Assembly: GCF_004357995.1 (NCBI RefSeq)
Contig: NZ_SMTK01000001.1
Coordinates: 434,001 to 498,000 of the forward strand
Length of the DNA: 64,000 bases
Direction: 5' to 3'
Source of the DNA: Arthrobacter crusticola
GTDB taxonomy: Bacteria > Actinomycetota > Actinomycetes > Actinomycetales > Micrococcaceae
The notes below the pieces were generated by a model. The model saw only the letters and a program-made list of their open reading frames with translations, was not told the DNA's origin and ran no database searches. Shown piece after piece: positions 1-64,000 of the stretch (position 1 is the first letter of the stretch; every line of letters begins with the position of its first letter). Position numbers and translations under genes: made by a program.

Positions 1-923
1 TTCCGGCTGAGGACCTCGCCGGTATCCTCTCCGCGGCCGTGGCGCAGTGGGGCCTGGTCGAGGGCGCGGAGGTCACCACCGAGGCGAACCCCGATTCGGT
101 GACCGAAGAGTCTTTGCGGATCCTCGCGGCGGCAGGTTTCACGCGGGTGTCCTTCGGCATGCAGTCGGCGGTTCCGCATGTCCTAAAGGTCCTCGACCGG
201 ACCCATTCGCCCGAACGGGTTCCGCAGGCCGTCGAATGGGCACGGCGCGCCGGCCTGAAGGTCAGCCTTGACCTGATCTACGGCACGCCGGGGGAGTCCC
301 TCGAGGACTGGCGGCATACGCTGACCACGGCCCTGTCCTACGGACCGGACCACATCTCCGCCTACGCCCTCATCATCGAGGACGGGACCAAGCTCGCCGG
401 GCGGATCCGCCGCGGCGAAGTGCCGCCGATCGACGACGACGACCACGCCGAGAAGTACGCCCTCGCGGACGAACTGCTCACTGCCGGCGGCCTTCGGTGG
501 TACGAGGTCAGCAACTGGGCCCGTACCCCCGCTGACGAATGCCGCCATAACCTGGCGTACTGGCGGGGAGACGACTGGTGGGGTGCAGGACCAGGCGCAC
601 ACTCACACGTCGGTGGCGTCCGCTGGTGGAACGTGAAGCATCCACGGGCCTACGCCGCCGCGCTCACGCCCGGTACGTCCCCAGCCGCTGGCCGCGAGGT
701 GCTGAACGATCACGACCGGTACGTCGAGGACGTCCTGCTGAGGGTTCGGCTGCGCGAAGGACTGGGCATCGACCGGCTCGAGCCGGCGGGACGGCAGGCG
801 GTTGCGGGGCTCATCGCCGACGGCCTCATTGAAGGGGCGGACGCCATCCGCGGCCGGGTGCGCCTGACGGGCAGCGGACGGTTGATGGCCGACGCCGTTG
901 TACGCCGCCTCCTGCCCGACTAA
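1..923 (+). CDS. hemW: HemW, radical SAM heme chaperone (oxygen-independent coproporphyrinogen oxidase-like), 5' end outside window
   Basis: The reading frame is open from base 3, so the gene begins before the window and the CxxxCxxC iron-sulfur motif of the radical SAM core is not visible. What is present is the second half of the barrel and the C-terminal HemW region: the TTEANPDS stretch, SFGMQS, the LIYGTPGES loop and the GAGPGAHSHVGG segment with its adjacent WWN. HemW proteins deliver heme to respiratory enzymes in the cytoplasm; true coproporphyrinogen oxidase activity is generally lacking in this branch. It is the first gene of a conserved block running to uppS. A strong inverted repeat lies 80 bp downstream. 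Confidence 0.9.
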   Translation, partial: PAEDLAGILSAAVAQWGLVEGAEVTTEANPDSVTEESLRILAAAGFTRVSFGMQSAVPHVLKVLDRTHSPERVPQAVEWARRAGLKVSLDLIYGTPGESLEDWRHTLTTALSYGPDHISAYALIIEDGTKLAGRIRRGEVPPIDDDDHAEKYALADELLTAGGLRWYEVSNWARTPADECRHNLAYWRGDDWWGAGPGAHSHVGGVRWWNVKHPRAYAAALTPGTSPAAGREVLNDHDRYVEDVLLRVRLREGLGIDRLEPAGRQAVAGLIADGLIEGADAIRGRVRLTGSGRLMADAVVRRLLPD

Positions 924-1002
924 GAGCGCAGGGATCTTCTGATGCCTGACCGTGTGCGCAGCGGCATTTCCTGCGGGCGCTGTGGGGTGGTGCCCGACGC
1001 TC

Positions 1003-1034
1003 CTGCCCACTGACCATCCCTGGTGAGTGGGCAG
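1003..1034. terminator. Bidirectional hairpin between convergent hemW and DUF4870 gene
   Basis: A 14-bp stem with one mismatch and a four-base loop (TCCC); left arm CTGCCCACTGACCA, right arm TGGTGAGTGGGCAG. It sits between two convergent genes, the expected place for a shared terminator. There is no long T-run on either side. Confidence 0.6.
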
Positions 1035-1062
1035 GTACGGCCTCAGCCAGAAAGCGGAACGC

Positions 1063-1482
1063 TCAGCGCAGCGGGCGCAGGTTCAACGCGTACCGGTAGG
1101 GCCTTCCCCGGTTGACCTGGATGCCGGCAGTCACCGAGAACACCGCAATACCGACCCAGATCAGCGCGTTGACGACGGCGAACACCCCGCCGATAACGGG
1201 CAACAGGGAAAGCAGCCATGCCACGAAGGCAAGAATTGTGGGGGGAAGCGTGAAGTTCAGCGCTTCCTTCGATTCCTGGGCGGTAAAGGGGCCGCGGTCC
1301 TTGAAGATCAGGTAAATCACGAGCGACGGCACAAACCCGAGAATGCCGCCGAAATGCGCCAGCGTCGCGAACTGCCGGTCCTGGGAGGCCGTGAGGGGCA
1401 GGGCCGTGGCGGGCGCCCCTTCAAATGCGGACCGGTTTCCGCCAGTTCCGGAGTTCTGGGGTTGATCGGCAGTGTTTGGCAA
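1063..1482 (-). CDS. DUF4870 (Tic20-like) small membrane protein
   Basis: A 139-residue protein with a hydrophilic, Gly/Ser/Asn-rich N-terminus (about residues 1-35), then the DUF4870 core: a helix containing LAHFGGILGFVP, a loop with KDRGPFTAQESKEALNF, and two further membrane segments. This F-x-x-x-x-x-KEALNFxL arrangement is characteristic of the family. Its function is unknown; it resembles Tic20-type integral membrane proteins. The start is TTG, chosen because AAAGGAAG lies about 8 bases upstream. It lies downstream of the DUF3097 gene on the same strand with a 78-bp gap. Confidence 0.85.
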   Translation of the reverse strand: MPNTADQPQNSGTGGNRSAFEGAPATALPLTASQDRQFATLAHFGGILGFVPSLVIYLIFKDRGPFTAQESKEALNFTLPPTILAFVAWLLSLLPVIGGVFAVVNALIWVGIAVFSVTAGIQVNRGRPYRYALNLRPLR

Positions 1483-1560
1483 CGAGTTTCTTCCTTTGCA
1501 GCGCGGCGGGTTGACCCCAGGACTTCCTCTAAGGGTACTTGGTGGGGTGTGCCCGCGGCA

Positions 1561-2415
1561 TCAGGATTCGGGGGAGTCGGCGGTGAGGAAATCGATCACT
1601 TCCTCGACCCGGCCCAGCAGGGACGGTTCGAGGTCGGCATAGGACTTCACACTTCCGAGAATCCGCTTCCATCCGTGGGCGACGGCGGCCTGGTCCGAGG
1701 AAGGCCAGCCGAGACCGGCGAGAATCCCCGTCTTCCAGTCCTGTCCCCGGGGTACCAGCGGCCAGGCGGCGAGCCCCAGCGCACCGGGCTTGACCGCCTG
1801 CCACACATCCACATAGGGGTGGCCCACAATCAGGACATTGCCCCGGGCGCCGGGCAGGGCCATCGCCTCCTGGGCGATCCGCGACTCCTTCGTTCCGGGG
1901 AGGAGGTGGTCCACAAGGATCCCGAGCCGCCGCTGCGGACCGGGATCGAAGGCCCTCACCGCCCCGGCCAGGTCGTCGACACCGTGGAGGGGTTCGACGA
2001 CGATTCCCTCGAGCCGCAGGTCCTCGCCCCACACCTTCTCCACCAGCTCGGCGTCGTGCTGGCCCTCGACCCAGATCCGGCTCGCCCGGGCGACGCGGGC
2101 CCGGGCGCCTTCAACCTTCACGGAGCCGGAGGCGGTCCGCGTCGGGGGCTTCGCCGGTGCGGCCGTGGGGGCGACGACCTTGACCGGGGCGCCGTCGACG
2201 AGGAACCCGTGCCCCAGCCGGAAGGTCCGGCGCTTGTCGCGGCGGTCTTCGAGGACCATTACATGCAGTCCACCGGACTTCTCCACCCGGACGACGGCGC
2301 CCACGAAGCCGCTCTGGACGTCTTCGAGGACGAGGCCGGGCTCCGCCGGAACCTCCGGCAGGACGGTGCGTTTGGGGGCAGAGATGTCCTGGGCCCCCCA
2401 GGCGAAGTCGGCCAC
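1561..2415 (-). CDS. DUF3097 family protein
   Basis: A 284-residue protein matching the actinobacterial DUF3097 family along its length: an N-terminal segment with VPAEPGLVLED and GFVGAVV, a Thr/Pro-rich linker near residues 85-95, then the conserved core with ARARVARASRIWVEGQHDAE, VEKVWGEDLR, LVDHLLPGTKESRIA, VGHPYVDVWQAVKP and PRGQDWKTG, ending in LEPSLLGRVEEVIDFLT. The acidic motifs (EGQHDAE, LVDH) recall a TOPRIM-like fold, but that is inference. The M. tuberculosis equivalent (Rv2375) likewise sits beside hrcA. It is divergent from hrcA across 160 bp that contain the CIRCE element. Confidence 0.9.
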   Translation of the reverse strand: MADFAWGAQDISAPKRTVLPEVPAEPGLVLEDVQSGFVGAVVRVEKSGGLHVMVLEDRRDKRRTFRLGHGFLVDGAPVKVVAPTAAPAKPPTRTASGSVKVEGARARVARASRIWVEGQHDAELVEKVWGEDLRLEGIVVEPLHGVDDLAGAVRAFDPGPQRRLGILVDHLLPGTKESRIAQEAMALPGARGNVLIVGHPYVDVWQAVKPGALGLAAWPLVPRGQDWKTGILAGLGWPSSDQAAVAHGWKRILGSVKSYADLEPSLLGRVEEVIDFLTADSPES

Positions 2416-2496
2416 CCTGATCTCGCTTCCGTGTGCGCCGACGCACAGTTGCTGCCGGTCTTTCCAATGCTAACAATCGTCCCGAACGTACTAGAC

Positions 2497-2523
2497 TTAG
2501 CACTTAGGTGTGTCGAGTGCTAA
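2497..2523. promoter_or_regulatory. CIRCE operator (HrcA binding site)
   Basis: TTAGCACTT, nine bases, GAGTGCTAA. This matches the CIRCE consensus TTAGCACTC-N9-GAGTGCTAA at 17 of 18 arm positions. It is 52 bp upstream of the hrcA start and so predicts HrcA autoregulation of hrcA and probably dnaJ. A possible -10 box (TAGACT, 2492-2497) abuts its left edge. Confidence 0.92.
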
Positions 2524-2575
2524 CCAAGGATGGGGCGCTCCGCCCAATTTCAACGCGACTGCGGAGGTGAACGAG

Positions 2576-3589
2576 ATGAGCGAACCACGACGCCTGGAAG
2601 TGCTGCAGGCCATTGTTGAGGACTACGTGCATACCCGGGAACCGGTCGGGTCGAAGGCCCTGGTGGACCGGCACCGGCTCGGCGTCTCCTCGGCGACCAT
2701 CCGGAACGACATGGCCGTGCTCGAGGAGGAGGGGCTGATCACCGCACCCCACACCAGCTCGGGACGCATCCCCACGGACAAGGGCTACCGCACGTTCGTT
2801 GACCGCATCTCCGAGGTGAAGCCCCTCTCGGCGGCCGAGAAGCGGGCCATCCAGACACTCCTTGAGGGCGCCGGCGACCTGGACGACGTCATGGACCGCA
2901 CCGTGCGGCTCCTGGCGCAGCTGACCAATCAGGTGGCCGTGGTCCAGTTCCCGCGGCTCGGCGGTGCGGCCGTTCGGCATATTGAATTCGTGCTCCTGGC
3001 GCCCCGGCAGATCCTCGTGGTGCTGATCGCCACGAACGGCACGGTGCAGCAGCGGGTCGTCCCCGTCTCCTCCCCGATCGAGGAGGCCGAACTGGCCGAG
3101 CTCAAGCAGCGGATCCTGTCCCGGGTGGCCGGGGTGGCACTGTCCTCCCTGCCAAAGGAGCTCGCCTCCGCCGCCGCCGTCCTGCCCCCGGCCCTCAGTG
3201 CCGCCGGAGCGGCGCTCATCTCCACCCTCGAGAGTCTCGCCGGAATGAGCCGTGAGGACCGCATTGTGATGGCGGGGACAGCGAACCTGGCCCGGTCCAC
3301 AGTAGACTTTCCCCTCAGTATCGGACCGGTGCTTGAAGCCCTCGAGGAGCAGGTGATCATGCTTCGGCTGCTCTCGGAGATGGAACAGGACGCCCGCGGC
3401 ATCTCGGTCCGGATCGGCAGCGAAAACCCCTACGGAGGTCTTTCGGAGGCGTCGGTGATCGCCACCGGCTACGGGCCGGACGCCACGGCGAAGCTCGGCG
3501 TCCTCGGTCCCACCCGGATGGACTATCCGGGAACGATGGCGGCGGTGCGGGCGGTCGCGAGATACCTGTCGCGGGTCCTCGCCGAATAG
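2576..3589 (+). CDS. hrcA: Heat-inducible transcription repressor HrcA
   Basis: A 337-residue repressor of class I heat-shock genes that binds CIRCE and is tuned by GroEL availability in known systems. An N-terminal winged helix (about residues 5-75) includes REPVGSKALV and SSATIRNDMAVLEEEG, followed by the LITAPHTSSGRIPTDKGYR signature and the dimerisation/GAF-like domain ending in GSENPYGGLSEASVI and the usual GPTRMDY segment. The ATG at 2576 is preferred over upstream in-frame starts because GGAGGTGA lies five bases before it and the protein then begins at the family start. It is followed by a second dnaJ 132 bp downstream. Confidence 0.95.
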   Translation: MSEPRRLEVLQAIVEDYVHTREPVGSKALVDRHRLGVSSATIRNDMAVLEEEGLITAPHTSSGRIPTDKGYRTFVDRISEVKPLSAAEKRAIQTLLEGAGDLDDVMDRTVRLLAQLTNQVAVVQFPRLGGAAVRHIEFVLLAPRQILVVLIATNGTVQQRVVPVSSPIEEAELAELKQRILSRVAGVALSSLPKELASAAAVLPPALSAAGAALISTLESLAGMSREDRIVMAGTANLARSTVDFPLSIGPVLEALEEQVIMLRLLSEMEQDARGISVRIGSENPYGGLSEASVIATGYGPDATAKLGVLGPTRMDYPGTMAAVRAVARYLSRVLAE

Positions 3590-3721
3590 CCGAATAGCAA
3601 ACAAGGCCGGATAACCAGGCCGGAAAGCAAGGGTTGACGACGTCGGCGGGGCCCGGGAGCCGGGCACGGCAGGTGCGTCGATCAGCCGAACAGCGTGTTC
3701 TACAGGAAGAGATGTGCAGGA

Positions 3722-4849
3722 GTGAGTAATCACTATGAGGCGCTCGGTGTGTCGCAGGGCGCGAGCAGCGAGGAAATCAAGAAGGCCTACCGGAAGCTTG
3801 CGCGCAAGCTCCACCCGGATGTGAATCCGGGCCCGGATGCCTCCGAGGAGTTCAAGCGCGTCAGCCACGCCTACGAGGTGCTTTCCGACCCGCAGAAGCG
3901 GCGGGTCTACGACACCACCGGCAATGAGAACGGAACCGACAATGGCTTCGGCTCGGGCTACTCCGGCTCCGGATTCGCCTTCCAGGACATCTTCGAGACC
4001 TTCTTCGGCGGAGGAGGCCCCAGCGGCCCCCCGTCGCGCACCCGCCGGGGCCAGGACGCGCTGATCAACGTGCGGATCGACCTCAAGGACGCGGTCTTCG
4101 GCATCAACAAGAAGATCGAGGTCGACACGGCGGCCGTCTGCGGCACCTGTGACGGGACCTGCTGCCAGCCCGGCACCTCTCCGCAGACCTGCGACATCTG
4201 CGGCGGCTCCGGCCAGGTCCAGCGGGCCGTGCGCTCGATTCTCGGCCAGGTCATGACGAGCGCGCCTTGCGGCACCTGCCAGGGTTTCGGCACCGTCATC
4301 CCCAACCCGTGCCATGAGTGCAAGGGCGAAGGCCGCGTCCGTGCCCGCCGCAGCCTGACCATCAAGATCCCGGCCGGCGTCTCGACCGGCACCCGGATCC
4401 AGCTCAGCGGCCAGGGCGAGGCCGGCACCGCCGGCGGCCCGCAGGGCGACCTCTACATCGAGATCCGGGTCAACACCGACAGCACCTTCCTGCGTGACGG
4501 CGATGACCTCCACGTCACCATGAGCGTCCCCATGACGGCGGCCGCCCTGGGCACCGCGGTTAACCTCAACACCTTCGACGGGGAGCAGGAGCTGGCGATC
4601 AAGCCGGGCACCCAGTCCGGGGAGGTCCTCACCCTCCGCGGCCTCGGCGTGACCCACCTGCGCGGGCAGGGACGCGGGGACCTTCAGGTCCACCTCAACG
4701 TGGAGACCCCGCGCAACGTCGACGCCGCGCAGGAGGAACTGCTGCGCCGCCTCGCCGAGCTGCGGGGCGAGGAGTCGACCGAGGGCCAGCTGGCCAGCAG
4801 CGGCTCCGGTGTCTTCGCCCGGCTGCGGGAGCGGCTGGGGAACCTGTAG
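3722..4849 (+). CDS. dnaJ: Chaperone DnaJ (second actinobacterial type, linked to hrcA)
   Basis: A 375-residue co-chaperone of DnaK. The J domain occupies residues 3-67 with the HPD motif at 31-33; a Gly/Phe-rich linker and a central zinc-binding region follow, with four Cys motifs (CGTC, CDIC, CGTC, CHEC), then the C-terminal substrate-binding domains. The first zinc motif reads CGTCDGTC where CxxCxGxG is usual, so its last Gly is replaced by Cys. GTG at 3722 is chosen because the protein then starts just before NHYEALGV and AGGAAGAG lies about 10 bases upstream. The gene is close to rsmE (2-base gap) and probably cotranscribed with it. Confidence 0.93.
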
Positions 4850-4851
4850 CA

Positions 4852-5601
4852 GTGACCTATCCGCTGTTCTTCGGTGAGCCCGCCGCCGTGCGGTCCGCCC
4901 GCGTGGGCTCGGTCTTCGTCCTCGGCGGCGACGAGGGGCGGCACGCCACCACGGTGCGCCGCCTCGCCCCGGGCGAGCGGGTCGACGTGGCCGACGGCGC
5001 CGGCTTCCGGCTCCGGGGCACGGTGACCGACGGGAGTGCGGGCACGCTCGCGGTCCGCGTCGAGTCCGCCGAACAGGAGCAGGCTCCACGGCAGCAGCTG
5101 GTGCTGATCCAGGCGCTGGCGAAGGGAGACCGTGATGAGCAGGCCATCGAGGCCGCCACCGAACTCGGCGTCGATGCCGTCGTGCCGTGGCAGGCCGAGC
5201 GGAGCATCGTGAGGTGGCGGGCGGAAAAGGCCGTCAAGGGGCAGCGGAAGTGGGAGGCGGTCGTCGCCGGTGCGGCGAAGCAGTCCCGGCGGGCGTGGGT
5301 TCCCGAGGTGCATCCGATGCTGGACTCGGCCCGGCTCCCCGCCTGGTCCGCACGCTTCGACCGGGTGTTCGTGCTCTCGGAAACCGCAGGGGAGGGCCTG
5401 GCCCGGCTCGCGGCCGGCCCCTCCCAGGGCGGGACGACGGCGGTCATCGTCGGACCCGAGGGCGGGATCAGTGAGCGCGAACTGCTGGCCCTGCAGGAGG
5501 CAGGAGCGGCCGCCGCCCGGCTGGGGCCGCACGTCCTGCGGTCCTCCTCGGCCGGCCCCGCGGCGCTCGTGCTGCTGAACCACGTGCTGGGCCGCTGGTA
5601 G
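4852..5601 (+). CDS. rsmE: 16S rRNA (uracil(1498)-N3)-methyltransferase RsmE
   Basis: A 249-residue SPOUT-class methyltransferase that modifies U1498 of 16S rRNA in the decoding region. An N-terminal PUA-like part contains GDEGRHATTVRRLAPGERVD; the trefoil-knot domain carries the AdoMet-binding VGPEGGISERE near residues 200-210 and LGPHVLRSSSAGPAAL near the C-terminus. The start is GTG, two bases after the dnaJ stop, so translation is probably coupled. The same order (dnaJ2-rsmE) is known in mycobacteria. Confidence 0.93.
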   Translation: MTYPLFFGEPAAVRSARVGSVFVLGGDEGRHATTVRRLAPGERVDVADGAGFRLRGTVTDGSAGTLAVRVESAEQEQAPRQQLVLIQALAKGDRDEQAIEAATELGVDAVVPWQAERSIVRWRAEKAVKGQRKWEAVVAGAAKQSRRAWVPEVHPMLDSARLPAWSARFDRVFVLSETAGEGLARLAAGPSQGGTTAVIVGPEGGISERELLALQEAGAAAARLGPHVLRSSSAGPAALVLLNHVLGRW

Positions 5602-5622
5602 GGGCGCATCAGCCCCGGTGGA

Positions 5623-6612
5623 TCACTTGATCTCGATGGTCTTGGTGTCGGCGTATTCCTCGGCGCCGCCCGCGTCGAGGCGGAACACCGCGATTTCGTA
5701 ACGCCCGGGGGGCAGCGCGACCGTGAACTCGTATTCGCCGGTGGTGCCCGGGGAGCTGTCCAGTTCGGCCTTGCCTTCCTTCACCGTTGCCCCCGGCACG
5801 CGCTGGCCCAGTGCGGGCATGACCCCGCCCTTGAGCCTGTCGAGAGAGGTGATCCGCCAGTTCAGGGTGGACGAATCCGACCACCCGGAGCCTGACACAA
5901 CGACCGTCGAGGGGTCACGGACGTCGCCGTCCTGCGGGTTGGTGATCCACACCGGCGCGACCAGGGACGGATCGCGGCGCAGTTCGCCGTCGAGAGCCGC
6001 CCCGGCAGGGCCGCTGGAGCCTGCCTTGCCGTCGACGAGCAGCACCACGCTGCTCGTCTCCCCGGCGCCGATCAGGCCGGCATTGGCGGCCGCGGCCGTG
6101 GCGGTGAAGACAAGCTGCTGGATGGCCAGATGGGCCCGTGAGCTGTGGAGTCCCGGCCGGAACGCGTCCGCGGACAGGTCGACGGTAATGACGTTCCGCG
6201 CGGAGATCGACGTCGTCACCATGGAGGCGGGCTCCCAGAGGCTGTGGAAGTCGGGGTCGAAGGGGCGGCCGGCGGTCATCAGGCGCACCGCGTCGGCGAT
6301 GGGGTCCCCGACGCTTCCCGGTGCCGCCTCACCGGTGAACTCCCGGTACAGCAGGGCCGATCCGCTGCTGTCTCCCACCCAGTACACCGGCAGGATGCCA
6401 TCGGATCCGATCTGTTCGCCGGAGCCGCTGCCCGCTTCGGCGGGGGGCCCGGCGGGCAGGACGTTCGAAGACCCGGACTGCGGGGGAGCCGGAGGGTCGG
6501 GTGTGCAGGCCGGCAGGAGCAGCACGCTGGTGCACAGCAGGACGCCGGCCGCGGGAACGAGGAGGCCGCGGAGGCCAAGGCGGCTCCGCCGAAGGGGATC
6601 CCGTTTATTCAT
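5623..6612 (-). CDS. Lipoprotein with GerMN and Gmad2 (spore-germination-type) domains
   Basis: A 329-residue secreted lipoprotein. After MNKR a signal peptide ends in a lipobox (LLLPAC), followed by a Pro/Ser/Gly linker. Residues about 60-200 form a GerMN-like domain (VYWVGDSSG, LYREF, DAVRLMTAGRPFDPDF, VITVDLS, LAIQQLVFTATAA); the C-terminal 110 residues look like the Ig-like Gmad2 domain (PVWITNPQDGD, VSGSG, EYEFTVALPPGRYEIAVF). ATG 6612 has GGAGGA ideally placed upstream; longer in-frame starts do not. In spore formers these domains act in germination; here the role is probably cell-envelope related, which is inference. It is convergent with rsmE. Confidence 0.82.
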   Translation of the reverse strand: MNKRDPLRRSRLGLRGLLVPAAGVLLCTSVLLLPACTPDPPAPPQSGSSNVLPAGPPAEAGSGSGEQIGSDGILPVYWVGDSSGSALLYREFTGEAAPGSVGDPIADAVRLMTAGRPFDPDFHSLWEPASMVTTSISARNVITVDLSADAFRPGLHSSRAHLAIQQLVFTATAAAANAGLIGAGETSSVVLLVDGKAGSSGPAGAALDGELRRDPSLVAPVWITNPQDGDVRDPSTVVVSGSGWSDSSTLNWRITSLDRLKGGVMPALGQRVPGATVKEGKAELDSSPGTTGEYEFTVALPPGRYEIAVFRLDAGGAEEYADTKTIEIK

Positions 6613-7047
6613 GCTGGGTCCTCCTTCACCGATCGGTATGCCGTGCGCCGTTCCGGTGAAGCCGTTGTGCGGCACGGACTGCGGGTTGCTGCGCCGGTTC
6701 CTGCGGGGACGGCGTGTACGTCAAGCGTTGCACAGCGGAAGGCCGCCGATGCCTCTGAGTCGGTCCATTGCGAGGACTGAAACAGGATCGATACCTAGAT
6801 GTTGTGGAGTTGGTATGTTCGCTCCGGGCGGCGCCCCCGGCGCCCCCGCCCGGCGCGCAAAAAGGCCACCGCCGCCACACCATGACGTAAGATTAGGGGG
6901 CGGGCGAGTGTGCTCCGCCGGAGCTGGGACACCGGAACCGGCGGGATGCGGACCCCGCGGCAGGGGCGGAATCCATACAGCGCGGGGCACCAGCAGCCGT
7001 GGCGGACGACAGCGACAAGGGGCGATTGAAGGCCGTACGGCCGTACT
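6613..7047. other. 435-bp intergenic region upstream of divergent lipoprotein and phoH genes
   Basis: No gene is supported here. A TAAGAT at 6888-6893 is a reasonable -10 element on the plus strand but lacks a good -35 partner. A perfect palindrome GGCCGTACGGCC (7029-7040) sits eight bases before the phoH start and could form a small hairpin over the ribosome-binding region. Nothing else was recognised. Confidence 0.4.
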
Positions 7048-8109
7048 ATGAGCGAATCTTCAACCGGCATAAACGCAGCGGGGCTCGATACGAGGGTGGT
7101 GCATTTCGACTCCGGTGAACAGATGGTGCAGGCCCTGGGTACCAACGACGAAGCGCTCAAGCTGATTGAGGCGACCTTCCCCGGGATCAACCTCCAGGCC
7201 CGCGGCAACGAACTGTCGATCACCGGACCCGCAGCCGACGTCCTGCGCACCGAACGGCTGATGTTCGAGGTCCGCACCATGGCCCTCAACAACACCGTGG
7301 TCAACCCGCAGGTCCTCGAACAGCTCATCACGATGCTTCGAACCCAGAGCGCGGGCCGGCCCTCGGATGTGCTCTCCATGAACATCCTCTCCTCGCGCGG
7401 ACGGACGATCCGGCCGAAGACCCTGAACCAGAAGAGCTACGTCGACGCCATCGACCGCAACACCATCGTGTTCGGCATCGGTCCGGCAGGCACCGGCAAG
7501 ACCTACCTCGCGATGGCGAAGGCGGTCCAGGCGCTGCAGCAGAAGGAAGTCAACCGGATCATTCTGACGCGCCCGGCCGTCGAGGCGGGGGAACGGCTCG
7601 GTTTCCTCCCGGGAACGCTCAACGACAAGATCGATCCCTACCTGCGCCCGCTCTACGACGCCCTTCACGACATGATGGACCCCGACTCCATCCCGCGGCT
7701 CATGGCCGCCGGCACCATCGAGGTCGCGCCCCTGGCCTACATGCGCGGACGGACCCTCAATGACGCGTTCATCATCCTCGACGAGGCGCAGAACACCACC
7801 CCCGAGCAGATGAAGATGTTCCTCACCCGACTGGGCTTCGGATCGAAAATGGTCGTCACCGGCGACATCACCCAGGTCGACCTTCCCGGCGGCACCAAGT
7901 CGGGCCTGCGCATCGTCAACGACATCCTCCGGGGGGTTGACGACGTGTTCTTCAGCGAACTCGACGCCTCCGACGTTGTCCGGCACCGCCTCGTCGGCGA
8001 CATCGTCAGTGCCTACAGCAGATGGGACGAAGCGCAGACGGCCGAGCGCGAGGCGGCCGGCGACGGCGCGGCGACCGCGGTGCGCCGCGCGAGGGCGGGG
8101 ACAAAATGA
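7048..8109 (+). CDS. phoH: PhoH family ATPase
   Basis: A 353-residue cytoplasmic P-loop NTPase. An N-terminal KH-like region (about residues 20-100) includes [18 protein letters not shown]; the PhoH domain follows with Walker A GPAGTGKT (about 145-152), [17 protein letters not shown], and Walker [13 protein letters not shown] (about 240-250), then [10 protein letters not shown]. PhoH proteins of this type are linked to RNA processing and are found next to ybeY. The stop codon overlaps the ybeY start (ATGA), indicating translational coupling. The ribosome-binding site is weak and falls in a palindrome. Confidence 0.93.
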
Positions 8110-8579
8110 GCATCGAGGTCAACAACGAGTCCGGTGTCGCGGTCGACGAGGAATCGCTGGTCCGGCTCGGAAACTTCCTGATCGACAGCCTGTTCGTGCA
8201 CCCCGACGCCGACCTGTCGATCATCCTGGTCGACACCGAGGCGATGGAGCGCCTGCACATCGAGTGGATGGACGAACCCGGCCCCACCGACGTGCTCTCC
8301 TTCCCGATGGATGAGCTGCGCCCGGGCACGCCGGGCCGCATCACCCCGGCCGGGGTGCTCGGCGATGTCGTGCTGTGCCCGGAGGTTGCGAAGGCGCAGG
8401 CCGCCGCCGCCGGCCACTCCACCCAGGAGGAGCTGCTGCTCCTGACCACGCACGGCATGCTCCACCTGCTCGGGTATGACCACGCCGAACCCGAGGAGGA
8501 GAAGGAGATGTTCGGCCTGCAGCGCCAGTTCCTCAGCGACTTCCTCGGCCGGCAGGCTCCCCGGGAGACCCGGGCTTGA
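8106..8579 (+). CDS. ybeY: Endoribonuclease YbeY (16S rRNA maturation, 70S quality control)
   Basis: A 157-residue metal-dependent RNase. The zinc-binding motif [11 protein letters not shown] (H-x3-H-x5-H) is at about residues 116-126, preceded by the conserved [18 protein letters not shown] segment. The ATG overlaps the phoH stop by four bases; the following gene starts with a TTG that overlaps the ybeY stop (TTGA). The phoH-ybeY-CNNM-era chain is thus a tightly coupled operon devoted largely to ribosome assembly. Confidence 0.95.
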
Positions 8580-9892
8580 TCATCGGGATCCTTGCCGTCA
8601 TGGCGCTGGTTTTCCTGTGCGTGGCGGCGCTCGTGACCGCTGCCGAGGCGGCCTTCACCTACCTGCCGCGGCACGAGGGAGAGGCGCTCGTCCAGGACTC
8701 GCGCAGCTCGGCGCTGCGGGGGATCCTCGCCTCGCCCGCTGCACACATGCACGCGCTGCGTTTCTGGCGGGTCTGGTTTGAAATGGCCGGAGCGGTGGCC
8801 GTGGCCATCCTCTTTCACGATGTGCTGGACAACGTGTGGCTGGCCGGCCTGCTCGCCACCGCGGTGATGGCCGCCGTCGGGTTCGTCCTCGTCGGTGTCT
8901 CGCCGCGCCAGTTCGGGCGCGCCCACGCCACCGCCGTCGTGCAGTTCACCGCCGGTTTCGTGGCCTTCCTCTGCGGTATCCTCGGCCCGGTGCCGCGCTG
9001 GTTCGTGGCCATCGGCAGCCTCGTGACACCCGGCGCCCCCCGCGACGAGGCGGCGTTCTTCACCGAGGAGGAGTTCCGCGAAATGCTCACGCGGGCATCC
9101 GACGCCGAGATGATCGAGGACAGCGAGGCCGAGCTGATCCATTCGGTGTTCGAACTCGGGGACACCAAGGTCCGCTCGGTGATGGTTCCGCGTACCGACA
9201 TGGTCTCCCTGGAGAGCGGCTCGAGCCTCGATGAGGCCCTGTCCCTGTTCCTCCGCTCCGGGTACTCCCGGGTGCCCGTGATCGGGGAGGACTCCGATGA
9301 CATCCGCGGGATCCTCTACCTCAAGGATGTGGTGGCCGAGCTGCACGGCCGGGCCCCGGGGCGGCAGAGCCCCACAGTCGACGGCATCTGCCGGGAGGCG
9401 CGCTACGTCCCCGAGTCCAAACCGGTCGGGGACTTCCTGCAGGAGCTGCAGCGGGAGTCCACCCACGTGGCCATCGTCATCGACGAATACGGTGGAACCG
9501 CCGGGCTGGTGACCCTCGAAGACCTGATCGAGGAGATCGTCGGGGAAATCGTCGATGAGTACGACTCGGAGGTGCCCGAACAGGAGCAGCTTCCGGACGG
9601 GGAATACCGCGTCAGCGCCCGCATGGGCATCGACGACCTGGGCGAGCTTTTCGGCGTCGAACTCGAGGACGAGGAGGTCGACACGGTCGGCGGACTTCTC
9701 GCGAAGACGCTGGGGAAGGTGCCGATTGTCGGCAGTGAGGTCACAATTGAAGGTATCGGCCTGCGGGCCGAGCGGCTTGAAGGCCGGCGGAACAGGGTTT
9801 CACACATCATCGCCTTCGCGCGGGACGAGAACCGCGGCGGGGAATTGCAGATCGACGAACAGGAAACGGCGGAAGAATATGAGCGGCGATAA
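8576..9892 (+). CDS. CNNM/HlyC/CorC family membrane protein (hemolysin-related, CBS domains)
   Basis: A 438-residue membrane protein. N-terminal CNNM (DUF21) domain (about residues 1-170) with several hydrophobic helices and AAEAAFTYL; a linker with [24 protein letters not shown]; a CBS pair (about 195-320) including [14 protein letters not shown] and [18 protein letters not shown]; then a C-terminal CorC_HlyC domain. Family members are implicated in magnesium or cobalt transport; old 'hemolysin' names are misleading. The start is TTG overlapping the ybeY stop, and its 3' end overlaps era by 14 bases, so it lies within the same operon. Confidence 0.9.
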
Positions 9893-10808
9893 GCACCGGG
9901 CGGGATTCGTATCCCTGGTGGGACGGCCGAACGCCGGAAAATCAACGCTGACCAACGCGCTGGTGGGGCAGAAGGTCGCGATCACCTCGGCCAAGCCGCA
10001 GACCACCCGTCACACCATCCGCGGGATCGTCACGCGGAAAGACTCGCAGATCGTCCTCGTCGACACTCCCGGCCTGCACCGTCCGCGGACCCTGCTCGGC
10101 CAGCGGCTCAACGACCTGGTGGCGGACACCCTCGCCGAGGTTGACGCCGTCGGCTTCTGCATTCCCGCCAATGAGAAGATCGGGCCCGGCGACCGGTTCA
10201 TCGCCCAGCAGCTCGCCCGGCTCAACCGCAAGCCCCTCATCGCTGTCGTCACCAAGACGGACCTCGTCGACCGCGCAGCGCTCACCGAGCAGCTCCTGGC
10301 GGTGGCGGCCCTTGGCACCGAGGTCGTGGGCCCCGAGGGCTGGGCCGACGTCGTCCCGGTGTCGGCCGCCGACGGGTACCAGGTCGACACCGTGGCCGAC
10401 GTTTTCAGCGAGCACATGCCCGAGTCGCCCGTGCTGTATCCGGGCGGGGAGCTGACCGACGAGCCGGAGGCGGTGATGATCGCCGAGCTGGTCCGGGAGG
10501 CCGCGCTCGAGGGGGTGCGGGACGAACTGCCCCACTCGCTGGCCGTCGTCGTCGAGGAGATGATCCCCCGGGAGGGCCGCAGCGAGGACAACCCGCTGCT
10601 GGACATCCACGTCAACCTCTATGTCGAGCGCCCCTCCCAGAAGGCGATCATCATCGGCAAGGGCGGCGCCCGGCTCCGGGAGGTCGGCACGAACGCCCGG
10701 CGCGGCATTGAGGCGCTGCTCGGCACGCGGGTCTACCTCGACCTGCACGTCAAGATCGCCAAGGACTGGCAGCGGGACCCGAAGCAGTTGGTCCGGCTCG
10801 GATTCTGA
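9879..10808 (+). CDS. era: GTPase Era (30S subunit assembly)
   Basis: A 309-residue GTPase that binds the 3' end of 16S rRNA during 30S maturation. G1 is GRPNAGKST (about residues 15-23), G3 VDTPGLHRP, G4 VTKTD; the C-terminal KH domain contains IIIGKGGARLREVG. ATG 9879 is chosen because GGCGG precedes it and the protein then begins a few residues before FVSLVGRPNAGKS; a longer in-frame extension overlaps the upstream gene and is not conserved in character. Synteny with ybeY and recO supports the call. Confidence 0.96.
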   Translation: MSGDKHRAGFVSLVGRPNAGKSTLTNALVGQKVAITSAKPQTTRHTIRGIVTRKDSQIVLVDTPGLHRPRTLLGQRLNDLVADTLAEVDAVGFCIPANEKIGPGDRFIAQQLARLNRKPLIAVVTKTDLVDRAALTEQLLAVAALGTEVVGPEGWADVVPVSAADGYQVDTVADVFSEHMPESPVLYPGGELTDEPEAVMIAELVREAALEGVRDELPHSLAVVVEEMIPREGRSEDNPLLDIHVNLYVERPSQKAIIIGKGGARLREVGTNARRGIEALLGTRVYLDLHVKIAKDWQRDPKQLVRLGF

Positions 10809-10836
10809 CCGGGCACGTCCCGGCCTAATCTCTCGT

Positions 10837-10853
10837 TGGTCCTGAAAGGACCA
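10837..10853. terminator. Weak hairpin downstream of era
   Basis: Seven-base arms TGGTCCT and AGGACCA with a three-base loop, 28 bp after the era stop. There is no T-run, so it is only a possible terminator or attenuator between era and the LCP gene. Confidence 0.3.
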
Positions 10854-10906
10854 CTGGTGGCGCACGGCGCCGCCCGTACTATTCTGAGCCCAAGGAGGCT
10901 GTATCC

Positions 10907-12445
10907 GTGAGTGAACAAAGCGGCTCGTCGGCGCCGGGTCCTGCCGGTCCGCCACCCGGCCGGCACCTGCGCCGGTCCACGGGCCGGCGGGCCCTGCAGG
11001 CGGCGGCCTTCTCACTTTCCGCGATGCTCCTTGCGGCGGCGGCCTTCGCCGCGGTCCAGGTCTTCCGCCTGCAGTCCAACGTGGAGACGCAGCCGTTGAA
11101 CCTCGGCGCCGATCAGGAGGAGAAACTGCCCGTCGACCTGAGCACCGACCCCGTGCAGATCCTCGTCCTAGGCAGCGACACCCGCACCGGGAACAGCGGC
11201 GAGTTCATCGGGGGAGAGGACCTCTCCTCCGGCAGCGGCAATTCGGACGTGATGCTGCTGGTGAACCTCTCAGCCGACCGCTCGAGCGTCTCGGTGGTCA
11301 GCCTCCCTCGGGACCTCCTGGTTCCCCTGCCCAGCTGCGAGGACCCCGAGACCGGTGAACCGTCCCCGGCCATGGATCTGGGCCAGCTGAACTCCGCCCT
11401 GGAGTCCGGCGGGCCCGGCTGCACCGTCGCGGCGGTCAATGAGCTCACCGGGCTCAGCGTCGACCACTTCATGAACGCCGACTTCAATGCCGTGAAGGAG
11501 CTGTCCAAGGCCGTCGGCGGCGTCGAGGTCTGCGTCACGGAGCCCGTCGAGGACGAATACTCCGGGCTGAGCCTGCCCGCCGGCACCAGCGAGGTGGAGG
11601 GCGACCAGGCCCTGGCGTTCCTGCGGACCCGCCACGGCTTCGGCGACGGCGGGGACGAGGGCCGCATCCGCGCCCAGCAGTCATTCATGGCCTCCCTGGC
11701 CCGGAAAGTCCAGGAAGAGGGAACCCTGACCAACCTGCCCCGGCTCTACTCGATCGCCGAAACCCTCACGAAGAACCTCACCGTCGACGAGGGTCTGTCC
11801 CAGGTCACCGAAATCCTCAAACTGGCCGACCGCGTGAAGAACGTGGACCTGGCCGACATCGCCTTCGTGACCGTTCCCACGATCCCGTGGGATCAGGACC
11901 CGAACCGGCTGGTCCTGGATCCCGAACCCGCCGAGGAGCTGTTCGCGGCCCTGCGCGAGGACCGCAGCCTCACCGGCCCGGAACCCACGGCCTCAGCCTC
12001 ACCGGAGGCCGGGACCGCCCCCGCCGCCCCGCCGGCGTCACCGGCCGCCCCCGAGGCCCCGGCGTCGCCGGAGGCTCCGGCGTTCGACCCGGCCTCGGTG
12101 CCCCTGCTGGTGGTCAACGGCACCGACAATCCGGACCGGGCCGCGGAACTGCAGCAGATCCTCCGCGGCGAGGGCTACACGCTGGCCAATACGCTGCAGT
12201 CGACCGAAATCCCCTCCACCCAGGTGCTCTACGGGCCGGGGTACGAAGCGGCGGCGGCGGAACTCGGGACCCGGTTCGGCATCGCCGACGTCCAGCTGGT
12301 GCCCAGCGCCGCGGTCACCGGCATCGAACTGTCGGTCGGCGCCGACTTCGCCTCAGGGTCGAAGGTCGCCTCGGCGGGCCTCGACAACGGACTGAAGGGC
12401 CAGACGGCGGAGCAGGCCACCTGCCAGGCGGCCTCCGGCCTGTAA
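10907..12445 (+). CDS. LytR-CpsA-Psr family protein (cell-wall glycopolymer ligase)
   Basis: A 512-residue membrane-anchored protein. A short cytoplasmic tail is followed by one membrane helix (about residues 28-50), then the extracytoplasmic LCP domain (about 75-260) with VLGSDTR, DVMLLVNLSADRSSVSVVSLPRDLLV, and the Arg-rich RTRHGFGDGGDEGRIRAQQ. A Pro/Ala/Glu low-complexity linker (about 355-395) leads to a C-terminal LytR_C domain starting VPLLVVNGT. LCP enzymes attach teichoic acid- or arabinogalactan-like polymers to peptidoglycan. The start is GTG with AAGGAGG nine bases upstream. Confidence 0.92.
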   Translation: MSEQSGSSAPGPAGPPPGRHLRRSTGRRALQAAAFSLSAMLLAAAAFAAVQVFRLQSNVETQPLNLGADQEEKLPVDLSTDPVQILVLGSDTRTGNSGEFIGGEDLSSGSGNSDVMLLVNLSADRSSVSVVSLPRDLLVPLPSCEDPETGEPSPAMDLGQLNSALESGGPGCTVAAVNELTGLSVDHFMNADFNAVKELSKAVGGVEVCVTEPVEDEYSGLSLPAGTSEVEGDQALAFLRTRHGFGDGGDEGRIRAQQSFMASLARKVQEEGTLTNLPRLYSIAETLTKNLTVDEGLSQVTEILKLADRVKNVDLADIAFVTVPTIPWDQDPNRLVLDPEPAEELFAALREDRSLTGPEPTASASPEAGTAPAAPPASPAAPEAPASPEAPAFDPASVPLLVVNGTDNPDRAAELQQILRGEGYTLANTLQSTEIPSTQVLYGPGYEAAAAELGTRFGIADVQLVPSAAVTGIELSVGADFASGSKVASAGLDNGLKGQTAEQATCQAASGL

Positions 12446-12462
12446 GTACGCGAGAACGCCCG

Positions 12463-12499
12463 GTGCGCGGCACCGGCCCCCGGGGCCGGTGCCGCGCAC
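12463..12499. terminator. Strong bidirectional terminator hairpin
   Basis: A perfect 18-bp inverted repeat (arms beginning GTGCGCGGCACC and ending GGTGCCGCGCAC) separated by a single base, so the real loop is about five bases. It lies between the convergent LCP and M13 peptidase genes. Confidence 0.75.
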
Positions 12500-12501
12500 T
12501 G

Positions 12502-14451
12502 TCACCAGATGCGTACCCGCTCCTCCGGCTCGAGCCACAGCCCGTCCCCGGGCCGGACCGAGAACGCGTCGTGGAACTCATCGAGGTTGCGCACCACCTG
12601 GTTGCAGCGGAACTCGTTGGGGGAGTGCGGGTCGACGGTGATACGACGGGCCGCCTCCTCCGGGCGGATCTTCTGGCGCCAGCACCGTGCCCATGAGGCG
12701 AAGAACCGCTGGGTCCCGGTCTGCCCGTCGATCACCGGGGCGTCCTGTCCGCCGAGGCTCAACCGGTAGGCGGTGTAGCTGATGCCCAGGCCGCCGAGGT
12801 CGCCGATGTTCTCGCCGAGTGTCAGCTCCCCGTTGACGTTGAGGTCCGGTGCCTCGGTGGGGGACAGCGCCGCGTACTGGTCCACGAGCCGCGAGGTGAG
12901 GGCGTCGAACGCGGTCCGGTCGGCGTCGGACCACCAGTTCTCCAGGGCCCCCCGGCCGTCGAACTGGGAGCCCTTGTCGTCGAAGCCGTGGCCGATCTCG
13001 TGGCCGATCACGGCCCCGATCGCCCCGTAGTTGTCGGCGGGGTCGGCGTCGAGGTCGAAGAACGGCGGCTGCAGGATCGCCGCGGGAAACACGATCTCGT
13101 TCATCGTCGGCATGTAGTAGGCGTTGACCGTCTGCGGGGTCATCAGCCAGGCTCCACGGTCGATCGGACCGCCCAGCCGGTTCAGCTGGCGGACGTGTTC
13201 GAACTCGTAGGCCCGGCACACATTGCCGTAGAGGTCCCCGGCCTCGATCACGAGCGGACCGTAGTCGATCCATTCGTCCGGGTAGCCGATCTTGGTGGTG
13301 AACAGTGAGAGCTTTTCCTGGGCCCGGGCGCGGGTCTCATCGGTCATCCACTCCAGTGAGTCGATGCTGAGTTCGTAGGCCTTGATCAGGTTCCCGACGA
13401 GCTCAAGCATCTTCTCCTTGGCGTTCCCGGGGAAGTGGCGTTGAACGTACTCTTGGCCGACCGCTTCGCCCAGTGCCCCCTCGACCAGGGACACCGCGCG
13501 CTTCCACCGGTCCTTCAGCTGCGGGGTGCCCCCAAGGTGGGTGCCGTAGAAGGCGAAGACGGCATTGACGAAGCGCTCGTCGAGGTAGTCCGACGCGTGC
13601 AGCAGCACCCGTGTCGTCAGCCAGTCCTTCCAGGTTGACAGCGGGACCTCGGCGAGGGCGGTCTCAACCGCTGCAAGGTAGGCTGGCTGGGAGACCACCA
13701 GCTCCGCGGCCAGGGCCGGATCGCCGGTCACCGTATCGAGCCACGGCCCGGTGAAGGGAGCCAGCTCGGCCGCCCCGGCCAGGGTGGAGAGGTTGTAGGT
13801 CTTCTGCGGGTCGCGCCGGTCCACGGTGCTCATCGACGCGGCCGCGAGGCGGGTCTCAAGGGTGAAGACGCCTGCCGCAGCGGCACCCGGGTCGGCGGTG
13901 CCGGCCAGGCCGAGCAGCGTCTCCAGGAGCTCCGTGTACTTCGTCCGCGATTCGGCGAAGCGCTCCTCGCGGTAATACGACTCATCGGGCATGCCAAGTG
14001 CCGACTGGTAGAGGTGCAGTAGGTAGCGTTCCGGGTTTCCGGCGTCGTTGCTCACGTAGGGCGCGGCCAGGCCCTGCACGCCGCTGCGCGTCAGCTCGGC
14101 CGAGAGGCGCACGAAACCGCCGATGTCGGTCACGGCCTCGATCCGGGCGAGCCGCTCCTGCACCGGGGTGATGCCCAGGGCCTCGACCCGGTCGGTGTCC
14201 ATGAAGTCGGCGTACAGGGTGCCGATCTTCACCAGCGGGCCGTCAGCGTCGGAGGCGGAGGCCGCGGATTCGACAATCCCGCGCACCGCGAGCTCGGCGG
14301 CGTCGGCCAGCTGGGTGAAGACCGCCTCCCGCGAGCGGTCTGCGGGTATCTCCGTGTTCCTCAGCCACTCGCTGTTGACGAACCGGAACAGGTCGTCCTG
14401 TGCGCGGACGGGGTCCTTTGCGGCGTGTTCTTCGCTGCCGGCGGGCATCAT
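12502..14451 (-). CDS. M13 family zinc metallopeptidase (neprilysin/PepO-like)
   Basis: A 649-residue peptidase with no signal peptide, as usual for bacterial PepO-type enzymes. The N-terminal M13 domain spans about residues 15-400; the catalytic domain carries the zinc motif HEIGHGFDDKGSQFDG (HExxH near residue 485), the third ligand Glu in GENIGDLGG (near 543), the NAYYMP substrate-binding motif, and a C-terminal aromatic residue (final Trp). RCNQVVRNLDEFHDAF near the end is typical. It probably degrades oligopeptides in the cytoplasm. It is divergent from the leuA leader. Confidence 0.93.
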   Translation of the reverse strand: MMPAGSEEHAAKDPVRAQDDLFRFVNSEWLRNTEIPADRSREAVFTQLADAAELAVRGIVESAASASDADGPLVKIGTLYADFMDTDRVEALGITPVQERLARIEAVTDIGGFVRLSAELTRSGVQGLAAPYVSNDAGNPERYLLHLYQSALGMPDESYYREERFAESRTKYTELLETLLGLAGTADPGAAAAGVFTLETRLAAASMSTVDRRDPQKTYNLSTLAGAAELAPFTGPWLDTVTGDPALAAELVVSQPAYLAAVETALAEVPLSTWKDWLTTRVLLHASDYLDERFVNAVFAFYGTHLGGTPQLKDRWKRAVSLVEGALGEAVGQEYVQRHFPGNAKEKMLELVGNLIKAYELSIDSLEWMTDETRARAQEKLSLFTTKIGYPDEWIDYGPLVIEAGDLYGNVCRAYEFEHVRQLNRLGGPIDRGAWLMTPQTVNAYYMPTMNEIVFPAAILQPPFFDLDADPADNYGAIGAVIGHEIGHGFDDKGSQFDGRGALENWWSDADRTAFDALTSRLVDQYAALSPTEAPDLNVNGELTLGENIGDLGGLGISYTAYRLSLGGQDAPVIDGQTGTQRFFASWARCWRQKIRPEEAARRITVDPHSPNEFRCNQVVRNLDEFHDAFSVRPGDGLWLEPEERVRIW

Positions 14452-14550
14452 CGCTACTCCCTCTTCTGAATGTCAGGCGGTGCGGCACCTCCGGGGCGGC
14501 GGGCCGGCCATACGGCGGCGGAGCCGTTCCCCGGAGGCGCCGGACGCCCC

Positions 14551-14586
14551 TTAAAGCCATCCTATGCGCCGTGCTATCGTGAGATT
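14551..14586 (+). promoter_or_regulatory. Promoter of the leuA leader transcript, giving a leaderless leader ORF
   Basis: TTAAAG (14551-14556) and TATCGT (14575-14580) are spaced by 18 bases. The GTG of the leader peptide begins six bases after the -10 element, so transcription probably starts at or next to that codon. Confidence 0.6.
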
Positions 14587-14634
14587 GTGCGCGCAAAGAC
14601 GACTCTTCTTATGTGCCGCGGCGAGGCCTCCTAG
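14587..14634 (+). CDS. leuA leader peptide (15 codons, tandem Leu codons)
   Basis: A short frame GTG...TAG encoding (M)RAKTTLLMCRGEAS. It has two adjacent CTT Leu codons, unusual in this GC-rich genome, at positions 7-8. The last codons (bases 14616-14626) can pair over 11 bp with 14657-14667. The position, 90 bp upstream of leuA, and the Leu codons indicate a ribosome-mediated attenuator sensing Leu-tRNA. There is no ribosome-binding site; a -10 box six bases upstream suggests leaderless translation. Confidence 0.75.
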   Translation: MRAKTTLLMCRGEAS

Positions 14635-14667
14635 GACTTTCGAGCTACAGGCCAACCCTCGCTGCGG
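14616..14667 (+). promoter_or_regulatory. Attenuator stem in the leuA leader
   Basis: CCGCGGCGAGG (14616-14626, within the leader ORF) pairs with CCTCGCTGCGG (14657-14667) over 11 bp with a single G-U pair. Stalling at the Leu codons (14605-14610) would place a ribosome over or beside the 5' arm and prevent this stem. A regulatory 'LEU element' has been predicted upstream of leuA in Actinobacteria; this looks like an instance. Confidence 0.7.
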
Positions 14668-14697
14668 TGTCTGTGTTGCCCGGCCGCCAGCCTCTAA

Positions 14698-16464
<1,767 letters not shown>

Positions 16465-16499
16465 GGCCCTTCCTCCCCGGTTGGTGGGAGACTTGGAGT

Positions 16500-17249
16500 A
16501 TGTCCAAAATGTCAGCGTCCCGTACCTACCGCGCCGAAGGCGTGGTACTGCGGACCTACAAGCTGGGGGAGGCGGACCGCATCATCGTGCTGCTCACCCG
16601 GGAGCACGGGCAGGTGCGGGCCGTCGCCAAGGGCGTGCGGCGCACCAGCAGCAAGTTCGGCTCCCGGCTTGAGCCGTTCATGGCGGTGGACCTGCAGCTG
16701 GCCTCCGGGCGGAACCTCGATGTGATCACGCAGGCGCAGACCAAGGGCGCCTACGGGCACGGCATCGCGGCCGACTACGGGCGCTACACGGCGGCGGCCG
16801 CCATTGCCGAGACGGCCGAGCGCCTCACCGACACCGACGGGGAGGCCGCCAGCGCCCAGTACGGTCTGGTCGCCGGGGCGTTTTCCGCGCTCAGCCGCGG
16901 GCTGCACCCTTCGGAGCTGATCCTCGATTCCTACCTGCTGCGCGCCCTGGCCACAGCGGGCTGGGCGCCGAGCTTCACCGACTGCGCCAGGTGCGGAGAA
17001 CCCGGCCCGCATTCGGCGTTTTCGGCGCCGCTCGGCGGGGCCGTATGCTCCGCCTGCAGGCCGCCCGGGTCGGCGTCGCCGGCGCCCGGCACCATGGAGC
17101 TGCTGGCAGCCCTGCTGTCGGGGGACTGGACCTCCGCCGATGCCTCCGAGAACCCCGCCCGCCGTGAGGCGGCCGGGCTCGTGGCGGTGTATCTTCAATG
17201 GCACCTTGAGCGGGCCGTGAAATCCCTTCGACATGTGGAGCGTGTGTGA
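16500..17249 (+). CDS. recO: DNA repair protein RecO
   Basis: A 249-residue recombination mediator that anneals ssDNA and helps RecR load RecA. An OB fold at the N-terminus ([22 protein letters not shown], split here by position 10-30) is followed by an alpha-helical domain with a zinc ribbon (CARCGEPG and CSACRPPG, about residues 165-195). ATG 16500 has GGTGGGAG nine bases upstream; ATG 16509 is an alternative start with GGAG ten bases upstream. The stop overlaps the uppS GTG (GTGA). Confidence 0.94.
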
Positions 17250-18055
17250 CCCCGAACCGAACCCCTTCCCCCTCGCCGACGGCGCCCTGGCCGCACCCGA
17301 GCGGGGCGCGACCCCCGCGCCTGCCCGCCGAGCTGGTGCCGCGGCATGTCGCCATCGTGATGGACGGGAACGGACGCTGGGCCAACGAGCGCGGCCTGCC
17401 CCGCACCGAAGGGCACCGGGCGGGGGAGGCCGCGCTGCTCGACGTCATGGCCGGGGCCATCGAGATCGGTGTCCAGCACGTGTCGGTGTACGCCTTTTCC
17501 ACCGAGAACTGGAAGCGCTCCCCGGAGGAGGTGCGCTTCCTGATGGGCTTCAGCAAGGACGTGCTGCGCCGGCAGCGCGACCAGCTCAACGAATGGGGTG
17601 TGCGGATCCGGTGGGCCGGACGGCGACCGCGCCTGTGGCGCTCGGTGATCGCCGAGCTCGAAGAGGCCGAGGAGCAGACCCGGGACAACTCGACGTGCAC
17701 GCTCACCATGTGCGTCAACTACGGCGGCCGGGCGGAGATCGCCGACGCGGCGCGGGCCATCGCCGAGGAGGTCGCCGCGGGAAACCTCCGGGCGTCCTCG
17801 GTGAACGAGAAGACCATCCAGCGCTTCCTTGACGAACCCGACCTTCCCGACGTCGACCTCTTCCTGCGCACCTCCGGCGAGCAGCGGCTCTCGAACTTCA
17901 TGCTGTGGCAGTCCGCCTACGCCGAAATGGTTTTCATGAACACACTGTGGCCGGACGTGGACCGGCGGACCCTGTGGCGGGCGATCGAGGAGTATGCCTC
18001 CCGCGACCGCCGCTACGGAGGCGCCGTCGACGCCGCCGCGGGCATGCCCGCCTGA
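17246..18055 (+). CDS. uppS: Isoprenyl (polyprenyl) diphosphate synthase, cis type
   Basis: A 269-residue cis-prenyltransferase making the C50/C55 lipid carrier for cell-wall synthesis. The conserved motif [18 protein letters not shown] carries the catalytic Asp; [26 protein letters not shown], and the C-terminal [18 protein letters not shown] and ELxF-like [12 protein letters not shown] are all present. The N-terminus has a 30-residue Pro/Ser-rich extension. The start GTG overlaps the recO stop, and recO-uppS adjacency is standard in actinobacteria. Confidence 0.95.
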
Positions 18056-18107
18056 CCCCGCCTGGCCCCGCCTGCCTCCGGCCAGCACGCCTTACCCCGC
18101 CCGGCCC

Positions 18108-19169
18108 TCACCGCCGCGTGGCCGGGCCACCGCACCGCAGCCAGCGGTCGAGTTCGGCATAGACCTCCGCGCGCACCTCCGGGCGGGACAGCAGGACGTC
18201 GTGGAGCGCGCCGTCGAACCGTGAAAGAGAGACCCGGCGGCCCAGGCCGGTGGCCCGGCGGACCATCACCGACACGTCGAGGATGCTGTCCGCTTCAAGC
18301 ATTGCCGCACTCCAGGTGGGGCTGACCGCCGAGCGGGCCGAGGCAAGCACAAGTACCGGCGCCTCTAGGGACAGGCCCCGGGCGACCGCCGCGTGTCCGG
18401 AAAGCACCGCGGTGAGCCACCCGGCCCGGATCGGGAAGCCGAACTCCGGGCGCCACCGCCGGTCCAGGTTCCACTCGCCGTCGGCCTCAGCGCTGATGCT
18501 CCGCCAGTAGTAACCGAACTCGGGCAGGCGCAGGCGCGCTTTGGGGCGGAACCTCACGAGCGGTTCGAGCAGGCCCTGGGTGGTGTTGCGGAACAGCGCG
18601 CTGCCCTGGGTGTCGAGCCAGGGGCTGTTGAGGATCAGGGAGGCGACCCGGCCGGGATGCCGGTCCGCCCACAACACCGCCGTGAGGGCACCGGTCGAGT
18701 GCGCCATCAGGTTCAGCTCCACCGCCGCGCCGGGCCCGTGGCGCGCCTGGATCTCCTCCTGCACTGCAGCAAGGGCCGCGTCGAGATCCGAGTCGTACTC
18801 CCGGAGGTCGCGCACGTACCCCGGCGTCTGCCACTCCCGCAGGCTCCTGCCGTACTTGCGCAGGTCCAGGGCGAAGAATTCGATACCCCGCTCCGCGCAG
18901 AACTCGGCCAGTTCGGTATGGAAGAAGTAGTCGCTCCACCCGTGAAGGTAAAGCAGGGCCGGAATTCGCCGCGGCTCCGCGGGCCGACCGGAGGCCCGGG
19001 CCAGCGCCGCCCCGAGGGCCCGGCGGAGGCGGACCACGGGCCGGCGTTCGGGCGCACCGCGGTAGGCGACAAGGGTCGCGCAGCAGGGCCCCTCTTCGTC
19101 CGGCTCAAGGTCGAGCGTAAGCCTGCTGTAGGCCGGGCCGAGGTGGTCGGGCTCCCACGTTCTCTCCAT
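18108..19169 (-). CDS. Alpha/beta hydrolase (serine aminopeptidase S33-like)
   Basis: A 353-residue cytoplasmic hydrolase with the fold's key points: LLYLHGWSDYFFHTELAEF (oxyanion region), ALDLRKYGRSLR, nucleophile elbow MAHSTGAL (A-x-S-x-G in place of G-x-S-x-G), an acid in the LVLASA strand region, and the catalytic His in DGALHDVLLS near the C-terminus. It is similar to lysophospholipase-like proteins of actinobacteria; the substrate is unknown. It is divergent from pyrD with only 69 bp between starts. Confidence 0.85.
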   Translation of the reverse strand: MERTWEPDHLGPAYSRLTLDLEPDEEGPCCATLVAYRGAPERRPVVRLRRALGAALARASGRPAEPRRIPALLYLHGWSDYFFHTELAEFCAERGIEFFALDLRKYGRSLREWQTPGYVRDLREYDSDLDAALAAVQEEIQARHGPGAAVELNLMAHSTGALTAVLWADRHPGRVASLILNSPWLDTQGSALFRNTTQGLLEPLVRFRPKARLRLPEFGYYWRSISAEADGEWNLDRRWRPEFGFPIRAGWLTAVLSGHAAVARGLSLEAPVLVLASARSAVSPTWSAAMLEADSILDVSVMVRRATGLGRRVSLSRFDGALHDVLLSRPEVRAEVYAELDRWLRCGGPATRR

Positions 19170-19238
19170 TGCCCCCGGTTCTTCCGAAAAGTCCCGCCCG
19201 AGTTGTTCGGGCGGCTGTCCTCATGGGAACTTTAGAGC

Positions 19239-20318
19239 ATGCAGATCTATCCGGCCTTCTTCCGCCTCGCCTTCTCCCGCATGGACGCGGAGCGCGCGCA
19301 CCGGATCGGCTTCGGGCTGATCCGGCTGGCGGACCGGACGCCGGCCGGCTGGCTGGTGCGGCGCTACTGCAGCCCGCACGCCGACCTGCAGACCACCGCC
19401 TTCGGCGTCGTGTTCCCCTCACCCTTCGGCCTGGCCGCCGGCTTCGACAAGGGCGGCCACGGCATTTCGGCGCTGACGGCCCTCGGTTTCGGGCACATCG
19501 AGGTCGGAACCGTCACCGGCAGGGCCCAGCCCGGCAATCCGAAACCGCGCCTGTTCCGCCTCGAGGCCGACCGCGCGGTCATCAACCGGATGGGCTTCAA
19601 CAACGACGGCGCGGCGGCCGTGGCCCCCCGGCTCGCCGCGGCACGGACCCGGCTCGAGCGCACCTACCGCTCGAACCGCCCCATCATCGGTGTGAACATC
19701 GGCAAGACCAAGGCCGTCGACCTCGCCGACGCCGTCGGCGACTTCCTGCTCAGCACCGAGGCGGTGGCGCCGGCCGCGGACTACCTCGTCGTCAACGTCA
19801 GTTCGCCCAACACCCCCGGCCTGCGGCTGCTGCAGAACGTCGAATCGCTGCGCCCGCTCCTGAACGCGGTGCGTGCCAGGGCCGACGAGGCGGCGGGCCG
19901 GCATGTACCCCTGCTCGTGAAGATCGCACCGGACCTGATGGACTCCGACATCGACGACATCGCCGCCCTGGCCCTCGATTTGAAGCTCGACGGGATCGTG
20001 GCCACCAACACGACCATCACCCGCAGCGGACTCACCACCGATGACGCCACCGTGATGTCCAAGGGTGTCGGCGGGCTGAGCGGAGCGCCCCTGAAGCAGC
20101 GCTCCCTCGAGGTGCTCAAGCGCCTCCGTGCCGCCGCCGGGGAGGACCTCGCCATCGTGTCGGTCGGCGGGGTGGAGACCGCCGGGGATGTCCTTGAACG
20201 GCTCGACGCCGGCGCCACCCTGGTCCAGGGCTACACCGCGTTTCTCTACGAGGGCCCGCTGTGGGCGGCGCGGATCAACCGCGGGCTCGCCCGGGCCTTC
20301 CGCGGCCGCCGGGACTAA
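19239..20318 (+). CDS. pyrD: Dihydroorotate dehydrogenase (quinone), class 2
   Basis: A 359-residue FMN enzyme of pyrimidine synthesis that passes electrons to menaquinone at the membrane. The N-terminal amphipathic helix (IYPAFFRLAFSRMDAERAH) is the class 2 membrane-binding extension. The barrel contains NRMGFNNDG, VNVSSPNTPGLR with the catalytic Ser, LVKIAPDL, VATNTT and the FMN phosphate-binding VSVGGVETAGDV. Length is typical of class 2. It stands alone and is followed by a strong hairpin. Confidence 0.96.
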   Translation: MQIYPAFFRLAFSRMDAERAHRIGFGLIRLADRTPAGWLVRRYCSPHADLQTTAFGVVFPSPFGLAAGFDKGGHGISALTALGFGHIEVGTVTGRAQPGNPKPRLFRLEADRAVINRMGFNNDGAAAVAPRLAAARTRLERTYRSNRPIIGVNIGKTKAVDLADAVGDFLLSTEAVAPAADYLVVNVSSPNTPGLRLLQNVESLRPLLNAVRARADEAAGRHVPLLVKIAPDLMDSDIDDIAALALDLKLDGIVATNTTITRSGLTTDDATVMSKGVGGLSGAPLKQRSLEVLKRLRAAAGEDLAIVSVGGVETAGDVLERLDAGATLVQGYTAFLYEGPLWAARINRGLARAFRGRRD

Positions 20319-20386
20319 ACACCGCCCGGATCACACCCAGCCGGGATCAGCCTCCGGTGGGATTGAACCCGCGGCATTAAATGGCG

Positions 20387-20414
20387 GCGCCCGGCCCCTT
20401 CAGGGACCGGGCGC
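20387..20414. terminator. Bidirectional terminator between pyrD and DUF3043 gene
   Basis: GCGCCCGG, a C/A mismatch, CCC, loop TTCA, GGG, CCGGGCGC: an 11-bp stem with one mismatch and a four-base loop, between convergent genes. Confidence 0.65.
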
Positions 20415-20471
20415 GGGCAGGGGATGCGGTCCGGGCGCTGGGCGCCGGACCGGAACCTGCCGGACTGCCGG

Positions 20472-21065
20472 CTAGACGGGGTAGTCTCCGCGCTTGACCT
20501 GCGGCTTGGGCAGCCGCAGCCGGCGCAGCTGCAGGGCGCGCGTCACCCCGTACCAGAGGTCACCCGCGTTCGGTGCCCCGAACTTGGCCGTGAGGCGCTT
20601 CTTCAGCGTGCGGCGCAGGAAGAAGCAGTCGACGATCACGGCCATGATCAGCACCCAGAACCCGAGCAGCACGGCGCTCTGCACTGCGGCGGTCTGGATG
20701 AAGCTGAGTACGACGAAGATGAGCGCGGCAATCATGAGGAACTCGCCAAGGTTCCAGCGGGCGTCGACGAACTGCCGGATGTAGCGGCGGTTCGGGCCCT
20801 TGTCCCGCAGCGGGAGGTACCGCTCCTCGCCGGTGTTCAGGGCCTCCCGGATCCGCAGGCGCTGCTCGGCGGCGGCGTTGCGGTTCTGGGTGCGCGCCGC
20901 CCGGCGGTCCTCGGGAACCAGCGGCCGTTTGCGGGCGGCCTGCTGGACGCTGCGCTTCGGGGTGGGCGCACCCTTGCCGGCGCTGCGCTGGCGGTCCTCC
21001 CGCTCGCGGCTCGCGCGGTCAATGACATCCTGGGCCACGGGGGCGTCTTTCTTTCGTCCAAACAC
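20472..21065 (-). CDS. DUF3043 family membrane protein
   Basis: A 197-residue protein of the actinobacterial DUF3043 family. The N-terminal half is hydrophilic and highly basic (FGRKKDAP, ARKRPLVPEDRRAAR), with PLRDKGPNRRYIRQFVDAR before two membrane helices (about residues 115-165), then a conserved tail with TLKKRLTAKFG and YGVTRALQLRRLRLPKP. Function unknown. GTG 21065 is chosen: it gives the family N-terminus (V/M-FGRKK) and has a GAGGGG purine run just upstream. It is divergent from the M20 peptidase gene. Confidence 0.87.
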   Translation of the reverse strand: MFGRKKDAPVAQDVIDRASREREDRQRSAGKGAPTPKRSVQQAARKRPLVPEDRRAARTQNRNAAAEQRLRIREALNTGEERYLPLRDKGPNRRYIRQFVDARWNLGEFLMIAALIFVVLSFIQTAAVQSAVLLGFWVLIMAVIVDCFFLRRTLKKRLTAKFGAPNAGDLWYGVTRALQLRRLRLPKPQVKRGDYPV

Positions 21066-21182
21066 CCCCTCAGGATACCTGTCGGAGGGCCCCGACCTGT
21101 ACGGGCAGCCGCCCACCGGCGCGCACCCGGGGACGTCCGCCCGGGGCTGCGGCGCCGGCAGGAGCGTGTGTAGGGTCGAGAC

Positions 21183-22607
21183 ATGACTTCTCCCGAACCG
21201 GCCAACCCGCCGTCCTCCCTCTCCGACCACCCGGTGGAGGAGCTGCGCCGCAGCGTCTCCGCAGCCTTTCCCTCCACCGTCGAGCAGCTCAAAGCCCTCG
21301 TAGGCATCCGGGGCATCGCCTGGGAGGCCTTTGACGCGAGCGAACTCGACCGCAGCGCCGAGGCGATCGCCGCGCTGATCCGCGACTCCGGCGTCGAGGA
21401 CGTGCAGATCCTCCGCGTCGACAACGACGGCGTCCCCGGCGGGCCCGCCGTCGTCGCCCGCCGCCCGGCGGCGCCGGGCCAGCCGACGGTGCTGCTGTAC
21501 GCGCACCACGACGTCCAGCCCCCGGGCGATCCGGACCTGTGGGAGAGCGATCCCTTCACCGCCGTCGAACGCGACGGCCGCCTTTACGGCAGGGGAGCGG
21601 CCGACGACAAGGCAGGCGTTATGGCCCACGTCGGTGCCCTGCGCGCGCTCACCGAGGTGCTCGGCGACCGCTTCGGCGTCGGGGTCACCCTGTTCATCGA
21701 AGGGGAGGAGGAGGCCGGTTCGCCGACCTTCCGAACCTTCCTTGAGACCCACCGCGACCTGCTGGAGGCCGACGTCATCGTGGTCGCGGACTCAAGCAAC
21801 TGGAAGGTCGGCGTTCCCGCCCTGACCACCAGCCTGCGCGGCCTCGTCGACGGCACCATCGAGGTCCAGGTGCTCGACCACGCAGTCCACTCCGGCATGT
21901 TCGGCGGACCCGTGCTCGATGCGCCCACTCTTCTGGCGCGGCTGATCGCCACCTTCCACGACGACGCCGGCGACGTCGCCATCGCCGGCCTGGCCGGCGG
22001 CGACTCCGCCACCGTCGACTATCGGGAGGAGGACTACCGCGCGGACAGTTCCGTCCTCGACGGGGTGCAGCTGGCCGGCACGGGATCTATCGCCTCCCGC
22101 CTGTGGCACAAACCCGCCCTGTCGATCATCGGCATGGACATGCCCAGCGTCGCGCTGTCCTCCAATACCCTCCTGCCGCGGGCGCGCGCCAAGTTCAGCC
22201 TCCGGCTGGCACCCGGGCAGGACCCGGAGCAGGCGATGCAGGCCGTCCGGGCCCACGTCGAGGCTGCCGCGCCCTTCGGCGCCCGCGTCACCTTTACCCC
22301 CGGCGAGACCGGCAGCCCATTCTCGACCGACACCTCCGCCCCCGCGGCGCGGCTTGCCCTCGCCGCGCTGGAGGAGGCCTGGGGCGTGGAGGCCGTGGAG
22401 GCGGGAATGGGCGGTTCCATCCCGTTCATCGCCGACCTGACCGAACTGTTCCCGTCAGCCCAGATCCTTATCACCGGCGTGGAGGACCCGGATTCCCGGG
22501 CCCACAGCGCCAACGAATCGCTGCACCTTGCCGAGTTCGAGCGGGCTGTGCTGGCCGAGGCGCTGCTGCTCGCCCGTATCAACGCGGGCGGCCTCACCGG
22601 CGCCTGA
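21183..22607 (+). CDS. M20 family dipeptidase
   Basis: A 474-residue dinuclear metallopeptidase. Metal-binding motifs of the family are visible: LLYAHHDVQPPGD, GRGAADDKAGVMAH, and FIEGEEEAGS with the catalytic Glu; a dimerisation lid is inserted at about residues 210-360, and the last ligand lies in the C-terminal ANESLHLAEF. It probably cleaves Xaa-His or other dipeptides in the cytoplasm. A TAGGGT box (21171-21176) lies six bases before the ATG and there is no ribosome-binding site, so a leaderless mRNA is likely. Confidence 0.92.
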   Translation: MTSPEPANPPSSLSDHPVEELRRSVSAAFPSTVEQLKALVGIRGIAWEAFDASELDRSAEAIAALIRDSGVEDVQILRVDNDGVPGGPAVVARRPAAPGQPTVLLYAHHDVQPPGDPDLWESDPFTAVERDGRLYGRGAADDKAGVMAHVGALRALTEVLGDRFGVGVTLFIEGEEEAGSPTFRTFLETHRDLLEADVIVVADSSNWKVGVPALTTSLRGLVDGTIEVQVLDHAVHSGMFGGPVLDAPTLLARLIATFHDDAGDVAIAGLAGGDSATVDYREEDYRADSSVLDGVQLAGTGSIASRLWHKPALSIIGMDMPSVALSSNTLLPRARAKFSLRLAPGQDPEQAMQAVRAHVEAAAPFGARVTFTPGETGSPFSTDTSAPAARLALAALEEAWGVEAVEAGMGGSIPFIADLTELFPSAQILITGVEDPDSRAHSANESLHLAEFERAVLAEALLLARINAGGLTGA

Positions 22608-22615
22608 CCGGACCG

Positions 22616-22663
22616 CCCCTGCACCTCCGCCGGACGCACGTGGCTGCGGCGGAGGAGCAGGGG
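22616..22663. terminator. Terminator hairpin after the M20 dipeptidase gene
   Basis: Arms CCCCTGC-A-CCTCCGCCG and CGGCGGAGG-A-GCAGGGG form a 16-bp stem with one A/A mismatch around a 14-base loop, nine bases after the stop codon. Confidence 0.6.
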
Positions 22664-22779
22664 TGTCCCCACTCACGTGGCTCCGGTGTTAACCGCGCGG
22701 GATGCGCGGCGTACCATGGAAGGGACTCCAGAACGCCGCAAGCGGTGTTCAGCAACGGATCCAGGCTAGGAGAGACACC

Positions 22780-23166
22780 ATGAGCACCACCACGCCAGAG
22801 ACCACCACGGCCCCCGACGAGACGACGGCTTCCCTTCCCGAGCACGAAGTGCAGCTCTCCGACGTCGCCGCAGGCAAGGTGCGCAGCCTCCTGGAGCAGG
22901 AAGGCCGGACCGACCTCCGCCTCCGCGTGGCCGTCCAGCCCGGCGGCTGCTCCGGCCTGATCTACCAGCTGTACTTCGACGAGCGGGTCCTCGACGGCGA
23001 TGCCGTCCGCGATTTCGACGGCGTCGAAGTAATCGTTGACAAGATGAGCGTTCCTTACCTTTCCGGTGCCTCGATCGACTTCGAGGACACCATCTCCAAG
23101 CAGGGGTTCACCATCGACAACCCGAACGCGGGCGGATCCTGCGCCTGTGGTGATTCCTTCCACTGA
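22780..23166 (+). CDS. erpA: Iron-sulfur cluster insertion protein (ErpA/HesB A-type carrier)
   Basis: A 128-residue A-type carrier. After a Thr/Glu-rich N-terminus comes the fold with VQPGGCSGLIYQLYFD and the C-terminal pair in GGSCACGDSF; these three cysteines bind the cluster. It delivers Fe-S clusters to apoproteins. Its position just upstream of the cytochrome oxidase genes matches the arrangement in other actinobacteria. ATG 22780 has GGAGAGA upstream (TAGGAGAGACACC). Confidence 0.93.
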   Translation: MSTTTPETTTAPDETTASLPEHEVQLSDVAAGKVRSLLEQEGRTDLRLRVAVQPGGCSGLIYQLYFDERVLDGDAVRDFDGVEVIVDKMSVPYLSGASIDFEDTISKQGFTIDNPNAGGSCACGDSFH

Positions 23167-23181
23167 CCTGCGGTTTTGGGG

Positions 23182-23221
23182 GGGCCCGTGGTGCGCTGAA
23201 AGGCGCGCCACGGGCCCTTTC
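23182..23221 (+). terminator. Rho-independent terminator after erpA
   Basis: A 15-bp stem (outer arms GGGCCCGTGG and CCACGGGCCC, inner TGCGC/GCGCG) with loop TGAAAG and a short T-run. It separates erpA from ctaC. Confidence 0.85.
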
Positions 23222-23341
23222 GCATGTCACACGATGGCTTCGACGGCGGGTAAGCTCTACAGTGAGTAGTAAAACTGGAGGGGCACCCCGAACTGCATCA
23301 GATCGCGGGTGGCAACGCACGTAGAAAAGGATGGTCCGTCT

Positions 23342-24210
23342 GTGAGTTCGCAGGACCGAACCGGCGGCAAGAGCGCCAGGATCGCAAAGATTTCCAGCAT
23401 TTCGCTGGCCGGGGCGCTGTTGCTGTCCGGTTGTTCAACGGAAGCCCAGAATGGCTGGCTGCCGGGGGACAGGAACACCACCAACCACACCGGGCTGATC
23501 ACCGACCTGTGGGTGAATTCATGGATCGCGGCCCTCGTGGTCGGTGTCATCACCTGGGGCCTCATCATCTGGTGCATGGTCGCCTACCGGCGCCGGCGCA
23601 ACGACACCGGCTACCCGCGCCAGCTCAGCTACAACCTGCCGCTCGAGATCTTCTACTTGACCATCCCGCTGTTCATGGTGCTGGTGTTCTTTTACTTCAC
23701 CCAGCGCGATCAGGGCATCATCGACACCCGCGTTGAGGACCCCGACGTGATCATCGACGTCCGCGGCAAGCAGTGGTCCTGGGACTTCAACTACGTCAAG
23801 CAGGACAAGTACTCCACTGGAGTGCAGGCCGAGCTGACCGGCGAGCCCGGCATCCCGGACAAGCTGCCCACCCTCTACCTGCCGGTCAACAAGAGCGTGG
23901 AGCTCCAGCTGCGCGCCCGCGACGTCCAGCACTCCTTCTGGGTGCCTGCCTTCCTGCAGAAGCGCGACCTCTACCCGGGCCGCGTCAACTACATCAACCT
24001 CACCCCCACCCAGGAGGGGACGTTTGATGGAAAGTGCGCCGAACTCTGCGGCCAGTACCACTCGGAAATGCTTTTCAACGTGGCAGTCGTCTCCCAGGAG
24101 GAGTTCGACGCCCGGATGGAAACCCTCGAGGACGGCCAGCTCGGCGACGAGTATGACCGCGACTCCTACCCGGACACCGACCCCGACTTTGACCCTGCCA
24201 GGAGCAGCTG

Positions 24211-24211
<1 letters not shown>
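23342..24211 (+). CDS. ctaC: Cytochrome c oxidase subunit II (aa3-type)
   Basis: A 289-residue lipoprotein subunit of the aa3 oxidase, facing the outside of the membrane. The signal peptide ends in LLLSGC (lipobox), two membrane helices follow (around [20 protein letters not shown] and the [17 protein letters not shown] region), then the cupredoxin domain with the CuA site [12 protein letters not shown] near the C-terminus and [15 protein letters not shown] 23342 is chosen with AAAAGG 11 bases upstream; the longer in-frame start lacks a ribosome-binding site. The stop overlaps the ctaD start. Confidence 0.94.
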
Positions 24212-25934
<1,723 letters not shown>

Positions 25935-25938
<4 letters not shown>

Positions 25939-26336
25939 AAATTGAGACACGCCTCTTCTCCCTCCTTGCGCCGTTCTTCTTCCTGGTCGGGACCGTCTAC
26001 GGGGTCCTCGTGGAATGGCAGGAACCCGTCGGGTTCCTCGGGCTGTACCTGACCGGTGGCCTGGCGATCATGATCGGGTTCTACCTCGGCTTCACCGGCA
26101 AGAGGGTCGGTATGCGGCCGGAGGACCGGCTCGACGCCGAGATCCACGAAGGCTCCGGCGAGCAGGGGCACTTCAGCCCCTGGAGCTGGTGGCCCCTGTT
26201 CCTCGGCCTGTCGGCCGCGGCCGGATTCCTCGGGCTGGCAGCCGGCTGGTGGATCCTCTACATCGGCCTTGGCTTCACCGTCATCGCCCTGGTCGGCTGG
26301 GTGTACGAGTACAGCCGCGGGGCACACGCCCACTAA
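25935..26336 (+). CDS. ctaF: Cytochrome c oxidase subunit IV (actinobacterial CtaF)
   Basis: A 133-residue membrane protein with four hydrophobic segments ([69 protein letters not shown]) and a central [22 protein letters not shown] loop (shown only in part here), as in actinobacterial CtaF. It is a small subunit of the aa3 oxidase within the bcc-aa3 supercomplex. GTG 25935 overlaps the ctaD stop. It is the last gene before a strong terminator. Confidence 0.9.
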
Positions 26337-26355
26337 GCTCCCAACCCCGCAGAAC

Positions 26356-26389
26356 CCGAAGGACCCGCACCCCGGTGCGGGTCCTTCGG
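26356..26389 (+). terminator. Terminator after ctaCDF
   Basis: A perfect 15-bp stem (arms CCGAAGGACCCGCAC and GTGCGGGTCCTTCGG) with a four-base loop, followed by CGTTTCC, 19 bp after the ctaF stop. Confidence 0.8.
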
Positions 26390-26491
26390 CGTTTCCGGAC
26401 ACCGCCGCCGCGGAGGAATTTCGATAGACTCGGAACCACCTGGCGATCGGCCGCCGGGCCCTGGACCTACCACCATGGAAAGCTGGCGATT

Positions 26492-27286
26492 GTGGCGGCG
26501 ACCGCTCCCAAGCTCCTAGGGGTGCCGGCCCTCGATGAGGCCTCACCCGTGGCCAAGCACGTGCAGCTGCGCGAAATCCTGAGGGCCTACATCCTGGAGC
26601 GGGCCGCGCCCGGCTCGCCGATTCCGTCCGAGCGCCAGCTGTCCATGCACTTCGGAGTCGCCCGGATGACGGTGCGGCACGCCATCGATGCCCTGGTCGC
26701 CGAGGAGGTCCTGGAGCGGATCGTGGGCTTGGGGACGTTCGTGGCCCATGCGAAGGTCGACCTGCAGATGAAGCTCACCTCCTACAGCGAGGAGATGCTC
26801 CGCCGTGGCATGGTGCCGGATGCCCACGTGCTCAGCTTCGAGCAGATCGGCGCCACGCCCCTGATCGCGCGGGAACTGCAGCTCGAGCTCGGGCAGCCGG
26901 TGGTGCGGTTCCGGCGGCAGCTGCTCGCCGATGGCGAGCCCATGAGCGTCGACGAGAACTTCATCCCGGCGCACCGGGTGAGGGGGATCCTCGACGATCC
27001 TCCGCCGGCTTCCCTCTACAACGTCCTGAGCGAGAAGTACGGGCTGGTCATGGAGTGGGGGGAGGACACCATCGAGGCGACGGCGGCCTCACCGTCGATC
27101 GCACGCCTCCTGAACGTGGAGATGGGTGCACCGCTGCTTAAGATCCAGCGCCACGCCTACGTGGCCCGAGCCATGGTGGACTACTCCGTGTCCTACTACC
27201 GGGCCGACCGCTACAAGCTCTGGGTGCCGCTGCAGCGACCCGGAGCACGCACGCCCCGGGCCTACACCTCCAACAGGCTGCGCTAG
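26492..27286 (+). CDS. GntR family regulator (HutC/DasR type, UTRA domain)
   Basis: A 264-residue transcription factor. The N-terminal winged helix (about residues 20-90) contains YILERAAPGSPIPSERQLS and VARMTVRHAIDALVAEEVLE; the C-terminal UTRA ligand-binding domain (about 105-250) includes MKLTSYSEEMLRRG and EATAASPSIARLLNVEMGAP. This class senses phosphorylated amino sugars or amino-acid catabolites in known cases; no target gene is adjacent, so the ligand is unknown. GTG 26492 has GGAAAG nine bases upstream. It is isolated from ctaF by a terminator and followed by a repeat-rich block. Confidence 0.87.
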   Translation: MAATAPKLLGVPALDEASPVAKHVQLREILRAYILERAAPGSPIPSERQLSMHFGVARMTVRHAIDALVAEEVLERIVGLGTFVAHAKVDLQMKLTSYSEEMLRRGMVPDAHVLSFEQIGATPLIARELQLELGQPVVRFRRQLLADGEPMSVDENFIPAHRVRGILDDPPPASLYNVLSEKYGLVMEWGEDTIEATAASPSIARLLNVEMGAPLLKIQRHAYVARAMVDYSVSYYRADRYKLWVPLQRPGARTPRAYTSNRLR

Positions 27287-27305
27287 GCCTCCATCGCTCT
27301 CACGG

Positions 27306-27411
27306 GGGCTCCTCGCGTCCTCCCGCGGGCTCCTCGCGTTCTCCCAGGGGCTCCTCGCGTCCTCCCGCGGGCTCCTCGCGTTTCTCCCAGGGGCTCCTCG
27401 CGTCCTCCCGT
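27306..27411. repeat. Tandem array, five units of 21-22 bp
   Basis: Units begin GGGCTCCTCGCGT and alternate in their last bases (CCTCCCGC, then TCTCCCAG), giving an A-B-A-B-A order, that is a 42-bp higher-order period. Unit four has one extra T. The 21-bp period is seven codons, but neither strand shows a credible gene around it. Confidence 0.85.
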
Positions 27412-27471
27412 GCGCCGGGGACTCCGGGACGCGCCGGGCCGCCAGTCGCGCGTCCTGGCGCCCCGATACTC

Positions 27472-27527
27472 CCCGCCGAGTTGGCACCTAACCACGCTTA
27501 GAACGCGTGGAAGCGTGGTGATCTGCA
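27472..27527. repeat. 56-bp direct repeat, copy 1
   Basis: Identical over 56 bases to 27683-27738. Inside it ACCACGCTT (27491-27499) and AAGCGTGGT (27511-27519) form a 9-bp inverted repeat around an 11-base loop that itself ends in GCGTGG, so alternative pairings are possible. Similarity continues for about ten bases beyond the repeat (TTTCGA). Confidence 0.95.
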
Positions 27528-27528
27528 C

Positions 27529-27640
27529 TTTCGACGTCGTGCGGGCCCATTGGGTAGCAATGAGGGGCTTCGACGTCGTGCACGCTCCTGCGTCGCGGTG
27601 TGGGGTTTCGACGTCGCCGGCGTCGGCACCCCGACGTCGG
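27529..27640. repeat. GACGTC-centred motif series
   Basis: TTTCGACGTCGTGC at 27529, TTCGACGTCGTGC at 27569, TTTCGACGTCGCC at 27606, and a palindromic CCGACGTCGG at 27631. The first three are spaced 40 and 37 bp apart. A variant, TTTCGATGTCGG, follows copy 2 of the 56-bp repeat. Confidence 0.75.
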
Positions 27641-27682
27641 GCGGCGACGGGTCGCGCAGGGGAGCGCTGGCAAAGCAGCATT

Positions 27683-27738
27683 CCCGCCGAGTTGGCACCT
27701 AACCACGCTTAGAACGCGTGGAAGCGTGGTGATCTGCA
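27683..27738. repeat. 56-bp direct repeat, copy 2
   Basis: A perfect copy of 27472-27527, offset by 211 bp, with the same internal inverted repeat (27702-27710 and 27722-27730). Confidence 0.95.
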
Positions 27739-27763
27739 GTTTCGATGTCGGGAGGACGCAAAA

Positions 27764-27793
27764 GGGCCCGGACAGCGATTGCTGTCCGGGCCC
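27764..27793 (-). terminator. Terminator of the ctaE-qcrCAB operon
   Basis: A perfect 13-bp stem (arms GGGCCCGGACAGC and GCTGTCCGGGCCC) with a four-base loop, 24 bp beyond the qcrB stop; on the minus strand it is followed by TTT. Confidence 0.85.
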
Positions 27794-27817
27794 TCCCAGG
27801 CTGGCGGTGCGGCCGGC

Positions 27818-29503
27818 CTAGTGGCTTGCGATCGACTCCCGGTCCTGGGCGTCTGCAATCTCACCGTGGTGGCCGGCATGCGATGCGTGCAGTTCCGACG
27901 GAGTGACCGGGGCGACCCGGTCCTCGAAGAAGAACCGTGAGGCACGGCTGCGCAGCTTCTCCGAGCGGCTGACGTGGCCGTTGGCGTCCGCGACGGGGGC
28001 GTAGGCCTCCGGGGACTCGAAGCTGACCAGCTGGTAGCGCTTGTAGTCATCGACCGGCTCGTGCACCTCGATGAATTCGCCATGCGGCAGGCGGACAATG
28101 CGTCCGGTCTCCCGGCCGTGCAGGGCGATCTCGCGGTCCTTGCGCTGCAGGGCCAGGGCCACGCGGCGGGCAATCATGAAGCCGATGATCGGGCCGACGA
28201 CCACGAGGATCCGCAGCCAGTAGGTCACGTCATTCAGGGAGACGAGGAAGTGCGTGGCGATCAGGTCGGAGCTGGCCGCTGCCCACATCGTGCAGTAGAA
28301 CACGACGCCGGCGACACCGACTCCGGTGCGGGTCGGGGCGTTGCGGGGCCGGTCGAGCAGGTGGTGTTCCCGCTTGTCCTTGGTCACCCACGACTCGATC
28401 CAGGGCCAGGCGAGCATCAGCGTGAAGACGATGCCGGCCGGCACGAGCGCCGGGAAGAGCACGTTCAGCGAGAGCGTGTTGACGCCCCAAGGGAAGGGAA
28501 TGTTGAACTCGAAGTCGAAGTTCGGACCCAGCGTGCCCGGCATCAGGCGCAGCGCGCCGTCGACCCAGCCGATGTACCAGTCAGGCTGTGTACCTGCCGA
28601 GACGGGGGAGGGGTCGTACGGGCCGTAGTTCCAGATCGGGTTGATCGTGAACGCTGCGGAGATGGCGGCGATGATGCCGAAGACGATGAAGAAGAATCCA
28701 CCGGCCTTCGCGGCGTACACCGGGCCGACGGGGTAGCCGACGACGTTGGTGTTGGTGCGTCCCGGGCCGGGGTACTGGGTGTGCTTGTGGATGACCACCA
28801 TGAACAGGTGGATACCGATCAGCAGCAGGATGACGGCAGGGATCAGGAGGATGTGGAGGACATAGAGGCGTCCGATGATCGCGGTGCCGGGGAACTCTCC
28901 GCCGAAGAGGAAGAAGCTGATGTAGGTTCCGACCACCGGGATGGACTTCACCACGCCGTCGATGATGCGCAGGCCGTTCCCGGAGAGCAGGTCATCGGGG
29001 AGCGAGTAGCCGGTGAAGCCGGCAGCCAGGCCCATGATGAGAAGCGAGGTGCCGACGACCCAGTTGAGCTCGCGGGGGCGGCGGAACGCACCGGTGAAGA
29101 AGACGCGGAGCATGTGCACGGCGTTGGCGGCAACGAACAGCAGCGCCGACCAGTGGTGCACCTGGCGCATGAAGAGGCCGCCGCGGACGTCGAAGGAGAT
29201 GTCCAGGGAGGACGCGTAGGCCACCGACATCTCCACACCACGCAGCGGCAGGTAGCTGCCTTCGTAGTGGGTTTCGGCCATCGAGGGGTCGAAGAAGAAG
29301 GTGAGGAAGGTCCCCGAGATCAGCAGGATGACGAAGCTGTACAGCGCCACCTCGCCGAACATAAAGGTCCAGTGATCGGGGAAGATCTTCCGGCCGAACT
29401 CCTTGACCATGCCCGATCCGCCGACCCGTGAGTCGACGAAGTTGGTGACCCGTCCGACGCGGGTTTTTGGTTGGTAGGCGTTGATCGCGCTTGAGCTGCT
29501 CAT
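27818..29503 (-). CDS. qcrB: Cytochrome bc1 complex cytochrome b subunit (QcrB)
   Basis: A 561-residue membrane subunit with the two b hemes and the menaquinol sites. Features: GGLFMRQVHHWSALLFVAAN and the HMLRVFFTGAFRRPRELNW region, LLSGNGLRIIDGVV (Qo side), and HILLIPAVILLLIGIHLFMV with paired His residues. An actinobacterial C-terminal extension (about residues 400-561) carries extra membrane helices and a long hydrophilic tail. Its start lies two bases after the qcrA stop. It is the last gene of ctaE-qcrC-qcrA-qcrB. Confidence 0.96.
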   Translation of the reverse strand: MSSSSAINAYQPKTRVGRVTNFVDSRVGGSGMVKEFGRKIFPDHWTFMFGEVALYSFVILLISGTFLTFFFDPSMAETHYEGSYLPLRGVEMSVAYASSLDISFDVRGGLFMRQVHHWSALLFVAANAVHMLRVFFTGAFRRPRELNWVVGTSLLIMGLAAGFTGYSLPDDLLSGNGLRIIDGVVKSIPVVGTYISFFLFGGEFPGTAIIGRLYVLHILLIPAVILLLIGIHLFMVVIHKHTQYPGPGRTNTNVVGYPVGPVYAAKAGGFFFIVFGIIAAISAAFTINPIWNYGPYDPSPVSAGTQPDWYIGWVDGALRLMPGTLGPNFDFEFNIPFPWGVNTLSLNVLFPALVPAGIVFTLMLAWPWIESWVTKDKREHHLLDRPRNAPTRTGVGVAGVVFYCTMWAAASSDLIATHFLVSLNDVTYWLRILVVVGPIIGFMIARRVALALQRKDREIALHGRETGRIVRLPHGEFIEVHEPVDDYKRYQLVSFESPEAYAPVADANGHVSRSEKLRSRASRFFFEDRVAPVTPSELHASHAGHHGEIADAQDRESIASH

Positions 29504-29505
29504 GG

Positions 29506-30531
29506 TCAGCCTCGCTCCCAGAAACTAGGTCCTACGGGTTCTTGGAAATCGCTCGTGGCGATGAGGTAGCCCTCATCGTCAACATCGATGGGAAGCTGGG
29601 GGAGCGGTCGTGCGGCCGGGCCGAAGATGACCTTGCACTCTTGTTCGAGGTCAAAGGTCGACTGGTGGCACGGGCACAGCAGGTGGTGGGTCTGCTGTTC
29701 GTAGAGCGCTACCGGGCAGCCAACGTGCGTGCAAATCTTGGAATACGCAACAATTCCGTCGTATCCCCAGTCCTCCCGGCCTTCCGAGGGGTTCAGGGAC
29801 TCGGGGTCGAGGCGCATCAGCAGGACAACAGCCTTCGCCTTCTCCTCGAGCTTGTTCTCGGCCTCATTGAGGCCTTCCGGGATGACGTGGAAGGCCGAGC
29901 CCACGGTGACGTCCGAGGCCTTGATCGGAGTTCCGCTGGGGTCACGGGTGAGGCGCATGCCGGCGTCCCAAAAGGTGTGCTTCAGGGAATTACCGGGCAG
30001 CGGGCCGAGGTCGCGGAAGATTGCAATGGCGGGCAGCGGGGCCAGGAGCGCCGCACCGATGAGGGTGTTGCGGATCAGCGGGCGGCGCTTGATGCCGCTC
30101 TCGTCGAGGATCGTACCGACGATCTGCTCGGCCTCGGCGCGGTCCTTCTCGTCGGTGACGGCGTGGCGCTCCTCGGTCAGCTCGTGGTCCGGCATGAGCG
30201 TCTTGGCCCAGTGGACGATCCCGACGCCGATGCCCAGCATCGCGAAGGCCGTTCCGAGGCCGAGGGCGAGGTTCTGCATCCGCAGCCGCTCGATGGTGTC
30301 GTTCAGCGGAATGAAGAAGTAGGCAAAGAAGAACAGGAGCGTGCCGAGTACGGAGATGAAGAACAGGAGGGCAACCTGCCGCTCCGCCCTCTTCTCGGCC
30401 CGTGGATCCGTGTCCGCAAGCCGCGGGCGGTGCGGCGGGAGGCCGGGGTTGGTGAACGTGTCGACCCCGCCCTGGCCCGGCGTAGCTACGGTGACCGACG
30501 TATCCGGGCTGCCGTGACTATTGTCGGCCAT
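29506..30531 (-). CDS. qcrA: Rieske iron-sulfur subunit (QcrA)
   Basis: A 341-residue subunit of the bc1 complex. An N-terminal hydrophilic segment is followed by three membrane helices (actinobacterial type; VALLFFISVLGTLLFFFAYF, LALGLGTAFAMLGIGVGIV and LIGAALLAPLPAIAIF) and the C-terminal Rieske domain with the 2Fe-2S ligands in CTHVGC and CPCHQS. ATG 30531 is preferred to ATG 30543 because AGAGGG is suitably placed before it. The qcrC gene lies 74 bp upstream on the same strand. Confidence 0.94.
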   Translation of the reverse strand: MADNSHGSPDTSVTVATPGQGGVDTFTNPGLPPHRPRLADTDPRAEKRAERQVALLFFISVLGTLLFFFAYFFIPLNDTIERLRMQNLALGLGTAFAMLGIGVGIVHWAKTLMPDHELTEERHAVTDEKDRAEAEQIVGTILDESGIKRRPLIRNTLIGAALLAPLPAIAIFRDLGPLPGNSLKHTFWDAGMRLTRDPSGTPIKASDVTVGSAFHVIPEGLNEAENKLEEKAKAVVLLMRLDPESLNPSEGREDWGYDGIVAYSKICTHVGCPVALYEQQTHHLLCPCHQSTFDLEQECKVIFGPAARPLPQLPIDVDDEGYLIATSDFQEPVGPSFWERG

Positions 30532-30605
30532 GATCCCTCTCATCCTTCTTTAGATGCTTCAATGTGCAATTCGTGTAAACCGGGGTGCTGGATGGGTCCA
30601 GCGGA

Positions 30606-31397
30606 TCAGGACGACCGCGAGGTCAGCCAGACCGTGAAGGCGATGACGACGCCCAGGCCGGCGACCCAGATGAACAGGCCTTCGGAGACCGGGCCCAGGG
30701 AGCCGAGGTCGGCTCCGCCCGGGGAACCCTGCTCTTCGATGGTCTTCAGGAACGCGATGACGTCCCGCTTGTCCTCGGGGGAAATGTTCGCGTCGTTGAA
30801 GACGGGCATGTTCTGCGGGCCGGTGACCATGGCCTCGTAGATGTGCTTCTCGCTCGAGCCTTCAAGTGAGGGGGCGAACTTGCCGCGGGTCAGGGCGCCG
30901 CCGGCTGCCGCAGCGTTGTGGCACATGGCGCAGTTGACGCGGAAGAGCTCTCCACCGTTGGCGGGATCGCCTTCGGAGGCGTCGAGGATTTCCTCGTCGG
31001 GGATGGCCGGGCCGGCGCCCAGGGTGGCGACGTAGGCGGCGAGCTGGCGTGTCTGTTCTTCGGTGAACTGAACCGGCTTGACCTGTGCCTGCGGGCCGTC
31101 CATCTGAAGCGGCATGCGTCCGCTGCCGACCTGGAAGTCAACCGAGGCGGCACCGACGCCGACGAGGGAGGGGCCCGCCGAGGAGCCCGAGGCACCCAGG
31201 CCGTGGCAGGAGGCGCAGTTGGCGGCGAAAAGCTTTTCGCCTTCCTCGGCGTCATTCGCGGAGAAGGACTCGGTCTGGGCCTGCGCCTGGTTGGCTGAGC
31301 TTGCCGCGGAGTAGATTGCTCCGACCATGAGCAACGCCATCAGCAGCAGTGCAATTGCTGCTAGGGGGTGGCGCCGCCTCTGAGATAGTGCCTTCAC
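30606..31397 (-). CDS. qcrC: Diheme cytochrome c subunit of bc1 complex (QcrC)
   Basis: A 263-residue membrane-bound cytochrome cc. An N-terminal helix (about residues 12-35) serves as signal anchor, followed by two c-type heme motifs, CASCHG (about 60) and CAMCHN (about 160), each with distal Met candidates (GRMPLQ, QNMPVF), and a C-terminal membrane helix. It transfers electrons from the Rieske centre directly to CuA of the aa3 oxidase, replacing soluble cytochrome c in actinobacteria. The start is GTG. Confidence 0.95.
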   Translation of the reverse strand: MKALSQRRRHPLAAIALLLMALLMVGAIYSAASSANQAQAQTESFSANDAEEGEKLFAANCASCHGLGASGSSAGPSLVGVGAASVDFQVGSGRMPLQMDGPQAQVKPVQFTEEQTRQLAAYVATLGAGPAIPDEEILDASEGDPANGGELFRVNCAMCHNAAAAGGALTRGKFAPSLEGSSEKHIYEAMVTGPQNMPVFNDANISPEDKRDVIAFLKTIEEQGSPGGADLGSLGPVSEGLFIWVAGLGVVIAFTVWLTSRSS

Positions 31398-31483
31398 GCG
31401 ATGGTTCCTGTCTTCTGTGATGCCATGGCTGCTGTGCTTCCTCGTCGAATTCTACCTCTAGTAGAAAAGTCTACCGCAGGAGC

Positions 31484-32122
31484 CTACTTGAGGAAGTAAA
31501 TAATGATGAAGAGTCCGATCCAGACCACGTCGACAAAGTGCCAGTAGTAAGAGGTGACGATGGCCGACGTCGCCTCGAAGTGGCCGAAGCGGCGGGCCGC
31601 GTAGGCGCGCCCGATAATCAGCAGGAACGCGATGAGCCCGCCGAGCACGTGGAGGCCGTGGAAGCCGGTGGTGATGTAGAAGGCCGAGCCATAGGCGTCC
31701 GAGGAAAGCGACACACCCTCGGAGACGAGCTTGGCGTATTCATAGGCCTGCACGGCGACGAAGATGCCGCCAAGGACGAAGGTGAGGAGGAACCACTCGA
31801 CCATTCCCCAGCGGCCGATGGAGAAGAGCCCTCCGGTGCGGCGCGGCTGCAGGCGCTCGGCGGCGAAGACCCCGAACTGGCAGGTGACGGAGCTGGACAC
31901 CAGGATGATGGTGTTGATCAGCGCAAACGGCACGTTGAGCTTCTCGGATCCCTCGGCCCACATCTCGCCTGAGGTGGACCGGAGCGTGAAGTACATGGCA
32001 AAGAGGCCGGCGAAGAACATCAGTTCGCTCGAGAGCCACACCACGGTTCCGACGGAGACCATGTTGGGGCGGTTGAGCGCGGGATGTGGGGCGGCGCTTG
32101 GGGCTTGGGTCGCAGATGTCAC
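31484..32122 (-). CDS. ctaE: Cytochrome c oxidase subunit III
   Basis: A 212-residue subunit III with five membrane segments, starting after an Ala/Pro-rich N-terminus: [77 protein letters not shown], and [18 protein letters not shown]. The conserved Glu of SSELMFF and the HGLHV and WHFVD motifs are typical. It leads the ctaE-qcrCAB operon. The start is GTG with no ribosome-binding site; a CATAAT box lies six bases upstream, so it is probably leaderless. Confidence 0.95.
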
Positions 32123-32271
32123 GAACTCATTATGGCTCTAAAAGTTCCCACTTCACCAACGCCTGAGGGCTTGCGGCGCGTCCAAATCGGTGTCCAAGGC
32201 CGCGTGATCCGCATAACGGCGCGGAAGTAGGAGGGTGATGACTTTCTACAATTCGTAGATAACCTAGGAGT
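32123..32271. promoter_or_regulatory. Divergent promoter region for ctaE (minus) and trpD (plus), both apparently leaderless
   Basis: On the minus strand TTGGTG (32154-32159) and CATAAT (32129-32134), 19 bases apart, place the start of transcription at the ctaE GTG, six bases after the -10 box. On the plus strand TAACCT (32260-32265) is six bases before the trpD GTG; its -35 element is poor. Confidence 0.55.
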
Positions 32272-33333
32272 GTGACCACTACTTTGCGCGCTGACGAGGC
32301 CAAACAGTCATGGCCGCCGCTGTTCTCAGCCCTCATTTCGGGGAGGGATCTGACCCCTGCGGAAGCTGGCTGGGCGATGGAAAACATCATGTCCGGCGAG
32401 GCGACCCACGCGCAGATCGCGGGTTTCCTGCTCGGCCTGCGCGCAAAGGGGGAGTCTGTCGGCGAACTCACCGGGCTCGTGGAGGCGATGCTCGGGCGCG
32501 CCCGGCGGATTACGGTGACCGGCCCGGCCCTTGACATCGTGGGAACCGGAGGCGACGGGCTGAACACGGTCAATATCTCCACCATGGCGTCCCTGGTGGC
32601 CGTGGGCGCCGGGGCGAAGGTGGTGAAGCACGGCAACCGGGCGGCGTCGTCGTCCTCCGGGGCCGCTGACGTGATCGAGGCGCTCGGCGTCCGGTTGGAC
32701 CTGAGCCCCGAGGATGTGGCGCAGTGCGCCGAGGAAGCGGGGATCACCTTCTGCTTCGCCCAGGTCTTCCATCCGTCGATGCGGCATGTTGCGGTGCCGC
32801 GGCGCGAACTCGGCGTGCCGACCGCCTTCAACTTCCTTGGGCCGCTGAGCAATCCCGCCGGAGTCCAGGCCCAGGCCCTTGGCTGCGCCGACGCGCGCAT
32901 GGCGCCGCTGATGGCCGGTGTCCTCGCCGCCAGGGGTGTGCGGGCGCTGGTCTTCCGCGGCAGCGACGGCAGGGACAAGCTGACGACGAGCGGGTCCTCA
33001 ACCATCTGGGAGGTGCGCGGGGACCGGATCACCGAGCAGGTGGTGCATCCCGGGGACTTCGGCGTCGCCGAAACCGGTGTCGACGCCCTCCGCGGCACCG
33101 ATGCCGCGGGCAATGCGCAGATCGTGCGGCGCCTGCTCTCCGGCGAGGAGGGTCCGATCCGCGATGCCGTGGTCCTCAACGCCGCAGCCGGCCTCGTGGC
33201 GCTCGATGAGGACCACGAGGGGCCGCTGGTTGACCGTCTCCGGGCCGCCACCGTCCGGGCGCGCGGGTCCATTGACTCGGGAGCCGCACGGGCCGCCCTT
33301 GAACGCTGGGTCGACGTCAGCGCCTCGCTCTAA
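32272..33333 (+). CDS. trpD: Anthranilate phosphoribosyltransferase
   Basis: A 353-residue enzyme that joins anthranilate and PRPP in tryptophan synthesis. Motifs: [17 protein letters not shown] (PRPP loop), [40 protein letters not shown] and [14 protein letters not shown]. It is not in a trp operon here. The GTG start has AGGAG only one base upstream, too close to act as a ribosome-binding site, whereas a TAACCT -10 box is six bases upstream. A downstream TTG (32284) is an alternative start with AGGAG at 13 bases. Confidence 0.93.
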
Positions 33334-33405
33334 GCGCCCTCGCCCTCATCAGGGGCAGCGGTCGGCGCGAGGATCTGGGCGTTAACTGATGCGCCCGGGG
33401 CGGTG

Positions 33406-33687
33406 TCAGCTGTCAAAGCCGAGGGAGAAGGCGGCGTCCAGGTCGTGCTTGGAGTAGGACCGGAAGGCGATCTGCGTCGTCGTTGACTCAACTCCCTCAA
33501 CCTTCGAGAGGCGGTCGGCGATGACGTCGGCGAGGTCTTCATGGCGGGACACCCTGGCCATTGCGATGAGGTCCCATTCGCCGGTCACCGAATACACCTC
33601 GCTGATGCCTTCGATTTCGGAAATTTCCTGCGCGCACTCGGGGATGCGCGCGGAATCCGTCTGAATGAGGACAAAAGCGGTGATCAT
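33406..33687 (-). CDS. Lrp/AsnC ligand-binding domain protein without HTH
   Basis: A 93-residue stand-alone RAM (regulation of amino-acid metabolism) domain: MITAFVLIQTDS, then a beta-alpha-beta-beta-alpha-beta order with VYSVTGEWDLIAMARVS and VEGVESTTTQIAFRSYS. It lacks the DNA-binding helix-turn-helix of full Lrp proteins, so it probably acts as an amino-acid-sensing partner; the location next to trpD is common in actinobacteria. ATG 33687 has AAAGG six bases upstream. Confidence 0.85.
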   Translation of the reverse strand: MITAFVLIQTDSARIPECAQEISEIEGISEVYSVTGEWDLIAMARVSRHEDLADVIADRLSKVEGVESTTTQIAFRSYSKHDLDAAFSLGFDS

Positions 33688-33718
33688 GGTCGGCCTTTCC
33701 ACTGAGATGGGTACTTCC

Positions 33719-34144
33719 TCACCGTACCGCCTGGTTTCCGCGGCCGGAGCGGGCACGCCCGCGGCCCCGCACGGCGGCGCTCACCAGCAGCCGCGGCAGG
33801 AGCAACAACGAACCCAGCACCACGAGGGTGACTACCTGGAAGCTCAGGGCCACACCGCCCCCGGTGAGGAACCGCAGCAGCAGGCCGCCGGCCGCGGTCG
33901 TGATCCAGATTCCAACACCCGTCGGCCACAGGCGCCGCGGCGTCCGCCAGGCGCGCAGGCCTAACCATCCCGCGACGCAGGCGACGACGAAGGGCGCCGC
34001 CGTTGCCGCGATTCCCGCCGCACTCAGGCCGTGCTCGTGGGTGCTGCGGCCGGAGACCGCGAAGAGGATGATCGCGGCGACGTCGACCGCCAGCCAGGGC
34101 CAGAGCCCTTGCGTGGGTCGGGGTGTCGGATGCTGGGATGCCAT
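33719..34144 (-). CDS. DUF3054 family membrane protein
   Basis: A 141-residue protein with four membrane helices and the family's conserved features: AVDVAAIILFAVSGRSTHEH near the N-terminus (here residues about 19-40), FVVACVAGWLGLRAW, WPTGVGIWITTAAGGLLLR, and GGGVALSFQVVTLVVLG. The function is unknown. It is 31 bp upstream of the Lrp-type gene on the same strand; cotranscription is likely. Confidence 0.85.
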   Translation of the reverse strand: MASQHPTPRPTQGLWPWLAVDVAAIILFAVSGRSTHEHGLSAAGIAATAAPFVVACVAGWLGLRAWRTPRRLWPTGVGIWITTAAGGLLLRFLTGGGVALSFQVVTLVVLGSLLLLPRLLVSAAVRGRGRARSGRGNQAVR

Positions 34145-34182
34145 AGGACAACTTTAAGGCCTCCTCGGGTCCGGGCAGTGCG

Positions 34183-35586
34183 CTAACCGGCCAGTCCCGC
34201 CAGTGCGAAGATCGCTGCGGCGATGACGAAACCCATCACGCCGATCAGGGTTTCCATGACGGTCCACGTGGCAAGGGTGGTCTTGACGTCCATGCCGAAG
34301 AAGCGGCCGACGAGCCAGAACCCCGAGTCGTTGACGTGGGAGACGACCACCGATCCGGCGGCGACGGCGATGACCAGCGCGGCCAGCTGCAGGCCGTTGA
34401 ACCCCGCATCGGCCACAGCCGGTGCGATGAGCCCCGCAGTGGTGGTGAGGGCGACCGTCGCGGATCCCTGGGCGATGCGCAGGATCGACGAGATCATGAA
34501 GCCGGCGACGATGAGGGGGATGCCCACCCCGCCGAGCACGTCGGCGAGGGCCGCGCCGATCCCGGAGGTGCGGAGCACCCCACCGAACATGCCGCCCGCG
34601 CCGGTGATGAGGATGACCGAGCAGACAGGACCCAGAGAGGATTCGAGGAGTTTCTCGAGGTTGCTCCCGGTCGTGCCCCGGCGCCGGCCCAGAACGAACA
34701 TGGCGACGAGGACCGAGATCAGCAGCGCCACGGGAGTCTCGCCCAGCGCGCGGAGGATCTGGTACCAGGAGGCGTCCGCTGCGGAGGCAGGCAGCAGGCC
34801 GCCTGCGGCGGCAGTGTTCAGGCCGGTGTTGAGGAAGATGAGCACCAACGGCAGCAGGAGCACGCCGACGACCGTGCGGAAGCGCGGGGGATGGGCGTCG
34901 GCCTCTGCGTCCGCGTGGCCGAGCAGTTCCGGAACGGGAAGGACAAGTTTCCGGCCGGTCCGCAACCCGTACAGGTAGGCGGCGACGAACCAGGTGGGAA
35001 TTGCGGTGATGAGTCCGGCGATGACGACGAGGCCGACGTTCGCTTCGAAGAACGTTGATGCGGCGACCGGGCCGGGGTGGGGCGGCAGGAAGATGTGCAT
35101 CACGGAGAACGCGCCGGCCGCGGGGAGGCCGTAGCGAAGGACGCCGCCGCCAAGGCGGTGGGCGACGGCGAAGACGACCGGCAGCATCACCACGAGGCCG
35201 GCGTCGAAAAAGATCGGGAAGCCGAAAATCAGGGACGCCAGACCGAGCGCGAAGGGAGCCCGGTGTTCACCGAATCTGCCAATGAGGGAGTCGGCGAGCG
35301 ATTTGGCGCCCCCGCTCGTCTCGACGATCCGCCCCAGCATTGCGCCCAGACCTACGAGCAGCGCGACCGTGCCCAGCGTTGTGCCGAAGCCGTTAATGAG
35401 GACCGGCACCACCTGGTCCGCCGGGATGCCCGTGGCAAAGGCGGTTCCAAGGCTGACCAGGATGAGGGCGAGCAGGGCGTGCAGGCGCAGCTTGATGATG
35501 AGGAACAGCAGGACCGCGATGGCCGCGGCGGCGATGAGCAGCAGCGGACCTGCGCCGAGTGTTTGGGTCCATCCTTCGATCTCCAT
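34183..35586 (-). CDS. Gluconate permease family transporter (GntP)
   Basis: A 467-residue secondary transporter with 12 or more hydrophobic segments. The GntP family is recognisable from LGTAFATGIPADQVVPVLI, GLGAMLGRIVETSGGA, FGFPIFFDAGLVVMLPVVF, HIFLPPHPGPVAAS and VSHVNDSGFWLVGRFFGM. Substrates in the family are gluconate and related sugar acids. ATG 35586 is chosen for the GGAAGGAA six bases upstream; an in-frame extension upstream has no support. It is divergent from the ABC importer genes; no gluconate kinase is nearby. Confidence 0.9.
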   Translation of the reverse strand: MEIEGWTQTLGAGPLLLIAAAAIAVLLFLIIKLRLHALLALILVSLGTAFATGIPADQVVPVLINGFGTTLGTVALLVGLGAMLGRIVETSGGAKSLADSLIGRFGEHRAPFALGLASLIFGFPIFFDAGLVVMLPVVFAVAHRLGGGVLRYGLPAAGAFSVMHIFLPPHPGPVAASTFFEANVGLVVIAGLITAIPTWFVAAYLYGLRTGRKLVLPVPELLGHADAEADAHPPRFRTVVGVLLLPLVLIFLNTGLNTAAAGGLLPASAADASWYQILRALGETPVALLISVLVAMFVLGRRRGTTGSNLEKLLESSLGPVCSVILITGAGGMFGGVLRTSGIGAALADVLGGVGIPLIVAGFMISSILRIAQGSATVALTTTAGLIAPAVADAGFNGLQLAALVIAVAAGSVVVSHVNDSGFWLVGRFFGMDVKTTLATWTVMETLIGVMGFVIAAAIFALAGLAG

Positions 35587-35980
35587 GAATTTCCTTCCAA
35601 TCACCTGAGGCGGGTTGTACCGGGCAGGGCGTGGCGCTGCGGGCCGGATTGAACCGGCAGCCTGCGCGTCGGTTGATCCTACCGTTAGGCAGCCGCTGTC
35701 TCCGGCGTATGTCCTGTGTCGGAAAATGCCTGTCCGCCGACGGGAGCGGGCCGGACCAGGGGTCCGAAGCGGGGATGCTCCGGGGGCGGCATCCGATGGC
35801 CCATGGCGGGGAAAAGCGAATAGAGCCGGCGAATGTATCTGCGAATGTATTGATGAAGTGCAGGTGCAGGTGTTCAATGATCCCAGTGCTCCACGGTCAG
35901 TGGATCCGTCAACGACGACGGCCCTGTCGAGCACCGGCCGGGCCTTACCGCCCGCGCCGACCTCGACCGAAGGAGGCACG
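35587..35980. other. 394-bp intergenic region between divergent gntP-family and ABC importer genes
   Basis: No gene is supported. It carries a tandem repeat GCGAATGTAT (35829-35838 and 35841-35850, 12-bp period) and a spaced ATTGA/TCAAT pair shortly after, which are candidate regulator sites for the sugar importer. The remainder holds nothing recognised. Confidence 0.4.
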
Positions 35981-37369
35981 ATGCTCAATCGACGACTGAC
36001 CGCCGGGTCAGTGCTCATGACGGCCCTGCTGGCCGTCACCGGCTGCACCGGCTCCGGGGAAACCTCGGAGGACGACGGCGCCCTGATCGTGTGGACGACG
36101 GAGGACGTCGCTGAGCGGGTGGCGACCCAGCAGGCGATCATGGACCGCTTCACCGAAAGCACCGGCACGGACGTCGAGCTCGTCGCGATCGCCGAGGACC
36201 AGCTCTCATCGGTGCTTTCGTCGTCCGCGGCGGCCGGGGAGCTGCCCGACGTGATCGGAGCCCTGTCCCTGAATGGAATGAACCAGCTGTACACCGACGG
36301 CCTGCTGGACACCGGCGCGGCAGCCGACGTCGTCGAGGAGCTGGGAGCCGACACCTTTTCGGCCCGCGCGCTCGAGCTGACGTCCGCCGAGGGCGAGCAG
36401 CTCTCGGTACCCAGCGACGCGTTCGCGCAGCTGCTCTACTACCGCAAGGACCTCTTCGAGGAGGAGGGCCTGGACGCGCCCGACAGCTACGAGGCCATCG
36501 AAGCCGCCGCCAAGGCCCTCGACGCCGAGGGCATGGCCGGGATCGTGGCCGCAACGGCTCCCGCCGACTCATTCACCCAGCAGACCTTCGAGCAGATCGC
36601 CCTGGCCAACGGGTGCGAGCTGGTCGATTCCGAGGGGGAGGTCACCCTTGACAGCAGCGAGTGCGAGGAGGCCTTCAGCTTCTACGGGAACCTCATCCGT
36701 GACTACTCCGTTCCGGGAAACCAGGACGCCGACACCACCCGTGCCAGTTATTTCGCCGGCGAGGCGGCGATGACCGTATGGTCCTCCTTCATGCTCGACG
36801 AGCTGGCCGGGCTGCGCAACGATGCCCTGCCGACATGCCCCGAGTGCGGGGACAACCCCCGGTTCCTTGCCGAGAACACCGGGATCGTCAGCGCGATCCA
36901 GGGCCCGAGCGGTGAAGAACCCGCGGGGTACGGGGAGGTCGTCTCCTGGAACATCCTCAACGACGCCTCGGCCGACGCTCAGGACCTGGTGACGTTCATG
37001 ATGAGCGAGGGCTACGAGGACTGGCTCGGGGTGGCACCGGAGGGCAAGCTGCCGGTGCGCCTTGGAACCGCCGACGCTCCCACCGAGTACGTTGACGCCT
37101 GGCAGTCCCTCGAGGCGGGGGTGGAGACCCGGGCGCTGCTCTCCGATATCTATCCTGCCGAAACCCTGCAGGCGCTGACGGAAAGCACCGACACCTTCAA
37201 GCGCTGGGGCATTCCCCAGGGCCAGGGAGCCCTGGCCGCAGCCGTGGGCGGCCAGTTCATCGCCCCCCAGATCGTGGCCCAGATGATCAGTGCGGGCAGC
37301 AGCGGCGCGGACGCCGCGGCACAGGCCCAGGAGGAGGCCGAGGGTCTCAAGGCCGACCTGGGTCAGTAG
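35981..37369 (+). CDS. Carbohydrate ABC transporter substrate-binding lipoprotein
   Basis: A 462-residue family 1 extracellular binding protein. The signal peptide ends in the lipobox AVTGC. The mature part shows the usual LIVWTTEDVAERV start strand, then DRFTESTGTDVELV, DVIGALSLNGMNQLYTDGLL and PSDAFAQLLYYRKDLFEEEG, with a four-Cys cluster in the second half (CELVDSEGEV, SSEC, TCPECG). ATG 35981 has AGGAGG four bases upstream. It leads an operon with two permeases. Sugar specificity cannot be read from sequence. Confidence 0.9.
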   Translation: MLNRRLTAGSVLMTALLAVTGCTGSGETSEDDGALIVWTTEDVAERVATQQAIMDRFTESTGTDVELVAIAEDQLSSVLSSSAAAGELPDVIGALSLNGMNQLYTDGLLDTGAAADVVEELGADTFSARALELTSAEGEQLSVPSDAFAQLLYYRKDLFEEEGLDAPDSYEAIEAAAKALDAEGMAGIVAATAPADSFTQQTFEQIALANGCELVDSEGEVTLDSSECEEAFSFYGNLIRDYSVPGNQDADTTRASYFAGEAAMTVWSSFMLDELAGLRNDALPTCPECGDNPRFLAENTGIVSAIQGPSGEEPAGYGEVVSWNILNDASADAQDLVTFMMSEGYEDWLGVAPEGKLPVRLGTADAPTEYVDAWQSLEAGVETRALLSDIYPAETLQALTESTDTFKRWGIPQGQGALAAAVGGQFIAPQIVAQMISAGSSGADAAAQAQEEAEGLKADLGQ

Positions 37370-37423
37370 CATGCCACCACCTGCGCGGACGCCGTCCGGT
37401 ATCCGCCCGCTGTAAGGAGCGCC

Positions 37424-38386
37424 ATGTCCGCACTTCCCCTCAGGCCACCCCGACGACGCACCCTGTCCCAGCGCGACGCCCGCACCGGTATTGCCCTGAT
37501 GTCGCCCACCCTGGTCATCGTGCTCGCGGTCGTCGTCGTGCCGCTGCTGTGGTCGATCCTGATCGCGTTCCAGCAGCTGAAACTGCTGGAAATCGGCACC
37601 GCCAACCCGCTCCGGTCCCTGACCCTGGCGAACTTCGAGCGGGTCTTCGCCTCCGGCCGGCTCTGGGCGAGCCTTGGCACCACGCTCGTCTACACGGCCG
37701 GGTCGGTCCTGCTGTCCATCGGCATCGGGCTGCTCGCGGCAATGGCCGTGCGCCGGCCGTTCCGGGGACGGAACTTCGTGCGGGCTGCGTTCCTGCTGCC
37801 GTACGTGGCCCCGGTTGTGGCGGTGACCTTCGTGTGGCGCACCATGCTCAACCCTCAGTTCGGCATCGTGAACGAGGTGGGCCAGTCCACCTTCGGGTGG
37901 GCCGACCCCATCCCGTTCCTTTCCGAAGCGCAGCGCACGGTGGAGTTCCTCGGAGCGCAGTTTCCGATCCCCACCGCGCTGCTGACCGCCATCGCCTTCG
38001 AGGGCTGGCGGTACTTTCCCTTCGCCTTCCTGTTCCTCATGGCCCGGCTTGAGGCACTGTCCTCGGAGTCGGAGGAAGCGGCGCTCGTGGACGGGGCGAG
38101 CCCCCTGCAGACCTTCCGTTACATCATCCTGCCCCAGCTGATGCCGGTCATCGCGCTGCTCGCGGTGCTGCGCACCATCTGGACGTTCAATGAGTTCGAC
38201 GACATTTTCCTGCTGACCGGCGGAGCCGCCGGCACCGGGGTTGCCAGCGTCCGGGTGTATGAGTTCCTCACCGTCCAGCGCAACGTTGGTGCCGCCGCGG
38301 CCCAGTCGCTGGTCCTCGCGGTGGTGCTCGTCCTGATGCTGGCCGTCTATATGTTCATGATGCGCAGGAGGGGAGAACGGCTGTGA
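37424..38386 (+). CDS. Sugar ABC transporter permease (MalF/UgpA type)
   Basis: A 320-residue permease with six membrane helices and the BPD_transp_1 domain. The EAA loop that contacts the ATPase reads EAALVDGASPLQTFRYIILP. AAGGAG precedes the ATG. It overlaps the second permease gene by four bases (GTGA). Together with the binding protein it forms an importer; no ATPase gene is present, so a shared MsiK-type ATPase encoded elsewhere is likely. Confidence 0.92.
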   Translation: MSALPLRPPRRRTLSQRDARTGIALMSPTLVIVLAVVVVPLLWSILIAFQQLKLLEIGTANPLRSLTLANFERVFASGRLWASLGTTLVYTAGSVLLSIGIGLLAAMAVRRPFRGRNFVRAAFLLPYVAPVVAVTFVWRTMLNPQFGIVNEVGQSTFGWADPIPFLSEAQRTVEFLGAQFPIPTALLTAIAFEGWRYFPFAFLFLMARLEALSSESEEAALVDGASPLQTFRYIILPQLMPVIALLAVLRTIWTFNEFDDIFLLTGGAAGTGVASVRVYEFLTVQRNVGAAAAQSLVLAVVLVLMLAVYMFMMRRRGERL

Positions 38387-39330
38387 GCGCACCCACCACA
38401 CCCGGCACACAGACAAGCACGGCACCGGCGCCGCGGCCGCCGGAGGTTCAGCGGGTCCGGGCCTCCCGCCGGCACCAGATCGAACGGCGCAGCCTGCGTA
38501 TCCTGCGGTGGGTGGTCATCATCGGCCTCCTCATCGTCACCCTGCTGCCCTTCTACTACATGGTGCTGCTCTCCCTCCGGCCGATCGAGGCGCTGCTGCG
38601 CAATCCCAGCTCGCTCATCATTCCGCCGGCGGAGTTCACCCTGTCCTCCTACCAGCAGGTGCTCGCGTCAACCGCTGCCGGCGGCCAGGGCTTCGGGCGG
38701 TTCATCGCCAACAGCGCCGTGGTCGCGGTAAGCGCGGTCATCATCTCCCTGATCGTCGCCGTCCCCGGGGCCTACGCGATCGCCCGCCTGCCGTTCTTCG
38801 GCCACCGGCAGGTCAACGCGCTCTTCCTCGCCGCGTACCTGTTCCCCGCCATCGTCATGGCGATCCCCCTCTTTGTGCTCTTCACCCGGGTGGGCCTGCG
38901 CGGATCCCTGGTGGGCCTGATCCTTGTGTACATCGCGCAGACGGTGCCCGTGGCGATCTACATGCTCCGCAACTACCTCGACACCGTACCCGTCGCCGTG
39001 GAGGAGGCAGGGCTCGTCGACGGGCTCACCCGGATCGGGGTGCTCCGGCGCATCAGCCTGCCCCTCGTGATGCCCTCGATCATGGCCACCGGGCTGTTCA
39101 TCTTCATGATCGCGTGGAACGAATTCCTCTTCGCGCTGCTGTTCCTGGTCGAACGGCGTGAGAGCTGGACCGTTTCCCTGGGCCTTTCACAGCTCTCGGG
39201 CAGTGCGGAGATTCCCACGACGGTGCTGATGGCCGGCTCGGTCGTCCTGACCCTGCCGATTCTCATCCTGTTCTTCTCGACGGAGCGGCTGCTGACCGGC
39301 GGGCTCACCGCCGGTGCCGAGAAGGGCTGA
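38383..39330 (+). CDS. Sugar ABC transporter permease (MalG/UgpE type)
   Basis: A 315-residue permease. The N-terminal 30 residues are Pro/Thr-rich and cytoplasmic; six membrane helices follow, with the EAA loop EEAGLVDGLTRIGVLRRISL and the MalG-type IAWNEFLFALLF. The GTG start overlaps the upstream permease stop. It is the last gene of the operon; the disrupted PPOX gene on the opposite strand follows. Confidence 0.92.
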   Translation: MSAPTTPGTQTSTAPAPRPPEVQRVRASRRHQIERRSLRILRWVVIIGLLIVTLLPFYYMVLLSLRPIEALLRNPSSLIIPPAEFTLSSYQQVLASTAAGGQGFGRFIANSAVVAVSAVIISLIVAVPGAYAIARLPFFGHRQVNALFLAAYLFPAIVMAIPLFVLFTRVGLRGSLVGLILVYIAQTVPVAIYMLRNYLDTVPVAVEEAGLVDGLTRIGVLRRISLPLVMPSIMATGLFIFMIAWNEFLFALLFLVERRESWTVSLGLSQLSGSAEIPTTVLMAGSVVLTLPILILFFSTERLLTGGLTAGAEKG

Positions 39331-39421
39331 CCCGCGGCGGCGCGAACCAGGCGGTGCCGACCCTGCGGCCGGAAATGGTCCGAGGCCGCAGTCCGATGAA
39401 CCGGGTCCGGAGGCCTCCCGC

Positions 39422-39889
39422 TCAGGGCTCCTCCGTGGACCGGCCCCACAGGGTCTTCAGCAGGTCCTCGTCATCGACCTGCTCAGGGCGTCCCTGCGCG
39501 AGCACCGTCCAGCCGGCCATGGCCTCGGCCTGCACATCGTCAACCTGGAGGGCGGATGAACCGAGCGGTGCACGCCCGAGGTCGCCCTCCTCGGATGTCC
39601 TGAAGTAGATCCCGCCGTCGTGGACAAGATAGTTCACCGGGAAGATGTAGAGCGACCCCTCCTTCATGAACCCGATGCGGCTGGTCCGCCGCGTGGAAAG
39701 CAGCGCCCAGCATTCGTCGGGGGAGAGCGCAGCAGAGGCGTGGAGGGCTCCCTGTGCAGTCCCGGCCTGGGCACTTCTCCGGCCCCGTGCCCGGCTCCTC
39801 GGGGCCCATCCGAAGGCCTGCGGCGCCAGGGGCCGTTGGACCCTGTGCGTCCCGGCGGTCCGGTGGGACGCTCGGGGCAGCGCGGGCAC
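39422..39889 (-). pseudogene. Pyridoxamine 5'-phosphate oxidase family gene, probably inactivated
   Basis: The frame encodes the front part of a flavin-binding split barrel (LSPDECWALLSTRRTSRIGF, IFPVNYLVHDGGIYFRTSEE, AMAGWTVLAQGRPE, LLKTLWGRSTEEP), then stops at TGA (39424-39422). Reading on in the same frame beyond that TGA gives AGGLRTRFIGLRPRTISGRR, which is the family's normal C-terminus (compare RFVRVTPDGVTGRR in the intact copy at 40922). The stop thus replaces an expected Trp codon (TGG to TGA). At the 5' end no start codon with a ribosome-binding site lies near the domain; GTG 39889 is a formal start only. It looks like a recent pseudogene. Confidence 0.65.
39830..39843. promoter_or_regulatory. 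Candidate DosR/DevR-like box upstream of usp module 1
   Basis: GGGCC-GTTG-GACCC fits the GGGNC-N4-GNCCC core of DosR-type hypoxia boxes. It lies 94 bp before the small ORF at 39937 and about 200 bp before the double-Usp gene. No DosR gene is in the window, so this is only suggestive. Confidence 0.3.
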
Positions 39890-39936
39890 CGCCGCTGTCC
39901 GGGGTGCCCTTCGGCGAGGATTGGAAGGAAACGACG

Positions 39937-40047
39937 ATGACGGCGCTGCAGAGCCCACGAAAGGAGACGCCGGGGCGCCGCGCGGAGCCGCCGGCACCGG
40001 GACCCGGACCCGCGGGCGGGGCGGTTGGGGTGCCGGTCCATGGGTGA
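39937..40047 (+). CDS. Small ORF (36 codons) preceding and overlapping the first Usp gene
   Basis: ATG 39937 has an excellent ribosome-binding site (GGAAGGAA, six bases upstream), better than that of the gene after it. The peptide starts MTALQSPRKETPGRR and then is Pro/Gly/Ala-rich. Its stop lies inside the next gene, an 8-base overlap with the Usp ATG at 40040, so it may act as a coupling leader. No homologue is recognised. Confidence 0.4.
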   Translation: MTALQSPRKETPGRRAEPPAPGPGPAGGAVGVPVHG

Positions 40048-40912
40048 GGTGCTCCCGCTCGTGGTCGGCTTCGACGGGTCTCCGGCCGGGCGGGCCGCGG
40101 TGGAATGGGCCGCACGCCGCGCCGGGTCACTGGGCAGGCCCGTGACGCTGGTCCATGCGGTCAATGAGTACTGGATGACACCTCAGTCCGGGAGCTACGG
40201 TGCGGTGATTGCTGCGGCACGTGATCTCCTTGAGGACGGGGTGCGCCTGTGCGCTGCGGCCGCCCCGGGAGTCCTGGTGCGGACGCACACCCACAGCGGG
40301 GACGTGGTCCGCGTCCTCAGTGATTTCTCCGAGGCGGCGGAGATGGTGGTGCTCGGCTCCGACAAGAGCGACCCGGCCTCCGGCCAGCTCATCGGTGCGG
40401 TGAGCCAGCAGGTCGCCGTCATGAGCCTTTGCCCGGTGGCCGTCATCCCCGTCCCCGACGGCGTTGAACGCGCCGGCGTGGTGGTGGGCACCGACGGGTC
40501 CCCCGAAGCCGTGCAGGCGGTGGACACGGCTGCCCGGGAGGCGGCACGGACCGGCCAGGACCTGCTGATCCTTGCCTCCTGCGCCGTGCCGTCGTCCGAG
40601 ACCTGGGCGGAGCGGCCCGGCGGAGAAGCCTTCGAAGCCATTGTGGAAGAGCACCGGAGGCTCCTTGACCGCGCCACCGCCGCGGTCAAGGCGGACTTCC
40701 CCGGGGTGCGCGTCCGGGTCCACCTGGAAACGGTGGAACCGGCGGCGGAAGCGCTGCTGCGCGCCGCCGCCACCTCCCAGCTGCTGGTGGTGGGAAGCCT
40801 GGGACGGGGCGGGCTTCGACGCATGCTGCTCGGCTCGGTGAGCCACAGGGTCCTGCTGAACCTCACCTGTCCGACGCTCGTCACCCGCCCGGCGGTGCCG
40901 GTCCCTGCCTGA
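40040..40912 (+). CDS. Universal stress protein, two UspA domains (module 1)
   Basis: A 290-residue tandem Usp protein. Domain 1 (about residues 5-140) begins VVGFDGSPAGRAAVEWA; domain 2 (about 150-285) begins VVVGTDGSPEA and ends with the ATP-binding G-2x-G-9x-G(S/T) motif in VGSLGRGGLRRMLLGSVSHR. Domain 1 carries a poorer version (VLGSDKSDPASGQLIGAVS). Tandem Usp proteins bind ATP and are induced in hypoxia or stationary phase in actinobacteria. The start lacks its own clear ribosome-binding site and overlaps a small ORF. It is convergent with the intact PPOX gene. Confidence 0.88.
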   Translation: MGEVLPLVVGFDGSPAGRAAVEWAARRAGSLGRPVTLVHAVNEYWMTPQSGSYGAVIAAARDLLEDGVRLCAAAAPGVLVRTHTHSGDVVRVLSDFSEAAEMVVLGSDKSDPASGQLIGAVSQQVAVMSLCPVAVIPVPDGVERAGVVVGTDGSPEAVQAVDTAAREAARTGQDLLILASCAVPSSETWAERPGGEAFEAIVEEHRRLLDRATAAVKADFPGVRVRVHLETVEPAAEALLRAAATSQLLVVGSLGRGGLRRMLLGSVSHRVLLNLTCPTLVTRPAVPVPA

Positions 40913-40921
40913 CCCGCCGCG

Positions 40922-41374
40922 CTACTCGTCCCGCGCGGCTCTGCGCGAGGCGGCCTGGGGTGCCACGGCGATGGTGAACCTGCGCCCGGTGACGCCGTCC
41001 GGAGTGACCCGCACAAAGCGGTCCTTCCGCCCGGACTCCCAGGGGTGGACGGGCAGGTCGATGGTGTCAAGCAGTTCCCTGGTGGTCGAGATGGTGCGTG
41101 CGATGCCCTTGACGACCACACTCCAGGCCTTCGCTCCGCTGTCGTCGAGTCCGTCGGCTTGAACCGCGATGGGCGCCTCGTCAATGGCCGCACGCGCCTT
41201 GGTTCCCTCGGAGGTTCGAAAGACCACGGTGCCGTGATCGACCTGGATGTTGACCGGGAAGATCTCGGGCTGGCCCTCGACGCACAGGGCCAGCCGGGCC
41301 ACCGAGGCGGTGCGCAGGAGGCGCCAGCACTCGTCGGCTGGAAGGACTTCGGTCTGCTCAGCTGCGGGTTCCAT
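40922..41374 (-). CDS. Pyridoxamine 5'-phosphate oxidase family protein (module 2)
   Basis: A 150-residue split-barrel flavin-binding protein: LPADECWRLLRTASVARLAL, EIFPVNIQVDHGTVVFRTSE, AWSVVVKGIARTI and the C-terminal KDRFVRVTPDGVTGRRF. Members bind FMN, F420 or heme; the exact reaction is unknown. It is the intact counterpart of the broken gene at 39422. A TAGGCT box (minus strand, 41381-41386) six bases before the ATG suggests a leaderless mRNA. Confidence 0.87.
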   Translation of the reverse strand: MEPAAEQTEVLPADECWRLLRTASVARLALCVEGQPEIFPVNIQVDHGTVVFRTSEGTKARAAIDEAPIAVQADGLDDSGAKAWSVVVKGIARTISTTRELLDTIDLPVHPWESGRKDRFVRVTPDGVTGRRFTIAVAPQAASRRAARDE

Positions 41375-41409
41375 AGGGCCAGCCTAGGAGCCCGGCCACC
41401 GGTTGGACA

Positions 41410-41423
41410 GGGCCGGATTTCCC
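41410..41423. promoter_or_regulatory. Imperfect DosR-like box upstream of usp module 2
   Basis: GGGCC-GGAT-TTCCC matches the GGGNC-N4-GNCCC core with one mismatch and is located in the divergent region between the PPOX and Usp genes, comparable with the site upstream of module 1. Confidence 0.2.
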
Positions 41424-41648
41424 CTCGTTCGACGTCGGGCACGCGGCGGACCGAAAGATCCGGAAGGGTGCACCGAGGCGCAGGCCCAAAGCCCTTTACA
41501 ACGAAGGGCCGGGGCCTCGATGCTTGGAGGATCGAGCGTGACACGGTTACCGGGGTGCAGGAGGAACCATGGCAGGGAAGGCAGGCGGGAAGGCCCGCGC
41601 GGAACATCCCCAAGCGGGCCGTGAGAGATCCACCCCGGCGGTGGCGTC

Positions 41649-42548
41649 GTGAACGGCTCCGCGCTCCCGGTCCTCGTGGGATACGACGGCTCCGATGAGG
41701 CGGCCACGGCCGTCCGGTGGGCCGCCCGGTACGCCCAGCGCAGCGCGCTGCCGCTGACCGTGGTGCACTGCTGGATCTGGCCGCTGTTCACCCACAACCT
41801 CGGCCCTGTCCGGGGCGTGGAGGGCAGCGGTCTGCGCCATGCTGCGGAGGCGGCCCTCGAGGAAGGTCGGGAAGTTGCGGCGGAGGCAGCGCCCGGCCTG
41901 GTGGTTGAAACCCGCCTGGTGACCGGGTATCCCGCCGCCGTGATGACGACCCTGTCCCGCAATGCCTCAATGGTGGTCTCCGGCAGCCGCGGGCTGGGCG
42001 GTTTCCTGGGCCAGCTGGTGGGTTCGGTCAGCCTGCACCTCGCCGCCGGGGCCCACTGCCCTGTGGCGGTGATCCGCCAGGCCGCGGCGGAGGGCGCGCC
42101 CGTCGTGTCCGCCGTGGACGGTTCAGACGAAAGCCTGGGGGCCCTGGTCCTGGCCTGCCACATCGCCTCCCAGCAGGGTGCGGTGCTGGAGGTCGTCCAT
42201 GTGGGGCAGGACCTCCCGGCCTCGCTGCTGCGCCGGCGCACCCAGCCGGCGCCGCAGGACGAGTCGATTCTGCGTCGGGCCGTCGATCTGGCGCACGCAA
42301 CGGAGCCCGAACTCACCATTAAGGAGGTGCCGCTGACAAGCCGCTCGGTGCCCGGAAGCCTGCTGAAGCTGACCGGCGATGCCTTCTGCCTCGTCCTCGG
42401 CGCCAAGGGCGTCGGTGGTCTCGGTACCCGCCTCGGCTCGACCGTCCATGCAGTGCTTCACCACTCAAAGGGGAACGTCGTCATCTGGCGGAACACTGCG
42501 GCTCCGGTCGCGGACGCCACGAGCGATGCCGGGGAGGCACAGCGGTAG
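41649..42548 (+). CDS. Universal stress protein, two UspA domains (module 2)
   Basis: A 299-residue tandem Usp protein. Domain 1 starts VLVGYDGSDEAATAVRWAAR and has the ATP-binding motif in VVSGSRGLGGFLGQLVGSVS; domain 2 (about residues 155-280) starts VVSAVDGSDESLGA and ends LVLGAKGVGGLGTRLGSTVH. The ATP loop is intact in domain 1 here, the reverse of the module 1 protein, where domain 2 has the better loop. GTG start; a purine-rich site is not obvious. It is divergent from the PPOX gene across 274 bp. Confidence 0.88.
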   Translation: MNGSALPVLVGYDGSDEAATAVRWAARYAQRSALPLTVVHCWIWPLFTHNLGPVRGVEGSGLRHAAEAALEEGREVAAEAAPGLVVETRLVTGYPAAVMTTLSRNASMVVSGSRGLGGFLGQLVGSVSLHLAAGAHCPVAVIRQAAAEGAPVVSAVDGSDESLGALVLACHIASQQGAVLEVVHVGQDLPASLLRRRTQPAPQDESILRRAVDLAHATEPELTIKEVPLTSRSVPGSLLKLTGDAFCLVLGAKGVGGLGTRLGSTVHAVLHHSKGNVVIWRNTAAPVADATSDAGEAQR

Positions 42549-42630
42549 GAATCCCGCCTGCCGGAGTGTGACGAGCACGGGTGGCACCCCCGCCGATTTG
42601 TCTGGCACGGACGGTGCTGATGGACAGGGC

Positions 42631-43194
42631 TCAGGCCGGCTGCAGGCCCAGTCGGGTCGTGGCCCTGGCGATCTCATCGAGCACGGCCGACGCCTGGCGG
42701 TCCGGTGCCCTCCTGTCCACCAGCCCGCCCGCCTCGTCGAACGCCGCGTAGGCGTTGGCCAGGATGACCTGCTCGCGCAGTGGCACCATGCCCAGTTCGA
42801 CGACGACCTGCCGCAGTTGCTCGACCGCCCGGATGCCGCCTCCCGGGCCTCCGTAGCCGACAAAGCCCACCGGCTTGCCGTTCCACTCGTGGTACAGGTG
42901 GTCCAGAGCGTTTTTAAGCACCGCGGGGTAGCCGTGGTTGTACTCCGGAGTGACCAGGATGTACCCGTCGGCCCGGGCGATCTTGGCGCCCCACGCCCGG
43001 GAGGCCGGGTCCGGTGACGGCCCGAAGGCGGGAGGTACGGCCGCGTTGAAGAACGGCAGCGGCCAGTCGGCGAGGTCAACGAGCTCCGTCGTGAAGTCGG
43101 TCCGGGCCCGGGCATGGTCCATAAACCATCGGGCCACTTTCCCGCCGACCCTGCCCTGCCGAGTGGAACCGAGGATGATCTGCACATGTGTCAT
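42631..43194 (-). CDS. NADPH-dependent FMN reductase family protein
   Basis: A 187-residue flavodoxin-like protein. ILGSTRQGRVGGKVARWF is the FMN phosphate-binding loop, and LVTPEYNHGYPAVLKNALDHLY the family signature, followed by PVGFVGYGGPGGGIRAVEQLR. It is a probable NAD(P)H:FMN or quinone oxidoreductase. ATG 43194 has GGAGGA six bases upstream. It is divergent from a MarR gene, and a palindrome in the shared region covers the promoters, so the MarR protein probably controls it in response to a redox or aromatic signal. Confidence 0.9.
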   Translation of the reverse strand: MTHVQIILGSTRQGRVGGKVARWFMDHARARTDFTTELVDLADWPLPFFNAAVPPAFGPSPDPASRAWGAKIARADGYILVTPEYNHGYPAVLKNALDHLYHEWNGKPVGFVGYGGPGGGIRAVEQLRQVVVELGMVPLREQVILANAYAAFDEAGGLVDRRAPDRQASAVLDEIARATTRLGLQPA

Positions 43195-43248
43195 TTGAGT
43201 CCTCCGCAGGGTCGATTCAACGACAAGTAGTTCTAGTCTCCCACCACT

Positions 43249-43291
43249 GTTGAAGTTGTCAACTATCTATTTCGCCAAGTACCGTGCTTTC
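43249..43291. promoter_or_regulatory. Shared operator and divergent promoters of the FMN reductase and marR genes
   Basis: A palindrome GTTGA-AGTTG-TCAAC (43249-43263) overlaps a plus-strand -35 TTGTCA (43256-43261), paired with TACCGT (43280-43285), 18 bases apart; the marR ATG is six bases after the -10 box. On the minus strand the same palindrome contains a perfect TTGACA pointing toward the reductase gene. A MarR dimer bound here would block both directions. Confidence 0.6.
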
Positions 43292-43717
43292 ATGCCGACG
43301 CGCCAGGAATCGACCTTCGAACTCGTCAAACTCGTGATCCGCCTCGGCGAACGCATGCGGCAGCACTATGCCCGGCGGGCCGACGAGTTCGACCTCACGC
43401 CGACGCAGGCCCAGGTGCTGCGCGAACTGACCGCGGGCCCCGCGCCCATGGGTGAACTCGCCGTCCGGCTCTCGTGCGATGCCTCCAACATGACCGGCGT
43501 CTCGGACCGGCTGGAAGCCCGCGGCCTGCTGGAACGGCTCCCGTCCCCCGGGGACCGGCGGGTCAAGGTGTTGTCCCTCACCGATGACGGCCGGGCGCTC
43601 CATCGCAACCTGTGGACCCGGCTCATGGAGAACTCTCCCGTTGCCGAGGGGCTGAGCGAAGCCGAGCAGGAGACGTTGAAGACGCTCCTGCAGAAGCTCG
43701 AGCGCACCGGCGCGTAG
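43292..43717 (+). CDS. MarR family transcriptional regulator
   Basis: A 141-residue winged-helix regulator: helices with LVKLVIRLGERMRQHYARRA, then DLTPTQAQVLREL, the recognition segment MGELAVRLSCDASNMTGVSD, and the wing ERLPSPGDRRVKVLSLTDDG. ATG 43292 is preferred; it lacks a ribosome-binding site but is six bases after a -10 box (leaderless). An upstream in-frame TTG at 43250 would lie within the operator. Divergent from the FMN reductase gene, its probable target. Confidence 0.9.
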   Translation: MPTRQESTFELVKLVIRLGERMRQHYARRADEFDLTPTQAQVLRELTAGPAPMGELAVRLSCDASNMTGVSDRLEARGLLERLPSPGDRRVKVLSLTDDGRALHRNLWTRLMENSPVAEGLSEAEQETLKTLLQKLERTGA

Positions 43718-43757
43718 GCTGCCCGTGTCCCTTCCCGAAGATCACCAGGATCACAGA

Positions 43758-44552
43758 ATGATGCCCCAACGGCCGGTCCTTGATGCTTTCGGGATCTCGG
43801 GCCCCCTGAGGAAACTGGAAGGGGGAAAGGGCTCCGCCTGGCTGGCGGACGGCCTTGTCCTCAAGCCTCGGGACCTGCTTCCCCAGGAACTTGAGTGGCT
43901 GGACACGCGGGCAAGGGAACGCAGTGACGGCGGGCCGGTCCGGCTGTCGCTGCCGGTACGGAGCAAAGCGGGGAATCTGCTTGAGGGAGGGTGGATGGCC
44001 TACGGCTACCTCCCGGGCGAGCATTCGCGCGGCAGGTGGCGGGAAAAGGCCTCCGTGGCGCTCGCCTTCTCCGACCTCTTCACCGGTGAACCACGTCCAC
44101 CGTTCCTGGATGAGCGGGACCACGCATGGGCCGAGGCCGACCGCATCGCGTGGGAGGAGTCTCCGGTGGTTGGTGGGCGGGTAATCCCGTACGTTCCCCG
44201 GCTCGTTGCCGCGCGGCGACCGGTCGACGGCGTGCCCTGCATCATCCACGGCGATCTGACCTGCAATATCCTGGAGGGCCCGGGCGGGGTGCCGGCAGTC
44301 ATCGACCCGACCCTCTACTACCGGCCGGTGGACTATGCGGTTGCGATTATCGCCGTAGATGCTGTGTGCTTCGAGGGTGCGTCCCTGTCGTTGTTGGAGT
44401 CGATGTCGCCGGGACAGGGGTTTCCCCAATATCTTCTTCGCGCACTGCTCTTCCGTATCGTCACCGACGCCCTCAACGGCCGGCCGGAGGCGGCCTTCGG
44501 CGCCTACCGTCACGCCGTCGAGCGCGTGCTCGCCCTGGCGGCTTCCCGTTAA
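43758..44552 (+). CDS. TIGR02569-like actinobacterial protein (kinase-like fold)
   Basis: A 264-residue protein resembling the actinobacterial TIGR02569 family, which is related to aminoglycoside phosphotransferases and fructosamine kinases: a nucleotide-binding start KLEGGKGSAWLADGLVLKP, the catalytic loop IIHGDLTCNILEG (HGDxxxxN) and the metal-binding VIDPTLYYRPVDYA. Substrate unknown. ATG 43758 has AGGA seven bases upstream; a GTG at 43725 is a longer alternative. It follows marR by 40 bp and may be cotranscribed. Confidence 0.75.
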   Translation: MMPQRPVLDAFGISGPLRKLEGGKGSAWLADGLVLKPRDLLPQELEWLDTRARERSDGGPVRLSLPVRSKAGNLLEGGWMAYGYLPGEHSRGRWREKASVALAFSDLFTGEPRPPFLDERDHAWAEADRIAWEESPVVGGRVIPYVPRLVAARRPVDGVPCIIHGDLTCNILEGPGGVPAVIDPTLYYRPVDYAVAIIAVDAVCFEGASLSLLESMSPGQGFPQYLLRALLFRIVTDALNGRPEAAFGAYRHAVERVLALAASR

Positions 44553-44676
44553 GTCCCTTCCGTGCCGCATGCTGCGCTCGCAGACTCCCGTGGCGTGCCG
44601 CCCGTCACCGATAGCGGGGTTCAGATCGCTGGGCCCTATCCGGCCGTTTTCCGGCAGTACGGTCCGGAGGCGGACA

Positions 44677-45186
44677 TCAGGTGCGGGACAGCGGGCCGGG
44701 GTGCCGGACCATGCGCAGATCGAGGACACCTCCCTCGCGCTTGCTGCCGCCGTCGAGTTCAAAGCCGTGCTTCCGGTAGAACGCCTGCGCCCGCGGGTTC
44801 CGCTCGGCGACCCACAGCGTCGTTCGTTTGTCCGGGTCGATCACGGCGTGCAGCAGGTCTGCGCCCGTCCCGGAACCGTGGTGTTCCGCGAGGAGATACA
44901 GCACGTATAGGTGCATGAGATCCGGCTTGTCATCCGAGGGCCCCGCCATCGCGAGACCGACGAGCGGCCCGTGGTGTTCGGCGACAGCAGTGCGGTGGGC
45001 GGCCCACCGCTGGTCGGTGAGCGTGTTCAGCCACTGGCGTTCGCGGGCAGCGGGGAAGCCCGGATCGTCGAGCACCGCATCCGGCACGAGGCCGCGGTAG
45101 GTCTCCTGCCACGACTCAACATGGACCCGCGCCATCGCCTTGATATCCTCGACGCGCGCAGCACGGACGGTAATCCCGTTGGGCAT
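44677..45186 (-). CDS. GNAT family N-acetyltransferase
   Basis: A 169-residue acetyltransferase: N-terminal ITVRAARVEDIKAMARVHVE and SWQETYRGLVPDAVLD, the acetyl-CoA pyrophosphate loop region LLAEHHGSGTGADLLHAV (R/Q-x-x-G-x-G/A type) and WVAERNPRAQAFYRKHGFEL. Substrate unknown. ATG 45186 has no ribosome-binding site but a TATGCT box six bases upstream on the minus strand (45193-45198), so it is probably leaderless. Confidence 0.87.
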   Translation of the reverse strand: MPNGITVRAARVEDIKAMARVHVESWQETYRGLVPDAVLDDPGFPAARERQWLNTLTDQRWAAHRTAVAEHHGPLVGLAMAGPSDDKPDLMHLYVLYLLAEHHGSGTGADLLHAVIDPDKRTTLWVAERNPRAQAFYRKHGFELDGGSKREGGVLDLRMVRHPGPLSRT

Positions 45187-45260
45187 ACGAGGAGCATAGG
45201 AGGAAACCGCGGAAAGATCGGGGTGCTCTGCGCCCCGGCGCGGCGGCCGCGTGGGAAGCC

Positions 45261-45297
45261 CCGGCAGGAGCCCCGGGAATCCCGGGGCTCCTGCCGG
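45261..45297 (-). terminator. Long perfect hairpin after the alpha/beta hydrolase gene
   Basis: A perfect 17-bp stem (arms starting CCGGCAGGAGCC and ending GGCTCCTGCCGG) with a three-base loop, 30 bp beyond the hydrolase stop. No T-run follows, but the stem is very stable. Confidence 0.6.
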
Positions 45298-45326
45298 AAG
45301 TCCGGCGCCCGAAACAGCGGTCCCGG

Positions 45327-46913
<1,587 letters not shown>

Positions 46914-47492
46914 TCACCCCCGCAGGGCGGCCGCCTCTCCCGCCCAGCGGGCATAGCGTGCCCAGGGATCGTCAACGCCCGCCGCGAGCGCACGGATGTG
47001 TTCCTCGAGCGCCGGCGCGGGCTCAAACCATTCGGAGCGGTTCAAGCGCCAGCGTGCGAACTGCTCATGGCGCCGGCGCTCGATGAGCCGGTCTCCCCGT
47101 TCAAACGCCAGCACTTCGTCATGCCAGAGCCGCGCGAGCCGCTGGCGTGGGTTCGCCGTCGTGCCGATCTTGATCCGGTTCTGGAAGCGGATGTAGTAGA
47201 CGACGTCGACCCTCGGAGGCGGCAGGTCCCCGTCGAGGACGTCCCCGACGCGCCACTCACAGGCTGCACAGACCCAGCCGGAGGGGTACTTCACGCCGAT
47301 CCGTGACCCGCACGCCAGGCAGGGGCCGGGCAGTACATCGGTGCGGCCCAGTTCGGTGTCCGCCCAGTCCAGCACCGCCGCCACGTGGGCCGGGCAGAGC
47401 GGAAAAGGGGAGTTGTCCACGGGCCGGCCGCAGGGGCGTCCGTCCCCGCCGGGGAGCACACAGGAGCGGTTGCTCCGCCCGGAGTCGTACAT
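46914..47492 (-). CDS. GIY-YIG/MUG113-like protein with Cys-pair zinc ribbon
   Basis: A 192-residue protein. The N-terminal half has Cys/His residues (CVLPGGDGRPCGRPV, CPAH) and a four-Cys ribbon (CLACGSRIGVKYPSGWVCAAC); the C-terminal half resembles the MUG113/T5orf172 branch of the GIY-YIG nuclease superfamily, with VVYYIRFQNRIKIGTTANPR, then Arg- and Glu-containing helices (ERRRHEQFARWRLNRSEWF). Nuclease activity is not proven by sequence. ATG 47492 is chosen over an upstream TTG; neither has a good ribosome-binding site. It is divergent from an AAA ATPase gene. Confidence 0.7.
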   Translation of the reverse strand: MYDSGRSNRSCVLPGGDGRPCGRPVDNSPFPLCPAHVAAVLDWADTELGRTDVLPGPCLACGSRIGVKYPSGWVCAACEWRVGDVLDGDLPPPRVDVVYYIRFQNRIKIGTTANPRQRLARLWHDEVLAFERGDRLIERRRHEQFARWRLNRSEWFEPAPALEEHIRALAAGVDDPWARYARWAGEAAALRG

Positions 47493-47680
47493 GCGTTCGA
47501 TTCTGTCGCCCGTGGCCCCTGTGCGCAAGGCGGAGCGGGGCGCCGCGCAGGGTCACCACTCGACGGTGGGTACGCCGCTGGCGAGCCCGGGTCCGGCATC
47601 GTGACTTTTCCGATTGTCAGGAACATGCGGGGGAGTTCCGCGCCGGGTCCGCGGCGGCCCTGGCCGTGTCACACTGGCGC

Positions 47681-48403
47681 ATGAGACTCAAGCAGTACCC
47701 GCTCCGCGCAGTGAGTGAGCACGAGCTGAACAGGTTGGATCGAGGCGTCTGGCCGGCGACTCTCGCCCCGGTTCGCCAGTTGCTCGACGAGGGGCTGGAC
47801 CTTGCACCGGCCACCGTACTGGTGGGTGAGAACGGCTCGGGCAAGTCCACGATCATTGAAGCGCTCGCCCTGGCGTACGGGCTCTCCGCTGAGGGAGGAT
47901 CAACCGGTGCACGGCACAGCACGCGCGCATCGGAATCCGCGCTCGCCGAGCATCTGCAGCTGATTCGAAATGCAGGTGCGGCCCGGCGCGGATACTTCCT
48001 GCGCGCCGAGACCATGCATGGTTTCTACAGCTACCTCGAGGCAAACCCAAGTCTTTATCGGCCCGACCTCACCTTCCACGAAATGTCCCACGGGGAATCC
48101 TTCCTGCAGCTTGTTGGGGACCGTTTCAAGGGTCCCGGACTATGGATTCTGGACGAACCGGAATCGGCGCTGTCGTTCTCGGGATGCCTGGCGTTGTTGG
48201 GCATGCTCAAGGACAAGGTCGCCACGGGCAGGTCTCAGGTGGTCATGTCCACCCACTCACCGCTGCTCGCGGCGCTGCCGGGCGCACGGATCCTGGAACT
48301 GGGAGAGTGGGGCTATCGCCGTCGGGAGTGGGACGAGCTCGAACTGGTAATCAACTGGCAGCGGTTCCTCACCGCTCCGCAGCGGTATCTACGGCACCTC
48401 TGA
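47681..48403 (+). CDS. Stand-alone AAA/ABC-type ATPase
   Basis: A 240-residue ATPase with a complete ABC-like set: Walker A LVGENGSGKSTIIEAL (about residues 46-61), a Q-loop-equivalent region around YFLRAETMHGFYSYLE, signature MSHGES, Walker B LWILDEPESALS, and a switch His in MSTHSPLLAAL. There is no membrane or coiled-coil domain, and no partner protein is encoded on the same strand. It may work with the divergently encoded GIY-YIG-like protein, but that is speculation. Confidence 0.82.
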   Translation: MRLKQYPLRAVSEHELNRLDRGVWPATLAPVRQLLDEGLDLAPATVLVGENGSGKSTIIEALALAYGLSAEGGSTGARHSTRASESALAEHLQLIRNAGAARRGYFLRAETMHGFYSYLEANPSLYRPDLTFHEMSHGESFLQLVGDRFKGPGLWILDEPESALSFSGCLALLGMLKDKVATGRSQVVMSTHSPLLAALPGARILELGEWGYRRREWDELELVINWQRFLTAPQRYLRHL

Positions 48404-48414
48404 AGGTGGTCGGA

Positions 48415-48859
48415 CTACGAGGGCGTCCGCTTCCGCCTGTCCCGTTTCCTGCCGGCCCGGGTCAGGAGCGTTTTCTCGTTGGAGGGCCACTGGCCCCGGG
48501 CGGCCAGCACATCGGGCGCGGCGTGGGTGGCGGGCCCGCGCGGTCAGTCCGAGGCACTGGGTGACGCGGCCCGCCCTTGCGTACACATCGACCCGCCTCC
48601 CCTCGATGGTCAGCCAGGCGCCTCTATTGAAGACACCACCGCCCCGCCCACCGATGTCCGACACCTCGCCGGGCCATCCGACGACGCGCAGGTCCTCAGG
48701 GTGGAAGCGGCCGCGGTAGTCCAGGCCGAGATCACAGTCGCGATGCTCGGTGTGGGTACCCTCCGCGCGGGAGCCGCCCAATGCCACGGCGTGCACCCCC
48801 GGCAGGGAGGCGAAGGTGGCCACGACCGACCTGAGAAACGCGGAGTCATCCATGCCCAT
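48415..48859 (-). pseudogene. Nucleotidyltransferase gene with internal deletion and frameshift
   Basis: The frame from ATG 48859 (or 48853) encodes a normal pol-beta-type N-terminus: LPGVHAVALGGSRAEGTHTE, CDLGLDYRG, VGWPGEV, GGGVFNRGAWLTIEGRRVDVY. The next residues, ARAGRVTQCLGLTARA, look like a C-terminal helix of the family, so roughly 90 codons of the middle appear missing. Just after this the coding character moves to another frame, where THAAPDVLAARGQWPSNEKT and LLTRAGR give the family's usual end, closed by TAG at 48415-48417. In the original frame the tail is Arg/Pro-rich nonsense. Confidence 0.65.
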
Positions 48860-48915
48860 GCCCGCCGTCTAGGCAGCCGCGGTCGGCCCTGCCGAGGCCC
48901 CCGTCGTCCACCCGG

Positions 48916-49581
48916 TCAGAAGCGGGCCGAGAAGCCGCCGTCGGCGAAGAGGAGCTGCCCGGTGATCCAGCGCCCTTCCGGGGAGATGAGGAAGGAGACG
49001 ACGCCGGCAATGTCCGCTGGGGTGCCGAGGCGGCCCAGCGGGTGCTGGGGGGTCAGGGTGTTGCGCAGGTCCTCGTTCATCCAGCCCGTGTCGATGGGGC
49101 CCGGGCTGACGACATTGGCTGAGATGCTGCGCGGGCCGAATTCGCGGGCGGCGGAGATGACGATGCGGTCCAGGGCTCCCTTGGAGGCGCCGTAGGGCAG
49201 GTTGCCGGTGGTGTGGTCGCTGGTGAACGCGATGATGGCCCCGCCGGTGGGTGGTGCCTGCCGGGCAAAGGCGGCGATCAGCAGCAGGCTGGCGCGGGCA
49301 TTGACCGCGGTGTGAAGGTCGAAGCTCTCCGCGGTGGTGTCCAGAATCCCCGTTTCCACGTCGTGGGCGTGGCTGAGGATCAGGGCGCTGACCGGCCCGC
49401 GGTCCCGGGTGACGGCGGCGAAGAGTTCGTCGGGGCCGGTGGGCTCGGACAGGTCGCAGGGGTAGTCCGTGGTGTCCCGGTCGCTGGTGGCGACCTCCCA
49501 TCCCTCGGATTTCAGCCGGGGCACAATCCCTGCGGCGATGCTGTTGCTGCGGGCGGCTCCGGTAACGAGGGCAAGAGGCAT
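48916..49581 (-). CDS. SDR family oxidoreductase
   Basis: A 221-residue short-chain dehydrogenase. The cofactor-binding start is ALVTGAARSNSIAAGIVPRL (TGxxxxxx-I variant), with NARASLLLIAAF, catalytic Ser in IIAFTSDHTTG and the YGASK motif (Tyr and Lys of the active site), then NVVSPGPIDTGWM and a C-terminal GQLLFADGGF. Substrate unknown. ATG 49581 is chosen with AGAAGG just upstream. It is divergent from the ABC-F leader. Confidence 0.92.
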   Translation of the reverse strand: MPLALVTGAARSNSIAAGIVPRLKSEGWEVATSDRDTTDYPCDLSEPTGPDELFAAVTRDRGPVSALILSHAHDVETGILDTTAESFDLHTAVNARASLLLIAAFARQAPPTGGAIIAFTSDHTTGNLPYGASKGALDRIVISAAREFGPRSISANVVSPGPIDTGWMNEDLRNTLTPQHPLGRLGTPADIAGVVSFLISPEGRWITGQLLFADGGFSARF

Positions 49582-49648
49582 GCCTTCTACCGTAGTCCAC
49601 GGCGTGGACCACCGGCAGGGCCGAGGTGACGCAGGCGACGCCGCGCCC

Positions 49649-49679
49649 TTGCGCCCGGTGATCCCCCTGTGCCTATAGT
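49649..49679 (+). promoter_or_regulatory. Promoter of the ABC-F leader transcript
   Basis: TTGCGC (49649-49654) and TATAGT (49674-49679) with a 19-base spacer. The -10 element is near consensus and ends six bases before the ATG of a three-codon ORF, so the transcript probably begins with that ATG. Confidence 0.6.
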
Positions 49680-49685
49680 TGGTCC

Positions 49686-49697
49686 ATGTTCCTGTGA
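49686..49697 (+). CDS. Three-codon leader ORF (Met-Phe-Leu-stop) of the ABC-F gene
   Basis: ATG TTC CTG TGA, placed at the predicted transcription start. Its TGA overlaps the first base pairs of a hairpin arm that covers the ABC-F ribosome-binding site. Very short leader ORFs upstream of antibiotic-resistance ABC-F and erm genes mediate ribosome-stalling attenuation in known systems. With three codons this cannot be proven coding from sequence alone. Confidence 0.55.
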   Translation: MFL

Positions 49698-49760
49698 TCC
49701 TCGTTCTTCTCCTGCGCCCGCGGCGCATGCCCGGCAGGAGGTCGATCGACGTCGAGGATC
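49696..49760 (+). promoter_or_regulatory. Ribosome-binding-site sequestering attenuator upstream of the ABC-F gene
   Basis: GATCCTCG (49696-49703) is perfectly complementary to CGAGGATC (49753-49760), which contains the GAGGA ribosome-binding site five bases before the ABC-F ATG. Within the loop, CTCCTGC (49709-49715) pairs with GCAGGAG (49734-49740), and as an alternative TGCGCC (49713-49718) pairs with GGCGCA (49722-49727); the two inner stems are mutually exclusive. A ribosome held on the leader ORF would mask the 5' arm and free the ribosome-binding site. Confidence 0.7.
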
Positions 49761-49763
49761 CCC

Positions 49764-51500
49764 ATGAGCGCTTCGTCATCTTCCCGCCCAACCCGCGCCG
49801 TTGCGCATCTCCGGGTTGAGGGCATCTCAATTTCCTTCGGTGCCCGGCGCGTGCTTACCGATGTCTCATTCACGGTCCCGGCCGGCCGGACCGGTGTCAT
49901 CGGGGACAACGGATCGGGCAAGACAACCCTGCTGCGCATCCTTGCCGGCCTGCTGCCGCCCGACCGGGGGACGGTGTCGGTGACGCTTCCCGGTGTCGAC
50001 CGGCCGCGCATCGGGCTGCTGCACCAGGAACCTCCCTTCGGGCCGGCAGCATCGATCGCCGAAGCGCTGGAATCCGCTGTAGCCCCAGTCCGCGCGGCGG
50101 CCGACGCGGTCACCGCCGCGGGGCTGGCCCTTGCACGGCGCCCCGATGATGAGGCGGCGGCCACCGTATACGCGGAGTCGCTGGAGGCCGCGGAGCGGAT
50201 CGGCGCTTGGGATGTCGATGCCCGCATCGCGGCCATGGTGGCGGGTCTTGGCCTCGCGGATTTGCCGCCGGACGCGGAAACGGGACAGCTCTCCGGGGGG
50301 CAGCGCTCACGGCTGTCCCTCGCCTGGCTGCTGCTGAGCATGCCCGACGTGCTCCTGCTGGATGAGCCGACAAACCACCTCGACGACAACGCCGCCGGCT
50401 ACCTGCGCAACCTGCTGGTGTCGTGGCCAGGGCCGGTGCTCATCGCCAGCCACGACCGGGCGTTCCTTGACGAGGTGGTGACGTCGCTTCTCGACCTTGA
50501 TCCTGCGCCGTTGCCCCACGCTGTGGCTGGACCCCTGGTCGGGGACGGCGATGGAGCGGCCATCGGCGCGGTGCGGTTCACGGGCACGTACACCGGGTAT
50601 CTTCACGCCCGCCTCGATGCCCGGGAACGATGGGCCCGCCAATACCGCGACGAACAGGCGCAGCTCTCGCGGCTGCGAGCCGCGGCCCCGTCCAACTACG
50701 TGGTGGGACACGAGGACTGGTCGCCGCGGTCCGAAGCCCGCAGTTCGGCCAAGTTCTACTCCGACCGGAATGCCAAGACGGTTTCCCGGCGGGTCAACGA
50801 CGCGAGGGCCCGCCTTGAGGTCCTTGAGGAGCGGCAGATCCGCAAGCCGCCCAGGGAACTTCGCTTCCAGGGACTCACCGTGGGCGGGGGATCCGGGTCG
50901 GGGCGACAGCGCACGGGGCCGGTCCTCACCGTTGCGGGGGCCGCCGTCGCCGGACGCCTCGGTGCCACCTCGCTGGCGCTCAGAGCGGGGGAGAAGGTGC
51001 TGATCACGGGACCCAATGGATCGGGCAAATCCACGCTGCTGCTCCTGCTCGCCGGAGCGCTTCTCCCTGATTCCGGAACCGTGGCGGCGGCACCCTCCCT
51101 GCGGACCGGCCTCCTGGCCCAGGATGTCGACCTGCCCGACCCCCGCGGGCGCGGCCCCGGACGCACCACCCGGCGGGCCTACGAGGATCTCGTGGGGGAG
51201 GCGCGTGCCGAACAGGTTCCGCTGAGGACCTTTGGCCTGATTGCACCACGGGACGAAAACCGGCCCGTTGCGGCGCTCAGCGTGGGTCAGCAGCGCCGGC
51301 TCGCGCTGGCCGTGCTGCTTGCCGACCCGCCCGATGTGCTGCTGCTCGATGAACCCACCAACCATCTCTCCCTTGTTCTTGCCACGCAGCTGGAGGCGAC
51401 GATCCCGGACTATCCGGGCGCCGTCGTCGTCGCGTCCCACGACCGGTGGCTGCGCCGCACCTGGAAGGGGAACCAGCTCAGCCTCACCGGGGTGCGGTGA
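49764..51500 (+). CDS. ABC-F family ATP-binding protein (ribosomal protection type)
   Basis: A 578-residue soluble protein with two ABC domains and no membrane region. Domain 1: Walker A GDNGSGKTTLL (about residue 50), signature LSGGQRSRLSLA, Walker B DVLLLDEPTNHLD. A linker region (about 275-375) containing YTGYLHARLDARERWARQYR and many charged residues corresponds to the P-site tRNA interaction motif. Domain 2: GPNGSGKSTLLLLL, LSVGQQRRLALA, DVLLLDEPTNHLS. Such proteins dislodge antibiotics or resolve stalled ribosomes. The attenuator upstream favours drug-inducible expression. Convergent with the GAP gene, four bases apart. Confidence 0.92.
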   Translation: MSASSSSRPTRAVAHLRVEGISISFGARRVLTDVSFTVPAGRTGVIGDNGSGKTTLLRILAGLLPPDRGTVSVTLPGVDRPRIGLLHQEPPFGPAASIAEALESAVAPVRAAADAVTAAGLALARRPDDEAAATVYAESLEAAERIGAWDVDARIAAMVAGLGLADLPPDAETGQLSGGQRSRLSLAWLLLSMPDVLLLDEPTNHLDDNAAGYLRNLLVSWPGPVLIASHDRAFLDEVVTSLLDLDPAPLPHAVAGPLVGDGDGAAIGAVRFTGTYTGYLHARLDARERWARQYRDEQAQLSRLRAAAPSNYVVGHEDWSPRSEARSSAKFYSDRNAKTVSRRVNDARARLEVLEERQIRKPPRELRFQGLTVGGGSGSGRQRTGPVLTVAGAAVAGRLGATSLALRAGEKVLITGPNGSGKSTLLLLLAGALLPDSGTVAAAPSLRTGLLAQDVDLPDPRGRGPGRTTRRAYEDLVGEARAEQVPLRTFGLIAPRDENRPVAALSVGQQRRLALAVLLADPPDVLLLDEPTNHLSLVLATQLEATIPDYPGAVVVASHDRWLRRTWKGNQLSLTGVR

Positions 51501-51503
51501 CGC

Positions 51504-52166
51504 TCACGGCCACAGTGCGATGGCGAGGACCCCGGCGGCGAGGAGGAGGAGCGCAAGGGCCGCGGGGATGGACCGCCTGAGGGTGCCCGTGGAGAAGCGG
51601 TCGTAGACGGACTGAAGGCGGTCCCGGACCTTTCCGCCGTGCGCCATGCCGAGCGCCAGGAGGATCAGGCAGGGAATGCAGTACACGATCGAGTATCCCG
51701 CGAGAACCAGCAGGCCCGCGGCCAGCCCGGTGTCGGCGTCGATGAGGCGCTCTATGGCAATGAAGTAGGGGAAGGCGTTGGGAAGGTCGGCGCCGGTCAT
51801 CAGCACCCCAAGGGGGAAGGCGGTCCCGACGCCGAACCAGGACGGCAGGTTGACGCCCTTCCGCGGGCGGTCCTTGAACCGTCGGATGCCTGCTGTGAAG
51901 AGGGCGGCCGCGGCGATGAGGAACACAATCCGCCGCAGCCAGATGAGGCCGTCCCCCACCGTGCCCGCGGCCGCATCGGCGCCGAGGAAGATCGCGGCTC
52001 CCAGCACGGCAACGGTGCTCATGGCGCCCAGGACGAAGGTGATGGCCGAGGCCAGCGGCCGCGTGCGCACCGTCAGAAGGATCAGGGTGATGGCCACGAT
52101 CGTGACGGGATTGAAAGAGTCCGCGATCGCGAGCCCGGCGATGGCGGCGATCAGCCCCCCGCTCAT
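51504..52166 (-). CDS. GAP family (Sap/LysE-like) membrane exporter
   Basis: A 220-residue protein with six hydrophobic segments, beginning IAAIAGLAIADSFNPVTIVA, followed by a cytoplasmic basic loop (RRFKDRPRKGVNLPSWFGVG), DLPNAFPYFIAIERL and a hydrophobic C-terminus. It matches the GAP/Sap family, named after the mycobacterial sulfolipid-addressing protein and related to LysE exporters. Its ATG overlaps the stop of the upstream tetR gene (ATGA), so the two form one operon and the regulator probably controls this exporter. Confidence 0.82.
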   Translation of the reverse strand: MSGGLIAAIAGLAIADSFNPVTIVAITLILLTVRTRPLASAITFVLGAMSTVAVLGAAIFLGADAAAGTVGDGLIWLRRIVFLIAAAALFTAGIRRFKDRPRKGVNLPSWFGVGTAFPLGVLMTGADLPNAFPYFIAIERLIDADTGLAAGLLVLAGYSIVYCIPCLILLALGMAHGGKVRDRLQSVYDRFSTGTLRRSIPAALALLLLAAGVLAIALWP

Positions 52167-52672
52167 TCCCGCCCCGTCCTCGGTTTCAACCACTCGAGCA
52201 CCGACTCCAGGGGCGGCAGCCGGTCGCCGGTCACCGAATTCATGACCATGCCGTCCCCCAGTAGCCGGATTGCGGCCGCCGCCACCGGGTCGCCCACCTC
52301 CTCGGCGATCAGGGCTTCCCACCGCTGGGTCGCCTCCGCCGAGCGCCTGAGCAGGACCTGCGTGGTGGATCCGGAGTCGGTGAAGGACACCAGCAAGGCC
52401 CGGTACAGGTCTGCGTCCTCGCGTGACATGGACAGCCGAAGCCACGTCTCGGTCACGTTCCCGCGCTCGGCTGCGGCGGCCAGTGCCTCGTCCATCGCCT
52501 CGATTGCCTCGGCTGCGATGCCGTCAAGGAGTGCGGCCCTTGAGCGGAAGTGATGCATGAGTCCGCCCTTGGAAACTCCCGATGCCGCGGCGACGGCGTC
52601 GAGGGAGGGGACGGAACCTGCCTCGATGGCAAGCCTGCGCGCGGTTTGGAGGATGCGCTCCCTATTGCTCAT
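52163..52672 (-). CDS. TetR family regulator (operon with GAP exporter)
   Basis: A 169-residue repressor. The HTH covers RERILQTARRLAIEAGSVPS and LDAVAAASGVSKGGLMHHFR; the helical C-terminal part includes LRLSMSREDADLYRALLVSF. A perfect 16-bp palindrome 23 bp upstream is the predicted operator, giving autoregulation of the tetR-GAP operon. No inducer can be deduced. Confidence 0.93.
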   Translation of the reverse strand: MSNRERILQTARRLAIEAGSVPSLDAVAAASGVSKGGLMHHFRSRAALLDGIAAEAIEAMDEALAAAAERGNVTETWLRLSMSREDADLYRALLVSFTDSGSTTQVLLRRSAEATQRWEALIAEEVGDPVAAAAIRLLGDGMVMNSVTGDRLPPLESVLEWLKPRTGRE

Positions 52673-52694
52673 GCAGGAACTCTAGCACACTACC

Positions 52695-52710
52695 GACCGA
52701 CTAGTCGGTC
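52695..52710. promoter_or_regulatory. TetR operator, perfect 16-bp palindrome
   Basis: GACCGACTAGTCGGTC, fully palindromic, between 23 and 38 bp upstream of the tetR start. On the minus strand it is followed by TAGTGT, a plausible -10 box. Palindromes of this GACCGAC-type are common for actinobacterial TetR proteins. Confidence 0.85.
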
Positions 52711-52939
52711 TTTTTCATGATGGCTTAGGACTACCCTCTGGGCCGTGGCCGCGGCGTGCGTACCTCGATCGCTCCCCGTCCTGTAGCGCCTGCCGCGGGT
52801 GACTGCGGATACTACGACGGGGCAGGCGATCAGGGCCGGCACGACGAGGTAGGGCCCGGCGTGAGGTTCCCTCCGTCCAGATGGGGGATGGACAGGGCAG
52901 CGGTCGCGGTGACGAGGAGGACTAGGGCCGCCGCCAGCG

Positions 52940-53689
52940 CTACGGGGTGGAAACGCGTTTCAGAACAATCAGTGGGGTGACGTAGTGCTCGGTGACATAG
53001 CCGCCGAGGGTGCGCACGGCCTGGGCGGCCTCCTCGACCTCCCCCGCGCTCCAGTTGCTGAAGGTGCTAAAGAGGCCGTGGATCTGATCGGCGCCAAGCT
53101 CGATACTCCATGCGAAGGTATCCGTTGACGCTTCTGCGAACAGTCCGTCCGCGGTCAGCTCCTTCACCCACCCCGCGGTGTCCAGTTCATCGGGGCCGGG
53201 CCGGGCCGGAGCCCCGCGCCGTCGCCCGACAATTTGCCCGGTCCGCTCCCGGAACGGCGTCCTGACGGCCGGGTTGCCGAAGGCCGTGCGCCACACGGCG
53301 AAACTGCCGCCGGGTGCCAGGGCGCGGTGCAGCTTCGGCAGGACGATCTCAAGGTTCAGCCAGTGCACGGAGGTGGCCGCCACGGCCAGATCGAAGCCGG
53401 CCTCCGGCAGTTCGGCCTCCTCCGCCGTGCCGGCCAGCACCGTGACCTGGGGCAGTCGTTCCAGCAGCCGCCCGGCGAGGTTTGGGCCGGGCTCAACGGC
53501 CGTCACGCTCAGGCCGGCGTCGACCAGGGCCACCGTCGCCTGTCCAGAGCCGGCGCCCAGCTCAAGGGCGCGCGTGCCCGGCAGCAACAGGTCCAGGTCG
53601 CGCAACCGGTTCCACAGAGCGTCCGGATAGGGCGGGCGGTACTTCTCGTACACTTCGACCCGTCGGTCAAAGTGCATCGGATCAACCAT
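52940..53689 (-). CDS. Class I SAM-dependent methyltransferase
   Basis: A 249-residue methyltransferase of the Methyltransf_11/25 type. AdoMet-binding motif I is TRALELGAGSGQATVALVDA (about residues 39-58), followed by VTAVEPGPN (acidic loop), ELPEAGFDLAVAATSVHWL and PKLHRALAPGGSFAVW. The N-terminal YEKYRPPYPDALW is common among the family. Substrate unknown. ATG 53689 has GGGAGA upstream; the second in-frame ATG (codon 5) is also possible. Confidence 0.9.
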   Translation of the reverse strand: MVDPMHFDRRVEVYEKYRPPYPDALWNRLRDLDLLLPGTRALELGAGSGQATVALVDAGLSVTAVEPGPNLAGRLLERLPQVTVLAGTAEEAELPEAGFDLAVAATSVHWLNLEIVLPKLHRALAPGGSFAVWRTAFGNPAVRTPFRERTGQIVGRRRGAPARPGPDELDTAGWVKELTADGLFAEASTDTFAWSIELGADQIHGLFSTFSNWSAGEVEEAAQAVRTLGGYVTEHYVTPLIVLKRVSTP

Positions 53690-53903
53690 GGTCTCCCGCC
53701 CTTCCAGGCACATTGTCCATGGCGCCCGCCGTTCCGTCGGTGTATTTTGTCGGCAGTGATACTCCAATTGTCTCTGTGAGCCAGAGTTCAGGCGACTGTC
53801 TGTCGCTCCCTGCAGGAGCGGTGATTCCGTGTGTCCCGGAGGGGGCCCCGCAGCGGGTTCCCCACGCCCCGGCCCCTTACCGGTTCCACCCCTGGAGAAT
53901 TTC

Positions 53904-54773
53904 ATGGGCACTGCACCAACACCCGCCACGGACTCCCCGTCCGTCCTCGACCGGAACTCCCTTCACCCGGACTGCACCAACTGCTTCGCACTCTGCTGTA
54001 CCGCCCTTGGCTTCTCGCGGTCCGCGGACTTCGCCGTCGACAAGCCGGCCGGATCGCCATGCCGGAACCTCGCGGCGGATTTTTCCTGCACCATTCATGG
54101 GGCACTCCGGCCGCGTGGCTTCCGCGGCTGCGCCGTCTTTGACTGCTTCGGGGCGGGCCAGCGTGTCTCCCAGGACCTCTTTGGAGGCATCAGCTGGGCT
54201 GCCGAGGCGGAGTCGGGGCGGAACATGTTCGCGGCGTTCAACACCGCGCGGCAGCTCCACGAGATGCTCTGGTACCTCATAGAGGCGCAGGACCGGACCT
54301 TCGACCCGGAGGCCCGGCAGCGGGCTGGACGGCTCAGAATGATGATCGAGGCCGCACTGGGCAGCGGCGTGCAGCGGCTCCTGGGGTTGGATGTCAAGGA
54401 AGTGCATGCCAGCGTCCGGGCGGTCCTGATCGACATCAGCGAGGAAGTGCGGATGTCCTACTCGGCAGCCGGCCGGGAGCACCTCGATGCCGGGCTGGCG
54501 CCGGGTGCGGACCTGATCGGCAGGAATCTCCGGTCGAGGCGGCTGTGCGGCGCGGACCTCCGCGGTGCCTACCTGATTGCGGCGGATCTGCGGTTCAGCG
54601 ATCTCTCCGGAGCCGACCTGCTCGGAGCCGATCTTCGCGACGCCCGCCTGGACGGCGCGGACCTCTCGCGGTCCCTGTACCTGACCCAGGGCCAACTCGA
54701 CGCCGCGGGAGGCAGCCGGGCCACCCGCCTCCCGGCCGACCTGACGCTGCCCGGCCACTGGGAGGGCGGCTGA
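53904..54773 (+). CDS. Pentapeptide-repeat protein with N-terminal Cys cluster
   Basis: A 289-residue protein of three parts. Residues about 20-85 hold eight cysteines (DCTNCFALCCTALGF, then SPCRNL, FSCTIHG, GCAVFDC), resembling metal-chelating YkgJ-like or zinc/iron-binding clusters. Residues 100-200 are mainly helical. Residues about 210-270 are pentapeptide repeats (A[D/N]L-x-x type: GADLRGAYLIAADLRFSDLS, GADLLGADLRDARLDGADLS). ATG 53904 has GGAGAA before it. Divergent from the methyltransferase gene. Pentapeptide proteins can mimic DNA, but no function is assigned here. Confidence 0.8.
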   Translation: MGTAPTPATDSPSVLDRNSLHPDCTNCFALCCTALGFSRSADFAVDKPAGSPCRNLAADFSCTIHGALRPRGFRGCAVFDCFGAGQRVSQDLFGGISWAAEAESGRNMFAAFNTARQLHEMLWYLIEAQDRTFDPEARQRAGRLRMMIEAALGSGVQRLLGLDVKEVHASVRAVLIDISEEVRMSYSAAGREHLDAGLAPGADLIGRNLRSRRLCGADLRGAYLIAADLRFSDLSGADLLGADLRDARLDGADLSRSLYLTQGQLDAAGGSRATRLPADLTLPGHWEGG

Positions 54774-54821
54774 GGGAGATGGATGTGCGGGGACGGATGC
54801 TGCCCGGGCCGGTTCCGGCCC

Positions 54822-55223
54822 TTATTGCCCGGCTTCGTACCCGATGAGCCAGTGGAGTCCGTGACGGTCGATGACCTGGCCATCCGAAGCACCCCACGGC
54901 TTCGGTGCCAGCGGATCGACGACCACGCCGTCGGCTGCGAGCCGATCAAACCAGCCGTGGAGCACGGCCGGTTCGGCTGCGCCAAGCAGGGAGAGCATGA
55001 CCCCTTCCATCCGAACACTCTTCTCACCCGCTGCAGCATCGGATCCGGCCAGAGAGACCACGCCGCTCAGCACTCCATGCGCTATGGCTTCCGCCGGCCC
55101 GTCGGTTCGGCCGAAGTCCTCGAAGGTGTGAAGGGAGAGTTCGCCGCCGAAGATTCCGGCATAAAAGCCGAGTGCGTCGCGCGCGGTGCCGGGAAAACTG
55201 AGGTAAAGCTGCGGGGCCGTCAT
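54822..55223 (-). CDS. VOC family protein (PhnB-like)
   Basis: A 133-residue glyoxalase-fold protein: LYLSFPGTARDALGFYAGIF and the central GVMLSLLGAAEPA, then KPWGASDGQVIDRHGLHWLI, typical of the PhnB/3-demethylubiquinone-like branch. Function unknown. ATG 55223 is chosen: a TACACT box (minus strand, 55230-55235) is six bases upstream and no ribosome-binding site exists, pointing to leaderless translation; a TTG at 55238 would lie inside the promoter. Confidence 0.87.
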   Translation of the reverse strand: MTAPQLYLSFPGTARDALGFYAGIFGGELSLHTFEDFGRTDGPAEAIAHGVLSGVVSLAGSDAAAGEKSVRMEGVMLSLLGAAEPAVLHGWFDRLAADGVVVDPLAPKPWGASDGQVIDRHGLHWLIGYEAGQ

Positions 55224-55473
55224 GGGCACAGTGTACAAAGCCGTTGCTGCCGCGGTGCCTGCGCGGGGCCGTTCCTACCCGCGCTGAAAAGCCGGCGGAG
55301 TGTGACTTGCGCGCTCGGTCTCGTCTGACGCCCCGCCCACAGCGGCCCGCTCCCCATCCCCGTGCGGTGCGGCGTAAGGTTGGTCGTGTCGCGTAGCAGC
55401 GGGCGTGTCCGTCGCGATACGCCCGCAGCGGGGCTGACGACGCGTGGCTTGACCAGCGATCGGAGGAGTTCTG

Positions 55474-56202
55474 ATGGCGAACCCTGAAGCGGCCCTTGAG
55501 TCCGAGCGCCGGTTCTCCGCGCTCCTCGACACCGTCGTGTTGGAAAGCACGGATGTCTTGGACTTTCTGACAGACCTCGCCGTCCTGGCCGTGAAGCAGC
55601 TTTCCCCAGCAGGCATGCCGCTCGAATCAAGCACCACGCTGATCCGACCGCGCAAGGCCGGGACCGTCGCCAGTAGCAGCCCGCGTGCCGCCCGGATGGA
55701 TGAGTTTCAGTACCGAGTGGGTAACGGTCCGTGCCTCGAAGCGGCCAGAACCCGGCGGACCGTCTACGTCGGCGACCTCGAGAGAGACACCCGCTGGCCC
55801 GAATATCGGGAAGCCACCGCTGGCAGCGGGATCCGCTCGGTTCTCGGGGTGCCCATTGCCCTCGACGGGGAGGCCGCGGCAAGCCTGAACCTCTACTCGG
55901 CCCTCCCGGACGGCTTTGACGAGCAGGCGCGTGAAGCCGCGGGATCATTCGCACGGCAGGCGTCCCGCACCCTGAGGCTCGCCGTGCGCATCGCGGCCCT
56001 GACGGATACGGCCCAGAACCTTCGGGCCGCGATGCAATCGCGTACCACCATCAACCTCGCAGCCGGGATCGTTATGGCCCAGAACGGGTGCAGCCACGAG
56101 GCGGCGATTGAGATCCTGATGAAGGCCTCGAATATCCGCAATACCAAGCTCCGGGAGGTCGCCGCCGCGGTGGTTGCTTCCGCCGCGGAAAAGGGCCGCT
56201 GA
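55474..56202 (+). CDS. GAF and ANTAR domain protein (RNA-binding antiterminator)
   Basis: A 242-residue regulator. The GAF sensor domain (about residues 20-165) includes YRVGNGPCLEAARTRRTVYV and GIRSVLGVPIALDGEAAASL; the C-terminal ANTAR domain (about 175-235) has the signature QSRTTINLAAGIVMAQNGCS and AIEILMKASNIRNTKLREVA. ANTAR proteins bind paired hexaloop RNA hairpins to suppress termination; actinobacteria use them in redox and stress control. ATG with GGAGGAG eight bases upstream. An 8-bp inverted repeat (55399-55426) is in its upstream region. Confidence 0.92.
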   Translation: MANPEAALESERRFSALLDTVVLESTDVLDFLTDLAVLAVKQLSPAGMPLESSTTLIRPRKAGTVASSSPRAARMDEFQYRVGNGPCLEAARTRRTVYVGDLERDTRWPEYREATAGSGIRSVLGVPIALDGEAAASLNLYSALPDGFDEQAREAAGSFARQASRTLRLAVRIAALTDTAQNLRAAMQSRTTINLAAGIVMAQNGCSHEAAIEILMKASNIRNTKLREVAAAVVASAAEKGR

Positions 56203-56255
56203 CCGGCCGCCTTTGATCGTTTCCCTCCGGCGCGAACCCGCATAGGGTGAAGCAC

Positions 56256-57095
56256 ATGGACCCGAGTGAGCAGTTCGAGGCGGAGCGCCCACGCCTGGTC
56301 CGCATCGCTGCCGGCCTGCTCGATGATCGCGCCGAGGCCGAGGACATGGTTCAGCAGGCCTGGCTGCGGTTCGACGGCACGGGGGCCGAAATCGACAGCC
56401 TGCCGGCCTGGCTCACGGTGGTGACGACGCGGCTGTGCCTGGACCGTCTCCGCGCCAAGGTTCCCCAGCCCACCGAACCGATGGAGCTGCCCGAGACGCA
56501 GTACGCGCCGGACCCGGTCGAACAGGTGGTGCTGGCCGATTCGGTCGGGGTCGCCCTGCAGGTCGTCCTCGAGCACTTGTCGCCTGCGGAGCGGGTGGCG
56601 TTCGTGCTGCATGACACCTTCAGCGTGGACTTCCACACCATTGCGTCCGTTCTCGATGTCTCGTCGATGGCCGCCCGCAAGCTGGCCTCACGGGCGCGGT
56701 CGAAGGTGTCGGCGGTCGCGCCGCGGGGGACCCCGGCCGACTGGGAGGTTGTCGATGCCTTTTTGGCCGCCGCCCGCGGCGGCAACTTCGCGCGCCTTGT
56801 CCACCTCCTGGCACCCGACGTCCTGGTCACCGCCGATGCCGAGGCCATCGCGGCCGGCACTCCCCACCGGCTGGAGGGCCGGGATGAGGTCGCCGCGATG
56901 TTCGACGGCGCGGCCAAGGCTGCCCTGCCGGTCTTCCTTGGAGACCGGCCCGGGGCTGCCTGGTTCAACCGCGGCCAGGCCCGCGTGGTCTTCGACTTCA
57001 CCATCGCGAACGGGGTGGTCCAGGGAATCACGTTCCGCGCCCAGCCGGAGGTTCTGGCTTCGCTGACGCGGCGAGACGCTGCTGTGCGGCGGTAG
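56256..57095 (+). CDS. ECF sigma factor with C-terminal SnoaL-like domain (SigJ/ECF41-like)
   Basis: A 279-residue sigma factor. Region 2 (about residues 5-70) has LVRIAAGLLDDRAEAEDMVQ and AWLRFDG; region 4 (about 105-160) has LSPAERVAFVLHDTFSVDFH and IASVLDVSSMAARKLASRAR. Residues about 165-275 form a SnoaL/NTF2-like domain (VVDAFLAAARGGNFARLVHL, LAPDVLVTADAEA, VVFDFTIANGVVQGI), the hallmark of ECF41-type sigma factors, where it modulates activity instead of a separate anti-sigma factor. ATG 56256 follows a TAGGGT box by seven bases; GTG 56247 is an alternative start. Confidence 0.9.
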   Translation: MDPSEQFEAERPRLVRIAAGLLDDRAEAEDMVQQAWLRFDGTGAEIDSLPAWLTVVTTRLCLDRLRAKVPQPTEPMELPETQYAPDPVEQVVLADSVGVALQVVLEHLSPAERVAFVLHDTFSVDFHTIASVLDVSSMAARKLASRARSKVSAVAPRGTPADWEVVDAFLAAARGGNFARLVHLLAPDVLVTADAEAIAAGTPHRLEGRDEVAAMFDGAAKAALPVFLGDRPGAAWFNRGQARVVFDFTIANGVVQGITFRAQPEVLASLTRRDAAVRR

Positions 57096-57217
57096 CGGGA
57101 CGGCCGCTCCGGAACTGCCGGTGCCCGGTGGTCACATCAGCGGCGCTGCATCCGTCATAGAGGTAGGACTCGCGATGCGGTCCCGGATTCGACCCACAAG
57201 TGCAGAAGGAACCCGCG

Positions 57218-57454
57218 ATGAAAACCATGACCTGCAAGCAACTCGGTGGCCCTTGTGACCTGGCGCTGAGCGGAGACACCGCCGATGACGTCATTCAGGC
57301 CCAGGACCGGCACCTCCGGGAGGCCGTGAAGTCCGGCGACTCGGCCCACCAGGAGGCGCACGAAGCAATGAAGGGCCGGTGGAGGAACCCGATCAGGGGG
57401 ATGGGGTGGTACCGCGACACCAAGAAGGCCTTCGCATCGCTGCCGGAAGCCTGA
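57218..57454 (+). CDS. DUF1059-like small protein
   Basis: A 78-residue protein beginning MKTMTCKQLGGPCDLALSGD, with two conserved cysteines and the ADDVIQAQDRHLREA and HQEAHEAMKGRW segments typical of the DUF1059 family. Function unknown. ATG 57218 has GAAGGAAC upstream. It follows the ECF gene by 122 bp and may belong to its regulon. Confidence 0.85.
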   Translation: MKTMTCKQLGGPCDLALSGDTADDVIQAQDRHLREAVKSGDSAHQEAHEAMKGRWRNPIRGMGWYRDTKKAFASLPEA

Positions 57455-57500
57455 TTTCCCCGAGCACCGGGGTGGCCCGACCGGGGCTGGCCGGAACGGC

Positions 57501-57526
57501 CGGGACCGGCTTCCGCGCCGGTCCCG
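57501..57526 (+). terminator. Hairpin after the DUF1059 gene
   Basis: A perfect 10-bp stem (CGGGACCGGC/GCCGGTCCCG) with a six-base loop (TTCCGC), 47 bp after the stop. No T-run. Confidence 0.45.
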
Positions 57527-57689
57527 CCCCCGGCGTCCCGCACGGGGGTTGGCCGCGGGCCCTTCTCCGGGCGAAGATGAGGAAGTCACCGGAATGATCC
57601 CCCGGGGAGCGGTTCGACGGTCATCGGCACGGAAGCGCCCGCGTGTTCAAAGGTGTTGGATCGCCCAGCCCGAAACGAGGAGTCAGTTC

Positions 57690-58067
57690 ATGCACCGCAG
57701 CCGCTTGTCCACGATCCTGATCGACGCTCCGGCCGACCAGGCCGGTGCAAGCGCGAGCTTTTGGTCAAGCGCGCTCGGGGTGCCCGCCCAGAGTCCGCCG
57801 GGGGAACCGCAGTTTCAGACCCTGGAGGACTGCGTGCCGAATCTTGTGGTCGCGGTACAGTCCGTTGAGGACACCGCCCGCTACCACCTGGACATCGAGA
57901 CGGATGACGTCCCGGCGGAGGTGGCCCGGCTGACGGCACTGGGCGCCGTGGAGGTCTCCAGCTGGCAGGGATGCCACACCCTGCGTGCTCCCGGCGGCCA
58001 CCTGCTGTGCGTCATTCCGGTCCACAGCGACGAGGAGACGTTCAGGGCCCTTGCCCGCACTTGGTGA
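57690..58067 (+). CDS. VOC family protein (glyoxalase-like)
   Basis: A 125-residue protein with STILIDAPADQAGASASFWS, LEDCVPNLVVAVQSVEDTAR, YHLDIETDDVPAEVARLTAL and HTLRAPGGHLLCVIPVHS, the order of a glyoxalase/bleomycin-resistance-type fold. Function unknown. ATG 57690 has GAGGAG eight bases upstream. Its stop abuts the end of the convergent GrpB-like gene (no gap), so transcription from one may affect the other. Confidence 0.88.
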   Translation: MHRSRLSTILIDAPADQAGASASFWSSALGVPAQSPPGEPQFQTLEDCVPNLVVAVQSVEDTARYHLDIETDDVPAEVARLTALGAVEVSSWQGCHTLRAPGGHLLCVIPVHSDEETFRALARTW

Positions 58068-58535
58068 CTATGAAGCGGCGGCAGCGAGGTGGTCGAAGAA
58101 CCGCGACTTGTCCGTTTCGACGTCCGCACTGGTCCGCTTCAGAAGGTTGTACTGCTCCCGTGCAGCAGCGTTCTGTCCCATCCGTTCCCAGGACCGCACA
58201 AACCGCAGGTCGTGTTCTGAATCAACGACCGTGACTGCTACCCCGACCGAAGGGACGGAGGCCCTTTCGAAGACGGCGAACCAAGGGGTCCAGATCTCAC
58301 TCCGCGCAGCAGTGAAGAGGCACGGAAGGCGGGAAACCGCCACAGCGAAGTCATCCGCCGTGACTCGGAGGTGAAGGTCGATATCCCCTTTGGTCAGGAG
58401 GCCCGCCAGGCTGCTACCGCCGGTGAGGAAGAGGTCCCCGGGTATTCCATCGGCGATCAATTTCCTGCGCTCCTCGTGAAGGGCGGCAAGTGCCTGTTGG
58501 ACGGATTCCGGGGTGGTGAGTTGCCAGCGGGTCAC
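58068..58535 (-). CDS. GrpB/nucleotidyltransferase-like protein
   Basis: A 155-residue protein. LFLTGGSSLAGLLTKGDIDL is a nucleotidyltransferase-type GS...DxD motif (about residues 30-50), followed by TPWFAVFERASVPSVGVAVT and a GrpB-like tail (SEHDLRFVRSWERMG, AREQYNLLKRTSADVE). GTG 58535 is chosen over ATG 58559 because AAAGGAAAA is eight bases upstream. Function unknown; related proteins (UPF0157) have been linked to nucleotide or CoA metabolism. Confidence 0.7.
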   Translation of the reverse strand: MTRWQLTTPESVQQALAALHEERRKLIADGIPGDLFLTGGSSLAGLLTKGDIDLHLRVTADDFAVAVSRLPCLFTAARSEIWTPWFAVFERASVPSVGVAVTVVDSEHDLRFVRSWERMGQNAAAREQYNLLKRTSADVETDKSRFFDHLAAAAS

Positions 58536-58928
58536 GGCGTTTTCCTTTCGGGCGTGCATCCGCGGACGGGAGCCGCGGGGCTGCACGATAGGTCGGTTTC
58601 TCCAATTCTGCCCGGTCCGTAAGCGGCAGGACCCAGCTCCACAGCGGCCGGTTCCAGCCCGAACCACTTCCGGCACGTCGGCGGGGGAATCTGAAGGCAG
58701 GGCAAATCGCTCGCCGGCCGCGAGCTGCGACCGGCTCTTCCGCGGCAGTCTGGCGGAACGGGGTGCAGTTCGGTAGCGTAAGCAGACAGGGAAGGAAGTA
58801 CCCGCCGCGCCGCTGGGGTGGGCGGACTCGGTAATCTGAGAAGCGTGTGAAAAGGTCTCAATTTCATGAATGCTCAGGCGCTCAATCCTGTCCGTACTGG
58901 TGCCCGGCCGAGCGCCGGCTGACAATCC
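58536..58928. other. 393-bp intergenic region with a possible small ORF upstream of the GT2 gene
   Basis: No standard gene. TAATCT (58832-58837) is a possible -10 box. An 18-codon frame, ATG 58866 to TGA 58922 (MNAQALNPVRTG...), has AAAAGG ten bases upstream, is in the same frame as the GT2 gene and ends six bases before its GTG; it may be a coupling leader. The rest holds nothing recognised. Confidence 0.35.
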
Positions 58929-60494
58929 GTGGACACGACGAAAATTCTGCCGCCCCGCACTTCGAAACCGTACCCCGGCCGGCGGCGGGTCCCCGACTCC
59001 ACTACGGCACCGCAGGGGGAGGGGACGTCCTCCGGCCGGACCGCTTCCAGGCCGGCGGCGAGGGGCCGCTTCCACCGGACGGTCGGCCTGGTCATTGCCG
59101 TGCTGGCGGCCGCAGCCGCGGCCTCGTTGTGGGCAGCGGTGGCCATCGGGGGGCCGTCCCGGGTGGAAGGTCCCGCCAGCGGCGTCATCCTGGGGTTGTG
59201 GCGCGTGCTGTACAACACGGACACGCCCCCGGTTCGCGTGCTGGCCACCGCCACGGCCCTGGCGGTGCTCCTGGCGGCCGGCGTCGCGCTGCTTGAACAG
59301 CGCATCGCGACGCGGTCGCGGCGTTCGGCTAACCCGGTCAGCACCCCGCTGGCACCGCGCATCGTGATGGCCGCGACGCGCGGGGCCTATTCCGGCCCGG
59401 TCAGCGTCACCGTGCTCATCCCGGCGCACAATGAGGAGGCCTCGCTGCCGGCCACCATCGCCTCGCTCCGGACCCAGTCCCACCCCCCGGAGCGGATCAT
59501 CGTGGTTGCAGATAACTGCACCGATGCCACGATCGCACTGGCCCGCCGTGCCGGAGTTGAGGTGTTCGAGTCGGTCAACAACAGCCGGAAAAAGGCCGGT
59601 GCCCTGAATCAGGCGCTCACCTGGATTCTTCCCGCCCAGGGCCCCAACGACGTCGTCATGGTCATGGACGCCGATACCCGGATTGATGACGGATTCCTTG
59701 CGGCAGCCGTGCAGCGCTTCACGGATGACCGCGCCCTAATGGCGGTCGGCGGCCTGTTCTACGGCGAGCTGGGACACGGACTGCTGGGCCAGTTCCAGCG
59801 CAATGAGTACATCCGCTACAGCCGACAAATCCGGCGCCGGCGCGGACGGGTGTTCGTGCTGACCGGGACGGCGTCGCTCTTCCGTCCTGCCGCATTGAGA
59901 ACCGTCGCCGAGCAAAGGGGGGTCTCGATCCCCGGCACCAACGGGGACGTCTACGATACGGCGGCCCTGACCGAGGACAATGAGCTGACAATCGCCCTGA
60001 AGTCTCTGGGCGCGCTGATCATTTCCCCGCACCAATGCACTGTTGTCACCGAGCTCATGCCCACCTGGTCCATGCTGTGGGCTCAGCGGCTGCGATGGCA
60101 GCGCGGGGCCCTTGAGAACATCGGCGCCTACGGCGTAACGCCGCAAACCCTGCGGTACTGGGTGCAACAGCTCGGCATCGGGTACGGGGTCCTTGCCCTT
60201 GGCTCCTACCTGCTGCTCGGAGTCCTCATGGTGCTTTCCCTCGATGAGTGGGTCTGGTTTCCGTTCTGGCTGGGCCTTGGCGCCCTGTTCATGGTCGAAC
60301 GGGTGTGCACGGTCTGGAAGGGCGGCTGGCGTGCCCGCCTGCTGGCCGCGACGCTGCTGCCCGAACTCTGCTTCGATATGTTCCTCAATATCGTCTACGT
60401 CAAGGGCATCATCGATATCTCGCTCGGCCGGGCCGCGGACTGGAAGCACGTGCCACACACCAGCGCAGTGGACGAACAGGAGACGGCATTGTGA
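58929..60494 (+). CDS. Processive-type family 2 glycosyltransferase
   Basis: A 521-residue membrane enzyme. Two N-terminal membrane helices (about residues 50-75 and 95-120) precede a GT-A domain starting VTVLIPAHNEEASLPATIAS, with DNCTDAT, MDADTRIDDGF (DxD), TEDNEL (catalytic Asp) and QRLRWQRGALENI (QxxRW), the set seen in chitin, hyaluronan and poly-N-acetylglucosamine synthases. The C-terminus has three or four more helices. The start GTG has no ribosome-binding site. It overlaps a small membrane protein gene (GTGA), a PgaC/PgaD-like layout. Confidence 0.88.
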   Translation: MDTTKILPPRTSKPYPGRRRVPDSTTAPQGEGTSSGRTASRPAARGRFHRTVGLVIAVLAAAAAASLWAAVAIGGPSRVEGPASGVILGLWRVLYNTDTPPVRVLATATALAVLLAAGVALLEQRIATRSRRSANPVSTPLAPRIVMAATRGAYSGPVSVTVLIPAHNEEASLPATIASLRTQSHPPERIIVVADNCTDATIALARRAGVEVFESVNNSRKKAGALNQALTWILPAQGPNDVVMVMDADTRIDDGFLAAAVQRFTDDRALMAVGGLFYGELGHGLLGQFQRNEYIRYSRQIRRRRGRVFVLTGTASLFRPAALRTVAEQRGVSIPGTNGDVYDTAALTEDNELTIALKSLGALIISPHQCTVVTELMPTWSMLWAQRLRWQRGALENIGAYGVTPQTLRYWVQQLGIGYGVLALGSYLLLGVLMVLSLDEWVWFPFWLGLGALFMVERVCTVWKGGWRARLLAATLLPELCFDMFLNIVYVKGIIDISLGRAADWKHVPHTSAVDEQETAL

Positions 60495-60712
60495 TTAGTT
60501 CACTGCGCGTTCCCAGCGGGCTTGTCTTCCCGGAATCGATCCTGCACAGCGAGCTGTTCGCCGTTCTGGCCACCTTCGTGGCCATCAACACGGTCATGTA
60601 CGCTGCACTGGCCATCGTGAAGGTACTCCCGAAACTCTACCCACCGGCGTGGCTGCGCTCCCGGAGGGAACGCAGCGAAACCCGCAGCATCCACCCCGAC
60701 ATGCCCTCCTGA
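60491..60712 (+). CDS. Small single-pass membrane protein coupled to the GT2 gene
   Basis: A 73-residue protein with one membrane helix (LFAVLATFVAINTVMYAALA, about residues 22-41) and a basic cytoplasmic tail (RSRRERSETR). Its GTG overlaps the GT2 stop, so production is coupled. No family recognised; by position it may be an accessory subunit of the synthase. Confidence 0.7.
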   Translation: MISSLRVPSGLVFPESILHSELFAVLATFVAINTVMYAALAIVKVLPKLYPPAWLRSRRERSETRSIHPDMPS

Positions 60713-60723
60713 CCGGGCGCCGC

Positions 60724-61089
60724 TCAGGCAGGGCCGTCCGGGGCCAACTCCACATTGTAGGAGCGGATTCTTGCCACCCGCCCCTGGGCGAAGTCGTAGA
60801 TATCGCATGAGGCCACCCGGCTCAGGCTGCCATCAGCACCGGCGTACCGGGCGACGCTGTCCACGATGACGGATTCACCGGCGACCATGACCCTAAACTG
60901 CTCGAAGTCGGTGTGCACGTCCGTGAGGTCCTCGGTGAGGGATTCACAAATGCGCACCACTGCGGGCTTTCCGTGGACGTCTTCGCCTCCGACCAGCTCC
61001 CAGTCGATGTCATCATTCAGACGGGGAATGGCATCCTCAAATTTGTGGCCCGAGAACGCCCTGGCCACCGTCTCCATATCCATCTGCAT
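60724..61089 (-). CDS. SnoaL-like (NTF2-fold) protein
   Basis: A 121-residue protein of the nuclear-transport-factor-2-like fold: MDMETVARAFSGHKFEDAIP, LNDDIDWELVGGEDVHGKPA, then beta strands ending in ASCDIYDFAQGRVARIRSYN. Probably an enzyme or binding protein for a small hydrophobic ligand; unknown. ATG 61089 or 61083 (third codon) may be the start. Convergent with the small membrane protein gene. Confidence 0.82.
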   Translation of the reverse strand: MQMDMETVARAFSGHKFEDAIPRLNDDIDWELVGGEDVHGKPAVVRICESLTEDLTDVHTDFEQFRVMVAGESVIVDSVARYAGADGSLSRVASCDIYDFAQGRVARIRSYNVELAPDGPA

Positions 61090-61383
61090 TGCGCCGCCCT
61101 TCCACGCCGTCCGAGGACACCTTGGCCAGGGTCCTTTTCCCATTGAACTCCCCGACCTGCCCTGCAGGCTACGGTTCTGTGGCTCGGGACTTCACCCGCG
61201 TCGTTGCTCAACCTTCGCCTAGCTGTTTGGGCGGATCGGCACCACAGGATTCCATTCGGCCGCTTATTCTTGCCGTCCCACGATGAGGAGCTGAATGCTT
61301 GAGTGGCGGGTGGTGCGCCGAGAGGCTGCAGCCGTTCAGCCCGTTCCGATGCCGGGTGGGCAAGGGATTTTCAAGGGGATGCA

Positions 61384-62574
61384 GTGAGGCTTTTGCTGGT
61401 GACCGCGGGGACGCGAGGCGACGTCGATCCTTTTGCAGTGCTCGCCCGCAGGGCACTGCGGGCAGGGCATGAGGTGCGCCTTGTGGTTCCCGACAATTCC
61501 GGTGTGGATACCTCAGGCATCGATACCGCCAGTCTGGGCGTCGATTACAGCCGGTGGATCGAGCACCAGGGGGTTTCCCTTGGTGCCGCGCTTCGCTCGT
61601 ACCGTTCGGTTGTGCGCCCGGCCATCCGCCGCGTCATGATCGAGTCGGCGAGAGCGGTTCTTGAATATTCCCCCGACGTGCTGGTAGCGCACCCGAAGAT
61701 CCTCTCGGCGCCGCTGGTTGCCGAGGCACTGGGCATTCCCTTCGTGTGGGTTGAAATGGTGCCGGTGCTGACCCCGACGCGCGCGTTCCCCGCCGCGGGA
61801 ACCGTCAGTCGAAACATGGGCCCGCTCAACCGGTTCACCTACCGGGCTGTGGCCGGGGGCGCGGCCATGTTCCGCCGGGATCTAGGCGAGGTGGCGAAGC
61901 TCGTAGGCTTTCGAGGTGGCCGCATTGCGCCGCCAGCGGCAACGCTTATGCCTATCAGCCCGGCGATCCTGCAGCGCCCTCCGGACTGGCCGGCCACCGT
62001 TCACCTCACCGGACCGTGGCGCACACCCGCTGCCGGGCTGGTCCCGGACCATGTGGCCGAGTTCATGGCGGGCGGGGAATACGTCTATGCCGGTTTCGGT
62101 TCGATGGCTGCCGGGGATCCTGTCGCCCGCGCCCGCGAGGTGGTGGGCGGTATCCGCAGGACCGGAGCGCGTTCCCTTATTGCCACCGGTCTCGGCGGCC
62201 TGTCCGTCCCCCCTGAGGTGCTCGGTGACGATGTGCTCGTGATGCATTCGGTAGCCCATGACGTTGTCCTGCCCCTGGCGCGGGCAGCCGTGCACCACGG
62301 CGGGATCGGGACCGTTCAGGCAGCTCTGGCAGCCGGCACCGTTTCGGTCATCGTGCCGTTCATCGCAGACCAGCCCTTCTGGGGGGCCCGGGTTCATAAG
62401 GGCGGACTCGGCCCTTCACCCATTCGACAGCGTGCTCTTACCTCGGGGCGCCTTGAGGCGGCCCTGTCCCAGGCTGGGGAGTACCGGCCAGCGGTGCAAC
62501 GGGCGGCACGCGTCATGGCGGCGGAGGACGGGCCGGCCGCTGCCGTCGACATTATTGAGACACTTCACCGCTGA
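61384..62574 (+). CDS. UGT-like glycosyltransferase (GT1/GT28, MGT type)
   Basis: A 396-residue GT-B enzyme. The N-terminal domain begins RLLLVTAGTRGDVDPFAVLA, typical of sterol- and macrolide-type UGTs; the C-terminal donor-binding domain has VYAGFGSMAAGDP and HSVAHDVVLPLARAAVHHGG, then IGTVQAALAAGTVSVIVPFI and ADQPFWGARV, the UGT signature. The acceptor is unknown; lipids, carotenoids or antibiotics are possible. GTG 61384 has AAGGGGAT upstream. Confidence 0.9.
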   Translation: MRLLLVTAGTRGDVDPFAVLARRALRAGHEVRLVVPDNSGVDTSGIDTASLGVDYSRWIEHQGVSLGAALRSYRSVVRPAIRRVMIESARAVLEYSPDVLVAHPKILSAPLVAEALGIPFVWVEMVPVLTPTRAFPAAGTVSRNMGPLNRFTYRAVAGGAAMFRRDLGEVAKLVGFRGGRIAPPAATLMPISPAILQRPPDWPATVHLTGPWRTPAAGLVPDHVAEFMAGGEYVYAGFGSMAAGDPVARAREVVGGIRRTGARSLIATGLGGLSVPPEVLGDDVLVMHSVAHDVVLPLARAAVHHGGIGTVQAALAAGTVSVIVPFIADQPFWGARVHKGGLGPSPIRQRALTSGRLEAALSQAGEYRPAVQRAARVMAAEDGPAAAVDIIETLHR

Positions 62575-62628
62575 GCTTTATCGGCGGGTTTATCGGCGAC
62601 TTCAACCGGGCCGGGACGGCGCGCGGGT

Positions 62629-63198
62629 TCACGGAGGGGCGTCGTCGGCGTCCACGTCGCCACGGAGAGCCAGACCGCGCAGGTACAGCGGGTCACCGGC
62701 CACTTCGAAAGGGCATTGCCCAACGGCGAAACCCAACGCCTGGAACCCCTGCCCACGTTCGGGTGCCTCCCTCGGCCGGAGCGGCCGTGCCCCTAGCGGT
62801 CTTGGAGACAGGATCTGCAGCGGTGCGCCGACCGGTCCGCTGGTCCGTCCCCGCAACTGCTGAAACCGGAACCCCGAGTCCTGGAGGGCGAGGTATCCCG
62901 CCCTCCAGCCGCTGTTTGGAGCTATCCCTGCCTCGTCGGGGTAGCGAACGACCGCTTCGATGACTCCCCGGGCAATATTGGCCTCGATGCGGCGCAGCCG
63001 GCGTTTCCGCCCGGCCCGGCGCACCAGCAGGGCCGCAGCCATTGCCGGCACCACGGCAACCGTCGCCGCGGTCCACGGGCCGAGCTGATCGCGAAGCATC
63101 GTCCAGGGAAGAAGCACAGCGCCGCAGAACCAGTAAGGCGAGGAAGCCCAGAGCTTCTCCCAAATGCCTGGAGGCAGCAGAGTGGCGTCGGCGTTCAT
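62629..63198 (-). CDS. Hypothetical membrane-anchored protein
   Basis: A 189-residue protein with two hydrophobic helices near the N-terminus (PYWFCGAVLLPWTML; TAATVAVVPAMAAALLV), a basic stretch (RRAGRKRRLRRIEANIARG), and a soluble C-terminal domain containing GWRAGYLALQDSGFRFQQLR and DPLYLRGLALRGDVDA. No family recognised. Convergent with the UGT-like gene. Confidence 0.65.
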   Translation of the reverse strand: MNADATLLPPGIWEKLWASSPYWFCGAVLLPWTMLRDQLGPWTAATVAVVPAMAAALLVRRAGRKRRLRRIEANIARGVIEAVVRYPDEAGIAPNSGWRAGYLALQDSGFRFQQLRGRTSGPVGAPLQILSPRPLGARPLRPREAPERGQGFQALGFAVGQCPFEVAGDPLYLRGLALRGDVDADDAPP

Positions 63199-63311
63199 CA
63201 GGTGAGCTTAGACGAAGCCCCAACGCCCAAGGGGTGCTGATGGACTGCGCTCCGCGGTGCTTCCGTGGAGACGGGCTCGGTGGCTCTCCGGGCCGCCCCG
63301 ATCACGGCTGA

Positions 63312-63554
63312 CTAATGATCCTCGGGTTCCACCTGGCGGGTGTCCTGGTCCTTTCTCGGAACGGTGATCACGAACCAAATGATGCCCAGGTAGAACGAGG
63401 TGCCCGCAACCACGGCCGGTACCGGACCGAAGGCGGCGTCGACCAGCAGGGCTATCGGCGGTGGGAAAACCAGAAAAAGCAGGCGCCATGTCGTCAGTTC
63501 GCGGCCGGTGATATTCCAGTTCCGCTCATTCGACCGTCCGTTCGGGCTCCTCAT
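63312..63554 (-). CDS. Small two-helix membrane protein
   Basis: An 80-residue protein: basic N-terminus, two membrane helices (LLFLVFPPPIALLVDAAFG and VVAGTSFYLGIIWFVITVP), and a short acidic tail. No family recognised. It lies 9 bp downstream of the flavin oxidase gene on the same strand, so the two may be cotranscribed. Confidence 0.65.
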   Translation of the reverse strand: MRSPNGRSNERNWNITGRELTTWRLLFLVFPPPIALLVDAAFGPVPAVVAGTSFYLGIIWFVITVPRKDQDTRQVEPEDH

Positions 63555-63563
63555 CTCTGGAGA

Positions 63564-64000
63564 CTACATTTCGCCGGACCCGCCCGCTGCGACGTGGCGC
63601 GAAAAAATGCCACGGGGATCGTAGGCCGCGCCCACCTCAGCGAGCCGGGCGCGGATGTCGGCGGGCCAGGAGCTTACGGCCGCCTCGTCTGCAGGCTTCG
63701 CCTGAAAATTGATCAAGGTTGTGTCCGACAGCCATGGAGCGAGACGACTGGTGATGCCCTCCATCGCCTGGGGCAGGACCGATTCGAACAGGCTCGGATC
63801 GGGAAGCCCGGCCAGCAGGAGCGAGTAATCCGAGCTGCGTCCGCCAACAGCGCTGCCCTCGGGCACGTCGCGGCGGGTGGCACCGCCGAGATGGCGGACC
63901 TCGGCCGCTACCACCGGGACGTCCACATCGGGACCAACGGCACCCAGGAGCGCCGCGGCGAAACCGGCGTCGGCGTGGGTCAGCAGCCGCTGGACATTGC
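63564..64000 (-). CDS. FAD-binding oxidoreductase (BBE-type), C-terminal part, 5' end outside window
   Basis: The frame is open to the end of the window, giving the last 145 residues of the protein. The visible part includes VPVVAAEVRHLGGATRRDVP, RSSDYSLLLAGLPDP and the berberine-bridge-type C-terminus (ADEAAVSSWPADIRARLAEV, GAAYDPRGIFSRH), which lies beside the flavin in this family. The FAD-binding domain is outside the window. Substrate unknown. Confidence 0.8.
   Translation of the reverse strand, partial: NVQRLLTHADAGFAAALLGAVGPDVDVPVVAAEVRHLGGATRRDVPEGSAVGGRSSDYSLLLAGLPDPSLFESVLPQAMEGITSRLAPWLSDTTLINFQAKPADEAAVSSWPADIRARLAEVGAAYDPRGIFSRHVAAGGSGEM

Follow-up and report, generated by a model that had tools for sequence, protein, structure and literature searches.

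Short mini-ORFs of conserved length, predicted to be leaderless, in the predicted Shine-Dalgarno-sequestering leaders of an ABC-F gene of Arthrobacter crusticola and its actinobacterial relatives

Three-codon upstream ORFs (uORFs) in front of ABC-F genes are already known from vmlR, cplR and are5sc, and the comparisons made here draw on the accounts in PMC10201436, PMC8546547, PMC12421871, PMC9226507, PMC4633059 and PMC6723617. In Firmicutes, the described leaders of cplR, vmlR, vmlR2 and lsaA carry the uORFs MR[I/M], MIN, MK[L/Q] and MAGN, and early arrest by lincomycin or retapamulin is expected or has been shown for such leaders. Induction of vmlR is reported to rely on arrest at the initiation of its three-codon uORF, with a 30S toeprint 16 nt downstream of the A of the start codon (PMC9226507), and short ABC-F uORFs are expected to stall ribosomes with little need for context (PMC10201436). 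The are5sc gene of Streptomyces coelicolor is likewise an actinobacterial ABC-F gene with a three-codon uORF (MLV). Stalling at its start codon by lincosamides, tiamulin (a pleuromutilin) and pristinamycin IIA (a streptogramin A), and not by erythromycin, was described from toeprints on a template in which ATG replaced TTG (PMC12421871). The leaderless mRNAs and small ORFs of mycobacteria have RTG at the transcription start and are translated without a Shine-Dalgarno (SD) sequence; the accounts listed above do not describe them as drug attenuators of ABC-F genes.

The window analysed here is a 64,000-nt stretch of the 3.67-Mb genome of A. crusticola, which is G+C-rich by reading. The region of interest is intergenic, between a minus-strand gene (oxidoreductase-like by eye) and an ABC-F gene on the + strand (49764..51500), and all features given below are on the + strand. 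A -35-like TTGCGC (49649-49654) is followed, after a 19-nt spacer, by the -10 hexamer TATAGT (49674-49679). Six bases after TATAGT stands a mini-ORF of three codons, ATG TTC CTG TGA (Met-Phe-Leu; 49686..49697, with ATG at 49686-49688 and TGA at 49695-49697), which is predicted to be leaderless, the A of its ATG being the predicted +1 of the mRNA. The stop codon is overlapped by the anti-SD strand GATCCTCG (49696..49703, nt +11 to +18 of the predicted mRNA), which is complementary at 8/8 positions to CGAGGATC (49753..49760), the SD strand of the ABC-F gene, with core GAGGA, paired in the predicted OFF state. The first-pass annotation had reported both the six-base distance and the perfect pairing, and on reading the sequence its coordinates hold. 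Between the two strands lies a bulged hairpin (49709..49740) composed of CTCCTGC, bulge GCC, CG, bulge C, GGC, loop GCAT, GCC, CG and GCAGGAG, in which the base stem pairs CTCCTGC (49709-49715) with GCAGGAG (49734-49740). A small second hairpin, GTCGATCGAC (49741..49750), was recognised from sequence and fold in the window and in some near relatives, and does not recur as a common element of the wider alignment.

The locus resembles the Firmicutes leaders in its ABC-F gene, its uORF of three or four codons, its predicted SD sequestration (as in cplR) and the variation of uORF residues among relatives. It differs from vmlR, whose uORF has its own SD sequence, in that the mini-ORF is placed to start the mRNA. 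Whereas the leaders of vmlR and cplR contain a transcription terminator, a generic scan of 49400-49900 found none, and the locus has a different, conserved hairpin; with no terminator found, control is most likely exerted at translation. The are5sc leader differs as well, being described with a 232-nt 5'UTR, a ribosome-binding site for the uORF, a TTG start and a terminator/antiterminator model. The same generic scan of 49400-49900 returned no sigma-70 promoter; on reading, TTGCGC fits only three of the six -35 bases, and the 19-nt spacer is beyond the range that the scan accepts.

The ORF at 49764-51500 begins with ATG at 49764 and encodes a two-domain ABC-F ATPase of 578 aa. Its best NCBIfam model was TlrC/CarA/OleB/SrmB, with 379.5 bits against a cut-off of 800. 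The gene is patchy in the genus, occurring in 7/38 genomes, its own included (E below 1e-250), and patchy presence within a genus has been used as a criterion for antibiotic-resistance (ARE) proteins (PMC6723617); judged from sequence, the product is a probable ribosome-protection (ARE-type) protein. Plasmid records held distant ABC-F relatives only (15 records, below 60% identity). Because a scan of contigs likewise yielded mostly distant ABC-F genes, the comparison presented here rests on a separate search of genomes.

Loci were picked by ABC-F protein search only, so that their choice was independent of the leader. The family set comprised 56 places in 55/395 genomes (E up to 1e-100), and the upstream DNA was read for all 56. 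For the order set, 81/376 genomes matched and each contributed a single place; after removal of five that the family set already contained, 76 were used. A strict detector required TANNNT, a gap of 5-9 nt and then ATG or GTG opening an ORF of at most four codons within the last 230 nt; a looser detector accepted [TC]ANNNT, 5-11 nt and ORFs of one to four codons within the last 420 nt. With the strict detector, a mini-ORF was found in 49/56 family loci (shuffles 1.4%, reverse strands 0/56) and 56/76 order loci (shuffles 0.4%, reverse strands 0/76), and with the looser detector in 68/76 order loci (reverse strands 4/76). The presence of a mini-ORF before the ABC-F gene is not due to chance.

By eye, a mini-ORF and a main start were assigned in 51/56 family loci. 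Among the others, L118 has a decayed leader, with CTG where a start codon would stand and a hairpin that lacks its 3' half, L130 shows no mini-ORF in 420 nt, and in L145 and L159 the match starts inside the gene, which puts the leader out of view. In L165 the ORF is five codons long, ATG AAG ACT TGC AGC TAG, and begins seven bases after TACATT. As to the order loci missed by the looser detector, the match starts inside the gene in L301, L308 and L314; in L310, ATG TGG ATC TGA can be read by eye behind a hexamer that does not fit the detector pattern; and no mini-ORF was found with that detector in L300, L312, L257 and L259.

Composition was tallied over 118 ORFs, namely the 51 of the family and 67 of the 68 of the order. 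Three codons were counted in 91, four in 18, two in 8 and one in 1, a distribution that is partly by construction, as the family ORFs were sought as two or three codons after the start; among the order ORFs, for which one to four codons were allowed, 57/68 have three. The start codon is ATG in 92 and GTG in 26, and the stop codon is TGA in 108, TAG in 8 and TAA in 2; the dominance of TGA is partly explicable by pairing. In L315, ATG TGA stands after the -10, about 70 nt before the main start, where relatives such as L294 have ATG TGG ATC TGA; this is possibly a one-codon ORF or a decayed one. Eleven loci of family f38, training genomes included (L213, L214, L216, L219-L224, L234, L235), have the mini-ORF GATGTGATCTGA or one close to it, and GATGTGATCTGA is possibly readable as ATG-TGA or as GTG-ATC-TGA. 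Five-codon mini-ORFs occur in L227 and L231 of family f45.

The 118 ORFs comprise 68 distinct sequences and encode 44 peptides, so that length is kept and residues are not. The first-pass annotation had proposed comparing orthologues for a conserved MFL ORF and covarying stems; the length of the mini-ORF is conserved and stems covary, whereas MFL itself is not conserved. Codon 2 encodes K, L, W, F, R, S, T, I, E or N in all 117 ORFs that have one, with Ala, Gly, Pro, Val and Asp absent from this position, and only 2/117 have G at +4. Such a bias would be unexpected in GC-rich genomes, and might be due to a 5' end that opens readily or to what the arrested complex prefers. The restriction of codon 2 in 117/117 ORFs is also what could be said for a peptide-specific arrest as in erm and msr, in which a macrolide, phenicol or oxazolidinone stalls the ribosome on a given tripeptide, and MRL, a macrolide-arrest motif, is present in 7/68 order ORFs. 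The number of different peptides (44) and the occurrence of one- and two-codon ORFs speak against it. The attenuators of erm and msr need a longer peptide, which makes the likeness to them drawn in the first pass a loose one; the near match is with the three-codon uORFs of vmlR, cplR and are5sc. Erythromycin, moreover, fails to stall ribosomes on the three-codon are5sc uORF (PMC12421871). As MFL is not conserved, a peptide-specific, macrolide-type arrest is quite unlikely. Taken together with the reported effect of vmlR uORF identity on induction by lincomycin (PMC10201436), the codon-2 bias indicates that some need for context may exist.

The distance between the -10 hexamer and the mini-ORF is narrowly distributed. 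The gap from TANNNT was 6-8 nt in 49/49 strict family matches, and RTG stood 6-7 nt after the -10 in 47/49 family and 52/56 order strict matches, which on sequence grounds is the expected place of a leaderless start. A gap of 9-10 nt was seen in 14/68 loci of the order set, where the mRNA perhaps has a few leading bases. The layout extends to a second ABC-F type of the same genus, which is 37-40% identical: ATG-X-X-stop was read in the same place in 6/6 paralogue leaders (L015-L020; a seventh candidate, L021, was left out of this count), with different surrounding sequence. Predicted pairing of the SD with the first 24 nt was above 0.5 in 3/6 of these leaders. A relative, Arthrobacter globiformis (L046), has ATG AAG TCC TAA after CAGGCT.

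The leader of the window folds with -34.6 kcal/mol (z -2.09; 9/200 shuffles at least as good), and the single-sequence fold contains both the outer stem and the hairpin. Taken alone, this fold is modest against shuffles, and its significance comes from conservation among relatives. In 32 compact family leaders, the hairpin and outer stem together had 84.6% of cells paired in register, against 36-53% in slid versions, with 48 double-change cells versus 21.5 after shuffling and 10 pairs changed on both sides versus 6.7. The +1 slide gave 11 pairs with a double change versus 10 in register, and 28 such cells versus 48. The hairpin in 46 class-wide leaders had 91.8% of cells paired, 62 double-change cells versus 24.7 shuffled and a covariation score of 0.309 versus 0.153, in an alignment (A3) some of whose members were gathered with a model of this structure, which biases it in favour of the structure; its 18 further pair types showed no excess over shuffles (17.3). 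Conservation is strong not only in the stems but also in the bulge letters, GYC and one base H. In the 32 family leaders, a different hairpin register that pairs GYC with GGC gave 84.0% versus 84.6% of cells paired and 8 versus 10 double-change pairs, and was not adopted; it is a possible transient form. The outer stem was harder to align (68.5% of helix 1 cells paired in the 32 family leaders) and, by eye, seems to move as a unit, with TGATCC/GGATC near the window and TGACACCACC/GGTGGTGT in family f36.

Two mutually exclusive inner stems had been suggested for the window. CTCCTGC/GCAGGAG is conserved, as the base of the bulged hairpin; TGCGCC/GGCGCA is present in the window and was rejected as a conserved feature, its columns being paired across 32 relatives in 63.9% of cells versus 64.6% when shuffled, and the proposed exclusivity is unsupported. 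No Rfam family reached its gathering threshold in the window, and 49600-49900 gave only sub-threshold miRNA and snoRNA scores.

The range of the element was examined with two models, R1 (ORF and structure) and R2 (hairpin only, without the ORF). R1 matched 26/396 order genomes and 21/394 class genomes, and 40 of the 42 loci inspected precede an ABC-F gene. Alignment A2 left out 10 of these 42, namely near repeats (L168, L172, L174, L178-L181), two loci for their length (L209, L210) and L190, which ends at a contig end and has a normal leader there; A2 holds L199 with wrong coordinates, and A3 omits L199, L185, L192, L194 and L198. L194 and L198 are the two loci that precede another gene: GTG ATC CTC TGA and the hairpin are followed, 100-150 nt on, by a 58-aa protein (MRNVFPY...YRRH) that had no Pfam match and may be a second target of the leader. 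The class scan with R2 gave 58 places in 55/394 genomes, and at E up to 4.4e-5 all 29 of 29 places lie directly before an ABC-F gene. Fourteen of these 29 come from genomes outside the model training set, and 12/14 have an ORF of one to five codons by eye, 11 of them after [TC]ANNNT. In the other two, L237 and L239, no mini-ORF is visible and the hairpin lies between the apparent end of an upstream gene and the ABC-F gene. The R2 places with E above 1e-4 (29/58) are mostly chance, 27 of the 29 having neither an ABC-F gene in the examined stretch nor a mini-ORF; the other two are L326, which stands ahead of an ABC-F gene, and L317 (the L194 place), which stands ahead of a small gene.

The ORF and the hairpin do not always occur together. 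R2 matched 28/76 order leaders at E below 0.001, and 42/76 order loci have a mini-ORF with no model-detected hairpin. A loose two-strand hairpin pattern (reverse strand 2/76) recovered 10 of these 42, some long-looped, leaving 32 order loci that keep the mini-ORF and in which a hairpin was found by neither test. These 32 loci make the ORF and the anti-SD strand look like the core of the element and the hairpin like an accessory. They also bear on the reading of the bulged hairpin as a ligand- or protein-binding element, that is, a riboswitch or a site of autoregulation by the ABC-F protein or a ribosomal protein, with the mini-ORF merely marking the 5' end: the conservation of GYC and H goes beyond the needs of a spacer hairpin and would fit such a site, yet the ORF outlives the hairpin in the order and M-X-X-stop recurs in six paralogue leaders within different surrounding sequence. 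We regard a binding element of this kind as unlikely.

Sequestration of the SD was predicted from base-pairing probabilities. Pairing of the SD with the first 24 nt was 0.99 in the window and above 0.5 in 43/51 family and 42/67 order leaders. Its mean in the family was 0.73, against 0.47 in shuffles that keep the ORF and the last 18 nt and hence leave the internal anti-SD of four-codon ORFs undisturbed. The SD partner is centred on nt 5-18 in 43/51 family leaders. When nt 1-17 were blocked to mimic a 70S ribosome on the mini-ORF start codon, mean SD accessibility in the 51 family leaders rose from 0.16 to 0.43, versus 0.26 to 0.38 in shuffled leaders. In the order set it went from 0.22 to 0.30 in 26 loci with a model-detected hairpin (pairing above 0.5 in 11/26) and from 0.22 to 0.32 in 41 loci without one (pairing above 0.5 in 31/41); the modelled ON/OFF contrast is weak outside the family.

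The reading that we consider probable is a ribosome-mediated attenuator of translation that responds to ribosomes frozen on a leaderless start codon or immediately beyond it. The first-pass annotation had proposed a leaderless three-codon ORF and an SD-sequestering structure before the ABC-F gene, with stalling at initiation or on the first codons; as a prediction this stands, given the conserved length and covarying stems, and early stalling is expected. Transcription would begin on the mini-ORF start codon or no more than a few bases away from it, giving an mRNA that opens with RTG, on which 70S ribosomes would load without an SD sequence. In the absence of drug, ribosomes would translate the mini-ORF, which mostly has three codons and ranges from one to five, and depart. 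The stretch from about nt +5 to +20 would pair with the ABC-F SD, as predicted by folding and with covariation shown, and the gene would be silent. If a drug arrests the ribosome on the start codon or as the first peptide bond forms, the 70S would be parked over about nt +1 to +16, covering the anti-SD strand and freeing the SD, and the ABC-F protein would then be made and clear the drug. Given the vmlR toeprint at 16 nt, a start-codon complex would cover much of the SD partner at nt 5-18. The bulged hairpin would serve as an accessory module that brings the anti-SD and SD strands together, and its bulges may have a contact role. As the length of the ORF is kept and its sequence is not, the predicted inducers are drugs acting at the first bonds with little need for context, by analogy not macrolides but pleuromutilins, lincosamides and streptogramin A.

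The same RNA state would arise from anything that detains a 70S on the first codons, and the element could therefore report slow initiation or stress in early translation in general, such as a shortage of initiation factors or of the amino acid of codon 2 or 3, instead of sensing a drug class; WblC attenuation is described as answering many ribosome drugs as well as amino acid starvation (PMC12421871). We hold this to be improbable, as all 29 confident class matches precede ABC-F genes and codons 2-3 are not those of one amino acid. A broader form of the attenuator reading is offered tentatively, at somewhat short of an even chance: a class-wide element that reports the first steps of leaderless 70S ribosomes, in which the ORF shrinks to one or two codons in some lineages, the peptide is irrelevant apart from the codon-2 bias and any drug freezing the first 70S would induce ribosome protection; the bulged hairpin may here add a direct contact to the ribosome or the drug.

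The 5'-terminal, SD-less, residue-variable and class-wide form with a bulged hairpin was not found in searches of open-licence PMC papers. If the attenuator reading is true, these leaders would make up a large natural sensor family that responds to initiation on leaderless mRNAs. Leaderless translation is reported to be common in mycobacteria and has been little studied under drug, and Rfam would gain a new family with strong covariation. The question whether a 70S ribosome on a 5'-terminal start codon is sufficient as a gene switch, whatever the peptide, becomes testable, and the natural length series of one to five codons is a ready test set. For the organisms themselves, the attenuator reading leads one to expect that ribosome protection is inducible in many actinobacteria, both environmental and commensal.
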